NCBI RefSeq assembly: GCF_021278025.1
Contig: NZ_JAIBHJ010000010.1
Location: 1-53,420, forward strand
DNA from: Motilimonas sp. E26
Lineage (GTDB): Bacteria; Pseudomonadota; Gammaproteobacteria; Enterobacterales; CBDFNC01
DNA length: 53,420 nucleotides
Reading direction: 5' to 3'
In this document: positions 1 through 53,420 of the stretch, in pieces
Numbering within the stretch: the first letter of the stretch is position 1
How the letters are laid out: each line of letters begins with the position of its first letter
Position numbers and translations under genes: made by a program
The notes under the pieces: model-generated
Database searches by the model: none
What the model was told of the DNA's origin: nothing
The model's input: the letters and a program-made list of their open reading frames with translations, nothing else

Positions 1-139
1 TCAGCCAATGGTGATCTGTCACCAGTGGAGTTTGAAAATTCTCAACTAAAGGTGTCCAGTTTTGGTTGACCAGAACAAACATTTTGAAACACGGCGTTGA
101 GACTGTAGAATTGCCCTTTTTTAATAAAAACTGTAGTGC

Positions 140-759
140 TCAACTAAAACTGGCCATCTCGTTATAAGTTTTGAAGTATTCTGCTTCAGCCTTTTGTGGC
201 GATAGCCCTTGTTAAACTGGTGAGGCCTGTACCGATTAAATAACCGGTAATGTACCTGTTAATCGATTCAATACCCGCTGCAAATGACTGATAACCTGAC
301 ATTGGCATCCATTCGGTTTTAAAACTTCTTAAAACGTTCTGTGGGTTGCGCTGACACCTTTCGCGTCATACTTCGACCGCGATGATGTAGCTGTCCATTG
401 GCTTTTAATACCCGATAAAACGTCGATTCAGAGTCATAATACTCATTATTATCTAATAGCGCTGGCACGATTTGTGACGGTGGTAAACTGGCAAATTTAC
501 TCAAGTTACACACCTCAATAATCTTTGCTTGCTCGGCTTCTGTTAGCTTGTTCGCCGGTGTCGGACGGACCGCATCCGGCCGCTTATCGGCGGAGATACT
601 GCCATCGCGATACCAGCGCCGATAGGTACGTAAAGTGATCCCCGCTTCACGGCAAGCAACATTGAGCCGAGCGGCAGACTGATTTGCCTCTTGTATCCAT
701 GACACGTATTTTGTGCGCAGTGGGAATGAGGTTAGTCGTCTTCGCTGTCGCTCTCCCAA
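140..759 (-). pseudogene. IS3-family transposase OrfB, internally deleted and frameshifted
   Basis: The 5' part (759 down to 319) encodes 146 residues with the helix-turn-helix region of this OrfB type (ITLRTYRRWYRDG; then LPPSQIVPALLD and ESTFYRVLKANGQLHHRGR). Reading then jumps to the far C-terminus: RSFKTEWMP, SGYQSF, INRYITGY, NRYRPHQFNK, GLSPQKAEAEYF, ending ASFS-stop at 140. The DDE integrase core between them is missing; the junction lies near 320-340, where AGAACGTTTT and AGAAGTTTT sit side by side. Two further one-base losses split the C-terminal part (TTTT to TTT near 237, AAA to AA near 213). The 759 start is TTG and is probably not used: this frame would be entered by -1 frameshifting from OrfA. 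The family assignment rests on remembered motifs. Confidence 0.8.
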
Positions 760-1238
760 AGCGCATTTAACTTTTTTCGCAGCACCAAGATCGCCGCGGT
801 TTCAGCTAGCGCCTTTTCTTTTTCGCGTAGCTCGCGTTTTAACTGTTTTATTTCTTTCTTATCTGCCTGCCGCTGGCGTTTCACTTCAATTTCATGTTCG
901 CGAGAGCTCATAAAACCTCTAAGTGAATCAGCTTTCCAAGCTTTAACTTGGTCAACATAGAGCCCTTTTTCACGGCAATATTCACTTAATTCGGCTTCGT
1001 TTAAACTGGCAGTTTCAATGACCGAGGCCAGTTTAGCTTCAGCAGACCATTGATCAGATGTTGGTTTATTTCCGGGCACAGGACGACCTTGTTGTTTGGC
1101 TTTATCGCGCCAATTATACAAGGTTTGCAGGCCAATCCCTTCATTTCTAGCGACTTGTGCAACAGTCATGTTGAAGGGAGGTAATAATTTATTCAAAACC
1201 TGCTGTTTTCGTTCTTCAGTGTAGCGTGGCACAATCAA
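732..1238 (-). CDS. IS3-family transposase OrfA
   Basis: 168 residues, intact. An N-terminal helix-turn-helix of the HTH_Tnp_1 type (about 5-50, with VAQVARNEGIGLQTLYNWR) binds the element ends. A second helical region follows, then a basic coiled-coil zipper (about 115-155, KKEIKQLKRELREKEKALAE) of the kind used for transposase multimerisation. The C-terminus LRKKLNALW overlaps OrfB, and the A AAA AAG heptamer there is the classic place for frameshift synthesis of OrfAB. With OrfB destroyed, this protein could act at most as a repressor or competitor for related IS copies. Confidence 0.85.
   Translation of the reverse strand: MIVPRYTEERKQQVLNKLLPPFNMTVAQVARNEGIGLQTLYNWRDKAKQQGRPVPGNKPTSDQWSAEAKLASVIETASLNEAELSEYCREKGLYVDQVKAWKADSLRGFMSSREHEIEVKRQRQADKKEIKQLKRELREKEKALAETAAILVLRKKLNALWESDSEDD
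771..777 (-). promoter_or_regulatory. Programmed -1 frameshift heptamer
   Basis: The heptamer A AAA AAG lies in the OrfA frame as CGA AAA AAG. A one-base slip back gives GTT AAA TGC GCT TTG GGA GAG, which joins the OrfB frame without a stop (KK-VKCALGERQ). This is the standard IS3-family device for making the OrfAB transposase. The frames were checked by hand; slippage itself is inferred. Confidence 0.7.
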
Positions 1239-1263
1239 GCCTTAACCCCCAACTGGTTAAATT

Positions 1264-1838
1264 TTAAGTAGTGACAACTATCCTGCCAGAGGGGGCAACA
1301 GTAAGAGCCGTTCGAAACTCACTCGACAACCCATTTTCTGCATCTTCCAGAGTCGATTCAATGCTCCCCCTTAACCCCCCATACTTTTTGGAAGCTTTAA
1401 TATTGAATTCAGACAATAAGGCTAATAATTGATTCTTTGCTGCTGTTTTGTGCCTGACACTTAGCTCCCTCAGTCGCATGACGGATTGCAATTGTTGCTG
1501 ATCCATTGTTTTCCCTGAAATAAAGGCGATATCTGGTAGCGAGGACGCTTGAACAATGGCTAAAGCATCATTTTTGTCTGTTTTCTGATTTTGCCTCACT
1601 GAAGCGACTAATTTAGTGGAGATTAATCGAGCGTCATGCCCTAAGGATGCTGCAAGCTGCTTCCAGTAATTCGAAGTCCCACAAGCTTCAAATGTAACAG
1701 TTACTGTTCTGAATTTGCCAACTAAGAAGTAAACTCATTCGGTGTCATTTCTGTATTAGAACGCATTTTTTTGTTCGCATAAACGCAAACTTGAATCACT
1801 CTCTTGGCTAAATCTACACCAGCAACTGTCTTCATCAT
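1264..1838 (-). pseudogene. IS110-family transposase, 5' remnant
   Basis: An N-terminal fragment of an IS110-type (DEDD, RuvC-like) transposase. It starts MMKTVAGVDLAKRVIQV at 1838 and continues with VTFEACGTSNYWKQLA, then QNQKTDKNDALAIVQA, the acidic KTDxxDA signature. Three lesions are visible: a TGG-to-TAG stop at 1722-1724 inside FTSWLANS; a lost base near 1706 (expected SEPVTVTFE); and loss of the whole C-terminal Transposase_20 half, the coding match ending near 1296 at an 18-bp repeat. The longest open stretch left is 1264-1599. The element is dead. Confidence 0.8.
1278..1295. repeat. 18-bp direct repeat, copy 1, at the truncated end of the IS110 remnant
   Basis: CTATCCTGCCAGAGGGGG. 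An identical copy lies at 1907-1924. The two bracket the IS110 remnant, with 629 bp from start to start. It is too long for a normal target duplication, so it is more likely an element end or a recombination junction. Confidence 0.8.
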
Positions 1839-1906
1839 GTTGAACTTCAATTATTTTTCTACTAGCAATTAGAGGCTACGACTTATGAGGGGGGGAGTCC
1901 AATTAT

Positions 1907-1924
1907 CTATCCTGCCAGAGGGGG
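1907..1924. repeat. 18-bp direct repeat, copy 2, upstream of the IS110 remnant
   Basis: Second exact copy of CTATCCTGCCAGAGGGGG. It lies about 70 bp upstream of the remnant's start codon, where the non-coding left end of an IS110 element would be expected. A G-rich run (GAGGGGGGGAG) at about 1886-1896 precedes it. Confidence 0.8.
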
Positions 1925-2477
1925 AGGAGCTCTCAGAGGATAATTACCCTAGCAGGCTGGCGTTGTCTGTGAGCGAGCTAAAGTGAAAGCTTCAAGGTAC
2001 ATGTCCTACTCACACAAAATGAGTATAAGATCACGATTGCTTTTAGGCGTCAAATAAAATCGAGTGATTACTTAAAAAACGCTCTCGATCCTGCCCTAGG
2101 AACGGTTTTTTCTAACAATCTATTCTTAATAGATATTCTTCATGGTTTTGATTCTCATTAATATTTATTGCTCCTATATTTAATTATAAATCGATAAAAA
2201 TATTGCCGTTTTTTATAATGTGATTCAAATCAATTGATGGTTATTTATAAAAACCAATTAAATTAATCTGTTATGTGATTGGTGTTTTGTTTTTTGTAGT
2301 TGTATTTTTTAATAGGTTTTTTTTATAAAACTTTGCTCTTTAATATTGTGATTGTTATTAATAAGTTACATTTTTATTCATTTTAAGATGAGATGGAGAT
2401 CTTACTTTGATTACTTTCAAGGTGTACTAATGCTTTTCTAATGCTAAATTGAAGTAACTGAAGCAATTCAGTGTCGC
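1925..2477. other. Gene-free, AT-rich stretch before the riboswitch
   Basis: No convincing reading frame on either strand. A possible weak terminator lies at 2086-2111: CGATCCT and AGGAACG can pair with one mismatch around a GCCCT loop, followed by GTTTTTT. From about 2110 the DNA is very AT-rich. The promoter for the riboswitch transcript should lie in about 2390-2470, but no clear -35/-10 pair stands out. Confidence 0.5.
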
Positions 2478-2565
2478 GTTGAAAAAGGCAGCACATTCGA
2501 AAGGGTGTTACGCAAAGCTACTGGTCTAAGGGAAACTATGATGGCAGAGCTACCAACGGAGTTAG
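2478..2565 (+). promoter_or_regulatory. Cyclic-di-GMP-I riboswitch (GEMM) aptamer
   Basis: The conserved GEMM-I landmarks occur in the right order. CACATTC-GAAA-GGGTG forms the first hairpin with its GAAA tetraloop at 2499-2502. The invariant ACGCAAAGC is at 2510-2518. CTGGTCTAAGG, the tetraloop-receptor side, is at 2521-2531. GGCAG-AGCTACC, the second-helix end, is at about 2543-2553. The overall layout matches the Vibrio cholerae Vc2 aptamer as remembered. The element lies 73 bases upstream of a secreted protein gene on the same strand, a usual position for this riboswitch class. A covariance search (Rfam RF01051) was not possible here. Confidence 0.85.
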
Positions 2566-2637
2566 TTTTATACAACCTCCAATTTTTTCCGCGAGAAAAC
2601 TAATTGTTAATTATTAATTAATTATTGAGGTAATTGT
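2562..2637 (+). promoter_or_regulatory. Candidate riboswitch expression platform with anti-Shine-Dalgarno
   Basis: Just past the aptamer, TTAGTTTT (2562-2569) can pair with AAAACTAA (2596-2603). The loop between them contains ACCTCCAA (2575-2582), which can pair, with one bulged C, with TTGAGGT (2625-2631), the ribosome-binding site of the gene at 2638. The two pairings are topologically exclusive, or would form a pseudoknot, so ligand binding could shift the balance and control translation. No intrinsic terminator with a U-run is seen. The pairings are read directly; the mechanism is inferred. Confidence 0.45.
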
Positions 2638-4191
2638 ATGAAAACTATTTCGTTCAAAAAAACTTTATGTAATATAGCAATATTAAGCGCTATGTCCCTT
2701 CCTGTATTTAATTCTTCAGCATTTGAGTTATGTGAACCGGCACGGTCTGATAACCCTCCTGTGATAGCAGCCTCTCAAGGTGAAAGTCTATCATTAAGAG
2801 GCTTTGTTAATTGGAGTAATACTGAAGAATTTACTGTAAGCGTAGAGTGGACAGGTAGTGGTGTTCAGTATCTTTCTAACAGCCATTCTGAAGATGTAAC
2901 CTTCTCCGGTTTCATCCCTGCTGTCTACGAGTTAACTAAAACTGTAACGAGTAACCTTGGTAATGTATCAGTCATTCCATATACCATAGAAGTCATTCAT
3001 AAAGAATTGCCTCAAGTTGAGTTCTTTGAAAACAGCACTCCAACTAAATTAGTAACTGATTATGGTATGCATCCAGATGATAATATTGATGACTCGGTAG
3101 CGTTTAAAGCAATGTTAGAAAACCTAAATGATGGTGATGTAATTGAATTTCCTAGTGGAACATTTATTTTTGAAAAAACGGTTAGAATATTAGACATAGC
3201 TAAGAATATTACCATTCAAGGTAATACTGGAACGGTAATTAAAAAAACAATCGCGCCAGGTAGTAATCCTGATCTTAGAGATTCACTAATATTTATTGAT
3301 AATAGTGAAGGTTTAATTATACAGAATTTAAGCTTCGTTGGTGTGTTTAATTCAATAGGAGAAGCACCTAGATGGACTCATGATGGTTTATATATAGGTA
3401 GTGCAAATGATGCAATAATTAGGCAAAACACTTTTTTTGGTTTTGGTGATGCATGTTTGAGGGTGAATACTTCACCTTACCATGAGATAGGTGGAATTTA
3501 TTCTAATAACGTGCTGGTTAGTAATAATGTATTTGAACAGTGTATGCAAATATCTACCACCATTAAGATTGATAAATTTGGCGGTGTTAATAACCTTGAA
3601 TTTTCTGATAATACTTTTAAAAATATGCGTGGACCGCTTAAGTTGGCAACAAGGCAACCAACATTCGGCTTGAAAGTTATTCGGAATAAATTTATAAATG
3701 GCTATACACATGCAATGGATATTCTTGGTTACAGTGATGTCGAAGTAAAAAATAACCTTATTAAAGATTATCCAAATGGATACTTTCTTGATATACGCCC
3801 TAATGATGAAATAGAAAAAACCTTAGAAATAAAAAATATTGATGTTAGCGAAAATGTAATTCTTAACACTGGTAGAGGATTGAGGATTCAACCACTTGAT
3901 ATAGATGATGAACTTATTCCGATGTCAAATGTGAAAGTTGAACGTAATTATTTTGAAAATACACGAATTGCCGCCAGTGCAACAACTCGATCTGTTACTT
4001 TGGCTAACTATTACCTTGATATATTTACTGGGCTAAAAATAAATGACAATATATACTGGGAGCCTAACTATCAAAGGGCGGATATGTTTTTAGATATGGA
4101 ACGTATAGATAGAGCTGCTGATATATGGGAAGCTAAAAATAATGTAAACCATCAGCTTGACATTAATTTGTTACGAGTTCCAAAAGTTTAA
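2638..4191 (+). CDS. Secreted right-handed parallel beta-helix protein (pectate-lyase-like)
   Basis: 517 residues. Residues 1-28 form a typical Sec signal peptide (basic MKTISFKK, hydrophobic core, SSA-F cleavage region). After a probable beta-sandwich N-domain, DYGMHPDDNIDDSVAFKAML (about 142-161) and GDVIEFPSGTF match the entry motif of the pectate-lyase-3/glycosyl-hydrolase-28 fold. Beta-helix coils follow, with recurring IxxNxF and NN turns. Such proteins bind, cleave or epimerise acidic polysaccharides, but no catalytic set can be named, so the substrate is unknown. The start has a good site (TTGAGGT, 6-base spacing), which the riboswitch leader may mask. The gene is markedly AT-rich compared with the core genes, suggesting transfer. 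Type II export is possible. Confidence 0.75.
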   Translation: MKTISFKKTLCNIAILSAMSLPVFNSSAFELCEPARSDNPPVIAASQGESLSLRGFVNWSNTEEFTVSVEWTGSGVQYLSNSHSEDVTFSGFIPAVYELTKTVTSNLGNVSVIPYTIEVIHKELPQVEFFENSTPTKLVTDYGMHPDDNIDDSVAFKAMLENLNDGDVIEFPSGTFIFEKTVRILDIAKNITIQGNTGTVIKKTIAPGSNPDLRDSLIFIDNSEGLIIQNLSFVGVFNSIGEAPRWTHDGLYIGSANDAIIRQNTFFGFGDACLRVNTSPYHEIGGIYSNNVLVSNNVFEQCMQISTTIKIDKFGGVNNLEFSDNTFKNMRGPLKLATRQPTFGLKVIRNKFINGYTHAMDILGYSDVEVKNNLIKDYPNGYFLDIRPNDEIEKTLEIKNIDVSENVILNTGRGLRIQPLDIDDELIPMSNVKVERNYFENTRIAASATTRSVTLANYYLDIFTGLKINDNIYWEPNYQRADMFLDMERIDRAADIWEAKNNVNHQLDINLLRVPKV

Positions 4192-4214
4192 GTCGACTAT
4201 CCTTTCTTTACTAT

Positions 4215-4245
4215 AAAACCTGCCGCATGGATGCGGCCATAAAAT
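4215..4245. terminator. Hairpin between convergent genes
   Basis: GCCGCA (4222-4227), loop TGGA, TGCGGC (4232-4237) is a compact GC-rich stem in AT-rich surroundings, between the stops of the 2638 and 4270 genes. AAAACC lies before it and CATAAAATTT after it, so the T-run is weak in both directions. It may serve as a shared terminator. Confidence 0.45.
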
Positions 4246-4269
4246 TTACTTACTTTCTAGCTTTAGATA

Positions 4270-5607
4270 TTACCCTTTAATATTGCAAATCACTTGACGA
4301 GTTTTACCATTTTTTGTTTTGGGGATTATATCGACTAATTCAATTTCGATCTCTAGAGATGCTCCTAAATCTTTTTTTGCGCTATTTATTAATTTGGTTT
4401 TCTGAAAACTGTCAAACTTATTTTCATCTACAACAAGTAGTAACTTTATCTTCGTTTGGCTATCTTGCAAAAACTGTGCCGCAATAATTCCAGGAATGGC
4501 TTTAGTTATTTGGCTTAAATGGTAAACCTTTTGACCATCTTCTGCGATTAAGTAGTCTCCTCTGCGTCCTTTAATGTGGTCAATAATAGGGTATACTCTG
4601 CCACATGGACAATTTTTTTTATTCGACAAAGCGACATAATCACCTGTCCTATAACGAATTAATGGGTGAATTCTATTGTTGAAGTTAGTCCCCACAATTT
4701 CATGATAACCGTTGTCCTCTTCGAGTAACTCAACATGGGAATAGTCAGTTAATATGTGGTAGTTATTATGTTCACAGCTGGCTATCGCCGCAACTCTCTC
4801 GAATAAACCATACCAATCAAAAACTGTGCATTTAAAATGCTTTTCAATAAGTAACTTATGCTCTAGTGATAAAGATTCAGACGATGTAACAATAGATTTT
4901 AATTTTCCTTGATAATAAGTGTCGTTCATTTCGAGGTATTTAGCCAAAGTAACAACTGATGATGGGGCTGCTTGAATAATATCAACTTTGTTATCTTCCA
5001 TCGCTTTTATATACATTGGAATTACTTCTTTTGTCATATGAAAAGCAGAAAAAAATATCATGTTATTAAAGTAGGAAAAGCGCCAGTAAGGCGGCTTCTT
5101 TTGTTGCATTGGAACGATTTTATCTCCTCTAAGCCAAGCAATTTTATCGCCCTTTTTGAATCCTGCCCATTGAAGGTGACGGTCGGTAAATGCTTTTTCA
5201 GCTCTAACTGAAGATATGTCTTGATAAATAGTAAGAGACTTACCTGTTGTGCCGCTAGTTTGACCTGATATTTTTATTTCTTTCGACTTGCAGTTTATAA
5301 ACTGATTAGTATGCTTCCTAACATCTTCTTTACTTGTATAGGAAAAATCACTGATATTTAAGTTTTTTTTGTTTTTATACTTCGAATAGTACTCTGTATT
5401 ATTTATTGCATTGTTAATTACACTTTCTAATTTATTTTTACTATATTCTTCTAATGCTTTTGAGTCCTTTTCGTGTGAAATAAGTTGCTGCATGAGAGCA
5501 TTGCTTGATTTAGTTGCTCGTAATTTTCTTTTTATTAGTTCGTGGCAGCTTAACAATAAATTTTGTATGAATATTGGTGAATATTTATACGCAACACTAT
5601 TTAACAT
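4270..5607 (-). CDS. CapK/phenylacetate-CoA-ligase-like adenylate-forming enzyme
   Basis: 445 residues, no signal peptide. The AMP-binding P-loop SGTTGKSLTIYQD is at about 116-128. WYGLFE (about 266), HPLIRYRTGDYV (about 312-323) and GRRGDYLIAEDGQ (about 346) are the motifs that place ATP and the catalytic residues. CPCGR in between fits a small metal-binding hairpin seen in this branch. The CapK-like branch is often found inside capsule or exopolysaccharide loci, with undefined acyl substrates. The gene is convergent to the beta-helix gene and divergent from manC. Its start has GAGG upstream. Codon use is AT-rich like the beta-helix gene, so both may have arrived together. Confidence 0.75.
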   Translation of the reverse strand: MLNSVAYKYSPIFIQNLLLSCHELIKRKLRATKSSNALMQQLISHEKDSKALEEYSKNKLESVINNAINNTEYYSKYKNKKNLNISDFSYTSKEDVRKHTNQFINCKSKEIKISGQTSGTTGKSLTIYQDISSVRAEKAFTDRHLQWAGFKKGDKIAWLRGDKIVPMQQKKPPYWRFSYFNNMIFFSAFHMTKEVIPMYIKAMEDNKVDIIQAAPSSVVTLAKYLEMNDTYYQGKLKSIVTSSESLSLEHKLLIEKHFKCTVFDWYGLFERVAAIASCEHNNYHILTDYSHVELLEEDNGYHEIVGTNFNNRIHPLIRYRTGDYVALSNKKNCPCGRVYPIIDHIKGRRGDYLIAEDGQKVYHLSQITKAIPGIIAAQFLQDSQTKIKLLLVVDENKFDSFQKTKLINSAKKDLGASLEIEIELVDIIPKTKNGKTRQVICNIKG

Positions 5608-6174
5608 TCTGGTGTAACCTCGGTCATAAATTTTTAAACGTTAAGTTTGTTGTGCACATGTTAAATGAGGTGCAGAGAGGCATCAAAAGCACCGCTTGAG
5701 ATAGCTTTATCTGTGAAAAATAGGACAAATATCACAAATTTACTCTAACTAAAGCTTAAAAACAAGCATTTGTAGGCCTTCTTACAGATGAACTATTCAG
5801 TAAAATCAATCACATATGGGCTTAGTGTTGATATAGTGTATTAGTCTGGTTTTAGTAGGTTTTTATTATTATTTTACCTGTTTTAGTCGTTTATCGAGTG
5901 AATATTGCTGTCATTTTTTTAAAAATTAGAGTTGGTTTTTGTTTTTATTTAATGGTTTTTGTTGACTTCGTAGCTGATAAGACTGAAATTTAGTTAATAC
6001 TTTTCCTATTCGTCGACTAACTTGAGCTAAATAGAACTTTATTCTGGTATTCTTTACTAAACTTTTTCCTAAGTTGAATGGGTTAGCATGAGCACATTTA
6101 AAACCACATGTGTTCCATTCTCCCCCATACTAGTCTTTAATTACCATAATCATCCAACGGATCTGGAGTGTGTT
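5608..6174. other. Divergent intergenic region, CapK-like gene and manC
   Basis: AT-rich, about 570 bp, with no gene seen beyond an unlikely upstream extension of manC. It must hold promoters for both flanking genes. TTGAGC at about 6022 with TATTCT about 20 bases on is the only faint manC candidate. No JUMPstart/ops GGCGGTAG motif for RfaH was found, although the neighbours are of polysaccharide type. Confidence 0.4.
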
Positions 6175-7608
6175 ATGTTACTTCCTGTGATCATGGCTGG
6201 CGGCTCTGGAACTCGCTTGTGGCCGCTTTCTCGTAAGCTACATCCTAAGCAATTCCTATCGTTATACGGTCAGGCGACAATGTTACAAGCTACAGCTAGG
6301 CGGCTGGTTTCTATTCAACATCAACCACCGTTGATCATCTGTAACGAAGAGCATCGTTTTACGGTGGCAGAGCAAATGCGCCAAACGGATTTGTCTCATA
6401 GTGGTATTTTGTTAGAGCCAGAAGCGAAAAATACCGCGCCGGCGTTGGCGCTGGCGGCGTTTCAAGCCTTGGCTCAGCATCCCGATGAGGATCCCTTATT
6501 GTTAGTGTTAGCGGCGGATCACGTGGTGAAAGACGAGCAAGCTTTTTGCAATGCTGTAAATGTGGCAATGGCGGCGGCGCTGGCGGATCATTTAGTGACG
6601 TTTGGCATAGTGCCGGATCATCCTGAAACCGGTTATGGCTATATAAAACGAGGTAAGGCGGTGCAATTTCCCGATGCCACGGGTGATATTTTTCAAGTGG
6701 CTCAGTTTGTTGAAAAGCCTGATTTAGCGACGGCAAAAGAATATGTCAGCACTGGCCATTATTCGTGGAATAGCGGCATCTTTTTGTTTAAAGCCAGTGT
6801 GTTTTTGGCTGAGTTGAAACAACACAACCCTGATATTTACCACGCTTGCCAAGCGGCCACACGTGAGTTTAATCCCGATTTAGACTTTATTCGCATTGAT
6901 GCAGCGGCCTTTGCTACTAGCCCTGAAGACTCTATCGATTATGCGGTGATGGAAAAAACCAGCCAAGCCGTGGTGATCCCAATGGATTGCGGTTGGAGTG
7001 ACGTGGGCGGTTGGTCGGCGCTGTGGGAAGTGTCTGACAAGGACGAGCAGGGCAATGTGTTTCGTGGTGATGTGTTAGATATCGACTCACATAACTCGTA
7101 TGTTTATGCCCAGGATACGCTGGTTGCCAGCATTGGCTTAAAAGACATCATAGTGGTGAAGACCAAAGATGCGGTGTTGGTGGCCGATAAGTCACGGGTG
7201 CAGGAAGTGAAGCACTTGGTTGAGCAACTAAAAGCGGCGCAGCGCAGCGAGGTGTTACATCACCGTGATGTGCAGCGTCCTTGGGGTAAGTATGATTCTA
7301 TCGATACCGGCAATCGGTTTCAGGTTAAGCATATTACGGTGAAACCAGGCGCTAAATTATCGGTACAAATGCATCATCATCGCGCCGAGCATTGGGTGGT
7401 GGTGTCGGGAACGGCCAAGGTAACCAACGGTGAGCGCACCTTTTTACTCAGTGAAAATGAGTCTACTTATATTCCTATTGGCACTACTCACGCTCTTGAA
7501 AACCCTGGTAAGGTGCCTCTTGAGTTAATTGAAGTGCAGTCAGGCTCGTATTTAGGTGAAGACGACATAGTACGTTTTGAAGATAGATACGGTAGGACTG
7601 AATCATGA
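6175..7608 (+). CDS. manC: Mannose-1-phosphate guanylyltransferase / mannose-6-phosphate isomerase
   Basis: 477 residues from this start. The bifunctional enzyme makes mannose-6-phosphate from fructose-6-phosphate and GDP-mannose from mannose-1-phosphate plus GTP, in the cytoplasm. The N-terminal nucleotidyltransferase has [12 protein letters not shown] at 9-20. EKP at about 181 and the [10 protein letters not shown] region at about 271 complete it. The C-terminal cupin/isomerase domain has RPWGKY at about 354 and [15 protein letters not shown] at about 401. I chose ATG 6175 because GGAG lies six bases upstream and the protein then begins at the family's usual point. An in-frame ATG at 6088 would add 29 residues with no family likeness. 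The gene overlaps manB by four bases (ATGA), so the two are translationally coupled. Confidence 0.9.
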
Positions 7609-9020
7609 GTGTGGCGAATATCATTAAGAACAGCGGCATCGCTTTTGGTACTAGCGGGGCGCGCGGGTTGGTGGTGGATTTTACTCCCGAGGTGTGCGCA
7701 GCATTTACCTTGGCTTTTATTGAGATAATGAGAGAACGCTTTCGTTTTTCACGAATCGCTATTGCTGTTGATAATCGCCCGAGCAGCCCTGAAATGGCAC
7801 AGGCTTGTATTGCTGGCGTTCGAGCTGCAGGATTAGAGGTGGATTTTTATGGCGTGCTGCCAACGCCAGCGCTGGCGGTAACTTCAATGGCCGATGGCGT
7901 ACCTGCGATTATGGTAACGGGCAGTCATATTCCTTTTGATCGCAATGGTTTAAAGTTTTATCGTCCTGATGGTGAAATCACTAAGATAGACGAGCTGGCA
8001 ATTTTAAGTGCGCAAAGTGAGCTGGCAGCGCTGGATTTAAGTGGCTTGCCACAAGCTTCGGCTCGTGCCGCTGATGCTTATATGGCGCGCTATCTTGATA
8101 TTTTCCCCACTGATTTATTAGCTGGTAAACGCATTGGTATTTATGAGCATTCTAGCTCTGGTCGTGATCTTTATGGCGATTTGTTTACACAGTTTGGCGC
8201 AGAGGTGATTAGCCTTGGCCGCAGTGACAGCTTTGTGCCCATTGATACCGAAGCGGTGGGCTTGGCTGACATAGAACAAGCGCAAGATTGGCAGCGTGAA
8301 TTTGAGTTAGATGCGCTGTTTTCTACCGACGGTGATGGCGATAGGCCGCTGTTATCTGATGAAACGGGCACTTATTTACGCGGTGATATTTTATGTTTAC
8401 TGGCCGCGCAGTATTTAAAAATTGATGCGTTAGCGGTGCCGGTAAGTTGTAATTCTGCCATCGAAGCCTGTGGCGAGTTTAAGTATGTAGCGCGTACGCA
8501 AATTGGCTCACCTTATGTGATTGCAGAGTTTATATTGTTGCAAAGTCAGTTTGGCCGAATTGCGGGTTTTGAAGCCAATGGCGGTTTTTTATTGGGCTCG
8601 GACATTGAGGTGAATAGCGCTGCGCTGAGTGCGTTGCCAACGCGCGATGCGGTGTTACCTGTGTTGGCGGTGCTGGCAATGGCTGAGAAAGGGGGAATTT
8701 CAGATTTAGTGGAGCAGTTGCCAGAGATTTATACCGCGAGTGACCGTATTCAAAACTTCCCCCGAGAAAAAAGTTTGGCGATTATTGAGCGAGGATTGGC
8801 CGAGCCAAAGTCGCTGTTAGCTAGTTTAGGTCTAGGCGAGTTTGATGCCGAGAGTGTTGATACCACCGATGGCCTGCGCATGACATTGAGCAATGGTGAA
8901 GTGGTGCATTTGCGTCCTTCGGGTAACGCGCCCGAGCTGCGTTGTTATGCCGAGGCGAGTTCATCTGTTCGCGCGATGCAGTTGGTGATACAAAGTTTAG
9001 GCGCGCTTAATCAGGCTTGA
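7605..9020 (+). CDS. manB: Phosphomannomutase
   Basis: 471 residues of the alpha-D-phosphohexomutase family, converting mannose-6-phosphate to mannose-1-phosphate for ManC. The catalytic serine loop is TGSHIP (Ser107; many relatives have TASHNP). The metal loop DGDGDRP starts at 242. The sugar loop region is GFEANGGF, and the phosphate-binding loop near the end is [16 protein letters not shown]. It forms an operon with manC through an ATGA overlap. The Ile-Pro ending of the serine loop and the short overall length fit the CpsG-like subgroup used in polysaccharide loci. Phosphoglucomutase activity cannot be excluded from sequence. Confidence 0.88.
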
Positions 9021-9045
9021 TGAATCGATCCATGACTGGGGAATC

Positions 9046-9345
9046 TTACAGGTGAGTAACACGCTTTTGTGGGAGATATTTATATCGCGAATGAAGAGGG
9101 CGCTGTTTTTCGCGGAATGAATTCCGCTCCCACGTGGGAGTAACGTGCTTTTGTTGGGACATATCGCTCATCATATGGGCGCTGTTTTTCGCGGAATGAA
9201 TTCCGCTCCTACGTGTGGGGAACACGCTTTTTGTTGGGGGCATATCGTTCAACAGGTGGGCGCTGTTTTTCGCGGAATAAATTCCGCTCCTACGTGGGGG
9301 TAACACGCTTTTGTAGGAGCAGAATTTATTCTGCGAAGCATGCTT
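9046..9345. repeat. Tandem array of about 80-bp units built on REP palindromes
   Basis: Three units start about 79 and 81 bp apart. Each contains GGGCGCTGTTTTTCGCGGAA followed by the palindrome core GGAATnAATTCC and GCTCCTACGTG. Minus-oriented REP palindromes are at 9109-9133, 9188-9212 and 9269-9293. A final plus-oriented copy, beginning GTAGGAGCAGAATTTATTC, is at 9312-9336. The spacers (TAACACGCTTTTGT, CATATCG) are repeated too. The array fills the gap between manB and the beta-CASP gene and could act as a transcript-end or mRNA-stability structure. The same palindrome occurs at 13.96, 14.0, 14.5-14.7, 25.0 and 43.1 kb. Confidence 0.9.
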
Positions 9346-9370
9346 TGATACATAGATATATGGAGATTGA

Positions 9371-10756
9371 ATGGATATAAAACATTGGGGCGCGGTTGAT
9401 GGTGTCACAGGCTCTTGTCATCAGTTGATACTAAATGAACATAACAGCATTTTAATTGATTGCGGTTTGTTTCAAGGGGCTGAAACAGCCGGTAAAGCAG
9501 GCGCTGAGTCGTTGGCTATTGAGTTTGACCTCTCAACAGTTAAAGCCCTTGTTGTTACCCATTGCCATATTGATCACGTTGGCCGCATTCCATATTTATT
9601 AGCCGCTGGCTTTAATGGCCCCATTTATGCTACCCAAGCTACGGTGGCGATGTTGCCGATGATTTTGCGCGATGCCCTTAAGCTTGGTGTCACACAAGAT
9701 CAGCGTTTAATCGATGCTTGTATTCGCAAGCTGAAAAGCCAGATGATTGCGGTGGACTATAAAGTTTGGCAACGTTTACCGGTTGATGGTTTGGCTAAGG
9801 TGAAGTTTAAGCCAGCTGGGCATATTTTAGGCTCGGCCTATTTAGAGTTTGATTGTGGTAAAGGGAAGCGCGTGGTGTTCTCCGGTGATTTAGGTGCGCC
9901 TTACACGCCATTGCTCGCCGCACCGAAAAGTCCTTATCAAGCCGATGTATTAGTAATTGAAAGTACCTATGGCGATCATTGCCATCAAGGACGTAAAGCG
10001 CGCTCTGCTTTATTGAAAACCACCATTGAAAAAGCAGTGGCAGATAACGGTGTGGTGTTGATCCCTGCTTTTAGTATTGGTCGCACTCAAGAGCTGTTAT
10101 ATGAGCTTGAGTCTATCGCTTATGCTGAATCGAAAAAGAACCCCGCGGCCATGTGGGCCAATTTAGAGGTGATTATCGACTCGCCAATGGCGGCAGGCTT
10201 TACGGATTTTTATTGTGAGTTTAGCGAGCTGTGGGATGCCGAAGCGCGCCGGAAAACCCAATCTGGTCGTCATCCACTCGACTTTGAAACGTTATATACA
10301 GTTAGTAGCCATAAAGAGCACATCCAAGTGCTCAATTATCTTGCCAAACGCAATAAGCCTGCGGTGGTGATTGCTGCCAGTGGCATGTGTAGCGGTGGTC
10401 GTATCGTGAGTTATTTAGAGCAGTTTTTACCCGATGAAAAAGCCGATGTGTTGTTTGTCGGTTATCAAGCCCGTGGCAGTTTAGGGCGTGATATTCAACA
10501 ATATGGTCCAACGGGCGGTTACGTATTTATTGACGATAAACGCATTGATATTAAAGCTGGCGTACACACTTTAAGTGGTTATTCAGCCCACGCCGATCAA
10601 AAAGATTTGCTGAACTTTGTGAAACGGATGCGCAAGCCGCCAAAGCTAATCAAAATTGTGCATGGTGACGAAGAGGCGAAAGCAGAGCTTGCACGTTTGT
10701 ATCGTGATTTACTGCCTGAGTGTGATGTGGTGATTGCTGGTTATGGCCTTGAGTGA
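9371..10756 (+). CDS. MBL-fold / beta-CASP ribonuclease-like protein
   Basis: 461 residues. The metallo-beta-lactamase fold carries TxHxHxDH as THCHIDHVGR, with His64, His66, Asp68 and His69 as metal ligands. FSGDLG at about 174 is the later Asp motif. ESTYGDHCH begins the beta-CASP part, and IPAFSIGRTQELLYEL, ASGMCSGGRI and HTLSGYSAHADQ supply its motifs. The family includes CPSF73-like and RNase J-like exo/endonucleases acting on RNA. This bacterial stand-alone type is usually called RNA-processing exonuclease, with no proven target here. GGAG five bases before ATG fixes the start. It stands alone between the REP array and a terminator. Confidence 0.85.
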   Translation: MDIKHWGAVDGVTGSCHQLILNEHNSILIDCGLFQGAETAGKAGAESLAIEFDLSTVKALVVTHCHIDHVGRIPYLLAAGFNGPIYATQATVAMLPMILRDALKLGVTQDQRLIDACIRKLKSQMIAVDYKVWQRLPVDGLAKVKFKPAGHILGSAYLEFDCGKGKRVVFSGDLGAPYTPLLAAPKSPYQADVLVIESTYGDHCHQGRKARSALLKTTIEKAVADNGVVLIPAFSIGRTQELLYELESIAYAESKKNPAAMWANLEVIIDSPMAAGFTDFYCEFSELWDAEARRKTQSGRHPLDFETLYTVSSHKEHIQVLNYLAKRNKPAVVIAASGMCSGGRIVSYLEQFLPDEKADVLFVGYQARGSLGRDIQQYGPTGGYVFIDDKRIDIKAGVHTLSGYSAHADQKDLLNFVKRMRKPPKLIKIVHGDEEAKAELARLYRDLLPECDVVIAGYGLE

Positions 10757-10779
10757 TACAAGTAGCTAGCCGAACATAA

Positions 10780-10807
10780 TGCGATTGAGCGCAAAGGCTC
10801 AATCGCA
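10780..10807. terminator. Bidirectional hairpin between convergent genes
   Basis: TGCGATTGAGC (10780-10790), loop GCAAAG, GCTCAATCGCA (10797-10807) is a perfect 11-bp stem between the stops of the beta-CASP gene and the small lipoprotein gene. The T-runs are weak on both sides. Its position and strength support shared transcript ends. Confidence 0.7.
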
Positions 10808-10813
10808 GCATCA

Positions 10814-11188
10814 TTATTCTTCTTCGTTAGCGTCTTCCAATAACCATTGGGCTAGCTCGGTTTTCTTTTGTTTGATCACGTCATTCACTTGCTGCTCAAG
10901 ATCTTCAGCGTTGATGTCCTGTACTGCGGCCAGTGGCTCACCAATGGTTTGCTCAACCACGCCGTCAATATGCTCAAGGGCAGCTTGCTTGCCTTCTTCA
11001 ATTGAGTTGACGCCTAGCTCTTTTTTCGCTTCGAGTAATTCGTCAACGTTAATGCCTGTACTTTCTTCTAATAAGCTTTTACTCGCCGCTTTGGCTTCTT
11101 TTTTTGTTTCTTCATACGCTTCTGAGATTGGCCCACATCCCGCTAATAAGGTGAAAGAAAAGGCAGCTATGATAGGTAATGCTTTCAT
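10814..11188 (-). CDS. Small lipoprotein, acidic and helical
   Basis: 124 residues. The signal peptide ends in the lipobox LAGC (Cys18), followed by G-P, not Asp, so outer-membrane sorting is expected. The rest is charged, Glu/Lys/Ala-rich and likely mostly helical (SEAYEETKKEAKAASKSLLEE, then two further helical blocks). No family recognised. The start has AGAAGGACC about six bases upstream. A single-gene unit, convergent with the beta-CASP gene. Confidence 0.7.
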   Translation of the reverse strand: MKALPIIAAFSFTLLAGCGPISEAYEETKKEAKAASKSLLEESTGINVDELLEAKKELGVNSIEEGKQAALEHIDGVVEQTIGEPLAAVQDINAEDLEQQVNDVIKQKKTELAQWLLEDANEEE

Positions 11189-11326
11189 ATTATGGGTCCT
11201 TCTAATTAAGAATGTGTGACATAAAATGTCATGATGACTATACCTAATATTTATTAATTAGCTACAGAATATCGAGACTTGATAGCTTAATTTTTTATCA
11301 ACTTGGCTTGCAATCAGGTGATGAAT

Positions 11327-11355
11327 TTGAAGCCATGACAGTGGAGCGCTATAAT
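11327..11355 (+). promoter_or_regulatory. Sigma-70 promoter for dusA
   Basis: TTGAAG (11327-11332), 17-base spacer, TATAAT (11350-11355), a perfect -10 about 80 bases before the dusA start. Read directly; not tested. Confidence 0.65.
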
Positions 11356-11433
11356 CGGCGCTGTTTTTAAATGCGCCGCTAACTCATCGTGCGTTATATT
11401 TCCATCCTATTGTTATTTAAGGAATATGTAGTC

Positions 11434-12426
11434 ATGTCGCACAATGTGTCGCACCTTCAGCGTTTCTCCGTTGCTCCGATGTTAGATTGGACGGACCGTC
11501 ATTGTCGCTACTTTCATCGCTTGATGTCACAGCACACTTTGCTTTATACCGAAATGGTGACAACGGGCGCGATCTTGTTTGGTAAGGGCGATTACTTGGC
11601 ATTTAACGAAGAAGAGCAACCCGTTTCATTGCAGCTCGGAGGTAGTGATCCGAAGGCGTTAGCTGAGTGCGCAAAAATTGCCCAGCAACGTGGTTATAAT
11701 GAAATTAATTTGAATGTAGGTTGCCCCTCAGATCGGGTGCAAAGCGGTCGTTTTGGTGCGTGCTTAATGGCTGAGCCAGCGCTGGTGGCTGATGCCGTTA
11801 AAGCGATGCAAGACGCCTGTGATTTACCTGTTACGGTGAAAACACGCATTGGTATTGACGAACAAGATAGCTATGCCTTTTTAACCACGTTTATTGATCA
11901 AGTGGCGCAGGCTGGCTGTGATACTTTCATTGTGCATGCGCGCAAGGCATGGTTGAGCGGCTTAAGTCCAAAAGAAAATCGCGATATTCCGCCGCTGGAT
12001 TACGAGCGTGTGTATCAGCTTAAACAGGATTTTCCTGAGCTGGTGATTGCCATTAACGGTGGCATAAAAACCTATGAGCAATGTGATGAGCATTTACAGC
12101 ATTTAGATGGGGTGATGTTAGGCCGTGAAGTGTATAGCAATCCTTATTTGTTGGCTGAGGTTGACCGACGTTATTTTGGTTCGACGCGCCCTGTGCTGAG
12201 CCGCGTCGAAGTGATTGAAGCGATGTTTCCGTATGTTGAAAAGCATTTGGCATCGGGGGCTAAGCTGTCTCACGTTACGCGCCACATGTTGGGCATGTTT
12301 CAAGGTTTGCCCAATGGCCGTGCTTATCGCCGTCATTTAAGTGAGCTGTCACCGCGGGGGGATGCGACGTTAAAAGTGCTAGAAGATGCGCTAAAATTGG
12401 TGACGGAGTTTAGACCTGCAGAATAA
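11434..12426 (+). CDS. dusA: tRNA-dihydrouridine synthase A
   Basis: 330 residues. This FMN enzyme reduces uridines 20/20a in the D-loop of tRNA. The TIM barrel opens with the flavin motif [34 protein letters not shown] contains the catalytic cysteine (about residue 110). [23 protein letters not shown] and the C-terminal [20 protein letters not shown] are DusA-type motifs that separate it from DusB/C. I chose ATG 11434 (AAGGA about ten bases upstream), which matches family length; an upstream ATG at 11389 would add 15 hydrophobic residues foreign to the family. Confidence 0.92.
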
Positions 12427-12707
12427 ATGTGAATAACAAAGTGCTTGTTTAGATTATTTTTGAACAAGCGCTTGCTGTAAAAGTAAGGTCTTTTGTTTTT
12501 AATAATTAAGGTCAAGTTGTTAGTGGTTGTTTTTATTTCCTTTCTATTTATTGCTACGACTTTGGTTGTAATGCTGAGCGCTGTTGGCTTTTCTTCCGAT
12601 ATTCAATATAACGTTTTCAACTAAATACATGGTTTTTGCTTCTACGACTTTAGTCTAATATGTCGCTACTTTTTAATAACAGCGACGTGTTTTAAGTGGG
12701 TAGTAAA
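12427..12707. other. Intergenic region after dusA
   Basis: No clear gene. GCTTGTT (12443-12449) can pair with AACAAGC (12463-12469), but no T-run follows, so it is at best a weak transcript end. The word CTACGACTTT occurs at about 12554 and again at about 12642, 88 bases apart, in otherwise unlike AT-rich sequence. Confidence 0.4.
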
Positions 12708-12839
12708 ATGGCCAAATTAGCCTTAGTTAGAGTGATGTTTGGGTTAACAACGTTATTAGGTTTTCATGTTAGTGCTTTGTACTTTTTTTTGGCGCTGCTT
12801 ATTTACTGCACCCATCACCGTGAAGTGTTTGGCTGGTAG
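12708..12839 (+). CDS. Small single-span membrane protein, possible
   Basis: 43 residues starting MAKLALVRVMFGL, with one long hydrophobic stretch (about 4-34) and a polar end THHREVFGW. The hydrophobic pattern recalls the membrane part of PspC-like proteins, but it is too short to assign. The ribosome-binding site is weak (AGTGGG about eight bases before ATG). It lies between dusA and the DUF4136-like lipoprotein on the same strand. It could be a real small protein or chance. Confidence 0.4.
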   Translation: MAKLALVRVMFGLTTLLGFHVSALYFFLALLIYCTHHREVFGW

Positions 12840-12937
12840 GGTAGGTCTGTCTCACGCTTTTCGGCTTTAATTTTAAGCATCTCGTGTTATATTCTTTTTA
12901 GATTTATGCGGTTAGCGTATTTAAAAAGGATAAGTGT

Positions 12938-13528
12938 GTGTTGAGAAAAATTTCAAGTTATTTATTACTCCCCGTACTTGTAGTGCTGTCTGCTTGCTCT
13001 AAAGATGAGCCGGTGACAGAGCAAGCTGTCGAGAAACCGATGCAGCGCACTACGATAGTAAGCGATGCAACACCTGGTCAAACTATTCCTGCGTCTAAAA
13101 CTTACACTTTTGTTGACGCGGTGAATGTGGTGATTGAAGACTCCCGCTTGGATAGCACAGCTGTGCAAGGTGAGCTTCGCAATGCGATAGCTTCGGTAAT
13201 GCAGGCAAAGGGCTATGGCTATGAGCCTGATGTGACGAAAGCTGATTTGGTTATGGGCTTTTTGTTCTCTCTTGAATCTGGGTTACCGGACGCTGAGTTG
13301 ATTAAAATATTTGGTTTGTCGCCAGGACTAATGAGTATTAACAGTGATGGCCGTTATGAGAAAGCGACGCTAGTGCTCGGCGCGATGTCTAGTGACACCA
13401 AGCAAGTTTATTGGAAAACCATGTTGCAGGGTTTTGCTGATTTTGAACGACCACGTGATGAGGCGACGAAACGCGCTGATCGTCTAGTGGGTGAAATGCT
13501 GGCTAATATTCCAACGGCGGAGCAATAA
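12938..13528 (+). CDS. Lipoprotein, DUF4136-like
   Basis: 196 residues. GTG start with AAGGA eight bases upstream. The lipobox LSAC gives a lipidated Cys20, followed by Ser-Lys. After a low-complexity linker, KTYTFVDAVNVVIEDSRLDS and VQGELRNAIASVMQAKGYGYEP, with KADLVMGFLFS, resemble the DUF4136 fold of envelope lipoproteins. The end has KRADRLVGEMLANIP. Function unknown. The next gene starts one base after its stop, so the two form an operon. Confidence 0.7.
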   Translation: MLRKISSYLLLPVLVVLSACSKDEPVTEQAVEKPMQRTTIVSDATPGQTIPASKTYTFVDAVNVVIEDSRLDSTAVQGELRNAIASVMQAKGYGYEPDVTKADLVMGFLFSLESGLPDAELIKIFGLSPGLMSINSDGRYEKATLVLGAMSSDTKQVYWKTMLQGFADFERPRDEATKRADRLVGEMLANIPTAEQ

Positions 13529-13529
13529 T

Positions 13530-13925
13530 ATGCGTGGTGCAGGTGGCAGTGAAGGTGGCGTTGGCCAGTTTTTTATTGGTTTGATTATGATGGTTGCTGG
13601 TGGCTATTTGTTACTTAATGCCATTATGGTGACTAATCATTTTCATATGGGTTATAGCTTATACCGAGTTGGCGGGTTTTCATTAACCAGCGGCATGGTC
13701 ATGGTGCCTTTTATTTTTGGTGTTGGCTTGGTGTTTTATAACAGCCGAAATATTTTAGGCTGGATTTTGGCTATTGGCGCGTTAGTGATGCTGATATTCG
13801 GCGTGATCACGTCCATTAATTTTCAATTACGTCATATGTCAGCATTCGATTTAATTGTGATTTTGGTGTTGTTGGTTGGTGGTATCGGGTTGTTTTTACG
13901 CTCGTTAAGAAATTTGAGTAGTTAG
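13530..13925 (+). CDS. Small integral membrane protein
   Basis: 131 residues from ATG 13530, which has GGAG seven bases upstream inside the end of the lipoprotein gene. A Gly-rich N-terminus (MRGAGGSEGGVGQ) precedes four predicted membrane spans (about 10-30, 45-65, 70-90 and 105-125). No family recognised. Its one-base spacing from the lipoprotein gene suggests coupled production and perhaps a shared envelope role. Translation from 13491 would overlap the previous gene and lacks a site. Confidence 0.65.
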   Translation: MRGAGGSEGGVGQFFIGLIMMVAGGYLLLNAIMVTNHFHMGYSLYRVGGFSLTSGMVMVPFIFGVGLVFYNSRNILGWILAIGALVMLIFGVITSINFQLRHMSAFDLIVILVLLVGGIGLFLRSLRNLSS

Positions 13926-13959
13926 GCTTTAATATCACATCACGTTTATTTTTGGTTAA

Positions 13960-14026
13960 TTCGCCGAGCAAGCTCAGCTCCTACGTGAACGATTTTATCG
14001 AGTAGGAGCAGAACTTGTTCTGCGAA
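13960..14026. repeat. Inverted REP pair upstream of the RAYT gene
   Basis: A minus-oriented palindrome (13960-13984, core GAGCAAGCTC, ending CTCCTAC) and a plus-oriented one (14002-14026, GTAGGAGCAGAACTTGTTC and on) face each other across 17 bases. The outer GTAG/CTAC tetranucleotides match the sequence that RAYT transposases recognise beside REP hairpins. Confidence 0.88.
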
Positions 14027-14076
14027 CAAGGACAGTTTAACTATAATTAGAAGATGATTACTGTCGCGATATTGCT

Positions 14077-14532
14077 ATGAATTATCATGCTAACCATCTG
14101 CGCTTTGGTCGCGTTTCACAAGCAAACCAAGCATATTCTCTTACATCAACCACGTTTCAGCGTCGGCCTATTTTTCATTCGTTTAGCTCTGCGAGGTTGT
14201 TGATAAATTCAATGGCGAAAGCCGATCATGAACGATTGTGTTCAACGTTAGCTTTTGTTGTCATGCCTGACCATTTTCACTGGGTTATTCAGTTGGCTGA
14301 TTTAAGCACACTTAGTCAGTTAGTTGGTAGGGTGAAGCGGGAAATTAGCTATCTTTTGCATCAGCGAGGCTTATGCAGGGGAAGTATTTGGCAGCATGGG
14401 TTTTACGATCACGCGATTCGCAATGAGAATGATCTTTTACCAATTTGTCGATATGTGGTGGCGAATCCACTTCGCGCAGGGCTGGTTAAGAGTGTGAAGG
14501 ATTATCCATATTGGGATTGCGTTTATTTGTAG
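14077..14532 (+). CDS. REP-associated tyrosine transposase (RAYT)
   Basis: 151 residues, the size of compact RAYTs. The Y1/HUH fold shows the metal-binding pair in MPDHFHWVIQL (His66, His68) and the probable catalytic tyrosine Tyr126 in CRYVVANPLRAGLV. GSIWQHGFYDHAIRNENDL is the family signature between them. RAYTs nick single-stranded REP hairpins next to GTAG and are thought to have spread REP repeats. REP palindromes lie directly on both sides of the gene (13960-14026 and 14538-14669), so this is a complete REPtron. A TATAAT at 14042-14047 could be its promoter. Confidence 0.9.
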   Translation: MNYHANHLRFGRVSQANQAYSLTSTTFQRRPIFHSFSSARLLINSMAKADHERLCSTLAFVVMPDHFHWVIQLADLSTLSQLVGRVKREISYLLHQRGLCRGSIWQHGFYDHAIRNENDLLPICRYVVANPLRAGLVKSVKDYPYWDCVYL

Positions 14533-14537
14533 GTTTG

Positions 14538-14669
14538 TTCGTCGAGCGAGCTCGGCTCCTACGTGGGAGGTGTTAACGACTATGGATTTAATTTGTGGTG
14601 AATTCGCCGAGCAAGCTCGACTCCTACGTGAACTATTTTATCGCGTAGGAGCAGAACTTGTTCTGCGAA
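14538..14669. repeat. REP cluster downstream of the RAYT gene
   Basis: Three palindromes: 14538-14562 and 14603-14627 in minus orientation (cores GAGCGAGCTC and GAGCAAGCTC), and 14645-14669 in plus orientation (GTAGGAGCAGAACTTGTTC and on). The pair 14603-14669 nearly repeats the upstream pair 13960-14026, including the spacer GTGAAC-ATTTTATCG, so RAYT sits between direct copies of one bipartite unit. Confidence 0.88.
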
Positions 14670-14705
14670 TGGTCTCTAGTAATGATTTAAATAGCGTTAT
14701 TTCAA

Positions 14706-15119
14706 TTATAAGGCTTTACACCACTTTCCATTTTGCTCTTCATATCCCATTGCTACTAAAAAGCCACTAAAGGGTTGCTCTTGTTCATTTAGGGTTGTCA
14801 CTATTGTGGTCGCTCCCTGCGCTTTGGCGATTAATTCTAATTGGGTTAATAAATACTTGCCGACACCGCGTCGTCGGGTTAAATCTCTAACCGTGAAATG
14901 GCTTAAATTTGCGGTGCTTCCCACTATATTCAGCAATGCAGCTGCGATATGGCGTTCATTGAACATGGCGACATATAGGCTTGGTTGCTGTTGTTCAATT
15001 AATGAATTTAGTGCGGCATCCGTGAGCTGGTTTTGCGGCCAAACAGAGGCGTAAATTTTTTTTAAATCAATCAGTAATTGAGACTCGACTTGCTGCGGAT
15101 GAAAAACGCTTAAGCGCAT
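14706..15119 (-). CDS. panM: PanZ/PanM-like GNAT acetyltransferase
   Basis: 137 residues. A compact GNAT fold with the acetyl-CoA loop VRDLTRRRGVGKYLL (about 78-92), almost the same as in enterobacterial PanZ/PanM. IDLKKIY, SLYVAMFNERHIAAALLN and the end VAMGYEEQNGKW also fit. PanZ binds acetyl-CoA and promotes maturation of aspartate decarboxylase PanD, linking pantothenate synthesis to CoA level. The assignment is by motif memory; a general GNAT acetylase is the alternative. AGGAG lies six bases before the ATG. Confidence 0.65.
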   Translation of the reverse strand: MRLSVFHPQQVESQLLIDLKKIYASVWPQNQLTDAALNSLIEQQQPSLYVAMFNERHIAAALLNIVGSTANLSHFTVRDLTRRRGVGKYLLTQLELIAKAQGATTIVTTLNEQEQPFSGFLVAMGYEEQNGKWCKAL

Positions 15120-15221
15120 GTTGGCTCCTAAGAAATGACAAGCGGTATGCTTATGACGATATGCAGGTTAGAATTGCCCGCTATTATAAAAGGTTCGCTG
15201 GCTAGGACAAAGGGGTTGTTG

Positions 15222-15470
15222 ATGGAATGTCGCTTAGGGTGCGGCGCTTGTTGTATTGCGCCAAGTATTAGTTCCTCTATTCCTGGGATGGAGCAGGGCA
15301 AACCAGCGGGTGTCCGCTGTGTTCAGCTTAATGAGCAGAACTTATGTCGTTTGTTTGGTAAACCTGAGCGTCCCAAGGTATGCGTTGATTTTAAGCCTTG
15401 TGCTTCAGTATGTGGTAGCACTAACCAGCAGGCAATGACCAATATTGATGAGTTAGAAAGGTTGACTTAA
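15222..15470 (+). CDS. YkgJ-family cysteine-cluster protein
   Basis: 82 residues. MECRLGCGACCIAPS begins the conserved CxxxCxxCC-type metal-binding set, continued by CVQL-NLCRLF and PKVCVDFKPCASVCG. The family is thought to bind zinc or an iron-sulphur cluster; its role is unknown. ATG 15222 has AGGGG six bases upstream; the open frame reaches 15135 but that part resembles nothing. The 3' end overlaps the convergent yibQ-like gene by four bases. Confidence 0.8.
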   Translation: MECRLGCGACCIAPSISSSIPGMEQGKPAGVRCVQLNEQNLCRLFGKPERPKVCVDFKPCASVCGSTNQQAMTNIDELERLT

Positions 15471-16258
15471 TTAACCGCGTCACTGCCGTTTTCATTAGCC
15501 GTTTTGGCTATTGCTGCCTCAGCAAGGGGCATGAGTTCAGTAATGTTTACTAAATTAACTGGGGCGATAGGCTGACTAAGCCTTTGCTGTAAAAAGCTTA
15601 ACGTTTCTGGGTAAGGGTGGCCAATAATGACCACATCGCGTCCTGATCTGGCAAGTTTTAAGGCGAGATTAAACTGCTTTTCAATGGCCGCTCGGCTGCG
15701 CAAATTATCTAAAAAAACATGACGACGCAGTACTGGCACGCCTAATGACTGGGCAGTACTTTCGGCTAGGGTATTTTTACTGGTACGGCTATCGAGAAAA
15801 AATAATTCATGATGGCGCAAGGTTTCCATCGTCCAGCGCATTTGTTCGGCCATGGTAGTCAGTTTACTGCCCATGTGATTATTCATGCCTTGAATGAAAG
15901 GCAAAGCGATAATAGCTTGCTCTAGTTTATGTTTTAGCTCTTGCTCACTCATATCTGCGCGCAGCGCTCCAGGGCCAAGCAACTGATTATTGGCCACTGC
16001 TTCCATTGGGATATGCAGTAACATATCTCGGTTTTGTGCCCATGCTTGCTGGCCTATAGTGAGCGCTTGTGGGGTAAAAGGAAGCAGAGAAAAGGCAACT
16101 TCACTCGGTAGCTTAAGGGCTTGAAAGTCATGCTCGCTATTGCCTATATCATCAATGATGATAGCTAGATTGGCGGCATTACAAGGTATTGATAGCATTA
16201 ATAAAAATACGCTCAATAACCGTAATACTACGGTCGCTTTGCGCTGGTGTAAGGGCAT
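15467..16258 (-). CDS. yibQ: Divergent polysaccharide deacetylase family protein (YibQ-like)
   Basis: 263 residues, with a signal peptide (1-29, ending CNAA). ANLAIIIDDIGNSEHD begins the NodB-like fold. LLHIPMEA, GMNNHMGSKLT (about 125-135), FFLDSRTSKNT and VVIIGHPYPETL are the family's conserved patches, carrying a modified His/Asp set. A periplasmic place is expected and the substrate is unknown; peptidoglycan or surface sugar is usually suspected because of its constant linkage to envC. It starts one base after envC ends, so it is the distal gene of a gpmM-envC-yibQ operon. Confidence 0.85.
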   Translation of the reverse strand: MPLHQRKATVVLRLLSVFLLMLSIPCNAANLAIIIDDIGNSEHDFQALKLPSEVAFSLLPFTPQALTIGQQAWAQNRDMLLHIPMEAVANNQLLGPGALRADMSEQELKHKLEQAIIALPFIQGMNNHMGSKLTTMAEQMRWTMETLRHHELFFLDSRTSKNTLAESTAQSLGVPVLRRHVFLDNLRSRAAIEKQFNLALKLARSGRDVVIIGHPYPETLSFLQQRLSQPIAPVNLVNITELMPLAEAAIAKTANENGSDAVN

Positions 16259-16259
16259 A

Positions 16260-17429
16260 TTATTTTCTGCTTAACCATTTCCGTGGATCTTGCGGTTTGC
16301 CTTGATAACGAATTTCAAAGTACAAACCACTGCGTTTTTGTCCGCCACTGCGTCCTGCAAGGGCGATCACTTCATCATTTCTTACGGTTTCACCTACGCT
16401 TTTTAATAAGGCTTGATTATGGCCATAAAGACTCATAAACCCTTTGCCATGATCGATAACCATCACCATGCCGTAGCCCTTTAAATATTCAGAGTAGACG
16501 ACTTGGCCATGAGATAAGGCTTTTATTTCAGCGCCTTCTTTTGCTGCAATAAGCATGCCTTTCCAGCGCAACTGACCACTGCGATGACCACCGAAGCGAT
16601 GTAATACGCGACCTTTTATTGGCCAGCTTAGTTTACCCTTGTAGTTTTGCAGGCCATCAAGCACTGGCTTTTTAATGTTATCTAGCTCTTGTTCGATTTT
16701 TTGTTGCTCGATACTTTCGGCTAGTTGTTTCGATAGATGTTTTTCGGCATCTTCTAATTGTTTGATTTGCTGCTGTTCTGAGGTGATCGTTTTATTTAAG
16801 GCGGCCATCGCATCTTCACGACCCGCTTGTTGTGCCGTCAATCTTTTCTGTTGCTCAGCATGATCCAGCTTGAGTCTGGTCAGTTGCTCAATTTTAGCGG
16901 TTTGTTGCCGTTGGTTTTCATTAAGATCGGCTAAGGTGTTCTGCATTTTTTGCAGGCTCTTAATGCGCGCTTTGTTCAAGTACTGATAATAGCTAATTGC
17001 TCTGTCTATTTTTGTTGGATCTTCTTGATTAAGCAGAACTTTTAAATAATCGTGCTGACCGGTTCGATAAGCGCTGGCAATTTGATTAGCTAATAGCTTT
17101 TGTTGTTTCTGTCTATTTTGTTCTAATTTTTCAGCGGAGATCTTGAGCTTGTCGAGAGTTTTTTGTGCTTCACGGGTGGCTTCAGCATTGATCTGCAATT
17201 TACCGGCAAATTTGGCGATTTCTTTTTCGGCACTCTCTAGCTCTTGTTGCAGTCGTGCGATGGCTTTATTCTGTTTTTGGATATTTTCTTGGTGGGATTT
17301 TATTTGCTGTTTTACATTGTCCAGCTCAGATTGCTCGGCATAGGCTAAGTTAAAAAATGAAAAAAGCAAAACAGCGGCGATAACGCCGGCCATTTTGCTT
17401 ATTTGCTTAAACAATTCATTCCCCTTCAT
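16260..17429 (-). CDS. envC: Murein hydrolase activator EnvC
   Basis: 389 residues. Signal peptide 1-31 (FFNLAYA-E), a long coiled coil (about 33-255, LDNVKQQIKSHQENIQKQ onward), then a LytM/M23 domain (about 270-385: GRVLHRFGGHR, VVYSEYLKGYGMVMVIDHG, YGHN, YFEIRYQGKPQDPRKWL). The zinc ligands of active M23 peptidases are incomplete, as in EnvC proteins that activate the amidases AmiA/B at the septum under FtsEX control. At the start the message reads CCCC-ATGAA-GGGG, so the ATG lies in a small hairpin loop, and AGGGG could instead serve a TTG eight bases later (17413-17415). Nine bases separate it from gpmM. Confidence 0.88.
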   Translation of the reverse strand: MKGNELFKQISKMAGVIAAVLLFSFFNLAYAEQSELDNVKQQIKSHQENIQKQNKAIARLQQELESAEKEIAKFAGKLQINAEATREAQKTLDKLKISAEKLEQNRQKQQKLLANQIASAYRTGQHDYLKVLLNQEDPTKIDRAISYYQYLNKARIKSLQKMQNTLADLNENQRQQTAKIEQLTRLKLDHAEQQKRLTAQQAGREDAMAALNKTITSEQQQIKQLEDAEKHLSKQLAESIEQQKIEQELDNIKKPVLDGLQNYKGKLSWPIKGRVLHRFGGHRSGQLRWKGMLIAAKEGAEIKALSHGQVVYSEYLKGYGMVMVIDHGKGFMSLYGHNQALLKSVGETVRNDEVIALAGRSGGQKRSGLYFEIRYQGKPQDPRKWLSRK

Positions 17430-17438
17430 GGGGAAAGA

Positions 17439-18965
17439 TTATTTCAAAATCATCAGAGGCTTACCAGTCATTTCAGCTGGAATTTCCATGCCCATCAAAT
17501 TTAGCATGGTTGGTGCTAAGTCACTTAGCTTACCATCTTCTAATGCAGTTGCTTCACGGCCTACGTAGATAAGTGGCACAGGCAGATTGGTGTGTGCAGT
17601 GTGCACGCCACCTGTTTCTGGGTCGATCATTTGCTCTGCATTACCGTGGTCTGCGGTGATTAAACATTCGCCGCCGACTTCTTTTAATGCCGCAACAACT
17701 TCACCGATACTGCTGTCTACGGCTTCACAAGCTTTAACTGCTGCCTCGTAAACACCAGTGTGGCCTACCATGTCGCCATTTGGATAGTTACAAATGATGA
17801 CGTCGTATTTATCGCTCTTAATTGCGCCAACTAGTTTTTCAGTAAGTTCAGCAGAGCTCATTTCTGGCTGTAGGTCGTAAGTTGCCACTGCTGGAGAAGA
17901 AATTAATGAACGCTCTTCGCCCTTAAATTCTGCTTCTACGCCGCCGTTGAAGAAAAAGGTAACGTGGGCATATTTTTCAGTTTCAGAAATACGCAGTTGC
18001 GTTTTACCGTGATCAGATAACCATTCACCTAGGGTGTTCGTCAGTGATTCTGATGGATAAGCACAAGCCGTATCAATATCGGCTGCGTATTCAGTGATCA
18101 TCACAAAATCAGCTAGTTTCGGCTCAACTTGACGTTTGAAGCCATCAAAGTCTGCATCGGTAAATGAACGGGTAATTTCACGCGCACGGTCAGCGCGGAA
18201 GTTCATGAAAATAACCGAGTCTCCATCTTCAATAGGAGCTGCTTCACCGATGACAGTTGCTTTCACGAATTCATCGTTTTCTTCACGAGCGTAAGCTGCT
18301 GCTAATGCGTCTGTGGCGCTGTCGTATTGATATTCAGCCTGGCTTTGCGTTAGTAGATTGTAGGCTTGTTCAACACGATCCCAGCGGTTGTCGCGATCCA
18401 TTGCAAAGTAACGACCAATTACAGTCGCAAAACGGCCTTTGCCTAAGGCTTTGAATTTTTCTTCAAATAATTCGATTGAACCTTGAGCACTACGTGGTGG
18501 CGTGTCACGGCCATCAGTGATTGCGTGTAGGTAGATTTTTTCTGCACCACGTTTAGCAGCAAGTTCAACAGCTGCAAGCATGTGATCTTCGTGGCTGTGA
18601 ACGCCGCCTGGAGAAAGTAGGCCCATGATGTGAACCGCTTTACCCGCGTTAGTCGCTTTATCAATTGCGCTCGTTAATACTGGGTTTTCATCAAACGTAC
18701 CGTCAAGGATGTCTTTGGTGATGCGGGTTAAGTTTTGGTAAACCACGCGGCCCGCACCGATATTGGTGTGACCCACTTCAGAGTTACCCATTTGACCATC
18801 AGGTAAGCCCACGTCCATGCCTGAAGCAGAGATTAGGGTATTGGCATATTCTTTACATAGACCGTCAAGTACTGGTGTATTGGCATTTGATACTGCGTTG
18901 TCTGGCATATCTGCACGATATCCCCAACCATCCATAATGATAAGTACTAAGGGCTTCTTAGCCAT
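17439..18965 (-). CDS. gpmM: 2,3-bisphosphoglycerate-independent phosphoglycerate mutase
   Basis: 508 residues, the standard length. This dimanganese enzyme interconverts 3- and 2-phosphoglycerate in glycolysis. Visible motifs: [10 protein letters not shown] at the N-terminus, the phosphoserine site [10 protein letters not shown] (Ser62), [11 protein letters not shown] at about 152, [19 protein letters not shown] and [13 protein letters not shown] for the metals. First gene of the gpmM-envC-yibQ operon. AGAGGTT lies about six bases before ATG. Confidence 0.95.
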
Positions 18966-19202
18966 ATGTTGAACCTCTTTTGGTTAGATTTGTTAAAACA
19001 AAATTAGCGTAATTTTACTACATTTAGATGCTATGTTGTAGATCTCGCTCAATCCTTTCGTATTATTTCAGACCTTTCTCCTTGTTTTGCTCACTTTTAT
19101 CACTGCACGAGAAAAAGTATCGCATTTCGGTTTTGGCAAGGCTGATCTTCTGGCTCGGCACAGGTATACTCAGCTTTTTTCAAGCTAACGAAGTAATACA
19201 TT

Positions 19203-19631
19203 ATGCAAGAATATATGGATTTTGCGGCCGCTAACCCAATGTTGGTTATTGCGTGGTTTGGTTTAGCGGGGGCGTTAATTTTTACCACAGTAAAGAGCCG
19301 TTTTTCAGCTGTTACCAATGTGACCCATCAGCAAGCAACGTTGATGATGAACAAAGAAGATGCCGTGATTGTTGACGTGCGTAGCTTAGATGAATTCAAA
19401 AAAGGCCACATTGTTGGTGCAAAACATTTAACTGAGTCACAAATTAACGCAGGAACCTTCACCGGTGTTGAAAATCTAAAAGAGAGCCCCATTATAGTGG
19501 TATGTGCCACGGGAATGCGCTCTTCTGGAGCTGCCAATAAACTTGTTAAAGCAGGTTTTACGCAAGTGAGTAACTTGACGGGCGGTATAGCGGAATGGAA
19601 AAACGCCAACCTGCCACTAACAAAGAAATAA
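19203..19631 (+). CDS. yibN: Membrane-anchored rhodanese (YibN-like)
   Basis: 142 residues. An N-terminal membrane span (about 12-30) is followed by one rhodanese domain: VIVDVRSLDEFKKGHI, then the active loop CATGMRS with Cys101. Likely a cytoplasm-facing sulphurtransferase. It lies upstream of secB-gpsA as in enterobacteria, though grxC is missing between them. The gene is divergent from gpmM across about 240 bp. Confidence 0.85.
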   Translation: MQEYMDFAAANPMLVIAWFGLAGALIFTTVKSRFSAVTNVTHQQATLMMNKEDAVIVDVRSLDEFKKGHIVGAKHLTESQINAGTFTGVENLKESPIIVVCATGMRSSGAANKLVKAGFTQVSNLTGGIAEWKNANLPLTKK

Positions 19632-19801
19632 TCGTCGCCTAGTTATTATCAGTAGGTTCAGCTCTTTTGAGCTAAGCTCTGACACTATTTTTGCGGCGTT
19701 GTCATTCATATAAGTGCAAACGGAATGCATTATTTTAAATGACATGGTTTTTTATTCGGGGGAATCCCCCTTTGCAGTTTTTTATTATTAAGGATTTTAA
19801 G

Positions 19802-20284
19802 ATGGCCGAAGAACAACAAAATGCGCAAGAGCAACAACAAATTGATTTCAACATCCAGCGCATCTTTCTAAAAGATATCTCTTTTGAATGCCCTAACTCT
19901 CCAGCAGTATTCCAAAAAGAATGGCAGCCAGAAGTTAAACTTGATTTAGATACTAAAAGCGCAAAACTAGCTGATAATGTTTTTGAAGTAGTACTATCTT
20001 TAACAGTAACAGCAACAATCGCGGGCGAAACGGCTTTCCTATGTGAAGTGCAGCAAGCAGGTATTTTCACTGTTGGTGAAATGCCGGATCCACAGCTTGC
20101 ACATTGTTTAGGTGCATTTTGTCCAAACATTCTTTTCCCGTATGCGCGCGAAGCAGTAACGAGCATGGTTACACGTGGTACTTTCCCACAACTTAACCTT
20201 GCGCCAGTTAACTTTGACGCACTTTTCGCCCAAGCTATGCAACAACGTGCAGCTGAAGCGCAGCCGGAACAACTGGATTCATAA
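19802..20284 (+). CDS. secB: Protein-export chaperone SecB
   Basis: 160 residues from ATG 19802 (AAGGA seven bases upstream). SecB tetramers hold preproteins unfolded and hand them to SecA. The motifs [43 protein letters not shown] and [17 protein letters not shown] are those of SecB. The open frame extends back to 19739, but that part covers a GGGGGAATCCCCC hairpin (19758-19770) and an AT-rich leader, not coding-like sequence. gpsA follows after five bases, so they share a transcript. Confidence 0.95.
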
Positions 20285-20289
20285 TATTT

Positions 20290-21291
20290 ATGGCTAAATC
20301 TGCAGCCATTTCTGTATTGGGGGCGGGGTCTTATGGCACCGCCCTTGCTATTTCTTTAGCCAGAAATGGACATCAAACTTTGCTGTGGGGGCATGAGCCT
20401 GAGCACATGGCAAAGCTTAAGCAAGAGCGTTGCAATCAAGCGTTTTTACCCGATTGCCCCTTCCCTGAAACCTTAAATATTGAAGCCGATTTGGCAACTT
20501 GTGTGGCTGCGTCGCGTAATATTTTACTTGTGGTACCAAGTCATGCTTTTGGCATTGTATTAAAGCAAATAAAGCCGCTATTAACGCCTGAGCACCGTGT
20601 GGTATGGGCGACTAAAGGCCTTGAGCCAGACACCGGCAGGTTACTTCAAGACGTTGCTATTGATGTATTGGGTCGCGATATTTCCCTTGCTGTGATTTCA
20701 GGGCCAACCTTTGCTAAAGAATTAGCGGCCGGTTTGCCTACGGCAATCTCGTTATCTTCTACTGATCCCGTATTTGTTAACGATTTATCTGATCTGTTAC
20801 ACAGTGAACATTTTCGCGTTTATACCAATGAAGACTTTATTGGTGTGCAATTAGGTGGTGCAGTGAAGAACGTCATTGCTATTGGCGCAGGCTTGGCCGA
20901 TGGCTTGGGTTTTGGTGCCAACGCCAGAACCGCTTTGATTACCCGTGGTTTGGCCGAGCTAACTCGGCTTGGTGCAGCATTAAATGCCGATCCTAAAACC
21001 TTTATGGGCATGGCGGGGTTGGGCGATTTAGTGCTGACATGTACCGATAATCAATCGCGAAATCGACGCTTTGGTTTAGCGTTAGGCCGTGGTTTATCGA
21101 TGGCCGATGCGCAAACTGAAATTGGTCAAGTGGTTGAAGGTTATCGCAACACAAAAGAAGTGTTTATGTTGTCGCAGCGGCTAAATGTAGAGATGCCAAT
21201 AACTGAGCAAATATACCAAGTATTATACCAAGGCAAAGACCCAAAAGCGGCAGCGATTGCTTTATTAGCACGCAGTAAAAAAGATGAATAA
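20290..21291 (+). CDS. gpsA: Glycerol-3-phosphate dehydrogenase [NAD(P)+]
   Basis: 333 residues. Makes sn-glycerol-3-phosphate from dihydroxyacetone phosphate for phospholipids. The Rossmann motif [10 protein letters not shown] is at about 10-19, [13 protein letters not shown] in the middle, the catalytic lysine region [14 protein letters not shown] at about 190, and [13 protein letters not shown] with NRRFG later. Co-transcribed with secB and followed by a strong intrinsic terminator. Confidence 0.95.
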
Positions 21292-21317
21292 TGTTTTTTA
21301 GCTTTGCCTCTGAGCAT

Positions 21318-21349
21318 AAAAAAACCGCTTATTGTTAAGCGGTTTTTTT
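21318..21349. terminator. Strong bidirectional intrinsic terminator
   Basis: Seven A, then AACCGCTTA, loop TTGT, TAAGCGGTT, then T-run to 21349. It has an A-run on one side and a T-run on the other, placed between convergent gpsA and nfuA, so it should stop both. Confidence 0.92.
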
Positions 21350-21363
21350 AGTCAAAAGTAAGC

Positions 21364-21945
21364 TTACTTATAGTAAGAATGCTCGCCACTTTCATGGTCG
21401 GTAATGTCACGAACACCTTTTAGCTCACCTTCAAAGGTGACTAGCATTTGTTTTTCAATGCCGTCTTTTAAGGTGACGTCAACCATTGAGCAGCCATTAC
21501 AACCACCACCAAACTGGACGATAGCAAAGCCATCTTCGGTGATTTCGATTAGTTTTACATTACCGCCATGACTTGCTAGGCCTGGATTCACTTCCGATTG
21601 AATAAAATATTCAATTCGCTCGATCAACGGTGCATCATCTGCAACACGTTTCATTTTCGCGTTAGGTGCTTTTAGTGTTAACTGAGTGCCAGTTTCTTCC
21701 GTTACTAAATCGATGGTAGCGTCTTCTAAAAACGGTGCACTGACTTCATCAACTAAAGCATCAAAACCCTCAAAAGGTAAGAACACATCGGTGCGTTCAA
21801 CCGCTTCAGGTGGGCAATAAGAAACACCACATTCAGCGTTAGGCGTGCCAGGGTTAACTACAAATACGCGAATATTGGTGCCTTCTGGCTGCGAGCTTAG
21901 CAGCTTTACAAAGTGTTGCTGCGCGTCACTGGAAATACTAATCAT
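21364..21945 (-). CDS. nfuA: Fe-S biogenesis protein NfuA
   Basis: 193 residues from ATG 21945 ([12 protein letters not shown]), chosen for the GAGGA site five bases upstream and the match to E. coli NfuA; a TTG at 21957 lies inside the site. An N-terminal degenerate A-type carrier domain ([19 protein letters not shown]) is joined to a C-terminal Nfu domain with the cluster-binding [10 protein letters not shown] pair. It delivers 4Fe-4S clusters under stress. It is next to comF and bioH, the usual gammaproteobacterial context. Confidence 0.93.
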
Positions 21946-21955
21946 CACTATCCTC

Positions 21956-21980
21956 AAAAAACCTGACTAAATCACTCAGG
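21956..21980 (-). terminator. Possible terminator after comF, overlapping the nfuA leader
   Basis: On the minus strand CCTGA, a nine-base loop, TCAGG and then TTTTTT. The T-run runs straight into the nfuA ribosome-binding site GAGGA. It could end comF transcripts or attenuate read-through into nfuA. The stem is only five pairs. Confidence 0.4.
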
Positions 21981-22037
21981 CATTATAGCGTCAATAACAG
22001 GGTATTTAGTATCAAAAAAAGCACATTTGTGACGATT

Positions 22038-22808
22038 TTATGGCCTTGTGGTGGGCGTCCGGCAAATACACCAGATTTCAATTTGACTAACACCGGCCTT
22101 TTGTAGCTCTTTACACAAGCTATCTACAGTGGCGCCAGTGGTGACGATATCATCGATAATGGCAACATGGTTCAGTTGTGCTGGTAGTGCAGTTACTTTG
22201 AAAGCTTGTTGCATATTCCGCTTGCGTTGTTTGACATTGAGTTGTGTTTGGCTGGTGGTATTTTTAACTCTTTTTACCCAGTTTGATTGGCATGGGAGGT
22301 TTAACGTTTTAGCGCAATGCTCGGCAATCAATTGAGCTTGATTAAAACCACGTTGTCGCTCTTTGCGGGGATGAAGGGGGATTGGCAGCAAGGCTTGGGG
22401 TAAAGTTATATTAGCGGAGCTTGCTGTATATGCGCTGATTTTTTCAGCCATTAATTGGCCAAGAATATAGCTGTAGATGCTCTGTTTTTGGTATTTGAGG
22501 TGATAGATCAACTGATTGAGTGGGGGCTGAAATAAGCCACATGCATGTAATGACGAAAATTTGGGTGGTTTGCGGATACACTGGCCACACATGGATTCAG
22601 TGCTAGTGAGAGGTAGACCACAGCGTAAGCAATGTGGGTAAGTTTGTTTTAGGTCTTGATAGCAGGTGTGACAAACAAGGCCTGTTGTAATGCCTTGTTG
22701 GCAAAGTAAGCAGCTTAATGGCAATAGACGCTGGGCGTATTGGCTAAGCTTCTTTCTTGCAAGTGTTAATGCATGGGGTAACATGGAGGCTTTTTGAAGA
22801 CTGAGCAT
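22038..22808 (-). CDS. comF: ComF/GntX-family double zinc ribbon and phosphoribosyltransferase protein
   Basis: About 256 residues from the ATG chosen here. A cysteine-rich N-part (CLLC-CHTC, CLRCG, CGQC) forms the zinc ribbons; the C-part is a type I PRTase fold with the PRPP loop VAIIDDIVTTGATVDSL. It also has PIPLHPRKERQRGFNQAQLIA. The family takes part in DNA uptake and, in some bacteria, gluconate use. The start is uncertain: ATGs occur at 22817, 22808 and 22784 and none has a clear ribosome-binding site. The first shares the CATG at 22815-22818 with the divergent bioH start. Confidence 0.85.
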   Translation of the reverse strand: MLSLQKASMLPHALTLARKKLSQYAQRLLPLSCLLCQQGITTGLVCHTCYQDLKQTYPHCLRCGLPLTSTESMCGQCIRKPPKFSSLHACGLFQPPLNQLIYHLKYQKQSIYSYILGQLMAEKISAYTASSANITLPQALLPIPLHPRKERQRGFNQAQLIAEHCAKTLNLPCQSNWVKRVKNTTSQTQLNVKQRKRNMQQAFKVTALPAQLNHVAIIDDIVTTGATVDSLCKELQKAGVSQIEIWCICRTPTTRP

Positions 22809-22815
22809 AGGCACC

Positions 22816-23583
22816 ATGACAAAAAAACTGAATATAACCAGTGTAGGACAAGGACGTGACCTTGTGTTGTTACACGGTTGGGGGTTAAACAGCGCGGCGT
22901 GGCAGGGCGTGCTACCACTACTTGAAAGCTATTTTACGGTGCACTTAATTGACTTACCGGGCTTTGGTGACAGTGAGCCTTTTGCGCTTCATACATTGCA
23001 GAATATGGCGCAAGCGGTGCTAGATAAAGCGCCAACTGAAGCTGTTTGGGTGGGATGGTCTTTAGGTGGCTTAGTTGCTACACAAGCTGCGTTGATGGCT
23101 CCTGACAGAATAAGGCGTTTAGTAACAGTGGCCTCAAATCCTAAATTTTCACAAGACCAAGATTGGCCGGGTATTCAACCTAAGGTACTGCAGCAATTTA
23201 TTGACTCATTATCGGGCGATTTCAAAACCACTATTGAACGTTTTTTGGCCATTCAAGCGATGGGCAGTGAATCGGCAAGGCAGGATATAAAAGCGTTGAA
23301 AAGTTGGTTGGCAGAAAAACCGTTACCCGATCCTAAGGCATTAGCAGATGGCCTGGCAATTTTGCAGCAAGATGATTTACGAAGCCAACTAAAGACACTA
23401 GAGATGCCTTTTTTGGCGATGTTCGGTAAATTAGATCGCTTAGTTCCGATTGATGTTGCACAGCAAGTGACATTATTAGCGCCGGACTGCGAAATCTATG
23501 TCTTTGAAAAAGCATCACATGCGCCGTTCGTGACCGACAAAGAACAGTTTTCCGCTCAGCTTATTCACTTTTGTTTGGTATAA
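22816..23583 (+). CDS. bioH: Pimeloyl-ACP methyl ester esterase
   Basis: 255 residues. Alpha/beta hydrolase that removes the methyl group from pimeloyl-ACP methyl ester, ending the BioC-BioH route to biotin. LLHGWGLNSAAW is the oxyanion-hole region, GWSLGGLVA holds Ser82 (same number as in E. coli), GKLDRLVP holds the Asp, and KASHAPFV holds the His near residue 234. Divergent from comF with touching starts; the ribosome-binding site is poor (AGGCACC). Confidence 0.9.
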   Translation: MTKKLNITSVGQGRDLVLLHGWGLNSAAWQGVLPLLESYFTVHLIDLPGFGDSEPFALHTLQNMAQAVLDKAPTEAVWVGWSLGGLVATQAALMAPDRIRRLVTVASNPKFSQDQDWPGIQPKVLQQFIDSLSGDFKTTIERFLAIQAMGSESARQDIKALKSWLAEKPLPDPKALADGLAILQQDDLRSQLKTLEMPFLAMFGKLDRLVPIDVAQQVTLLAPDCEIYVFEKASHAPFVTDKEQFSAQLIHFCLV

Positions 23584-23600
23584 ATAAGCAATTACTGCTG

Positions 23601-23626
23601 TAAAAATGAACAATTTTGAGCGATAA
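23601..23626 (+). promoter_or_regulatory. Possible flagellar sigma-28 (FliA) promoter
   Basis: TAAA (23601-23604), 14 bases, AGCGATAA (23619-23626). The FliA consensus is TAAA, about 15 bases, GCCGATAA. Six of eight -10 bases agree and the gap is one base short. It lies 30 bases before the start of a flagellar-rod-like gene, which is what makes it credible. Confidence 0.4.
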
Positions 23627-23656
23627 TTAGCTTAGTTACTGGGCGAGAATTTAGCC

Positions 23657-23959
23657 ATGAACATACAGTCTGCATTTAACATTGGCGTTGAAGGTTTTCA
23701 ACGAGCACAGCAACAGGTGACAGAGAGTGCGTCAAACATTGCTCGTCAAGCTGTCGACAGTGCCAATGTCAGCGCTAGCCCCGAAGTTGTTCAAGATGGG
23801 CAAACAAGCGCAACCTTGTTACCTGCTGATCGTACCCAGCAATCGGTAGTAACAGAGCTGGTTAATTTGACTGTGGCTGAGCATCAAGCCAAGGCATCTG
23901 CCAAAACGATTTCAGCCGCGGATGAAATGATAGGCAGTATTATTGATATAAAAGTGTAA
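23657..23959 (+). CDS. Short protein resembling only the ends of flagellar rod/hook proteins
   Basis: 100 residues. The N-terminus (SAFNIGVEGFQRAQQQVTES, then ASNIARQ) recalls the Flg_bb_rod motif in which FlgB/C/F/G begin with ANNIAN-type helices. The C-terminus (VTELVNLTVAEHQAKASAKT, then ISAADEMIGSIIDIKV) closely follows the rod/hook C-terminal helix pattern EMVNMxxAxxxYxANxKxIxxxDEML. The central domain of true rod proteins is absent. No signal peptide. Function unknown; it might plug into or mimic the D0 coiled-coil layer of rod or hook. The next gene on the same strand is a putative protease. Confidence 0.6.
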   Translation: MNIQSAFNIGVEGFQRAQQQVTESASNIARQAVDSANVSASPEVVQDGQTSATLLPADRTQQSVVTELVNLTVAEHQAKASAKTISAADEMIGSIIDIKV

Positions 23960-24055
23960 TAAAGTATTTTGCAAGCAGGGGTTTAATTCGGGGCTGTTGG
24001 GTTAAACAAATTAGGCGAGATAGTATCAAGGAGTAATGAACATGAGGCAACGATC

Positions 24056-24979
24056 ATGAATATGAATGTTCAGCTCCCTCCTATGGTGCCCTTGTCGTTG
24101 CAACCGCAGCAGAATGTTACGCGTAATGAAAACCGCTATCGCGAGCTTGTTCCGCAATTAACTAAAACAGAGCCATACAAAGCCGAGACAGAAGTTGGCT
24201 CGGAAAAAGACAAATCTAAAGTTAGCCAGCAGCAAGCTGGTGGTACCCATTCAACTGAAGCGCAAAATTCTGATATTCGTACTGTTCAAGGTAAAGAGCA
24301 GGGTGAGGGACAAGGCTCAGAGCAGCAGCCTAATCAGCAGCAGGCTTCTGATCAGCAAGATAATAACGGCGAAGGCAATCAGGCAGCTGGCCAACTTACA
24401 CCACAAGAGCAAAAGATAGTTGACTCTCTTGAGAGCCGTCATAATGAAGTTGTCATTCATGAACGTGCGCATGCCAGTGTTGGTGGCCAGCATGCTGGCC
24501 AACCTAGTTACGGTTATGAAAATGGTCCCGATGGCAAACGTTATGCGGTATCTGGTGAAGTACCAATCAGTGTGTCGCCAATCGCAGGTGATCCTCAAGC
24601 CACAATACAAAAAATGCGTCAGGTGCGTGCGGCAGCGCTAGCACCACAGAGTCCTTCTGTTGCCGACAGAAGAATTGCAGCTGAAGCGACTCGTCAGCTT
24701 AATGCTGCTTATTCAGAATTAGCGGCTAGTCAAAAAGTTAAAAGTACAAGTGCGGATAGCGGCGAAGGTGATAACGAGACTCAAGCTTCTCGTGGTGGCT
24801 TAAGTGCTGCAGATACTCAAACGTTAAAAAGTGAAGATATTCATTCATTTAATCCAAGTAAAAAATATGGCCCTATTGCTCGCTCTGAGCAAGCCATGCA
24901 AACCGATAGGGCAATAGAGCAACGCTATTTTGGCTCTGTTGTGCCAAATGAGCGCCCAGCACTGCGTGCTTCCATTTAG
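24056..24979 (+). CDS. Putative metalloprotease, SprA-related family
   Basis: 307 residues. A long polar, Gln/Glu-rich N-part (about 1-115, low complexity) precedes the conserved block: LTPQEQKIVDSLESRHNEV, then HERAH at 135-139, an HExxH zinc site, then GGQHAGQPSYGYENGPDGK, SGEVPISVSP and ATIQKMRQVRAAALAP. This is the SprA-related / CJM1_0395-type family, whose members are common in flagellated bacteria but of unproven activity. No signal peptide. AGGAG at 24029-24033 is best spaced for a five-codon ORF (24042-24059, MRQRS) whose TGA overlaps this ATG, so coupled translation is possible. Confidence 0.75.
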   Translation: MNMNVQLPPMVPLSLQPQQNVTRNENRYRELVPQLTKTEPYKAETEVGSEKDKSKVSQQQAGGTHSTEAQNSDIRTVQGKEQGEGQGSEQQPNQQQASDQQDNNGEGNQAAGQLTPQEQKIVDSLESRHNEVVIHERAHASVGGQHAGQPSYGYENGPDGKRYAVSGEVPISVSPIAGDPQATIQKMRQVRAAALAPQSPSVADRRIAAEATRQLNAAYSELAASQKVKSTSADSGEGDNETQASRGGLSAADTQTLKSEDIHSFNPSKKYGPIARSEQAMQTDRAIEQRYFGSVVPNERPALRASI

Positions 24980-25044
24980 CGTCTACTTCCTCGCGCCACT
25001 AACACTCCATACATGATCGCTCAATGACCGAGGATCCTATTCAA

Positions 25045-25165
25045 GTAGGAGCTGAGCTTGCTCAGCGAACATTACAAATGCCCTGAGCAAGCTCTGGTCC
25101 AACAAAAAACACGAAGCAACAAGTTCAACATACAAGGAGCGAAGTGATTCTGCGATCAATGATTC
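25045..25165. repeat. REP palindrome and degenerate copies
   Basis: A full plus-oriented REP at 25045-25069 (GTAGGAGCTGAGCTTGCTC and on, then GCGAA). A decayed inverted copy follows (CCTGAGCAAGCTCTGGTCC, about 25081-25099). A further decayed plus copy, GGAGCGAAGTGATTCTGCGA, ends near 25156. The group lies between the putative protease gene and the end of tex. Confidence 0.8.
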
Positions 25166-25181
25166 TACAAATCAGCTATCG

Positions 25182-27503
25182 TTAGCGTTTCTGTTTCGCC
25201 TTGTTAAAAGCATCAGCAAAAGCATTATTTAGCGGCGCAGCTGCTTTTTGCGGCTGGCGAGCCTTTGGTGCGTTAGTTTTTGACTGATGATTGTCTTTAG
25301 GTGCGTGGCGCAATGTTGGTTTAGTACCTTGCTCAACGGCTTGGTCTAGCTTCATAGTTAATGCTATACGCTTGCGTTGCACGTCTACTTCAACCACTTT
25401 TACTTTGACTATTTGTCCGGCCTTTACTACTTCACGAGGATCGGAAACAAACTTATTGCTCAAGGCTGAAATGTGTACCAAACCATCTTGATGGACACCA
25501 ACATCAACAAAAGCGCCAAAGTTGGCCACGTTGGTCACCACGCCTTCTAAGATCATTTCAGGCTTTAAGTCATTAATGGTGTTTACGCCGTCTTTGAAGG
25601 TGGCGGTTTTAAACTCGGGGCGCGGATCGCGTCCAGGCTTATCGAGCTCTTTGATAATATCCGTCACCGTGGGTACACCGAACTCTTCACTGGCATAGAC
25701 TTGCGGTTGAATGGTGCTTAACAGTGCGCTATTACCCATTAAGCTGGTGATATCCTGCTTGATATCTTTAAGCATCGCTTTAACTACTGGGTAGGCTTCG
25801 GGGTGCACCGCTGAGGCATCAAGTGGGTTTTTACCACCGCGAATGCGTAAGAAACCAGCACATTGCTGAAACGCTTTTGGCCCTAAACGTGCGACTTTTT
25901 TCAGCTGTGAACGGTCAACAAAAATGCCATTCTCATCCCGGTAGTCGACAATGTTTTGCGCCAGAGTGGGGTTTAACCCTGCCACATGGGTAAGTAACGC
26001 GGCAGACGCACTATTCACATCAACGCCAACCGCGTTCACACAATCTTCAACCACACCATCCAGTTTTTTCGCTAGTAATGATTGGTTTACATCGTGCTGA
26101 TATTGGCCAACCCCAATTGCCTTGGCTTCTATTTTAACTAATTCAGCCAAAGGATCTTGTAAACGGCGCGCAATGGAAACGGCGCCGCGAATTGACACAT
26201 CCAGTTCGGGGAATTCTTTAGCGGCCAGTTCAGATGCAGAGTAAACCGATGCGCCGGCTTCACTCACCATAATTTTTGTGAGCTTCAGTTCCGGCTTCGC
26301 TTTGATTAATTCTGCGACCAGTTGGTCGGTTTCGCGTGATGCGGTGCCGTTACCTATGCTGATCAGTTCAACTTTATGTTGCTGACATAATTTAGCTAAC
26401 TCACTGAGCGAACCTTGCCAATCTTTACGTGGCGCATGAGGATAAATAGTACTGTATGCCAATAATTTACCTGTGCCATCCACCACTGCAACTTTAACCC
26501 CTGTACGCAAGCCTGGGTCTAACGCAAGCGTGACTTTCGGGCCACCGGGAGCGGCCATTAATAAATCATTTAGATTTTTGGCAAACACATTGATAGCTTC
26601 AATTTCTGCCGCTTCACGTAGATTCGAAATCAATTCATTCTCTAACTGCATCAATAGTTTAATGCGCCAAGTCCATTGCACCACGGTTCTCAACCAAGGG
26701 TTGCAAGTAAGTTGATTCACTTGCATGTAGCGGGCAATCAAGGTTTCCCCAGTGCTGGGCAAGGTTTTATCTTCACGCTCAGGGTCGGCGTTTAAACTGA
26801 GTTGCAGTATTCCCTCATTGCGTCCACGTAAAATAGCGAGAGCACGATGTGATGGGATCTGGCTAATTTTTTCGCTGTAAGCAAAATAATCTTTAAATTT
26901 GATGCCTTCTTGTTCTTTGCCTGCAATCACTTGAGCATCTAAGGTTGCGTTTTGCTGCAAATAAGAGCGCACTTGGCTGATCAGTTCGGCATCTTGTGAA
27001 TAACGCTCCATAAGAATGTATTTTGCGCCCTCTAACACTGCTTTGGTATCGGGGTAGTTTTTTTCGGGGCTAAGATAAGCGCTTGCTTGGGTTTCTGGAT
27101 CAAGTGAAGGCTGTGTTAATAGCATATCTGCAAGGGGCTCGATACCTGCCTCAATCGCCATTTGACCTTTAGTGACACGCTTTTGCTTGTAAGGTAAGTA
27201 CAAGTCTTCAAGGCGAGTTTTGGTATCAGCATCAAGCAGTAGCTGATGCAGCGCATCACTGAGCTTACCTTGCTCTTGAATGGTACTAATAATGCTGTTG
27301 CGTCGATCTTCTAGTTCGCGTAAATAAGTTAGCCTTTGTTCTAAAATACGCAGTTGGCCATCATCAAGGCCGCCGGTAACTTCTTTACGATAACGCGAGA
27401 TAAAAGGCACGGTTGCGCCTTCATCTAATAGTTGTACGGCGGCGTTGATTTGTGCGGTGCTGGCACCAATTTCTTGAGCGATTGTATTATGAATAGAATG
27501 CAT
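25182..27503 (-). CDS. tex: Transcription accessory protein Tex
   Basis: 773 residues, full length. N-terminal helical region, YqgF/RuvC-like domain ([19 protein letters not shown] at about 325), helix-hairpin-helix repeats ([46 protein letters not shown] at about 530-560) and an S1 RNA-binding domain ([26 protein letters not shown] at about 655). A basic disordered tail rich in Lys, Gln and Pro ends it. Tex binds nucleic acid and helps RNA polymerase; details differ between species. It follows greB after 42 bases on the same strand. Confidence 0.94.
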
Positions 27504-27545
27504 TGTTTTCTCAGAGTATAAAATTTGGGAAAGCGAGGGGATTCA

Positions 27546-28019
27546 TCAAAGATCGTAATCTATTTTATTGATATACCAAGTCTTCTCACCCGAAGGCGTG
27601 TGAACGATAGCTTCGTCATCAACGGATTTTTTTAGCAGCGCTCGCGCCATTGGCGAGTCGATGGAAATGTAGTCCTTGCGGCCATAAATTTCATCGGGGC
27701 CGACTATTTTAAAATTCAGTGTTTCGCCTGCATCGTTTTCAATATTAACGATGGCACCAAAAAACACTTTTCCTTGTTGTTGAGGCGATGGGGTAACGAT
27801 GGTGAGCTCTTCGATGCGCTTGCGCAAGAACCTGACTCGTTTATCAATTTGCCTTAAAACGCGTTTATTTTCTTTATAATCGGCGTTTTCAGAACGATCG
27901 CCCAAGCTGGCTGCCCATGCTACTTTTTGCGTGATTTCTGGGCGGTATTCGCGCCATAGATGATCGAGTTCGGCTTCTAACTTTTTCATGCCTTCTGGCG
28001 TAATGAGATTTGTCTTCAA
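27546..28019 (-). CDS. greB: Transcription elongation factor GreB
   Basis: 157 residues. The N-terminal coiled coil that enters the RNA polymerase secondary channel carries the acidic tip in SLGDRSENADYKENKRVLRQ. The C-terminal FKBP-like domain has the GreA/B motif VGPDEIYGRKDYISIDSPMARAL. The basic stretch KRVRFLRKRIEEL and the length favour GreB over GreA. It stimulates cleavage of backtracked RNA. Upstream of tex in the common greB-tex order. Confidence 0.93.
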   Translation of the reverse strand: MKTNLITPEGMKKLEAELDHLWREYRPEITQKVAWAASLGDRSENADYKENKRVLRQIDKRVRFLRKRIEELTIVTPSPQQQGKVFFGAIVNIENDAGETLNFKIVGPDEIYGRKDYISIDSPMARALLKKSVDDEAIVHTPSGEKTWYINKIDYDL

Positions 28020-28149
28020 TCTTGTAATTCACCATGCTGTCGATTGCTTGCGCTCTTTATAGCGTCTATGGCTAGCTTTTTAAAGTCTAGTGATGCAAAT
28101 AAGCGAGGAGTGAACGACTATGTGTTGCGCTGGATTGATGAGAAGCGTG

Positions 28150-28172
28150 AAAAGCGGGACTCATGGTCCCGC
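28150..28172 (-). terminator. Intrinsic terminator of pckA
   Basis: On the minus strand GCGGGAC, loop CATGA, GTCCCGC, then TTTTCAC: a seven-pair GC-rich stem 25 bases after the pckA stop. Confidence 0.8.
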
Positions 28173-28196
28173 ATTTATTTGCTGGTTAAGTGAACC

Positions 28197-29825
28197 TTAT
28201 AGTTGTGGCCCGGCGGCTACCAGTGCTTTTCCTTCCTCGTTGTCAGTGTATTGCGCAAAATTATTGATAAACAATTGCGCCAAATTCTCTGCTTTAATAT
28301 CCCATTGCTCTGCAGACTCATAGGTGTCTCTAGGATCAAGGATCGCAGGATCTACACCGGGCAGAGCGGTTGGCACCGCCAAGTTAAAGATTGGAATCGT
28401 TTTCGTTTCCGCCTTTTCAATCGAGCCGTCTAAGATAGCATCGATGATGGCGCGGGTGTCTTGAATCGAGATCCGCTTACCGGTGCCATTCCAGCCTGTA
28501 TTAACTAAATATGCTTCCGCGCCTGCCGCTTCCATTCGTTTCACTAGCTCTTGGCCGTATTTGGTTGGGTGCAGTGTTAAAAACGCCGCGCCAAAACAGG
28601 CTGAGAAAGTCGGAGTTGGCTCGGTAATGCCGCGTTCAGTACCGGCTAATTTGGCGGTAAAACCAGATAAGAAGTGGTACTTAGTTTGAGCTTTGGTTAG
28701 CTTAGATACCGGTGGTAGCACGCCAAAGGCATCAGCCGTTAAAAATATCACTTTGTTAGCGTGGCCCGCTTTAGATACCGGCTTAACAATGTTATCTATG
28801 TGGTAAATGGGGTAGCTAACACGGGTGTTTTCGGTTTTACTGCCATCATCATAATCGACTGTTTTATCGTCGCGCACGGTTACATTTTCAAGTAATGCGT
28901 CACGTTTAATGGCTTTGTAAATATCCGGCTCGGCTTCTAAACAAAGGCGGATGGTCTTGGCATAACAACCACCCTCAAAGTTAAACACGCCTGAGTCATC
29001 CCAACCGTGCTCATCGTCACCAATTAAGGCGCGTTTAGGATCCGTTGATAAGGTGGTTTTACCGGTGCCGGAAAGACCAAAGAATATAGCAGTGTCACCA
29101 TTAGCGCCGACGTTTGCAGAACAATGCATTGATGCCATGCCGCGCAGTGGCAGCAGGTAATTCATCATCGCAAACATGCCTTTTTTCATTTCACCGCCGT
29201 ACCAAGTTCCACCAATAATTTGCATTTTTTCGGTGAGGTTAAAAGCGATGAAGTTTTCAGAGTTTAGGCCGTGTTGCTGCCAATTTGGGTTGGTGGTTTC
29301 AGAGCCATTTAGTACCACAAAATCGGGTTCAAATTCTGCCAATTCATCTGCGCTAGGTCGAATGAACATATTCGTGACGAAGTGTGCTTGCCATGCAACT
29401 TCAACAATAAAACGCACGGCCAGGCGAGAATCTTTGTTAGCGCCACAAAAGGCATCAACAACAAACAGGCGTTTATTCGATAGCTCTTCTACGACTAAAG
29501 ATTTGAGATCTTGCCAGACTGCTGGGGTGATGGGCTTGTTATCATTCTTTCCTTGATCTGACCACCAAATTGTATCGCGAGTAACATCGTCTTTAACGAT
29601 GTATTTATCTTTTGGTGATCGCCCTGTAAAAATCCCTGTGTCCACCGCGACAGCACCTGACTCGGTTACAACTCCACGTTCAAACCCCACTAAGTCGGGT
29701 TTTGTCTCCTCGACAAACAAGGTTTCATAAGAAGGGTTGTGTACCACTTCTTTCACACCTTGAATGCCGTATTTACCTAAGTCTTGTGCACTTAATAGAG
29801 TTCTTTCCGCGTCGATAACTGTCAT
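28197..29825 (-). CDS. pckA: Phosphoenolpyruvate carboxykinase (ATP)
   Basis: 542 residues from ATG 29825 (GGAG six bases upstream); a TTG at 29837 is part of that site. It turns oxaloacetate and ATP into PEP for gluconeogenesis. [12 protein letters not shown] is at about 66, the oxaloacetate/metal region [18 protein letters not shown] is at about 205, and the kinase loop [13 protein letters not shown] at about 240. [22 protein letters not shown] and [11 protein letters not shown] follow. It lies after hslR-hslO, as in Shewanella. An 8-bp inverted repeat upstream may be regulatory. Confidence 0.95.
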
Positions 29826-29864
29826 ATTTATCTCCAAGGTTACTTTTTAGTTTGTTCATTAATG

Positions 29865-29888
29865 ATTCTATTACTTTATAAATAGAAT
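29865..29888. promoter_or_regulatory. Inverted repeat upstream of pckA, operator-like
   Basis: ATTCTATT, eight bases ACTTTATA, AATAGAAT: a perfect 8-bp inverted repeat 40-63 bases before the pckA start. It could be a protein-binding site or a leader hairpin. No known consensus recognised. Confidence 0.35.
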
Positions 29889-29962
29889 AATGGGATACGC
29901 TTCAAACTTAAGAGTAAAGTGTCGTGATAAATACAACTACTTGTTAGTTTCTCCGGTTTTTT

Positions 29963-30871
29963 CTAGTGTTTTGTTTTATTGCTCTGCAAGGATGGGTTAT
30001 TGGTAGCAAATAATGCTTCCACGTCTAGTGCATCGAAATGGTAAGCGGTGCGACAATATTCGCAATCCATATCGATTTGACCTTTCTCTTGCAGAATATC
30101 AAGCAGCTCACTTTTCTCGACCGATAACAAGGCTCCTTCACACTTTTCTCTTGAGCACCCACATTCAAAAACAATGGCTTGTGGTTCAAAAATACGAACA
30201 GCTTCTTGGTGATATAAGCGGTACAGCAAGGTTTCCGCGTCTAGGCCAAATAATTCATCGTCTTTTAAAGTCTCAGCCAACGTTGTGACATGGCTAAATT
30301 CAGCTTCATGTTCTTCTTTTGCTGTCGGCAGCTTTTGTAATAATAGACCAGCTGCCATTTTTTGGTCGTTATAAAGGCCTGTTTTTAAGATAAGTTTGGT
30401 AGCTAATTGCTCTGACTGGGCAAAGTAGTTTTCTAAGCTGTCGGTTAACGAGTTACCGACTAGCTCAACCACGCCTTGGTAGCGCTCACCTTCGTTTGGC
30501 GTGATGGTGATTAATAGAAACCCTTTACCCACCATTTCGGTTAAGTTCGCATCGTCTGCTGGGGTCGATTTATAGCGCGCTACGCCACGTAAAGCTTGAT
30601 TATGATCACCGTTAATAGCCGCTAAATGCACCGGACCATCGCCTTGTAATTGAACGTTTATATGGCCTTCAAATTTTAGAGTGGCAGTTAATAGGCTGGT
30701 GGCTACAAATAACTCACCGACTAAACGCTCAATTGCGGCCGGGTAGTTGTGGTTACGTAGAACGTCTTGGTAGCTTTGGCTAAGTTGTACGAGTTCGCCA
30801 CGCACATCGTAATCTTCAAATAAAAAACGGTGTAGGTGGTCTAATAAAGGTTGTGTTGGTGCTTGGTCCAT
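29963..30871 (-). CDS. hslO: Redox-regulated chaperone Hsp33
   Basis: 302 residues. The N-terminal core domain (HRFLFEDYDVRGELV; GHINVQLQGDGPVHLAA) is followed by the C-terminal zinc switch with CGC and CEYC cysteines (FECGCSREKC; DMDCEYCRTAYHF). Oxidation releases zinc and switches on holdase activity. It follows hslR after 15 bases, forming the heat-shock pair. Confidence 0.94.
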   Translation of the reverse strand: MDQAPTQPLLDHLHRFLFEDYDVRGELVQLSQSYQDVLRNHNYPAAIERLVGELFVATSLLTATLKFEGHINVQLQGDGPVHLAAINGDHNQALRGVARYKSTPADDANLTEMVGKGFLLITITPNEGERYQGVVELVGNSLTDSLENYFAQSEQLATKLILKTGLYNDQKMAAGLLLQKLPTAKEEHEAEFSHVTTLAETLKDDELFGLDAETLLYRLYHQEAVRIFEPQAIVFECGCSREKCEGALLSVEKSELLDILQEKGQIDMDCEYCRTAYHFDALDVEALFATNNPSLQSNKTKH

Positions 30872-30886
30872 GGGAACTCCAAAAAA

Positions 30887-31285
30887 TTAGTTTTCACTGC
30901 GCTGTGATTTTACTTTAATTAATTCTCTGCGCTGTTTTTTATCCGGCCGACGATCTGGGTGCGGGGCATGCAAGGCACTTAGCTTTCTTAGCTCAGCGTG
31001 CTGTGCTCTTAGTGCAATACTGGCCTCAGTTTCTTCGTAAAGTAGTTGGGCTTGCGGTGCACTTTTACGTTGCCCCTCAACTTTTAGTACCACCACTTCT
31101 TTATTATCATGACCTTGGCGAACAGTAATCGTTGCGCCAACCTCAACCAATCTACTTGGTTTAGTGCGCTGACCATTATACTGTACTTTACCTCCTTGAA
31201 TCACGTCCCTAGCAAGACCGCGAGTTTTAAAAAACCGAGCCGCCCATAACCATTTATCAAGGCGTACGCCATCGTGCTCTGACAT
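30887..31285 (-). CDS. hslR: Ribosome-associated heat-shock protein Hsp15
   Basis: 132 residues. The S4 RNA-binding domain starts RLDKWLWAARFFKTRGLARD and continues VQYNGQRTKPSRLVEVGATITV. A basic C-terminus ends DRRPDKKQRRELIKVKSQRS. Hsp15 rescues 50S subunits carrying blocked nascent-chain tRNA. First gene of hslR-hslO and divergent from the type II secretion operon. Confidence 0.92.
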   Translation of the reverse strand: MSEHDGVRLDKWLWAARFFKTRGLARDVIQGGKVQYNGQRTKPSRLVEVGATITVRQGHDNKEVVVLKVEGQRKSAPQAQLLYEETEASIALRAQHAELRKLSALHAPHPDRRPDKKQRRELIKVKSQRSEN

Positions 31286-31619
31286 TGGAATTTCTCGTTC
31301 TTGTTAAACTTATCATGCTTAAGATATGGTGACGGTAACAGTTTTTATCAAGTCTCACCGTTGTGGCTGTTTTTTGTTTTCATCATCGTGTTACACTCGC
31401 CATCATAAAAAATGCATTGTATTTAATGTAATGTGATGCGTGTAGCGTATATATTTGAACTTAACAAGACAGAATCGAGTATTTATTATGTATTGTGAGG
31501 GCTAAGAATATTGCCCATCTCTCATAACCCAATTTTTATACTTGAGTGAAACACTCGCCGCGGGCTAGTATGGTCTCTATCGGCAGGATGCTGTGTTGTA
31601 ATAAATTAGGAATGTAGTA
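31286..31619. promoter_or_regulatory. Divergent control region, hslR and gsp operon
   Basis: No gene seen in 334 bp. The best gsp promoter is TTGAGT (31542-31547), 18 bases, TAGTAT (31566-31571), about 50 bases before gspC. GAGTG-AAA-CACTC within it (31544-31556) is a small inverted repeat. The middle part (about 31400-31500) is AT-rich and could hold regulator sites. No heat-shock sigma-32 box for hslR was clear to me. Confidence 0.45.
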
Positions 31620-32504
31620 ATGGATAAGTTCTCTGGTGTACTGATGCGCCTGAGCGGCTTGCCCCAGCAAAAGCTTTCTTCAATCGCTTTTTATTCTTTG
31701 CTGGTGCTGCTCTGTTATCAGTTAGCCCACTTGACTTGGATGGTCATGCCTTCAGGTTCAACAAAATCAACGCCTTGGCGTCCCGCCCCCGTTGCACAGC
31801 AGGGAAATAGCAATCAAGGTATTAACTTGACTGCTATCACTGCATTGCATCTATTCGGTGAGTTTAATAAAAAAGTCGCTCCAGTGTCGGTTGCGGCTAA
31901 GCCGAAGGTTGCTCCTAAAACTAAGCTCAATGTTAAGTTGACGGGTGTATTAGCTTCTACTGTGCCACAAAATGCTGTCGCTATTATTGAAGACAGAGGT
32001 AGGCAGGATTCCTATTTCATTGGTAATAGTATTGGTAACACGGGGGCGGTGCTGAAAGAGATTAAGTTTGACCGTGTGATTTTAGAGTATCGTGGTGATT
32101 TACAAACCTTGATGCTTGATGGTGAGACTTATGCGGCCAATAAAAATGCGTCTAGTCAGCCAGCTGAACCTAAAGCCATACGTGAAGCACCTGTTGAGCT
32201 AGAGCTTAACCGTGCTGAGTTATTGGCTAACCCCAGTAAAATCACTGATTTCATTTCTATCTCACCTGTGCGTAATCAAGGTGCGCTTATTGGCTATCGG
32301 ATTAATCCTGGCCGAGACGCCACTATATTTCAGAACGCGGGGTTACAAGCAAACGATCTCGCCGTTAGCCTTAATGGCATTGACTTAACTGATATGCAGC
32401 AGTCAATGAGCTTAATGCAAGAGTTTCCTACTATGCGTGAAATGACCTTGTCGGTAGAGCGCGACGGCCAAATTCACGATTTATATTTTAGTCTGCCCGA
32501 ATAA
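31620..32504 (+). CDS. gspC: Type II secretion protein GspC
   Basis: 294 residues. Short cytoplasmic start, one membrane span (about 23-43, FYSLLVLLCYQLAHLTWMV), a homology-region domain (ALHLFGEF; KLTGVLASTVPQNAVAIIEDRG), and a C-terminal PDZ domain (GALIGYRINPGRDATIFQNA; NDLAVSLNGIDLTD). GspC links the inner-membrane platform to secretin GspD and helps choose substrates. AGGA lies eight bases before ATG. First gene of the twelve-gene operon. Confidence 0.93.
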   Translation: MDKFSGVLMRLSGLPQQKLSSIAFYSLLVLLCYQLAHLTWMVMPSGSTKSTPWRPAPVAQQGNSNQGINLTAITALHLFGEFNKKVAPVSVAAKPKVAPKTKLNVKLTGVLASTVPQNAVAIIEDRGRQDSYFIGNSIGNTGAVLKEIKFDRVILEYRGDLQTLMLDGETYAANKNASSQPAEPKAIREAPVELELNRAELLANPSKITDFISISPVRNQGALIGYRINPGRDATIFQNAGLQANDLAVSLNGIDLTDMQQSMSLMQEFPTMREMTLSVERDGQIHDLYFSLPE

Positions 32505-32530
32505 TAAGAAAGTTGGAGCAAGTAAGAATT

Positions 32531-34588
32531 ATGAGAATTTCAGGGACCCGGCGTAAATTAAGCGCCCTTTGTGCAGGATTGCTATTAGCCGTGAGCGCTA
32601 ACATTTCTGCTGCTGAATATTCAGCCAGCTTTAAGGGCACTGACATCAACGAGTTTATTAATATCGTTGGTAAGAACCTCAACAAAACTATCATTATCGA
32701 ACCCTCAGTTCGCGGCAAAATAAACGTCCGTAGTTATGATTTGCTTAATGATGAGCAATATTACCAGTTCTTCCTTAATGTACTTGATGTCTACGGTTTT
32801 GCTGTGGTGGAAATGGATAATGGCGTGATGAAAGTCATCAAAGCTAAAGATGCCAAGGTTTCAGCCATTCCCGTTGTTGACGGTAAAAATCCGGGCAAGG
32901 GAGATGAAATGGTGACGCGAGTGGTGCCCGTGCGTAATGTATCGGTACGAGAGCTTGCTCCTTTGTTACGCCAGCTAAATGACAACGCTGGTGGCGGTAA
33001 CGTGGTTCATTACGACCCGTCAAATGTTATTATGATCACGGGCCGTGCAGCTGTGGTTAATCGTTTGGTGGAAATTGTTCGCCGCGTAGATAAAGCGGGT
33101 GATGAAGAGGTTGATATTGTTCGCCTTCAGTTCGCTAGCGCTGCAGAAATGGTGCGAATTTTAGAATCTATTCAAAAGCCAGGCGATGGCAAAACCAATA
33201 CACCAAGCATGCTAAAACCTCGAATGGTTGCTGATGAGCGCACTAATTCCATTATTATCAGCGGTGAGCCGCAAGCGCGTAAACGCGCAGTGCATTTAGT
33301 TAAGCAGCTTGATAGTGAATTAGAAACCAGTGGTAACACCCGCGTATTCTATCTTAAATATGCTAAAGCCAAAGAAATGGTTGATGTCTTGAACGGTGTG
33401 AGCAAATCAATCGAAGGTGAAGTTAAGGGGGCCAATGGCGCAGCTGCAGGCGGTTCAAAGAATAAACAGTCTACCTTAAATATCGAAGCTCACGAAGGCA
33501 CTAACGCGATTGTCATTACTGCGCAGCCTGATGTGATGGGGTCGTTAGAAGCGGTTATTCGTCAACTCGATATTCGCCGTGCTCAAGTATTGGTTGAAGC
33601 CATTATTGTTGAAGTAGCAGAAGGTGACGGCATTGGCTTGAGTGTGCAGTGGGCAACCCTTGCTGGTGGTGGTACGCAATTTAATACCAATGGTGCATCA
33701 CTGAGTGAAATCGCCGCGGGCGTATACCAAGCGAGACCGCAAGACGGTACAACAATTTATGATCCTGCAGGAAGTGGACAGCCGATCAAAAACCCAGACA
33801 CTCCTGGTGATGTGACAGCACTCGCGAGCGTATTGAGCAAAGTGAGCGGTATGGCGGTTGGTTATGCGACTAATGACTGGGGCGTAGTGTTACAAGCCTT
33901 AGCAAGCTCGAAAGGTTCAAACATTCTTGCCACGCCAAGTATCACGACATTGGATAACCAAGAGGCCAGCTTTATTGTTGGTGATGAAGTACCCGTTAAA
34001 ACAGGCTCAGCAGCTAGCGGTAATAATGACAATCCATTTACCACCATTGAACGTAAAAAAGTGGGTATCCAGCTAAAAGTGACCCCACAAATCAATGAAG
34101 GCGACGCGGTACAGCTGGTTATTGAGCAAGAAGTTTCTAACGTAAATGGTAATACGGGTGTCGACATTACTTTTGCAACTCGTGCTGTGAAAACAACCGT
34201 GTTAGCAGACAGCGGCGATACCATTGTCATCGGTGGTTTAATTGACGAAAAAGTAGATGAATCGGTCGAGAAAGTGCCTTTACTGGGAGACATTCCTTAT
34301 CTTGGTAACCTATTTAAGTCGACCAGTAGTAGCACCTCGAAGCGTAATTTGATGATTTTTATTCGTCCGACCATTATTCGTGACAGTAATAAAATGGCGA
34401 GCCTAAGCTCTCGTAAGTACAGCCTAATGCGTGCAGTGCAGCTACAGCAGCAAGCACAAGGTGTTAATTTAATGCCTAATACCGATGTGCCGGTGTTGCC
34501 TGAATGGGGTCAAAGTCCAGAAATTAATCCTGAAGTGTTCGACTTCACCAAGAAAAAACGTCGTGCGCCAGAAGCCAGCAGTAATTAA
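32531..34588 (+). CDS. gspD: Type II secretion secretin GspD
   Basis: 685 residues from ATG 32531; a TTG at 32513 is unlikely. Signal peptide to about residue 28 (SANISAAEYS). Periplasmic N0 domain (FKGTDINEFINIVGKNLNKT) and N1-N3 domains, then the secretin C-domain (GWVLQALASSKGSNILATP is read here as GVVLQALASS; TLDNQEASFIVGDEVP; VGIQLKVTPQINEGD; VPLLGDIPYLGNLFKS). It forms the outer-membrane gate. A Gly/Asn-rich linker (AAAGGSKNK) lies in N3. The Asn/Pro tail after RPTIIRDS is the usual S-domain position for pilotin. Confidence 0.94.
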   Translation: MRISGTRRKLSALCAGLLLAVSANISAAEYSASFKGTDINEFINIVGKNLNKTIIIEPSVRGKINVRSYDLLNDEQYYQFFLNVLDVYGFAVVEMDNGVMKVIKAKDAKVSAIPVVDGKNPGKGDEMVTRVVPVRNVSVRELAPLLRQLNDNAGGGNVVHYDPSNVIMITGRAAVVNRLVEIVRRVDKAGDEEVDIVRLQFASAAEMVRILESIQKPGDGKTNTPSMLKPRMVADERTNSIIISGEPQARKRAVHLVKQLDSELETSGNTRVFYLKYAKAKEMVDVLNGVSKSIEGEVKGANGAAAGGSKNKQSTLNIEAHEGTNAIVITAQPDVMGSLEAVIRQLDIRRAQVLVEAIIVEVAEGDGIGLSVQWATLAGGGTQFNTNGASLSEIAAGVYQARPQDGTTIYDPAGSGQPIKNPDTPGDVTALASVLSKVSGMAVGYATNDWGVVLQALASSKGSNILATPSITTLDNQEASFIVGDEVPVKTGSAASGNNDNPFTTIERKKVGIQLKVTPQINEGDAVQLVIEQEVSNVNGNTGVDITFATRAVKTTVLADSGDTIVIGGLIDEKVDESVEKVPLLGDIPYLGNLFKSTSSSTSKRNLMIFIRPTIIRDSNKMASLSSRKYSLMRAVQLQQQAQGVNLMPNTDVPVLPEWGQSPEINPEVFDFTKKKRRAPEASSN

Positions 34589-34599
34589 GGATGCAGTAG

Positions 34600-36129
34600 A
34601 TGGAAACGCCGCTTATTGATGAAAAAGCCATTGCTGACGAAGTACCTCATTTCGATGAGCTTGATACTTCGGCTAAGCTACTGCCTTTTGCTTTTGCAAA
34701 AAATCATGGTGTAGTTTTTTGTCAAACCAATGGCCAAGCTAAGGTGTTTTGCAAAGCAGACGCTAAACCGGAAATTTTCCTCGAAATTCGCAGGCAAATG
34801 GGTAAGCGTTTTAGTATTGCTATTTTAGCGGATGAAGTGTTTGAACAAACGCTAACACAAACTTACCAACGTGATTCTTCACAAGCGCGTCAGCTGATGG
34901 AAGACATAGGTAACGAAGACTTTTTTACTTTGGCAGAAGAGTTACCGGATAATGAAGACCTGCTTGAAGCTGATGATGATGCACCGATCATTAAATTGAT
35001 CAATGCCATGCTCAGTGAAGCGATCAAGGAAGGTGCGTCAGATATTCACATTGAGACGTTTGAAAAAACTCTCATTATCCGTTTTCGTATTGATGGTGTT
35101 TTACGCGAAATTCTTAAGCCGCAACGCAAGCTGGCATCACTGCTAGTATCACGTATTAAAGTCATGGCGAAGTTAGATATTGCTGAAAAGCGGATCCCGC
35201 AAGATGGCCGTATTGCCCTGCGTATTGGTGGTCGTGCGGTCGACGTGCGTGTATCGACAATGCCGTCAAGTCATGGTGAACGTGTGGTATTGCGTTTATT
35301 AGATAAAAACGCGGTTAAGCGTATGTCTGAATTAAACATGACGGCGAAAAATAGCGAAATTTTGAGTGACTTACTGCGTAAACCTCACGGTATTATCTTA
35401 GTTACTGGGCCTACTGGCTCGGGTAAAAGTACGACGTTATATGCCGGTTTATCAGACATAAACTCAAAAGACCGCAACATTTTGACGGTTGAAGACCCCA
35501 TCGAATACCTACTAGAAGGTATCGGTCAAACCCAAGTAAATACTAAGGTTGATATGACCTTTGCACGTGGCTTACGTGCTATTTTACGTCAAGACCCTGA
35601 TGTGGTGATGATAGGTGAGATACGTGACCTAGAAACGGCACAAATCGCAGTTCAAGCCAGTTTAACGGGTCACTTAGTATTATCAACCTTGCATACCAAT
35701 ACGGCCATCGGCGCATTAACTCGGATGCAAGACATGGGGGTAGAGCCTTTCCTACTATCTTCTTCTTTATTGGGCGTGTTGGCTCAACGACTGGTGCGAA
35801 CCTTATGCCCAGATTGTCGAGAGCCACATTTAATGACAGATAAAGAAAAGTCGATGCTTAACATGCCGATTGAAGATCCCATTCAAGTGTTCAGAGCCAA
35901 TGGCTGTGAAGCGTGTAACTTCTCAGGTTATAAAGGGCGAACCGGTATCTACGAATTATTAGTGATGGATGATGATGTGCGCAATGCTATCCATGATGGC
36001 GCGAGCGAACAACAAATTGAAAAAGTCGTCCGTCAGCACACCCCAAGTATTCGCAGTGATGGCTTATCGAAAGTTCGCGAAGGTATCACCACGATAGAAG
36101 AAGTCCTTCGTGTGACCAGAGAAGGCTAG
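34600..36129 (+). CDS. gspE: Type II secretion ATPase GspE
   Basis: 509 residues. N-terminal GspE-N domain contacting GspL, then the ATPase: GASDIHIE, Walker [13 protein letters not shown] at about 269, Asp box EDPIEY, Walker [15 protein letters not shown] and the His box [13 protein letters not shown]. The four-cysteine metal module (CPDC, later [17 protein letters not shown]) is complete. It powers pseudopilus assembly. AAGGA lies upstream. Confidence 0.95.
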
Positions 36130-36133
36130 CAAA

Positions 36134-37354
36134 ATGGCAACATTCGAATATAAAGCGCTAGATAAAAAAGGTAAACAAAAGAAAGGCTTGCAAGAGGCTG
36201 ATACGGCTCGTCAAGTACGCCAAATTTTGCGAGACCGAGGCCTAACCCCTATCGAAGTGATGGCTGCTGCAGAGCAAGCTAAAAAAGAGAGCAAAGGTGG
36301 CTTTTCGTTTAAGCGTAAAATCTCTACCCCAGAGCTCGCCCTAATGACACGTCAGCTGTCTACTTTAGTGGCGTCTTCAATGCCCATTGAAGAATGCCTT
36401 AAAGCCGTGGTTGAGCAAACCGATAAACCGAAAGTAAAGTCCATGTTATCGGCGGTTCGTAGTCGCGTGTTAGAAGGTTACACTTTAGCGGGCAGTATGG
36501 CTGAGTTTCCGCATATTTTTGATGATCTCTTCTGCGCAATGGTAGCTGCGGGCGAAAAAGCGGGGCACTTAGAATTAGTACTTGATCGTCTGGCTGATTA
36601 CACCGAACAACGTCAGCAAATGCGCAGTAAATTGATGCAGGCGATGATTTATCCATTAATGTTGACACTGGTGGCGATAGGTGTGGTGTCAATTTTGCTT
36701 ACTTCGGTTGTCCCTCAAGTAGTGGGGCAATTTGAGCATATGGGGCAAGACCTTCCTGGCTCAACCTTATTCCTCATTGCAAGTAGTGATTTTTTACGCG
36801 ATTACGGATTATTTATTGTAAGTGGCATCGCCTTAGGGTTGTTTGGCCTAAAGCAATATCTTAAAAACCCTAAAAATCAGCTTAAATTCGATCGGGTGTT
36901 ATTACAGGTACCGGTCGTGGGTAAAGTGAGTCGAGACTTAAACACCGCTCGTTTTGCCCGCACCTTAAGTATTCTAAATGCCAGTGCGGTCCCGCTGTTA
37001 GAGGGGATGAAAATAGCAGGCGAGGTACTAAGTAACCTATATGCGCGCGGGAAAGTAGGTGAAGCGACAGAGTTTGTTCGTGAAGGTAGCAGTTTGGGCG
37101 CAGCATTAGAAAACACCAAATTGTTCCCACCGATGATGCTACATATGATAGCCAGCGGTGAGCGCAGTGGTGAATTAGATCAAATGCTGGAGCGCTCAGC
37201 AGATAACCAAGATAAGCAATTTGCTGCGCAGGTAAATATGGCATTAGGCGTATTTGAGCCAGCACTAGTTGTGAGTATGGCTGGAGTGGTATTGTTTATT
37301 GTCGCTGCTATTCTACAGCCAATGCTAGCCCTTAATAATATGGTAGGAGGGTAA
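36134..37354 (+). CDS. gspF: Type II secretion inner-membrane protein GspF
   Basis: 406 residues. Two repeated GspF domains (ELALMTRQLSTLVASSMPIE; later RFARTLSILNASAVPLLEGM) each precede membrane spans; three spans in all (about 170-192, 220-238, 370-395). FPPMMLHMIASGERSGELDQML is the family signature. Platform protein, four bases after gspE. Confidence 0.95.
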   Translation: MATFEYKALDKKGKQKKGLQEADTARQVRQILRDRGLTPIEVMAAAEQAKKESKGGFSFKRKISTPELALMTRQLSTLVASSMPIEECLKAVVEQTDKPKVKSMLSAVRSRVLEGYTLAGSMAEFPHIFDDLFCAMVAAGEKAGHLELVLDRLADYTEQRQQMRSKLMQAMIYPLMLTLVAIGVVSILLTSVVPQVVGQFEHMGQDLPGSTLFLIASSDFLRDYGLFIVSGIALGLFGLKQYLKNPKNQLKFDRVLLQVPVVGKVSRDLNTARFARTLSILNASAVPLLEGMKIAGEVLSNLYARGKVGEATEFVREGSSLGAALENTKLFPPMMLHMIASGERSGELDQMLERSADNQDKQFAAQVNMALGVFEPALVVSMAGVVLFIVAAILQPMLALNNMVGG

Positions 37355-37440
37355 TCCTACCTAGATTAAGCTGTGATTTTAGATTTAGTTTCGTTTAACC
37401 CTTAGCTGGCATTTATGCCATTTTTATAGAGAGTGTAGTC

Positions 37441-37911
37441 ATGAGAGTACAGAACAAACAGCAAGGTTTTCAACAAGGCTCCCAACAAGGTTCTCAACAA
37501 GGTTTTACCTTGCTTGAGGTGATGGTTGTTATTGTTATTTTGGGCGTGTTGTCAGCCATGATTGTACCTAACTTACTAGGTAATAAAGAAAAAGCAGATC
37601 AACAAAAAGTAGTGTCAGACATTGTTGCACTAGAAAACTCATTGGATATGTACAAACTGGACAACAGCCGCTACCCAACCACAGATCAAGGCCTAGAAGC
37701 GCTAGTTAGCAAACCTGCTGGCTCTCCTGAGCCACGTAACTACCGTGATGGCGGTTATCTAAAGCGTTTACCTAACGATCCGTGGGGTAACCCTTACCTG
37801 CTAACTAGCCCAGGTGAAAAAGGCAATATTGATATCTTTTCGGTTGGTCCTGATGGCGAAGAAGGTACCGATGATGATATTGGTAACTGGAACATGGACG
37901 AAATCAAGTAA
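37441..37911 (+). CDS. gspG: Major pseudopilin GspG
   Basis: 156 residues. Prepilin cleavage before FTLLEVMVVIVILGVLSAM (G21|F22, Glu at mature position 5), then the calcium-binding C-end (DPWGNPYL, DGEEGTDDDIGNW). The leader is 21 residues instead of about nine, because a QQGF/QQGS unit is repeated four times in a row. Removing three units leaves MRVQNKQQG-FTLLE, a normal leader. The mature part looks intact. Confidence 0.95.
   Translation: MRVQNKQQGFQQGSQQGSQQGFTLLEVMVVIVILGVLSAMIVPNLLGNKEKADQQKVVSDIVALENSLDMYKLDNSRYPTTDQGLEALVSKPAGSPEPRNYRDGGYLKRLPNDPWGNPYLLTSPGEKGNIDIFSVGPDGEEGTDDDIGNWNMDEIK
37459..37506 (+). repeat. Four 12-bp tandem units inside the gspG leader
   Basis: Units at 37459, 37471, 37483 and 37495: CAGCAAGGTTTT, CAACAAGGCTCC, CAACAAGGTTCT, CAACAAGGTTTT, encoding QQGF, QQGS, QQGS, QQGF. 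The array stays in frame; slippage would change leader length by four residues per unit. Confidence 0.9.
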
Positions 37912-38508
37912 ATGAAATTTGATTACCGACCATTTTTAGCGAAACCGGTAAAGCCAGCCATGGCTGGCTTTACCTTGCTGGAAATAATGTTGGTAATCAT
38001 GCTGATGGGCTTGGCATCTACCGCGGTGGTGATGACCATGCCCAGTAACTCAGGTTATAAATCCCTTAAATTAGAAGCGCAGCGTTTAGCTGGCTTTATC
38101 GAAGTGATGAGCGACCAAGCCTTAATGACATCGCGTGAATTGGGCATAGTGGTTGAAGAGCAACGCTACCAGTTTGTATTTTATGATGTTGCAAAGAAGC
38201 TTTGGTTTCCCTTGCCTGCGGGAAAGTTTAATACTGAGGTAACACTGCCTGAAGACATGAAGGTTACACTCACACTTTCAGGTTTTGTTTGGGATGATAG
38301 GGATGAGCAAGAAGAGCTATTTGAAGACGAAAGTGTGTTTGATGAGCCTGAAGAACCTATCATCCCACAAATACACATTATGTCGAGTGGCGAAATAACC
38401 CCTTTTGTAATGCGTTTTAGTCCAACTGACGAAGACAACAAATTGTGGATTGAGCTGCAAGTGAAAATGACAGGTGATCTGGCTATTAATGAAGAGCCTG
38501 AAGAATGA
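37912..38508 (+). CDS. gspH: Minor pseudopilin GspH
   Basis: 198 residues, starting directly after the gspG stop. Prepilin site AG|FTLLEIMLVIMLMGLAST at about 19, an unusually long leader with KPVKPAM. GspH-like domain with LEAQRLAGFIEVMSDQALMTSRELGI and the end IHIMSSGEITPFVMRF. A strongly acidic insert (DDRDEQEELFEDESVFDEPEEP) lies near 123-144. The gene overlaps gspI by four bases. Confidence 0.92.
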   Translation: MKFDYRPFLAKPVKPAMAGFTLLEIMLVIMLMGLASTAVVMTMPSNSGYKSLKLEAQRLAGFIEVMSDQALMTSRELGIVVEEQRYQFVFYDVAKKLWFPLPAGKFNTEVTLPEDMKVTLTLSGFVWDDRDEQEELFEDESVFDEPEEPIIPQIHIMSSGEITPFVMRFSPTDEDNKLWIELQVKMTGDLAINEEPEE

Positions 38509-38885
38509 AGAAATATACCTCATTAACTAAGCAAGCTGGTATGACGTTACTTGAAGTGATGGTCGCCTTAGGTGTGTTCGCTTCCGCCGGGCTAGCGGTG
38601 ATGAACACTGCCAGTGAGCATGTACGTAGCTTGAGTTATTTACAAGAAAAAACCTTTGCGACTTGGGTTGCCAGTAATCAATTAACGCAAGCAACCCTTG
38701 AAAAGCGCTGGCCGGGCGCGTCTTGGGTGAAAGGCTCTGAAGAAATGGCAGGGCAAACATGGTATTGGCAATGGAAGGGCGTAGAAACCGGCGATCCTAA
38801 CTTTAAAGCGCTTGATATTGAAGTGTCATTGGATGACAAAATGGATGTTGCCATTGCAACTGCTCGTACCTACGTTGGCCGTTAA
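38505..38885 (+). CDS. gspI: Minor pseudopilin GspI
   Basis: 126 residues. Prepilin site AG|MTLLEVMVALGVFASAGLAVM with Met instead of Phe at mature position 1, as is common for GspI. Part of the tip complex with GspJ and GspK. Starts on the ATGA overlap with gspH. Confidence 0.92.
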   Translation: MKKYTSLTKQAGMTLLEVMVALGVFASAGLAVMNTASEHVRSLSYLQEKTFATWVASNQLTQATLEKRWPGASWVKGSEEMAGQTWYWQWKGVETGDPNFKALDIEVSLDDKMDVAIATARTYVGR

Positions 38886-38886
38886 A

Positions 38887-39624
38887 ATGAAATCAATGCA
38901 GCGTGGTTTTACCTTACTTGAGATCCTGATCGCCATAGCGGTTTTTTCTGTGTTGAGTATGGCGGCGTACCAAGTGTTACAAGGTGTGATGACTAGCGAC
39001 AAAATATCATCCGAGCACAGCGAAAAATTAAAACAAATGCAGCGTGCAATGATGATTATTGAGCGTGATATGACGCAAATGGTTGCCCGAACCACGCGTA
39101 ATGGCGCTGAGCCAAATGGTTCTTTGCTCCGTGCGGGAAAGTATGTGGCCGAATCAGAAAGTGATGGTATCGATTTTGTGCGTTTAGGCTGGTCAAACCC
39201 TCAAGGGCAATTACCGCGCTCTAACTTAGTGCGTGTGGCCTATCGAATTAAAGAAAACAACTTAGAGCGGCTGTATTTTTTATATCCCGATACCGTTTCA
39301 GGGCAAGAGCCTGAAGTACAAGTGTTGATTAAAGATGTGAATAGCTTAACGTTGCGTTATTGGGATAAGAGCTGGCAGGCTAGTTGGACTAAAAAAGATA
39401 AATTACCAGCGGGCATCGCTATGGAGTTTGACTTTGAAGCTTACGGCGTGATTTCAAGGCTGTTTTTGACGCCAGAAGGCGAGGCGGTGAAAGCGAAAGC
39501 GCCTGTTGTGCCAGCAAACCCGGATCGTAAACCTGATGAAAATCAGCCTGGCTCGAATACAGAGAATGGCGAGCAAGATCCGAACGTCCCCAACGGCGGT
39601 CCTGTCAATGGCGGTCGAACTTAA
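38887..39624 (+). CDS. gspJ: Minor pseudopilin GspJ
   Basis: 245 residues from ATG 38887 (MKSMQRG|FTLLEILIAIAVFSVLSM). The open frame from 38812 lies inside gspI and is not used. Tip pseudopilin with the GspJ motif RAMMIIERDMTQMVART. The tail (about 210-245) is a Pro/Asn/Gly-rich, probably disordered extension not typical of the family core. It overlaps gspK by one base. Confidence 0.92.
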   Translation: MKSMQRGFTLLEILIAIAVFSVLSMAAYQVLQGVMTSDKISSEHSEKLKQMQRAMMIIERDMTQMVARTTRNGAEPNGSLLRAGKYVAESESDGIDFVRLGWSNPQGQLPRSNLVRVAYRIKENNLERLYFLYPDTVSGQEPEVQVLIKDVNSLTLRYWDKSWQASWTKKDKLPAGIAMEFDFEAYGVISRLFLTPEGEAVKAKAPVVPANPDRKPDENQPGSNTENGEQDPNVPNGGPVNGGRT

Positions 39625-40613
39625 TGAAAGGGCTAACGCAAAACACACCATCAGCTCAACAAGGGGTTGCGTTGCTCACTGTATTGCTGATCCTTTCAGT
39701 AATGGTGGTTGTAGCAACCAATATGACCTCTCGGTTGCAACTGGAACTGATGCGTACGCAAGGACAGGTTATGAGTCAACGTGCGTATTGGTATGGTCAT
39801 GCGGCAGAAGCGCTGGTTAAAATGACGTTAAAGAACGCCTTAAAAGACGATGAAGTCGTGAGTTTAGATCAAGCTTGGGCCATGAGTGGGATGAGTTTCC
39901 CCCTTGATGGCGGCACCATTTCTGGTGAGATTAAAGACCGACAAGGATGCTTTAACCTTAATGCCTTAGATGTGCCTAATAAGCCCGATGGTCAGCGACC
40001 ACTTGTTGCTAACCAGTTTCAGGCATTATTGGAAATTGTTGGTGTCGATGGTTACTACGCCGAGCAGATAACAGATTCGACCCGTGATTGGCTTGATGCC
40101 GATGACATCGCTATTAGTAGCCAAGGCGCAGAAGACAGCTTTTATCAAGGACGCGGTGTCCCCCATCTGACCGCTAATGCCCCAATGGTGGATGTCTCTG
40201 AGTTCAGAGCTATCCAAGGTGTGAGTGCTGGTGTGTATAAAAAGTTAAAGCCTTACTTATGTGTAGTGCCTGATAAAAGTTGGCTGCTCAATGTTAATAC
40301 TGTGCCTGCTGACCAACCACAGATTTTCCAAGCACTATTTACCCCAATGCTTAGTGAAGATCAGGCGCAAGGTTTACTTGATGAGCGGCCACAAAATGGC
40401 TGGGCAAATAAAGAAGAGTTTTTGGCCTCATCATCCTTAGCGGGCTTAAACATCAGTGATGAAGTGAAAGCGCAAATTGATGTTAAAAGCCAGTATTTTG
40501 AGTTAGAAGGTATCGCCGAATTTGATGAAACAAAAGTCGCCTTACAAGCCTTGTTTCAAGCCAGTAAAAAAGAAGTTAAGACGCTTAGACGTCAATATGG
40601 AGGCGTTCAGTGA
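39624..40613 (+). CDS. gspK: Minor pseudopilin GspK
   Basis: 329 residues. Prepilin-type start QQG|VALLTVLLILSVMVVVAT; GspK characteristically lacks the Glu at mature position 5, and Thr is seen here. The large globular domain has DRQGCFNLNALD, SDVSEFRAIQGVS-like (VDVSEFRAIQGVS) and two SAM-like parts. It caps the pseudopilus with GspI-J. Overlaps gspL by four bases. Confidence 0.92.
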   Translation: MKGLTQNTPSAQQGVALLTVLLILSVMVVVATNMTSRLQLELMRTQGQVMSQRAYWYGHAAEALVKMTLKNALKDDEVVSLDQAWAMSGMSFPLDGGTISGEIKDRQGCFNLNALDVPNKPDGQRPLVANQFQALLEIVGVDGYYAEQITDSTRDWLDADDIAISSQGAEDSFYQGRGVPHLTANAPMVDVSEFRAIQGVSAGVYKKLKPYLCVVPDKSWLLNVNTVPADQPQIFQALFTPMLSEDQAQGLLDERPQNGWANKEEFLASSSLAGLNISDEVKAQIDVKSQYFELEGIAEFDETKVALQALFQASKKEVKTLRRQYGGVQ

Positions 40614-41839
40614 GTGAACGATTAGTAGTTCGATTAGGCAGTGAAGCCAACCACGGAATTGACTGGCTTGTTTGGTCGAATAGTGAGCAAGAGATCATCG
40701 CATCTGGGCAGCTCAATAATGCCCAGCAGCTGTCACAATTACATGAAAAAGCGGGTGGTCGGCCGGTCATTGTTTTATTACCCGTTGCTGATGTATTACT
40801 AACGCAGGTAGAAGTGCCTGGTAAGTTAACTCGACAATTGCAGCAAGCTTTACCTTATATGGTTGAGGAAGAGCTCGCGACAGATGTCGATAAATTGCAC
40901 TTTACCGTGCTCGATTGCAGTGATGGCGTGGCTAGTTTAGCTATTGTCGAAAAAGCTAAAATGGATAACTGGCTGGACTGGTTAGAAGCTGCCCAGCTCA
41001 AGTGTCGTCAGTTTTTACCTGATGCATTAATGCTACCTGAGCATGAAGGCCAATGGTCTGCAGTGCAAATGGCGGATGATTGGTTGATTCGCCAAGGTCG
41101 CTATAAAGGCTTTAGTGCGGATGAAAGCCTGTTGCCATTTTTAATGGATAAATGGTTACAAGAAGGCGAGTCCGCTGTTGACAACGAAGTTGAAGCCAGT
41201 GAACAAGTCATTCAAGTATATACCCCGTTACCATCAGGCGTGGCCGGTAATTGGCAGCTAAATACACCTGAACTACCGATGCAATTACTCGCTCAAGGTG
41301 CATTGGCGAGCCATATGAACTTGTTGGTTGGTGAATATCAGCCGCAGAAGGAATATTCTAAAAATTGGTTGTTATGGAAACGTGTTGGGATTGCCGCTGC
41401 GGCATGTTTGGTGCTGGCATTAGTGTCAACGGTATTATCGCTACAGCAGCTCAAGCAAGAAAATGAACAGCTAACGGCAGAAATTAAAGATATTTATGTC
41501 ACGTTGTTTCCCGATGAGAAAAACATTCGTGAAGCCCGTATTAAAGCGCAGCTAAAACGTCACTTATCTAAATTAGAAAACCAAACTCAAGGTGCAGACT
41601 TATTATCAATGCTGGCTAAGATTCAACCAGCATTTAAGCAAGTACCTGGTTTTAAGCCGATGTCACTGAAGTATGAAGGTAAAGATAGTGAGATTAGGTT
41701 ACAAATTAAAGCCAACACCTATGCTGAGTTTGAAAAGTTTCAAAGCTTGCTTGATCCTAGCCTCAAGGTGCAACAAGGTGCGATGAGTAATCAAGATAAT
41801 AAAGTGACAGGCACGTTAACTATCAGGGGACAAGGATGA
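40610..41839 (+). CDS. gspL: Type II secretion protein GspL
   Basis: 409 residues, GTG start in the GTGA overlap. A cytoplasmic actin-like domain (VPGKLTRQLQQALPYMVEEELATD) binds GspE; one membrane span at about 260-278 (VGIAAAACLVLALVSTVLSL); a periplasmic ferredoxin-like domain at the end. Links the ATPase to GspM and the pseudopilus. Confidence 0.92.
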   Translation: MSERLVVRLGSEANHGIDWLVWSNSEQEIIASGQLNNAQQLSQLHEKAGGRPVIVLLPVADVLLTQVEVPGKLTRQLQQALPYMVEEELATDVDKLHFTVLDCSDGVASLAIVEKAKMDNWLDWLEAAQLKCRQFLPDALMLPEHEGQWSAVQMADDWLIRQGRYKGFSADESLLPFLMDKWLQEGESAVDNEVEASEQVIQVYTPLPSGVAGNWQLNTPELPMQLLAQGALASHMNLLVGEYQPQKEYSKNWLLWKRVGIAAAACLVLALVSTVLSLQQLKQENEQLTAEIKDIYVTLFPDEKNIREARIKAQLKRHLSKLENQTQGADLLSMLAKIQPAFKQVPGFKPMSLKYEGKDSEIRLQIKANTYAEFEKFQSLLDPSLKVQQGAMSNQDNKVTGTLTIRGQG

Positions 41840-42309
41840 AAGAGTGGTGGGAAAATCTCGCAACCCGCGAACGTAACTTAGCTATTTTATCAGCGGTAGT
41901 GCTTATCGTGGGCGCTTTTTACTGGGGCCTGTATCAGCCATTGAGTAATGCCTTAGCCAATGAGCAAACTCGGCTTAAAAGTAACCAGCAAACCTTGGTT
42001 TGGATGAAGTCAAAGGGTCAAGATATTGTTAACTTTCAGGCGCAAAATGCCAGTCAGGTGGGCAAGGTAAACCTTAATCAGTTAATTGGTAATAGTGCAA
42101 GACAAAGTGGCATCACTATTAGCCGAATTCAGCCTAAGGGTGATGAGCTAGAAGTGTGGATTGATAACATCGAGTTCAATAAGTTACTGAGTTGGTTAAA
42201 GCAACTGAAAGAGCGCCATGGGGTTGTTACCTTAAATACGGATTTAGCCGTAGGTGATGCACCAGGAACAGTGAAAGTAAGACGTTTGCATTTAGGAGTC
42301 GCTGGATGA
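41836..42309 (+). CDS. gspM: Type II secretion protein GspM
   Basis: 157 residues. A single span near the N-terminus (LAILSAVVLIVGAFYWGLYQPL) after WWENLATRER, then a periplasmic ferredoxin-like domain. Partner of GspL. ATGA overlaps on both sides. Confidence 0.92.
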   Translation: MKEWWENLATRERNLAILSAVVLIVGAFYWGLYQPLSNALANEQTRLKSNQQTLVWMKSKGQDIVNFQAQNASQVGKVNLNQLIGNSARQSGITISRIQPKGDELEVWIDNIEFNKLLSWLKQLKERHGVVTLNTDLAVGDAPGTVKVRRLHLGVAG

Positions 42310-43061
42310 AACTTAGATTAAAGCCTCTGCTAATCTGTTTATCTCTTTATGGCTTGTTTTTAGTTTATTTAATGCCGGCGAAGTGGGCGTTTCAGTTTAT
42401 CCCGCGTAATCTTGGTATTGAGCTATCGGGTGTCTCTGGCAGTGTTTGGCAAGGTAAAGCTGAACAAGTGATGGTGCGCGGTGAAAATATTGAAAAGTTG
42501 CAATGGCAAGTTAAACCTTGGTCTTTGTTTACTGCTCGTTTAGCGGCTGATGTTAAATTTGGTCGTGGTAAGGGGTTAGCCGGTAAAGGAGAGTTAGCAT
42601 ACGGTTTCTCCGGTGGCGAAGCGTCTGATTTAACTGTTACAGTGCCCGTGCAACGAGTGATTAAGTATTTACCATTACCGATGCCAATAGAAGCGCAAGG
42701 TTTATTGGATTTAAAAATTAAATCCGTTAGCCAAGGTCAGCCTTTTTGTCAGCAGTTAGATGGTTTCTTATTTTGGACCGATGCCAGTGTTACAACGCCA
42801 ATGGGTGAAGTGATCTTAGGCGACCCTAAAGTTAAGTTAGAGTGTGAAAACGGTGGCTTGGCGGCGATCTTAGATCAGCAATCGGATCATCTAACCATCA
42901 GCATGAAGTCTTGGTTGCCGAACCAGCAACAGTATCGTGTTGAAGGTGAAATTAAAGGCGGTAAATCGTTAGCGCCGGCGATTAGCCAAGCGTTAGATTG
43001 GATTGGCCCACAACAAGAAAATGGCAGCTACCGAATTAGCTTGTCGAATATTCCTAACTAG
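42306..43061 (+). CDS. gspN: Type II secretion protein GspN
   Basis: 251 residues. One N-terminal membrane anchor (LLICLSLYGLFLVYLMPAKWAF), then a beta-rich periplasmic part with GVSGSVWQGKAEQV and WQVKPWSLFTARLAADV. An accessory part, not needed in all systems. Last gene of gspC-N; no prepilin peptidase gene follows, so it must lie elsewhere. No strong terminator is visible before the REP at 43103. Confidence 0.9.
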   Translation: MKLRLKPLLICLSLYGLFLVYLMPAKWAFQFIPRNLGIELSGVSGSVWQGKAEQVMVRGENIEKLQWQVKPWSLFTARLAADVKFGRGKGLAGKGELAYGFSGGEASDLTVTVPVQRVIKYLPLPMPIEAQGLLDLKIKSVSQGQPFCQQLDGFLFWTDASVTTPMGEVILGDPKVKLECENGGLAAILDQQSDHLTISMKSWLPNQQQYRVEGEIKGGKSLAPAISQALDWIGPQQENGSYRISLSNIPN

Positions 43062-43102
43062 TTATCTTGGATAGCCGCTCCCGCAAAGCTTGATCACTTC
43101 AC

Positions 43103-43127
43103 GTAGGAGCGGAATTTATTCCGCGAA
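43103..43127 (+). repeat. REP palindrome after the gsp operon
   Basis: A complete plus-oriented REP (GTAGGAGCGGAATTTATTCC and on, ending GCGAA). A decayed partner with GCCGCTCCCGCAAAGC lies at about 43073-43090. The pair could act as an mRNA 3' structure for the gsp transcript, convergent with rnz. Confidence 0.88.
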
Positions 43128-43149
43128 AACAGGGCTCTAGAGTCGTTTA

Positions 43150-44112
43150 TCAAGGCGTAAGCTTACTTAGCTCACCCTTGCTATTAAGCTGATAGGTGGT
43201 GAGATCCTCAGCTAAGAACAACTCGCCGTGATAAAACCGCTTTGCTTCCTGTTGTAGTATTCTCATTGATGACTTCCCTTCACCGCCAAAACGCGCACTA
43301 AAATGTGTCATCACCAGATTAGGTAAGGCTACTTGCTGGGCAAACTTAGCTAGTTGCATGGCACTACTGTGCATGGGGTCGGGGCCAACTTTGTCGGCGA
43401 TGGCTTGAGTATAGGTTGCTTCGTGGATCAACACATTTGCTTGCGCTGCGGCTTGTTGCAGTAACTCAGGTTGATCATTGTCACCTGCAACAATAATACT
43501 TCGCGCCTCATTGTCTATGCGCCAAAAGTCTCGGCCATTAATCAGCCTGCCGTCGGCCAAGCGCACTTGCTCTCCTTGCTGAATCTTCCCCCACAATGGG
43601 CCCTTTTCGATACCGGCTTGGCCTAGCTTCCCTTGGTCGAGTTGGTGAGCAATATTACGTTCAACAAAGTGCCAGGCATGGCAGGGTACGCGATGTGATA
43701 GTCTAATGGCTGAGACGGCGAAACCGGCGACCTCGATCTCTTGGTCGAGGCTTTCAACATCCACAAACTCAATTGGGTAGCACAAGTACGTATCGGTTAA
43801 TTCAAGGGTTAACGGGATAAACTGCGCTAATGCAGCGGGTCCATAAATGGTAAGGGGCGCTTTGCGCCCAGTCAGAGATGCACTGGCTAATAAGCCAACT
43901 AAACCAAAACAGTGATCGCCATGAACATGAGTGATAAATACAGCGGCCAAGTTTGCTAGTGAGTAGGGTACATGCAGCAATTGATGTTGTGTGCCTTCGC
44001 CACAGTCAATTAAACACCAGCTTTTTTCTCGTTTTAAACGCAATGCCAAGGCTGTGACATTACGTGCTTTCGTTGGTGTACCGGCACTGGTGCCAAAAAA
44101 GGTAAACTCCAT
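43150..44112 (-). CDS. rnz: Ribonuclease Z
   Basis: 320 residues from ATG 44112 (MEFTFFGTSAGTPTKARN), which fits the family; the frame from 44187 adds 25 basic residues without likeness. A metallo-beta-lactamase nuclease that trims tRNA 3' ends. ITHVHGDHCFGLVGLL supplies HxHxDH, then LSHRVPCHAW, VAGDND, HEATYTQ and MTHFSARFG complete the zinc site. Confidence 0.92.
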   Translation of the reverse strand: MEFTFFGTSAGTPTKARNVTALALRLKREKSWCLIDCGEGTQHQLLHVPYSLANLAAVFITHVHGDHCFGLVGLLASASLTGRKAPLTIYGPAALAQFIPLTLELTDTYLCYPIEFVDVESLDQEIEVAGFAVSAIRLSHRVPCHAWHFVERNIAHQLDQGKLGQAGIEKGPLWGKIQQGEQVRLADGRLINGRDFWRIDNEARSIIVAGDNDQPELLQQAAAQANVLIHEATYTQAIADKVGPDPMHSSAMQLAKFAQQVALPNLVMTHFSARFGGEGKSSMRILQQEAKRFYHGELFLAEDLTTYQLNSKGELSKLTP

Positions 44113-44188
44113 CTTATAGCTCTCTTTTAGATTGGCTGATTTAGCCCTTTTACCATTGCGCTTTACTATCACTTTTTGGTTAAACAAC

Positions 44189-44308
44189 CCGGATCCTGAT
44201 AAGTGAAATAGTATGATTTCTGCAGAAACGCTGTGAATATGTTGCTATACGCTTCTCGTTTTCGTCTCTGCAAATCTGGATGCAATAGGCTTAAGCAGAA
44301 CTAAGGTT
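44189..44308. repeat. Dispersed structured repeat, copy A
   Basis: About 120 bp sharing an ordered series of blocks with 47590-47736: GAAATAGTATG, TTCTGCA/TCCTGCA-AAACGC, CTAT-CGCTT, CGTTTTC, CCTG/TCTG, ATCTGG, ATAGG, and AACTAAGGTT. GTGAAATAG and CTATACGC can partly pair. The right end overlaps the stop codon of the DKNYY gene (44301-44303). Confidence 0.75.
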
Positions 44309-45368
44309 TATCAGCATTTAAACGTTGTCCATTAAGTAAATAGCCATGCTTGTCGTAGGCGTCTGAGCCTGTTTTATCATCATAGTCTGTCACAACTAGG
44401 CTCTCGCGGTCGACATCTGCTAATACCATCGTAGGTGCATATTGTTGGCTCAGGTAAACGCGATGTTTATCTTTCATATAGCCGCGGCCTAAAAACTCAA
44501 AGCTAGCAGGGTCTGAATCAGTAATCTCTTGTGAGTTATCAGCAATTAAGTCGTACACGCTGTTTTTGTCAAAGGCGTAGTATTGTTCATTTTCATAAAG
44601 GGTAAAGCTGGTAATATCTGCCTCAGGTAAAATAATGGCATCTTCATAGTAAATATGGTGTTTGTCTTTGGCGACGGGGCCAAATAATACGGTAAAGCTG
44701 GCAAGATCAGCGCCAGCAACTAGCATGCTTTCACAATAGAGTCTTTCGCCATCGGTTAAATACGTTGCATGGCTGTCTTGATGAAAAACTCTGGTCTTGC
44801 TTGGAGTTAGATTAAGAGGTGTGGCGTGATAAAAAACCTGATTTTTATCAGCCCAATAGTCATCGTTGTCGGCAAACAAGAGTTTAAAGCTCGTTGCGTC
44901 GGCTTCAGGTAGCGGCTGACCATGATAATAAACCCGCTCTGCGTCACGGGCATATTGTGAGCTGCGATAACTCGGCTCGTTATCAAATACATTAAACGAC
45001 TCCGCGAGTGCGTCTGGAATAAGCTTGCCACTGTAATAAACATTCTGCTCAACCACACTGTAACCTGAATTCGAAATACCTCGTAAGGTGTTGCTCACTA
45101 GCGAGCCGTAGCTGGCATAAACCAACAATAGATTAAGAGGTATACCGATAATCATTAAATACTTAGACGGTATAAAAAACAGTGGCCAACCCATCAAGCC
45201 ATAGAGTAAAAACAGCACACAAGGATAGAGCAGTAAGGCAACCGTGCTATAAACGGTATTGGGGTTATCGGTCGCACCGGGGCCGCCGAACATCATCACG
45301 CTGCCTATCCACATCATGGGCCAAAACAGCAGGGCCAGCGCGGTGAGTATTTGAAACGTGGTTAGCAT
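44301..45368 (-). CDS. DKNYY-domain membrane protein
   Basis: 355 residues. Three hydrophobic segments in the first 110 residues (about 1-30, 41-70, 75-95), then repeated DKNYY-type units (YARDAERVYYHGQPLPEAD; WADKNQVFYHATPL; AKDKHHIYYEDAIILPEAD; YMKDKHRVYLSQQ), each with a DK-x-YY core followed by DxxSF. The family is of unknown role, probably facing the periplasm. AAGGAAG lies before the ATG. Its last codons and stop lie in dispersed repeat copy A. Confidence 0.85.
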   Translation of the reverse strand: MLTTFQILTALALLFWPMMWIGSVMMFGGPGATDNPNTVYSTVALLLYPCVLFLLYGLMGWPLFFIPSKYLMIIGIPLNLLLVYASYGSLVSNTLRGISNSGYSVVEQNVYYSGKLIPDALAESFNVFDNEPSYRSSQYARDAERVYYHGQPLPEADATSFKLLFADNDDYWADKNQVFYHATPLNLTPSKTRVFHQDSHATYLTDGERLYCESMLVAGADLASFTVLFGPVAKDKHHIYYEDAIILPEADITSFTLYENEQYYAFDKNSVYDLIADNSQEITDSDPASFEFLGRGYMKDKHRVYLSQQYAPTMVLADVDRESLVVTDYDDKTGSDAYDKHGYLLNGQRLNADKP

Positions 45369-45450
45369 GTTACTTCCTTGTCTTGATGGCTAGTGTGACC
45401 TTCTTTAACACGACACTTGAACTGGCAGGGTTAAAGTCGTTCAGTTGGCC

Positions 45451-46104
45451 TTATTGCGGCATGATTTCGCTAAAGTGGCTAATGGCTTGATGGCGATGAA
45501 AGGTCTTTTTCCCTAACTGGGAGTCGGGTAAATCAATAGCGATTAAATGTTTGATGCCAAAGGTTTTAGCGGCATCTAAAATCAGCTCATTATCGTCAAT
45601 AAATAGGGTGCGGGCAGGATCAAAACCGATACGCTGCTGCACTTTATGCCAGAGTTGTTGCTCTTCTTTTGGTTGGCCATATTCATGTGTTGAAATGCAA
45701 GAGTCAAAAAATGCCACTAGCCCAGTGTATTCATTTTTAAGGCGTACACCTTCCGGGTGCGCATTGGTTAATATATGACGCGCCTTATTGGCCTTAATGA
45801 GTTGCTTGAGAAACAGTTGCGCATCTTGTCGCCAGTTGATTTTATCGGCCACTTGGTGTTGCAGTTGGTAAATATCAAGCTCTAAGGTTTGGGTCCAAAA
45901 GTCGTAACAATACCAATGCATGCTATCGGCAACGTCTTGGTATTTTTGTGCCATGATTTGTTTTGCTTGCGGCAGTGAAATTTGCTGGTGATCGGCATAC
46001 GCTTGCGGAACAATATGATTCCAAAGTTGATTATCATAGTGTAAATCCAACAAGGTGCCGTCCATATCCAGTAGTACTGTGTCTATCTCTTGCCAGTTGA
46101 GCAT
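45451..46104 (-). CDS. yrfG: GMP/IMP nucleotidase YrfG (HAD family)
   Basis: 217 residues. The HAD motif I LLDMDGTLLDLHYDNQLW, typical of YrfG, motif II LTNAHPEG and motif IV FIDDNELILDAAKTFG are all present. It hydrolyses purine monophosphates. AAGGA precedes the ATG. Divergent from nudE, as in many gammaproteobacteria. Confidence 0.88.
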   Translation of the reverse strand: MLNWQEIDTVLLDMDGTLLDLHYDNQLWNHIVPQAYADHQQISLPQAKQIMAQKYQDVADSMHWYCYDFWTQTLELDIYQLQHQVADKINWRQDAQLFLKQLIKANKARHILTNAHPEGVRLKNEYTGLVAFFDSCISTHEYGQPKEEQQLWHKVQQRIGFDPARTLFIDDNELILDAAKTFGIKHLIAIDLPDSQLGKKTFHRHQAISHFSEIMPQ

Positions 46105-46183
46105 GGTGTTCCTTATAAATATCTGATATTAATGTTCTAGTATGGACAGCAGTGTAACTTTTCTTTTTCTAACAGGCGAGAAG

Positions 46184-46753
46184 ATGGCTAAATCGGCAGA
46201 AAAACCTAAGATTATCAATGCAGAGATTGTTGCGAAAAGTCGCTTTTTTAAGGTGGAAGCATTGGATTTATGCTTTAGTAATGGCGAGCAACGTCGTTAC
46301 GAACGCATGAAAAGCAACGGACGCGGTGCAGTGATGATGGTGCCTATCTACAACAATGAAAGCCTGATTTTGGTGCGAGAATATGCTGCTGGAACCCATA
46401 GTTATGAACTCGGGTTCCCCAAAGGTTTAATTGATGAAGGCGAGCAAGCAGTGGCTGCAGCGAATCGCGAGCTAATGGAAGAAGCGGGCTTTGGTGCGAA
46501 ACAATTCTATCCACTTAAATCACTGCAACTTGCGCCGGCCTATTTTGCTAATGCGATGTCCGTTTTTATTGCCGATGATTTATATCCACAAACATTGGCT
46601 GGCGATGAGCCCGAGCCACTAGAAGTGGTGTACTGGCCGATTAAAGATGCATTGCAGTTATTAAATGAGCCAGACTTTAACGAGGCGCGCAGTGTTTGCG
46701 CACTGATGCTGGCATTAAAGTGGCTAGAAACTGACCCTAGGCTCAGTGCTTAA
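46184..46753 (+). CDS. nudE: ADP compounds hydrolase NudE
   Basis: 189 residues from ATG 46184 (MAKSAEKPKI); the frame to 46142 is hydrophobic and unlike NudE. The Nudix box GLIDEGEQAVAAANRELMEEAGF (Gx5Ex7REUxEExGU) is complete. It cleaves NADH, ADP-ribose and Ap3A-type substrates. cysQ follows after 24 bases, probably as one transcript. Confidence 0.9.
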   Translation: MAKSAEKPKIINAEIVAKSRFFKVEALDLCFSNGEQRRYERMKSNGRGAVMMVPIYNNESLILVREYAAGTHSYELGFPKGLIDEGEQAVAAANRELMEEAGFGAKQFYPLKSLQLAPAYFANAMSVFIADDLYPQTLAGDEPEPLEVVYWPIKDALQLLNEPDFNEARSVCALMLALKWLETDPRLSA

Positions 46754-46777
46754 TTATCACCTCGTTCAGGAGTGAAT

Positions 46778-47584
46778 ATGCAACCAATAGATTATTTAGA
46801 TTCCGCTTGTCAATTTGCCCGCGAAGCAGGGGCGATTATCAAGCAAATTTATGATTCAAAAGACTATGAAGCTTGCACTAAGGGAGATGATACCCCCGTT
46901 ACCAGTGCGGATATCGCTGCACATCAATATCTGGTAAAAGCATTTCATGAACTGACGCCTGAGATCCCGATGTTGTCAGAAGAGGCTGCCGATATTCCAC
47001 TAGCCAGAAGATCAAATTGGTCGACTTATTGGCTGGTTGATCCCCTTGATGGTACCCAAGAGTTTATTTCTCGCAGCGGGGATTTTGCCACCATTATCGC
47101 CTTAGTACATGAAAATAAGCCGGTGCTTGGAGTGATTTATGCTCCGATAGCGGACGTATGTTATTACGCCGTGAGTGGTCATGGTGCGTTTAAACAAGTG
47201 GCCGATCAAGCGCCAGTGGCTATTTCTAGCATGCAATATGACGTACAAACCAAGCAACTTAATGTTGCAGTCAGTAAAGTGCAGTCCCTTTCTAAAATTT
47301 CTAATTTACTGGCGCCTGACTATAACTACAACATGATCCCATTAGGCTCAAGCTCACTGAAAAGCTGCCTAGTAGCGGAAGGTAGTGCTGATTGTTACGT
47401 GCGAGTGGGGCCTACAGGTGAATGGGATACGGCGGGGGCCCAATGTATTGTTGAAGAAGCGGGTGGCAAAATTCAAAGCTTAAAATTAGAAGCGTTAAGT
47501 TACAACGAACGTGAAAGCTTAGAAAACCCTAACTTTATTGTGGTTGGTGATAATCAACTGCCTTGGCAGCGTATTATTCTGTAA
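46778..47584 (+). CDS. cysQ: 3'(2'),5'-bisphosphate nucleotidase CysQ
   Basis: 268 residues from ATG 46778 (AGGAG five bases upstream; the GTG at 46772 overlaps it). It removes the 3' phosphate from PAP, a by-product of sulphate assimilation. Metal motifs of the inositol-monophosphatase fold: SEEA, WLVDPLDGTQEFISR and WDTAGAQCIVEEAGG. Dispersed repeat copy B begins six bases after the stop. Confidence 0.92.
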   Translation: MQPIDYLDSACQFAREAGAIIKQIYDSKDYEACTKGDDTPVTSADIAAHQYLVKAFHELTPEIPMLSEEAADIPLARRSNWSTYWLVDPLDGTQEFISRSGDFATIIALVHENKPVLGVIYAPIADVCYYAVSGHGAFKQVADQAPVAISSMQYDVQTKQLNVAVSKVQSLSKISNLLAPDYNYNMIPLGSSSLKSCLVAEGSADCYVRVGPTGEWDTAGAQCIVEEAGGKIQSLKLEALSYNERESLENPNFIVVGDNQLPWQRIIL

Positions 47585-47589
47585 CTAAT

Positions 47590-47736
47590 CCGAATCTGGA
47601 TAAGCGAAATAGTATGCATTCCTGCAAAAACGCAGTAAATAGTCCCTATTCGCTTTACGTTTTCATCCCTGAAAAAGAAATTTTGCCCTAAAACATACTT
47701 TATCTGGCTACGATAGGATTCAGCAAAACTAAGGTT
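47590..47736. repeat. Dispersed structured repeat, copy B
   Basis: About 147 bp, homologous to 44189-44308 with about 27 extra bases in the middle (near 47672-47700). GCGAAATAG can pair with CTATTCGC, and TGC-GCA lies within the loop. Ends in AACTAAGGTT just before the cysQ terminator. Confidence 0.75.
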
Positions 47737-47753
47737 AACTATTCTTGACCATG

Positions 47754-47787
47754 AAAAAAGCCTTCAGTGTCAATCTGAAGGCTTTTT
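47754..47787. terminator. Bidirectional intrinsic terminator
   Basis: AAAAAA, GCCTTCAG, loop TGTCAAT, CTGAAGGC, TTTTT, between convergent cysQ and the zinc-finger gene. Confidence 0.92.
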
Positions 47788-47811
47788 AAATTTAAACTAG
47801 AAGATAGTTGG

Positions 47812-48357
47812 TTAGACCTTGTAAGGATCGTCCGCAACCAAATAAGCTAACATTTCAGCTTTGTGCTCTGAGTCTTTTAGCCACGCTTTAACTTGTTGTA
47901 GCTTTTCATAATCAGCGTCACCAAAACGATTTTCATATTGCGCTTTTAGCACATCAGCGGTTTTTTCTAGGCGAATATTACGCTGCCACGGGTCGGTGAA
48001 AATCTTGTTGAGTTGGTTACTCAGACCAGACTTAACTAACAGTTCCCACTCGCCCTTATCTAGCCAAATGCCATTAACTGCAACACTTAAATCTACTTTA
48101 TGCTGATGCTCGCTCGACATGCGGTATTTGCGCATTAAGCGGCCTGTAATTGGACAGATAATCGCCTTAGTGGTTTCACTTGGTTCAATATCGGTAATAT
48201 CCGTTTCTTTTAGTGGCTCTGGGTTTGTTTCTTTCCAACGCAAGTAGTCGGCTAAGTAGAAAAAGTGGCCACCGCAATGATCACAAGTTAAAGAAGGCAG
48301 TAGCTGGGCTAGGTTTCCTTGGTGTAATTTACCGGTTTCACAGCTGGTACATTGCAT
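47812..48357 (-). CDS. TFIIB-type zinc-finger domain protein
   Basis: 181 residues from ATG 48357 (MQCTSCETGKL, AAGGAG upstream). Two CxxC pairs (Cys3/6 and CDHCGGHFF at about 26-34) form a zf-TFIIB-like ribbon. A further CPITGRLMRKYR and VDLSVAVNGIWLDKGEWELL repeat the family pattern, in which a WLDxGE motif follows. The C-terminus is helical. Function unknown, cytoplasmic. The 48408 start would add 17 residues without a site. Confidence 0.8.
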   Translation of the reverse strand: MQCTSCETGKLHQGNLAQLLPSLTCDHCGGHFFYLADYLRWKETNPEPLKETDITDIEPSETTKAIICPITGRLMRKYRMSSEHQHKVDLSVAVNGIWLDKGEWELLVKSGLSNQLNKIFTDPWQRNIRLEKTADVLKAQYENRFGDADYEKLQQVKAWLKDSEHKAEMLAYLVADDPYKV

Positions 48358-48424
48358 TAAAATCGACTCCTTAAAGATGATGTCGCTATTATAAAGGTGA
48401 AGGCGCAACTGAACAGTGCTAAAT

Positions 48425-48456
48425 AAAAAAAAGGTGAAGTAGATACTTCACCTTTT
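48425..48456 (-). terminator. Intrinsic terminator of the NSS transporter gene
   Basis: On the minus strand AAAAGGTGAAGT, loop ATCT, ACTTCACCTT and a long T-run (complement of the A-run at 48425-48432). Nine or more pairs, 30 bases after the stop. Confidence 0.9.
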
Positions 48457-48483
48457 AATCATCACAGCTAGGTTGCTTTGCGA

Positions 48484-49836
48484 TTAAGCGGTAATCGAGC
48501 GTATCACCAATAAGCCCACTAATATCGGGCAGACAAACTTAACGTAAGCCGGCCAAATTTTCCAAAACAGGCTGTTTTCAATGTTGTCATCACCTTGTCT
48601 AATTTCAGCTAACACCTTATTTCGGTGCCAGACCCAACCAGCAAAAATACACACGGCTAAGCTGGCAAGGGGCTGAGCATACTGAGTTGAAATTTGAATG
48701 ATGAGTTCAAATAACATATCAAAGTTAAAAACAATCAAGTTACTAAAGCTAATCGCCGTTAAGCCCACTATCCATACCGCTTTACTGCGGTCAATGCGGG
48801 TTAGCTCGCACACAAAAGCCACTGGCGTTTCTAGCATCGCGATAGAGGAAGTCAGTGCCGCAATCACTAATAGAAAGAAAAAGCCGGTGCTAACGATATA
48901 TTTTGCTGAGCCCATGGTGTCAAACAAAGCAGGTAACACTTTAAAAACTAAGTTGCTACTAGCGATGAGATCGCCATTGGCATCAAAAATTTCCACCCCT
49001 TGACTCATGGCAACATACATCGCGGGTACAATCAATAAACCAGCTAGGAAAGCTACGCCAGTGTCTACTAAGGTAACTTGTGCCGCTAGCTTAGGCACGC
49101 TGTCTTGTTTACTTAAATAAGAGCCATATACCATCATGGCGCCAGAGCCTAATGAAAGAGAGAAGAAGGTTTGACCGAGTGCATTAGCCAGTAAAGTGGC
49201 GTCAAACACTTGACTGAAGTCAGGTAGCAAATACGCCTTAAGGCCTTCCATTGCTCCGTTTTGGGTCATCATATACATGGCACTGGCTATTAATAATAAA
49301 AATAGCAGCGGCATTAAACGGGTTGACCACTTTTCAATGCCATCTTTGATGCCTTTTTTCACCACTAAAATGGTAATAAGGCCAAACAAGGTGGTAAACA
49401 CTAAATTACGAGACAGTGAAAAGTCTGTAAGCCAAACGCTTTTTCCTCTATCTCCTGCTAATTCCACGACTGGCGCTAAGGTAAAACTGATAAACCAGCC
49501 GGAAATAATACTGTAAAAAGTGAAAATTAAGGTCACCACGAGAATTGATACTATTCCCGCTGTTGCGCCAATATGGCGAGTAAGGGGCGAGCTTGCCACA
49601 CTTTGCATCGACTTCATTGGGTTAGCTTGGCCGGCGCGACCGATGAGTAATTCAGCCACTAACATGGGGTAACCAAGCATAAAAATCAGCACAAGATAGA
49701 CCAGTAAAAATGCGCCACCACCATTACTGGCCGCTTGAGTAGGGAAGCCCCAAATATTACCTACGCCGACAGCACAGCCTGCTGCCGCTAATACGAACCC
49801 CAGCCGAGAGCTGAATTGTCCTCTGGTTTGTGCCAT
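48484..49836 (-). CDS. Sodium-dependent transporter, NSS family
   Basis: 450 residues, about 11-12 membrane spans. The N-terminus FSSRLGFVLAAAGCAVGVGNIWGFP is the NSS/SNF signature holding sodium and substrate sites; NGGGAFLLVYLVLIFMLGYPMLVAELLIGR follows. Such LeuT-fold proteins bring in amino acids with sodium; the substrate cannot be told. A single-gene unit with its own terminator. Confidence 0.88.
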   Translation of the reverse strand: MAQTRGQFSSRLGFVLAAAGCAVGVGNIWGFPTQAASNGGGAFLLVYLVLIFMLGYPMLVAELLIGRAGQANPMKSMQSVASSPLTRHIGATAGIVSILVVTLIFTFYSIISGWFISFTLAPVVELAGDRGKSVWLTDFSLSRNLVFTTLFGLITILVVKKGIKDGIEKWSTRLMPLLFLLLIASAMYMMTQNGAMEGLKAYLLPDFSQVFDATLLANALGQTFFSLSLGSGAMMVYGSYLSKQDSVPKLAAQVTLVDTGVAFLAGLLIVPAMYVAMSQGVEIFDANGDLIASSNLVFKVLPALFDTMGSAKYIVSTGFFFLLVIAALTSSIAMLETPVAFVCELTRIDRSKAVWIVGLTAISFSNLIVFNFDMLFELIIQISTQYAQPLASLAVCIFAGWVWHRNKVLAEIRQGDDNIENSLFWKIWPAYVKFVCPILVGLLVIRSITA

Positions 49837-50151
49837 TTTTATCCTCTATTTAATGTTGTGTATGTGCGCTTTTTATAATTGTCGATGGGCGTTGCGAGGT
49901 GTAACGCCTTAGCTTCGGCTGTTAAACAGATTATCTACTTAATCAGATCAGCATACAGCGTCACCTAAAAATTGAGCCTAGTGTGACGTGAACGCGAAGG
50001 TTGTCAAATCTAATCCACAAAAAATGTGAACATTAAAGAGTGAATACTTGTTTTTTTGTTTTTCTTTAGCTTGTTGTACTGTTGATTTTACATTGTTTGA
50101 TGCTTTTGTTTGTCAGGGCCACTTTAGCCCTGACTTTAGGCTGTTGTCTAA
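49837..50151. other. Intergenic region with a hairpin after the RND gene
   Basis: No gene seen. GTCAGGGC (50112-50119), loop CACTTTA, GCCCTGAC (50127-50134) is a perfect eight-pair stem 18 bases past the RND stop, but without a T-run on the minus strand. The part next to the transporter must hold its promoter. Confidence 0.5.
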
Positions 50152-53100
50152 CTAAGTAGGCTGAGGTGCAAGTACTGCTTTGGCGTTTGAGTTTCCGCGT
50201 AGCAGTAGAAAGCCCGCTGGCACGAAATAGAACGAAACCAATGTTGTTAGCGCGGTGCCGCCCGCAATTGCTATGGCAAAAGGTGGCCAAAAACCGCCGC
50301 CCGCTAATATTAGGGGTAAAAAGCCGCCGACCGTAGTAATAGTGGTAGAGGTTATATGACGGGTGCAACTCATTACGCAGGCTAATGCTGCCTCTTTGTT
50401 GCCAGCCATGGCATAGGGATTTGATTTCAGCTCCGCCAATATAACGATCGCCGCATTAATTGCTAAGCCAATTAAGCCGAGTAAGCCAATAATAACGGTA
50501 AAGCCAAATGGAAATTGACCTAAGTAAACACTCAACAGACCTAAGCCTGCTGCTTGTACCGCTGTTAGCATTATAAGTAAGCTTAAGCGAAACGAGTTAA
50601 ACGAGAGCACCACCACAGTAACCAGCAGGGTCATCACTAAACCTAAGCTAGCTAATAGGTTACCCACGGCGTCATTACGTTTAGCTGACTCGCCGCCAAA
50701 CTCTAAGCGATAACCTGATGGTAAAGTGAATTGGCTCTGTTCCAGCTTTTGTTTGAGCTGAGAGAGGACACTTGCTGGTAAAACCCCCTGTGTTAAGTAA
50801 GCTTCGATCACATTGACTCGCTCACCATCTCGTCTTGGAATGGCTCCTCGACTGGGGGCTAATTCAAATTCTGAGATTCCTGACAGTGGGATCATGCCTT
50901 GTTGGTTAGAAGTGACATTAAGAGAATTTAAATCAGATAACTCTTGCCTAGCATCGGGCGCAATGCGGATCCGAATAGGAATTGATTCCGTTGACTCGAT
51001 AACACGGCTGCCTATTTTACCTTGGGTTGTACTTTCTAACTGATCGGCTATTTCGGTTAAGCCCAAGCCCATTACTCGGCTGGCCTCTTCGTTGACGTTT
51101 AGCCACACCTTAGGCGTTCCTGCTAGTAAGGTGCCACGGGTATGTAGCACATCGGGAATAGTGAATAACAGAGCCCGAACTTCATCACCTAGCGTTTTTA
51201 ACTGATCTAAATTTTGACCGTATAAACGCACCTCAATGGGGGCGTTAAATGGCGGGCCTTGCTCGAGTTGACGTACCAGAATTTGCGCTTCGGGTACCGC
51301 TTTATCTAGCTCAGCTTGTAGCTCATGTATCAAGCGATTAGCGGTGCTAAAGTGATCCGCTGTGATCATGGCTTGGGCATAATTTTGTGCGCCTTGCTGG
51401 CGCATTAACAAGTTGTAATAAAAGGTGGGAGCATTGTTACCAATAAACCAATGAACAGACTCAATACCTTGGTATTTTGCAAGTATTTCATCTACTTCTG
51501 CGGTAACAGCACGGGTACGTTCGATGCTGGTTTGCGGCGCAAGGAACATTTCAATATGAAACATATCGCGATCTGATGGTGGAAAGAATTGCTCCGTTAA
51601 TTGCCCTGCACCGTAAAAGCCGCTAACAGGGACCAAAAACACCAAGATCACACTGAGTTTCGGGTAGTTAAGTGAAAGGCGAACAGTTTTCTTAAATAGA
51701 TTCGCTAGTGACGGTAGCTGAATACCATTTTGATACCAGCGATGATTCGCCTCTTTTTGGCGTAGAAAGCGCCCCGCGATACTGGCTAAAATAGTATGGG
51801 AAATAAGGTATGAGCCGATCAATGAAAAGATCACACTTAAGGCAATACCACCAACAAATTCTCCAGCGGGTCCGGGCATTAAAATAATTGGCATAAAAGC
51901 CAAAATAGTGGTCAAAGTGGAGCCAAGTAGCGGCAGCCATAAATGTTTTAATGAGCGTTGCACCGCAAACAGAGCAGACATGCCCTGATGTCGTTTTTGT
52001 CCAATGGAGTCAACCATGACAATGGCGTTGTCAACCATTATCCCTAAGGCGACGACCAGCCCTGTCACCGACATTTGGTGAATGGGCAGGCCAAAATACT
52101 TCATGCAACTTAATGTGAATAACACAGTGATAGGTAGCGATAGCGCCACGATTAAGGCCGAACGCCAGCCTAATGTGAGTAATAACACTACCGATATAAT
52201 GGCAAAACCAAATAACACGTTGCCCATTAACTCAGACAAGCGGGTTTGGGTGTAGTCATTTTGGTCGAAGATAACCTGACTAAGAATATTGCTTGGTAGC
52301 TGCTGACTAAATTCGTTTAGGCTACGGTCTAATGAGGCTGACCAAGTATCAATGCGCAAATCTGGCAGCATACGAGCTGACACCACAATACCTTGCTGAC
52401 CATTGATAATAGCGAGACTGCTTTCGGGGGTTTTAATGCTACGTTTAACTTCTGCCAGATCGCCAACTCGATAAACAAAGCCTTTGCTATCACTGAGTAA
52501 GGGAATTTGCCGGATCCGCTCTAACGAGTCCAGCTCGCCCCTAAGCTCCAGTTGCATGGTATTGTCATTATTGTGTAATTCACCAGCGGATACCTTGGCA
52601 TCGGCCGTATTGATTAGCTGGGCGACTTGCGCGCCAGTGAGTCTAAGAGCGGAAGCAGCATTTAAATCAAGTTCAACAAGAATTTCTTCTTCTGGCGCCC
52701 CTTGTACCTCAACAAAGTCAGTGCCAGGTATTAAGCGCAAGCGATTTTGTAACTCGCGGCCATAGCGGCCTAATATAGCCAAGTCGGGCTGAGTGCCGCC
52801 TTGCCAAGTGAGAGCGATGATTCGGGTAAATGCATAGCCGCGATCATCATCTAATTGTGGCACTGAACTGCCTGGCGGTAATTCTGGCGTAATATCACTT
52901 AATAAATCGCGGATCCTTGACCAAACGGGGGCTCCTTGCGTGATATGGTCTTTCAATTCCGCTTGGATCACTGAAATACCCGGACGAGAGGTTGAAGTCA
53001 GCACCTTGATTTCTGGGAGCTTACGAATTTTACTTTCTATTTTTTCACTGATCAGGGCTTCGACTCGCTCAGCCGATGCGCCGGGGAAGTGAGTAATAAC

Positions 53101-53232
53101 TGTTGCAAAACGATTAGATATTCTAGGGTCTTCCATTCGTGGCAAGGTGTGAATAGCACCGAGGCCAGATACGATTAACACCACTAATGCCAGAACCAGT
53201 AGACGGGTATTATGAACCAACATTTTGATCAT
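50152..53232 (-). CDS. RND-family efflux pump, inner-membrane subunit
   Basis: 1026 residues, the usual RND length. A first span at about 10-30, a periplasmic porter domain (MEDPRISNRFATVITHFPGASAERVE), spans 2-7 with GIMVDNAIVMVDSIGQ (proton-relay aspartates), a second porter domain, and spans 8-12 (GLLGLIGLAINAAIVILAEL; ITTVGGFLPLILAGGGFWPP). Works with a periplasmic adaptor and outer-membrane channel; the substrate is unknown. The adaptor gene should lie upstream, beyond the window edge. Its start ATGATCAAAATG lies inside copy 1 of a 95-bp tandem repeat. Confidence 0.9.
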   Translation of the reverse strand: MIKMLVHNTRLLVLALVVLIVSGLGAIHTLPRMEDPRISNRFATVITHFPGASAERVEALISEKIESKIRKLPEIKVLTSTSRPGISVIQAELKDHITQGAPVWSRIRDLLSDITPELPPGSSVPQLDDDRGYAFTRIIALTWQGGTQPDLAILGRYGRELQNRLRLIPGTDFVEVQGAPEEEILVELDLNAASALRLTGAQVAQLINTADAKVSAGELHNNDNTMQLELRGELDSLERIRQIPLLSDSKGFVYRVGDLAEVKRSIKTPESSLAIINGQQGIVVSARMLPDLRIDTWSASLDRSLNEFSQQLPSNILSQVIFDQNDYTQTRLSELMGNVLFGFAIISVVLLLTLGWRSALIVALSLPITVLFTLSCMKYFGLPIHQMSVTGLVVALGIMVDNAIVMVDSIGQKRHQGMSALFAVQRSLKHLWLPLLGSTLTTILAFMPIILMPGPAGEFVGGIALSVIFSLIGSYLISHTILASIAGRFLRQKEANHRWYQNGIQLPSLANLFKKTVRLSLNYPKLSVILVFLVPVSGFYGAGQLTEQFFPPSDRDMFHIEMFLAPQTSIERTRAVTAEVDEILAKYQGIESVHWFIGNNAPTFYYNLLMRQQGAQNYAQAMITADHFSTANRLIHELQAELDKAVPEAQILVRQLEQGPPFNAPIEVRLYGQNLDQLKTLGDEVRALLFTIPDVLHTRGTLLAGTPKVWLNVNEEASRVMGLGLTEIADQLESTTQGKIGSRVIESTESIPIRIRIAPDARQELSDLNSLNVTSNQQGMIPLSGISEFELAPSRGAIPRRDGERVNVIEAYLTQGVLPASVLSQLKQKLEQSQFTLPSGYRLEFGGESAKRNDAVGNLLASLGLVMTLLVTVVVLSFNSFRLSLLIMLTAVQAAGLGLLSVYLGQFPFGFTVIIGLLGLIGLAINAAIVILAELKSNPYAMAGNKEAALACVMSCTRHITSTTITTVGGFLPLILAGGGFWPPFAIAIAGGTALTTLVSFYFVPAGFLLLRGNSNAKAVLAPQPT

Positions 53233-53420
53233 CTTTGTAGCTCCAGTTGCTCCAGTCGCTGTCTTGTGTGGTGACTTGTTGCCCTGGCATTAGCTTGTGT
53301 GAAATGAACTAATATTATTTTGATCATCTTCGTAGCTCCAGTCGCTCCAGTCGCTGTCTTGTGTGGTGACTTGTTGCCCTGGCATTAGCTTGTGTGAAAT
53401 GAACTAATATTATTTTGATC
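53223..53420. repeat. 95-bp tandem duplication over the RND start region
   Basis: TTTTGATCATCTT starts at 53223 and 53318, and TTTTGATC again at 53413, giving a 95-bp period with two full copies and the beginning of a third at the edge. The copies differ by about two T/C changes (GTTGCTCC versus GTCGCTCC). On the minus strand each carries an open frame LMPGQQVTTQDSDWS, perhaps the end of the upstream adaptor protein, running into ATGATCAAAAT. As 95 is not a multiple of three, the copies are in different frames. Confidence 0.9.

What the first reader, a model, noticed from the sequence alone, without database searches (positions are those of the whole stretch)
2478..2637. Cyclic-di-GMP-I riboswitch controlling a secreted beta-helix protein
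The GEMM-I landmarks (GAAA tetraloop, ACGCAAAGC, GGTCTAAGG, GGCAG-CTACC) are plain in the sequence. Downstream, ACCTCCAA can pair with the ribosome-binding site TTGAGGT, and TTAGTTTT with AAAACTAA, so a translational switch can be drawn with no terminator. Linking this second messenger directly to a single pectate-lyase-like protein points to matrix remodelling or adhesion during the motile/sessile change.
Basis: partly seen in the sequence, partly recalled or inferred. Interest (0 to 1): 0.72.

Follow-up and report, generated by a model that had tools for sequence, protein, structure and literature searches.

The report
c-di-GMP riboswitch before matrix-lyase gene
A marine bacterium carries an RNA sensor for the signal molecule c-di-GMP directly in front of a gene for a secreted protein related to the enzyme that cholera bacteria use to cut their own biofilm matrix, so the signal may switch matrix digestion at the level of translation.

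Summary
Window 2477-2557 scores 64.1 bits against Rfam RF01051 (threshold 35) and is the only match to that family found in its genome, a Motilimonas relative. The gene starts 80 bases downstream. Its product is a homologue of Vibrio RbmB, the lyase that cuts biofilm polysaccharide: 122.6 bits to the RbmB crystal sequence, 29% identity to V. coralliilyticus RbmB, best predicted-fold match RbmB. Both lie in a low-GC variable stretch upstream of manC.

The leader holds a strong helix (-21.7 kcal/mol; 1 of 1000 shuffles as good) covering ribosome-binding site, start codon and first codons; no plus-strand terminator was seen. A competing helix uses ligand-site bases. My best reading is an OFF switch: c-di-GMP blocks translation, and falling c-di-GMP releases the lyase for dispersal. 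The sign is inferred; equilibrium folding gives no switch at full length and my test did not recover published signs.

The riboswitch class is known. The RbmB-type target is new to my searches: 0 of 17 other homologous loci carried the element.

The parts
2477..2557 (+). c-di-GMP-I (GEMM-I) aptamer
   Evidence: RF01051 64.1 bits, gathering 35, model 1-87
2487..2487 (+). G equivalent to ligand-contact G20 of Vc2; A2514 and C2553 are equivalent to A47 and C92
   Evidence: column assignment by me from the alignment; the contacts are named in PMC4744006 passages
2477..2558 (+). candidate P1 helix closing the aptamer: 2477-2481 with 2554-2558, five pairs
   Evidence: complementarity in sequence; present in folds
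2474..2594 (+). competing helix P1': 2474-2478 with 2590-2594 and 2481-2487 with 2583-2589; it takes the A-run and G2487 of the ligand site
   Evidence: unconstrained minimum-energy fold at transcript ends 2612-2640; duplex 2458-2487 x 2581-2612 -16.4 kcal/mol, 1 of 1000 shuffles as good
2555..2579 (+). sequestering strand (contains the anti-ribosome-binding-site 2575-2579)
   Evidence: pairs with 2627-2654
2627..2654 (+). sequestered start region: ribosome-binding site 2627-2631, ATG 2638-2640 and the codons up to 2654
2638..4191 (+). secreted RbmB-like polysaccharide lyase homologue, 517 aa; beta-helix domain about 133-445, extra N-terminal part about 30-130
   Evidence: Pfam Beta_helix 34.2 and Pect-lyase_RHGA_epim 31.7 bits, both over cut-off; 9ozd 122.6 bits; Foldseek best match RbmB; signal peptide judged by eye

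Best explanation
A class I c-di-GMP riboswitch controls translation of an RbmB-like extracellular lyase that cuts the cell's own exopolysaccharide. Shown by computation: the aptamer, the RbmB homology, and a helix (2555-2579 with 2627-2654) far beyond chance that covers ribosome-binding site, start codon and first codons. Inferred: the sign, OFF. With c-di-GMP bound, aptamer and P1 hold 2477-2487, helix P1' cannot form fully, and the sequestering strand directly beside P1 captures the start region. With c-di-GMP low, 2583-2594 invades the aptamer to form P1', which encloses the sequestering strand while the RNA is being made and leaves a time window for ribosomes. The lyase would then appear as c-di-GMP falls and help cells leave the biofilm. 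Enzyme activity, substrate and timing are inferred too.
For: RF01051 64.1 bits. Gene 80 bases downstream on the same strand. RbmB homology by sequence and by fold (TM by target 0.76-0.86 for the seven RbmB chains, 0.55-0.59 by query). Sequestering duplex 1 of 1000 against shuffles; 2559-2660 z -3.62, 1 of 500; second strongest of 53 scored leaders. P1' duplex 1 of 1000 and P1' probability 0.88-0.90 without ligand at ends 2600-2636; at end 2640 ligand moves the sequestering helix from 0.11 to 0.68 (5' end 2455, K = 1000). Direct-path barrier to the sequestered fold 9.7-10.5 kcal/mol from the bound form, 11.5-12.6 from P1'. Precedent from passages of PMC6366702: C. difficile ZmpI, which releases adhesins, has a class I riboswitch and is repressed by c-di-GMP. 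RbmB is needed for dispersal (PMC7768729, abstract and passages). The genome has 51 GGDEF matches, 50 over the cut-off.
Against: At full length the sequestering helix is about 0.99 with or without ligand, so switching must be kinetic; with a 5' end at 2400 ligand makes no difference at end 2640 (0.28 and 0.28). Even with ligand, the P1' pair probed keeps probability 0.36-0.43 at ends 2600-2636. The whole of 2472-2645 folds no better than shuffles. The ligand-shift test gave changes within 0.04 for 10 of 11 other leaders, including ones whose sign is published, so it has no power. Vc1, a class I element on a secreted protein, is an ON switch (PMC4744006 passages). The barrier difference is small. 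No comparative leader exists: 0 of 17 homologous loci have the element. Identity to RbmB is only 26-29%.
Confidence: 0.55

Rival explanations
1. ON switch: c-di-GMP turns the lyase on together with matrix synthesis, and the enzyme trims growing matrix. Bound aptamer and P1 would favour a hairpin such as 2562-2569 with 2596-2603 that keeps the sequestering strand from the start region.
For: That hairpin is in the minimum-energy fold of nascent RNA with aptamer and P1 fixed (ends 2612, 2625). Vc1 works as an ON switch (PMC4744006 passages). In G002 the element at the same site precedes an RTX protein.
Against: The hairpin has probability at most 0.02 in the ensembles, and the only ligand shift computed for this leader goes towards sequestration (end 2640, 5' end 2455).
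Confidence: 0.25
2. The leader is closed by default and the aptamer no longer switches it; translation needs another factor or is simply low.
For: Sequestration about 0.99 with or without ligand at full length. A review says only 11 of the 16 c-di-GMP riboswitches of C. difficile 630 are functional (PMC6366702 passage).
Against: The aptamer scores well above threshold with the contact bases kept, and P1' excludes the ligand site, an arrangement with 1 of 1000 shuffles as good.
Confidence: 0.12
3. The riboswitch is real but the product is not an enzyme: a beta-helix that binds matrix polysaccharide or acts as an adhesin.
For: Only 26-29% identity to RbmB; extra N-terminal part absent from the short RbmB-like proteins and related to parts of 639-750 aa open frames in G263; PfbA, a surface adhesin, is among the weaker fold matches.
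Against: RbmB is the best match by sequence and fold, and stretches shared with RbmB are kept: W246, FGDACLR 269-275, LKLATR 334-339, YSDV. Which residues are catalytic was in no text I saw.
Confidence: 0.15
4. Control is at the level of RNA (Rho-dependent termination or mRNA decay) rather than translation.
For: Not excluded; V. cholerae class I elements do not act by termination but their mechanism was called unclear (PMC4744006 and PMC6366702 passages).
Against: No + strand terminator-like site; a helix over the start codon far beyond shuffles.
Confidence: 0.1

Closest known systems
c-di-GMP-I (GEMM-I) riboswitches, RF01051; Vc1 (gbpA) and Vc2 (tfoY) of V. cholerae
   Same: Same aptamer family with contact bases kept; like Vc1 it precedes a gene for a secreted protein.
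   Different: The target is RbmB-like. A clear sequestering helix over the start codon is present here, whereas the Vc1 paper sees no anti-Shine-Dalgarno sequence there (PMC4744006 passages).
RbmB of V. cholerae and V. coralliilyticus (PDB 9ozd, 9ozl)
   Same: Homologous beta-helix domain.
   Different: Extra N-terminal part; lies beside manC, not beside rbmA; no c-di-GMP-I element was found in the 17 other homologous loci examined, RbmB loci of Vibrio included.
ZmpI (PPEP-1) class I riboswitch of C. difficile
   Same: A class I element on an enzyme that undoes adhesion, repressed by c-di-GMP (PMC6366702 passages); a parallel for the logic proposed here.
   Different: Protease, not polysaccharide lyase; that review describes the functional class I switches there as acting by transcription termination.
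c-di-GMP-I elements before alginate lyases (L010 in G081, L092 in G078)
   Same: Same riboswitch class before a polysaccharide lyase (PF05426 99.3 and 93.2 bits).
   Different: Another lyase family; seen in passing, not tested further.

Membership tests
c-di-GMP-I riboswitch (RF01051) | Covariance score over Rfam gathering score | tested here: met
   64.1 bits against 35, full model
c-di-GMP-I riboswitch (RF01051) | Contact bases G20, A47, C92 and GAAA tetraloop | tested here: met
   G2487, A2514, C2553, GAAA 2499-2502 by alignment; contact names from PMC4744006 passages, column assignment mine
c-di-GMP-I riboswitch (RF01051) | Binds c-di-GMP | not testable with these tools
   needs in-line probing or calorimetry
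Translational riboswitch | Structure that can hide the ribosome-binding site, beyond chance, without a terminator | tested here: met
Translational riboswitch | Ligand-dependent change in access to the start region | tested here: inconclusive
   no change at full length; a change only at transcript end 2640 with one of two 5' ends; the test does not recover published signs
RbmB polysaccharide lyase | Sequence homology over the beta-helix | tested here: met
   122.6 bits, E 1.7e-34, residues 139-445; 29% over 304 aa
RbmB polysaccharide lyase | Fold | tested here: met
   seven RbmB chains are the top seven Foldseek matches; the model is confident only for about 133-445
RbmB polysaccharide lyase | Lies in a vps/rbm cluster with rbmA | tested here: not met
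   neighbours are a CoA-ligase-like gene and manC; an RbmA homologue found no match in the genome, a search without a positive control
RbmB polysaccharide lyase | Cuts an exopolysaccharide by elimination | not testable with these tools
   needs protein and substrate; I therefore call it RbmB-like, not RbmB
RbmB polysaccharide lyase | Secreted | tested here: inconclusive
   signal-peptide-like N-terminus by eye only

The most novel reading that the evidence does not exclude
A polysaccharide cassette that is exchanged between related bacteria carries its own dispersal timer: an RbmB-like lyase for that polysaccharide, translated only when c-di-GMP falls because a class I riboswitch traps the start codon, while a sister species' cassette at the same site puts a c-di-GMP-I element before an RTX protein with a secretion system. 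The output of c-di-GMP would then be swapped together with the matrix type.
Probability: 0.3. Interest if true: 0.68.

Novelty: new member of a known kind. Interest (0 to 1): 0.5.

Why it matters
A single RNA leader with a visible translational design links the messenger directly to an RbmB-like matrix enzyme, so whether c-di-GMP opposes or accompanies matrix digestion becomes testable with a standard reporter. In the sister species G002 another c-di-GMP-I element lies at the same chromosomal site before a different secreted gene, which suggests that riboswitch control may travel with exopolysaccharide loci.

Tried and rejected
Simple equilibrium switching was rejected: the full-length leader is about 0.99 sequestered with or without ligand. 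Calling the sign by folding was rejected: of 13 leaders named, L040 failed the motif search; of the 11 analysed besides the window's, 10 stayed within 0.04 and L031 moved by -0.14 to +0.03, although the set holds a gbpA-type (L095) and four tfoY-type leaders (L018, L024, L026, L033; target names by eye and recall). A terminator mechanism: no + strand site. A shared platform with G002's element: its leader folds no better than shuffles (z 0.94 and 0.14). In one search the columns with P1' enforced used pairs shifted by one base and are not used; only the unconstrained folds are. One search read the downstream genes of minus-strand matches on the wrong strand; one search replaces it. One search picks the longest ORF within 900 bases mechanically and misses the gene seen by eye in the four tfoY-type loci. 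One search left out L108 and re-chose start codons by ribosome-binding-site strength, wrongly for some (L018, L024). Pfam on the 67 downstream ORFs shows only 25 of 66 families, so other beta-helix targets cannot be excluded from that list; only the RbmB-like profile was searched in all 67. The scan with the protein alone found no relatives; the alignment-based one found 14 loci. The fold of residues 1-132 is not claimed.

Full report
WHAT IS THERE. cmscan of the window gives one Rfam match at gathering score: c-di-GMP-I, RF01051, 2477-2557 on the plus strand, 64.1 bits against 35, E 2.6e-10, whole model. It is the only RF01051 match in the 4.6 Mb genome. The alignment keeps the bases equivalent to G20, A47 and C92 of Vc2 (G2487, A2514, C2553) and the GAAA tetraloop; the contacts are named in passages of PMC4744006, the column assignment is mine.

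ORGANISM AND SETTING. The window is the first 53,420 bases of contig C2. The same-genus genome G003 has contigs of 588,483 and 146,923 bases, the lengths of two records of Motilimonas pumila PLHSC7-2, with homologous beta-helix genes at the same places; so the window is very probably from a Motilimonas species. The 1-kb windows from 1501 to 6000 have GC 0.31-0.35; those from 6001 to 11,000 have 0.46-0.49. In a comparison of window 1-25,000 with a 20-kb piece of sister species G002, the first match begins at 6112 (manC), 93% identical over 9.7 kb. The aptamer, its gene and the CoA-ligase-like gene (below that library's cut-offs) thus lie in a low-GC stretch that G002 lacks at this place. G002 has there, before manC, genes that look like polysaccharide synthesis genes, its own c-di-GMP-I element (53.2 bits), an RTX protein (PF00353) and genes that look like an ABC transporter and secretion adaptor (those without a Pfam call are named by eye). 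A search for that RTX protein in the window's genome found nothing, without a positive control. Transposase-like fragments fill 319-1599 and the contig ends at base 1, so what lies further left is unknown.

THE TARGET. The 517-aa product has a signal-peptide-like start (by eye), Pfam Beta_helix and Pect-lyase_RHGA_epim above cut-off, and as best PDB sequence match 9ozd, 'Polysaccharide lyase', 122.6 bits, E 1.7e-34, residues 139-445. A profile of seven family members, the window's included, scores 311.3 bits against that chain. Foldseek names the entries: crystal structures of V. cholerae RbmB, free and bound to Vibrio polysaccharide; RbmB chains fill the top seven places, TM by target 0.76-0.86, by query 0.55-0.59. 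The V. coralliilyticus homologue is 29% identical over 304 aa. Homologue L044 lies beside an RbmA homologue (166.2 bits). RbmB is a shown polysaccharide lyase that disrupts biofilms (PMC11637428: abstract, introduction and passages seen) and is needed for dispersal (PMC7768729: abstract and passages). The window protein differs by an extra N-terminal part without a Pfam match. The AlphaFold model (mean pLDDT 68.6) is confident only for about 133-445. A paralogue in the same genome (contig C12, 1048 aa) adds a Polysacc_lyase domain and lies about 1.6 kb from a WecG-type glycosyltransferase gene; in L046, named Pseudoalteromonas, a short homologue lies directly beside such a gene. The likely substrate is therefore the cell's own exopolysaccharide (inference).

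THE LEADER. No + strand terminator-like site lies in 1600-4400. Stretch 2559-2660 folds better than shuffles (-20.0 kcal/mol, z -3.62, 1 of 500) and 2554-2584 pairs with 2618-2662 at -21.7 kcal/mol (shuffle mean -8.5, 1 of 1000). The whole of 2472-2645, aptamer included, does not stand out (z -0.67, 45 of 200). The helix holds the ribosome-binding site, AUG and the codons up to 2654. Of the 69 c-di-GMP-I leaders, 53 could be scored for such a helix (12 had no ORF by the rule, 3 too short a leader, 1 was left out); the window's is second, z -4.03, after L094 with -5.26. A second helix, P1', pairs 2474-2478 with 2590-2594 and 2481-2487 with 2583-2589; as the duplex 2458-2487 x 2581-2612 it too has 1 of 1000 shuffles as good. 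It uses the A-run and G2487 of the ligand site. P1 (2477-2481 with 2554-2558) ends where the sequestering helix can begin, so these two can coexist; P1' and the sequestering helix cannot be nested together.

SIGN OF CONTROL. In nascent RNA from 2455, P1' has probability 0.88-0.90 without ligand at ends 2600-2636; with ligand (K = 1000) the same pair keeps 0.37-0.43. At end 2640 ligand raises the sequestering helix from 0.11 to 0.68. From 2643 on it is 0.94-0.99 with or without ligand. With a 5' end at 2400, P1' is 0.66-0.71 at ends 2600-2625 and ligand makes no difference at 2640 (0.28 and 0.28). Direct-path barriers to the sequestered fold are 11.5-12.6 kcal/mol from P1' and 9.7-10.5 from the bound form, a small difference. 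An equivalent test on 11 other leaders gave shifts within 0.04 for 10 of them, so the method does not recover published signs. A review says V. cholerae's two class I riboswitches respond in opposing directions (PMC6366702 passages). I hold OFF more likely than ON because P1' blocks the ligand site and because an enzyme that digests matrix fits low c-di-GMP; the same review reports that the adhesin-releasing enzyme ZmpI of C. difficile has a class I riboswitch and is repressed by c-di-GMP. All steps from binding to translation to dispersal are inferred.

HOW COMMON. RF01051 was found in 47 of 99 related genomes, 69 matches listed, and in 160 of 394 genomes of the order; both searches used stricter filters that lose weak matches. 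Of the 69, 67 had a downstream ORF by a mechanical rule, and 1 of 67, the window's own, matched the RbmB-like profile. Pfam on the 67 lists, among the 25 of 66 families shown, GH18 (4), LPMO_10 (3), Alginate_lyase (2) and RTX repeats (2), so secreted carbohydrate-active proteins are a usual kind of target. Conversely, of 17 distinct other homologous loci (8; 9 more, where 5 of 14 loci repeat), 0 had RF01051 within the flanks held, about 0.46 to 5 kb upstream. The protein matched in 8 of 394 genomes of the order, its own included; two matches are marginal and one genome matches only the N-terminal part.

IN PRINT. Searches of the held library found 0 papers with 'c-di-GMP-I riboswitch' and 'pectate lyase', 0 with 'GEMM-I', 'riboswitch' and 'beta-helix', 0 with 'c-di-GMP riboswitch' and 'polysaccharide lyase'. 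Ten hold 'rbmB' and 'riboswitch' and four hold 'c-di-GMP', 'riboswitch' and 'alginate lyase'; of these I saw the listings only. A genome survey of Motilimonas (PMC13182010; word search and two passages seen) holds no 'riboswitch', 'c-di-GMP' or 'rbmB' in its main text. The library lacks most subscription journals, so this is weak evidence of novelty.

VERDICT. A real riboswitch, a clear translational leader, and a more interesting target than first stated. The class is known and secreted carbohydrate-active targets are usual for it, so this is a new member of a known kind.

Noticed in passing
L041 5107-5185 (G002, same genus): The c-di-GMP-I element before the RTX protein departs from consensus: by eye, the G-C/C-G pair beside the ligand site reads C-G/C-G (GCCAAA with ACGGAAA), a compensatory-looking change; 53.2 bits.
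   Followed up: no
L010 and L092 (G081, G078): c-di-GMP-I elements lie before two Alginate_lyase (PF05426) genes.
   Followed up: partly
window 1501-6111: Low-GC stretch upstream of manC that is replaced by other genes in G002; both versions contain a c-di-GMP-I element.
   Followed up: partly
L042 1392-4538 (own genome, contig C12): A 1048-aa paralogue of the target with a proline/threonine-rich linker, beta-helix and a C-terminal Polysacc_lyase domain (PF14099, 74.5 bits) near a WecG-type gene; G003 has relatives of the same build.
   Followed up: partly
window 319-1599: Fragments of transposase-like genes of different families (HTH_Tnp_1, DEDD_Tnp_IS110, HTH_32 below cut-off) at the contig edge.
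   Followed up: no
L094 and L035 leaders (G076, G057): Two c-di-GMP-I leaders before similar-looking secreted proteins without a clear family also have a sequestering helix (z -5.26 and -2.27); a possible covariation test set.
   Followed up: no
window 2457-2472: A perfect six-pair hairpin (ACTGAA GCAA TTCAGT) just upstream of the aptamer; it appears in the folds and competes with the outer part of P1'.
   Followed up: no
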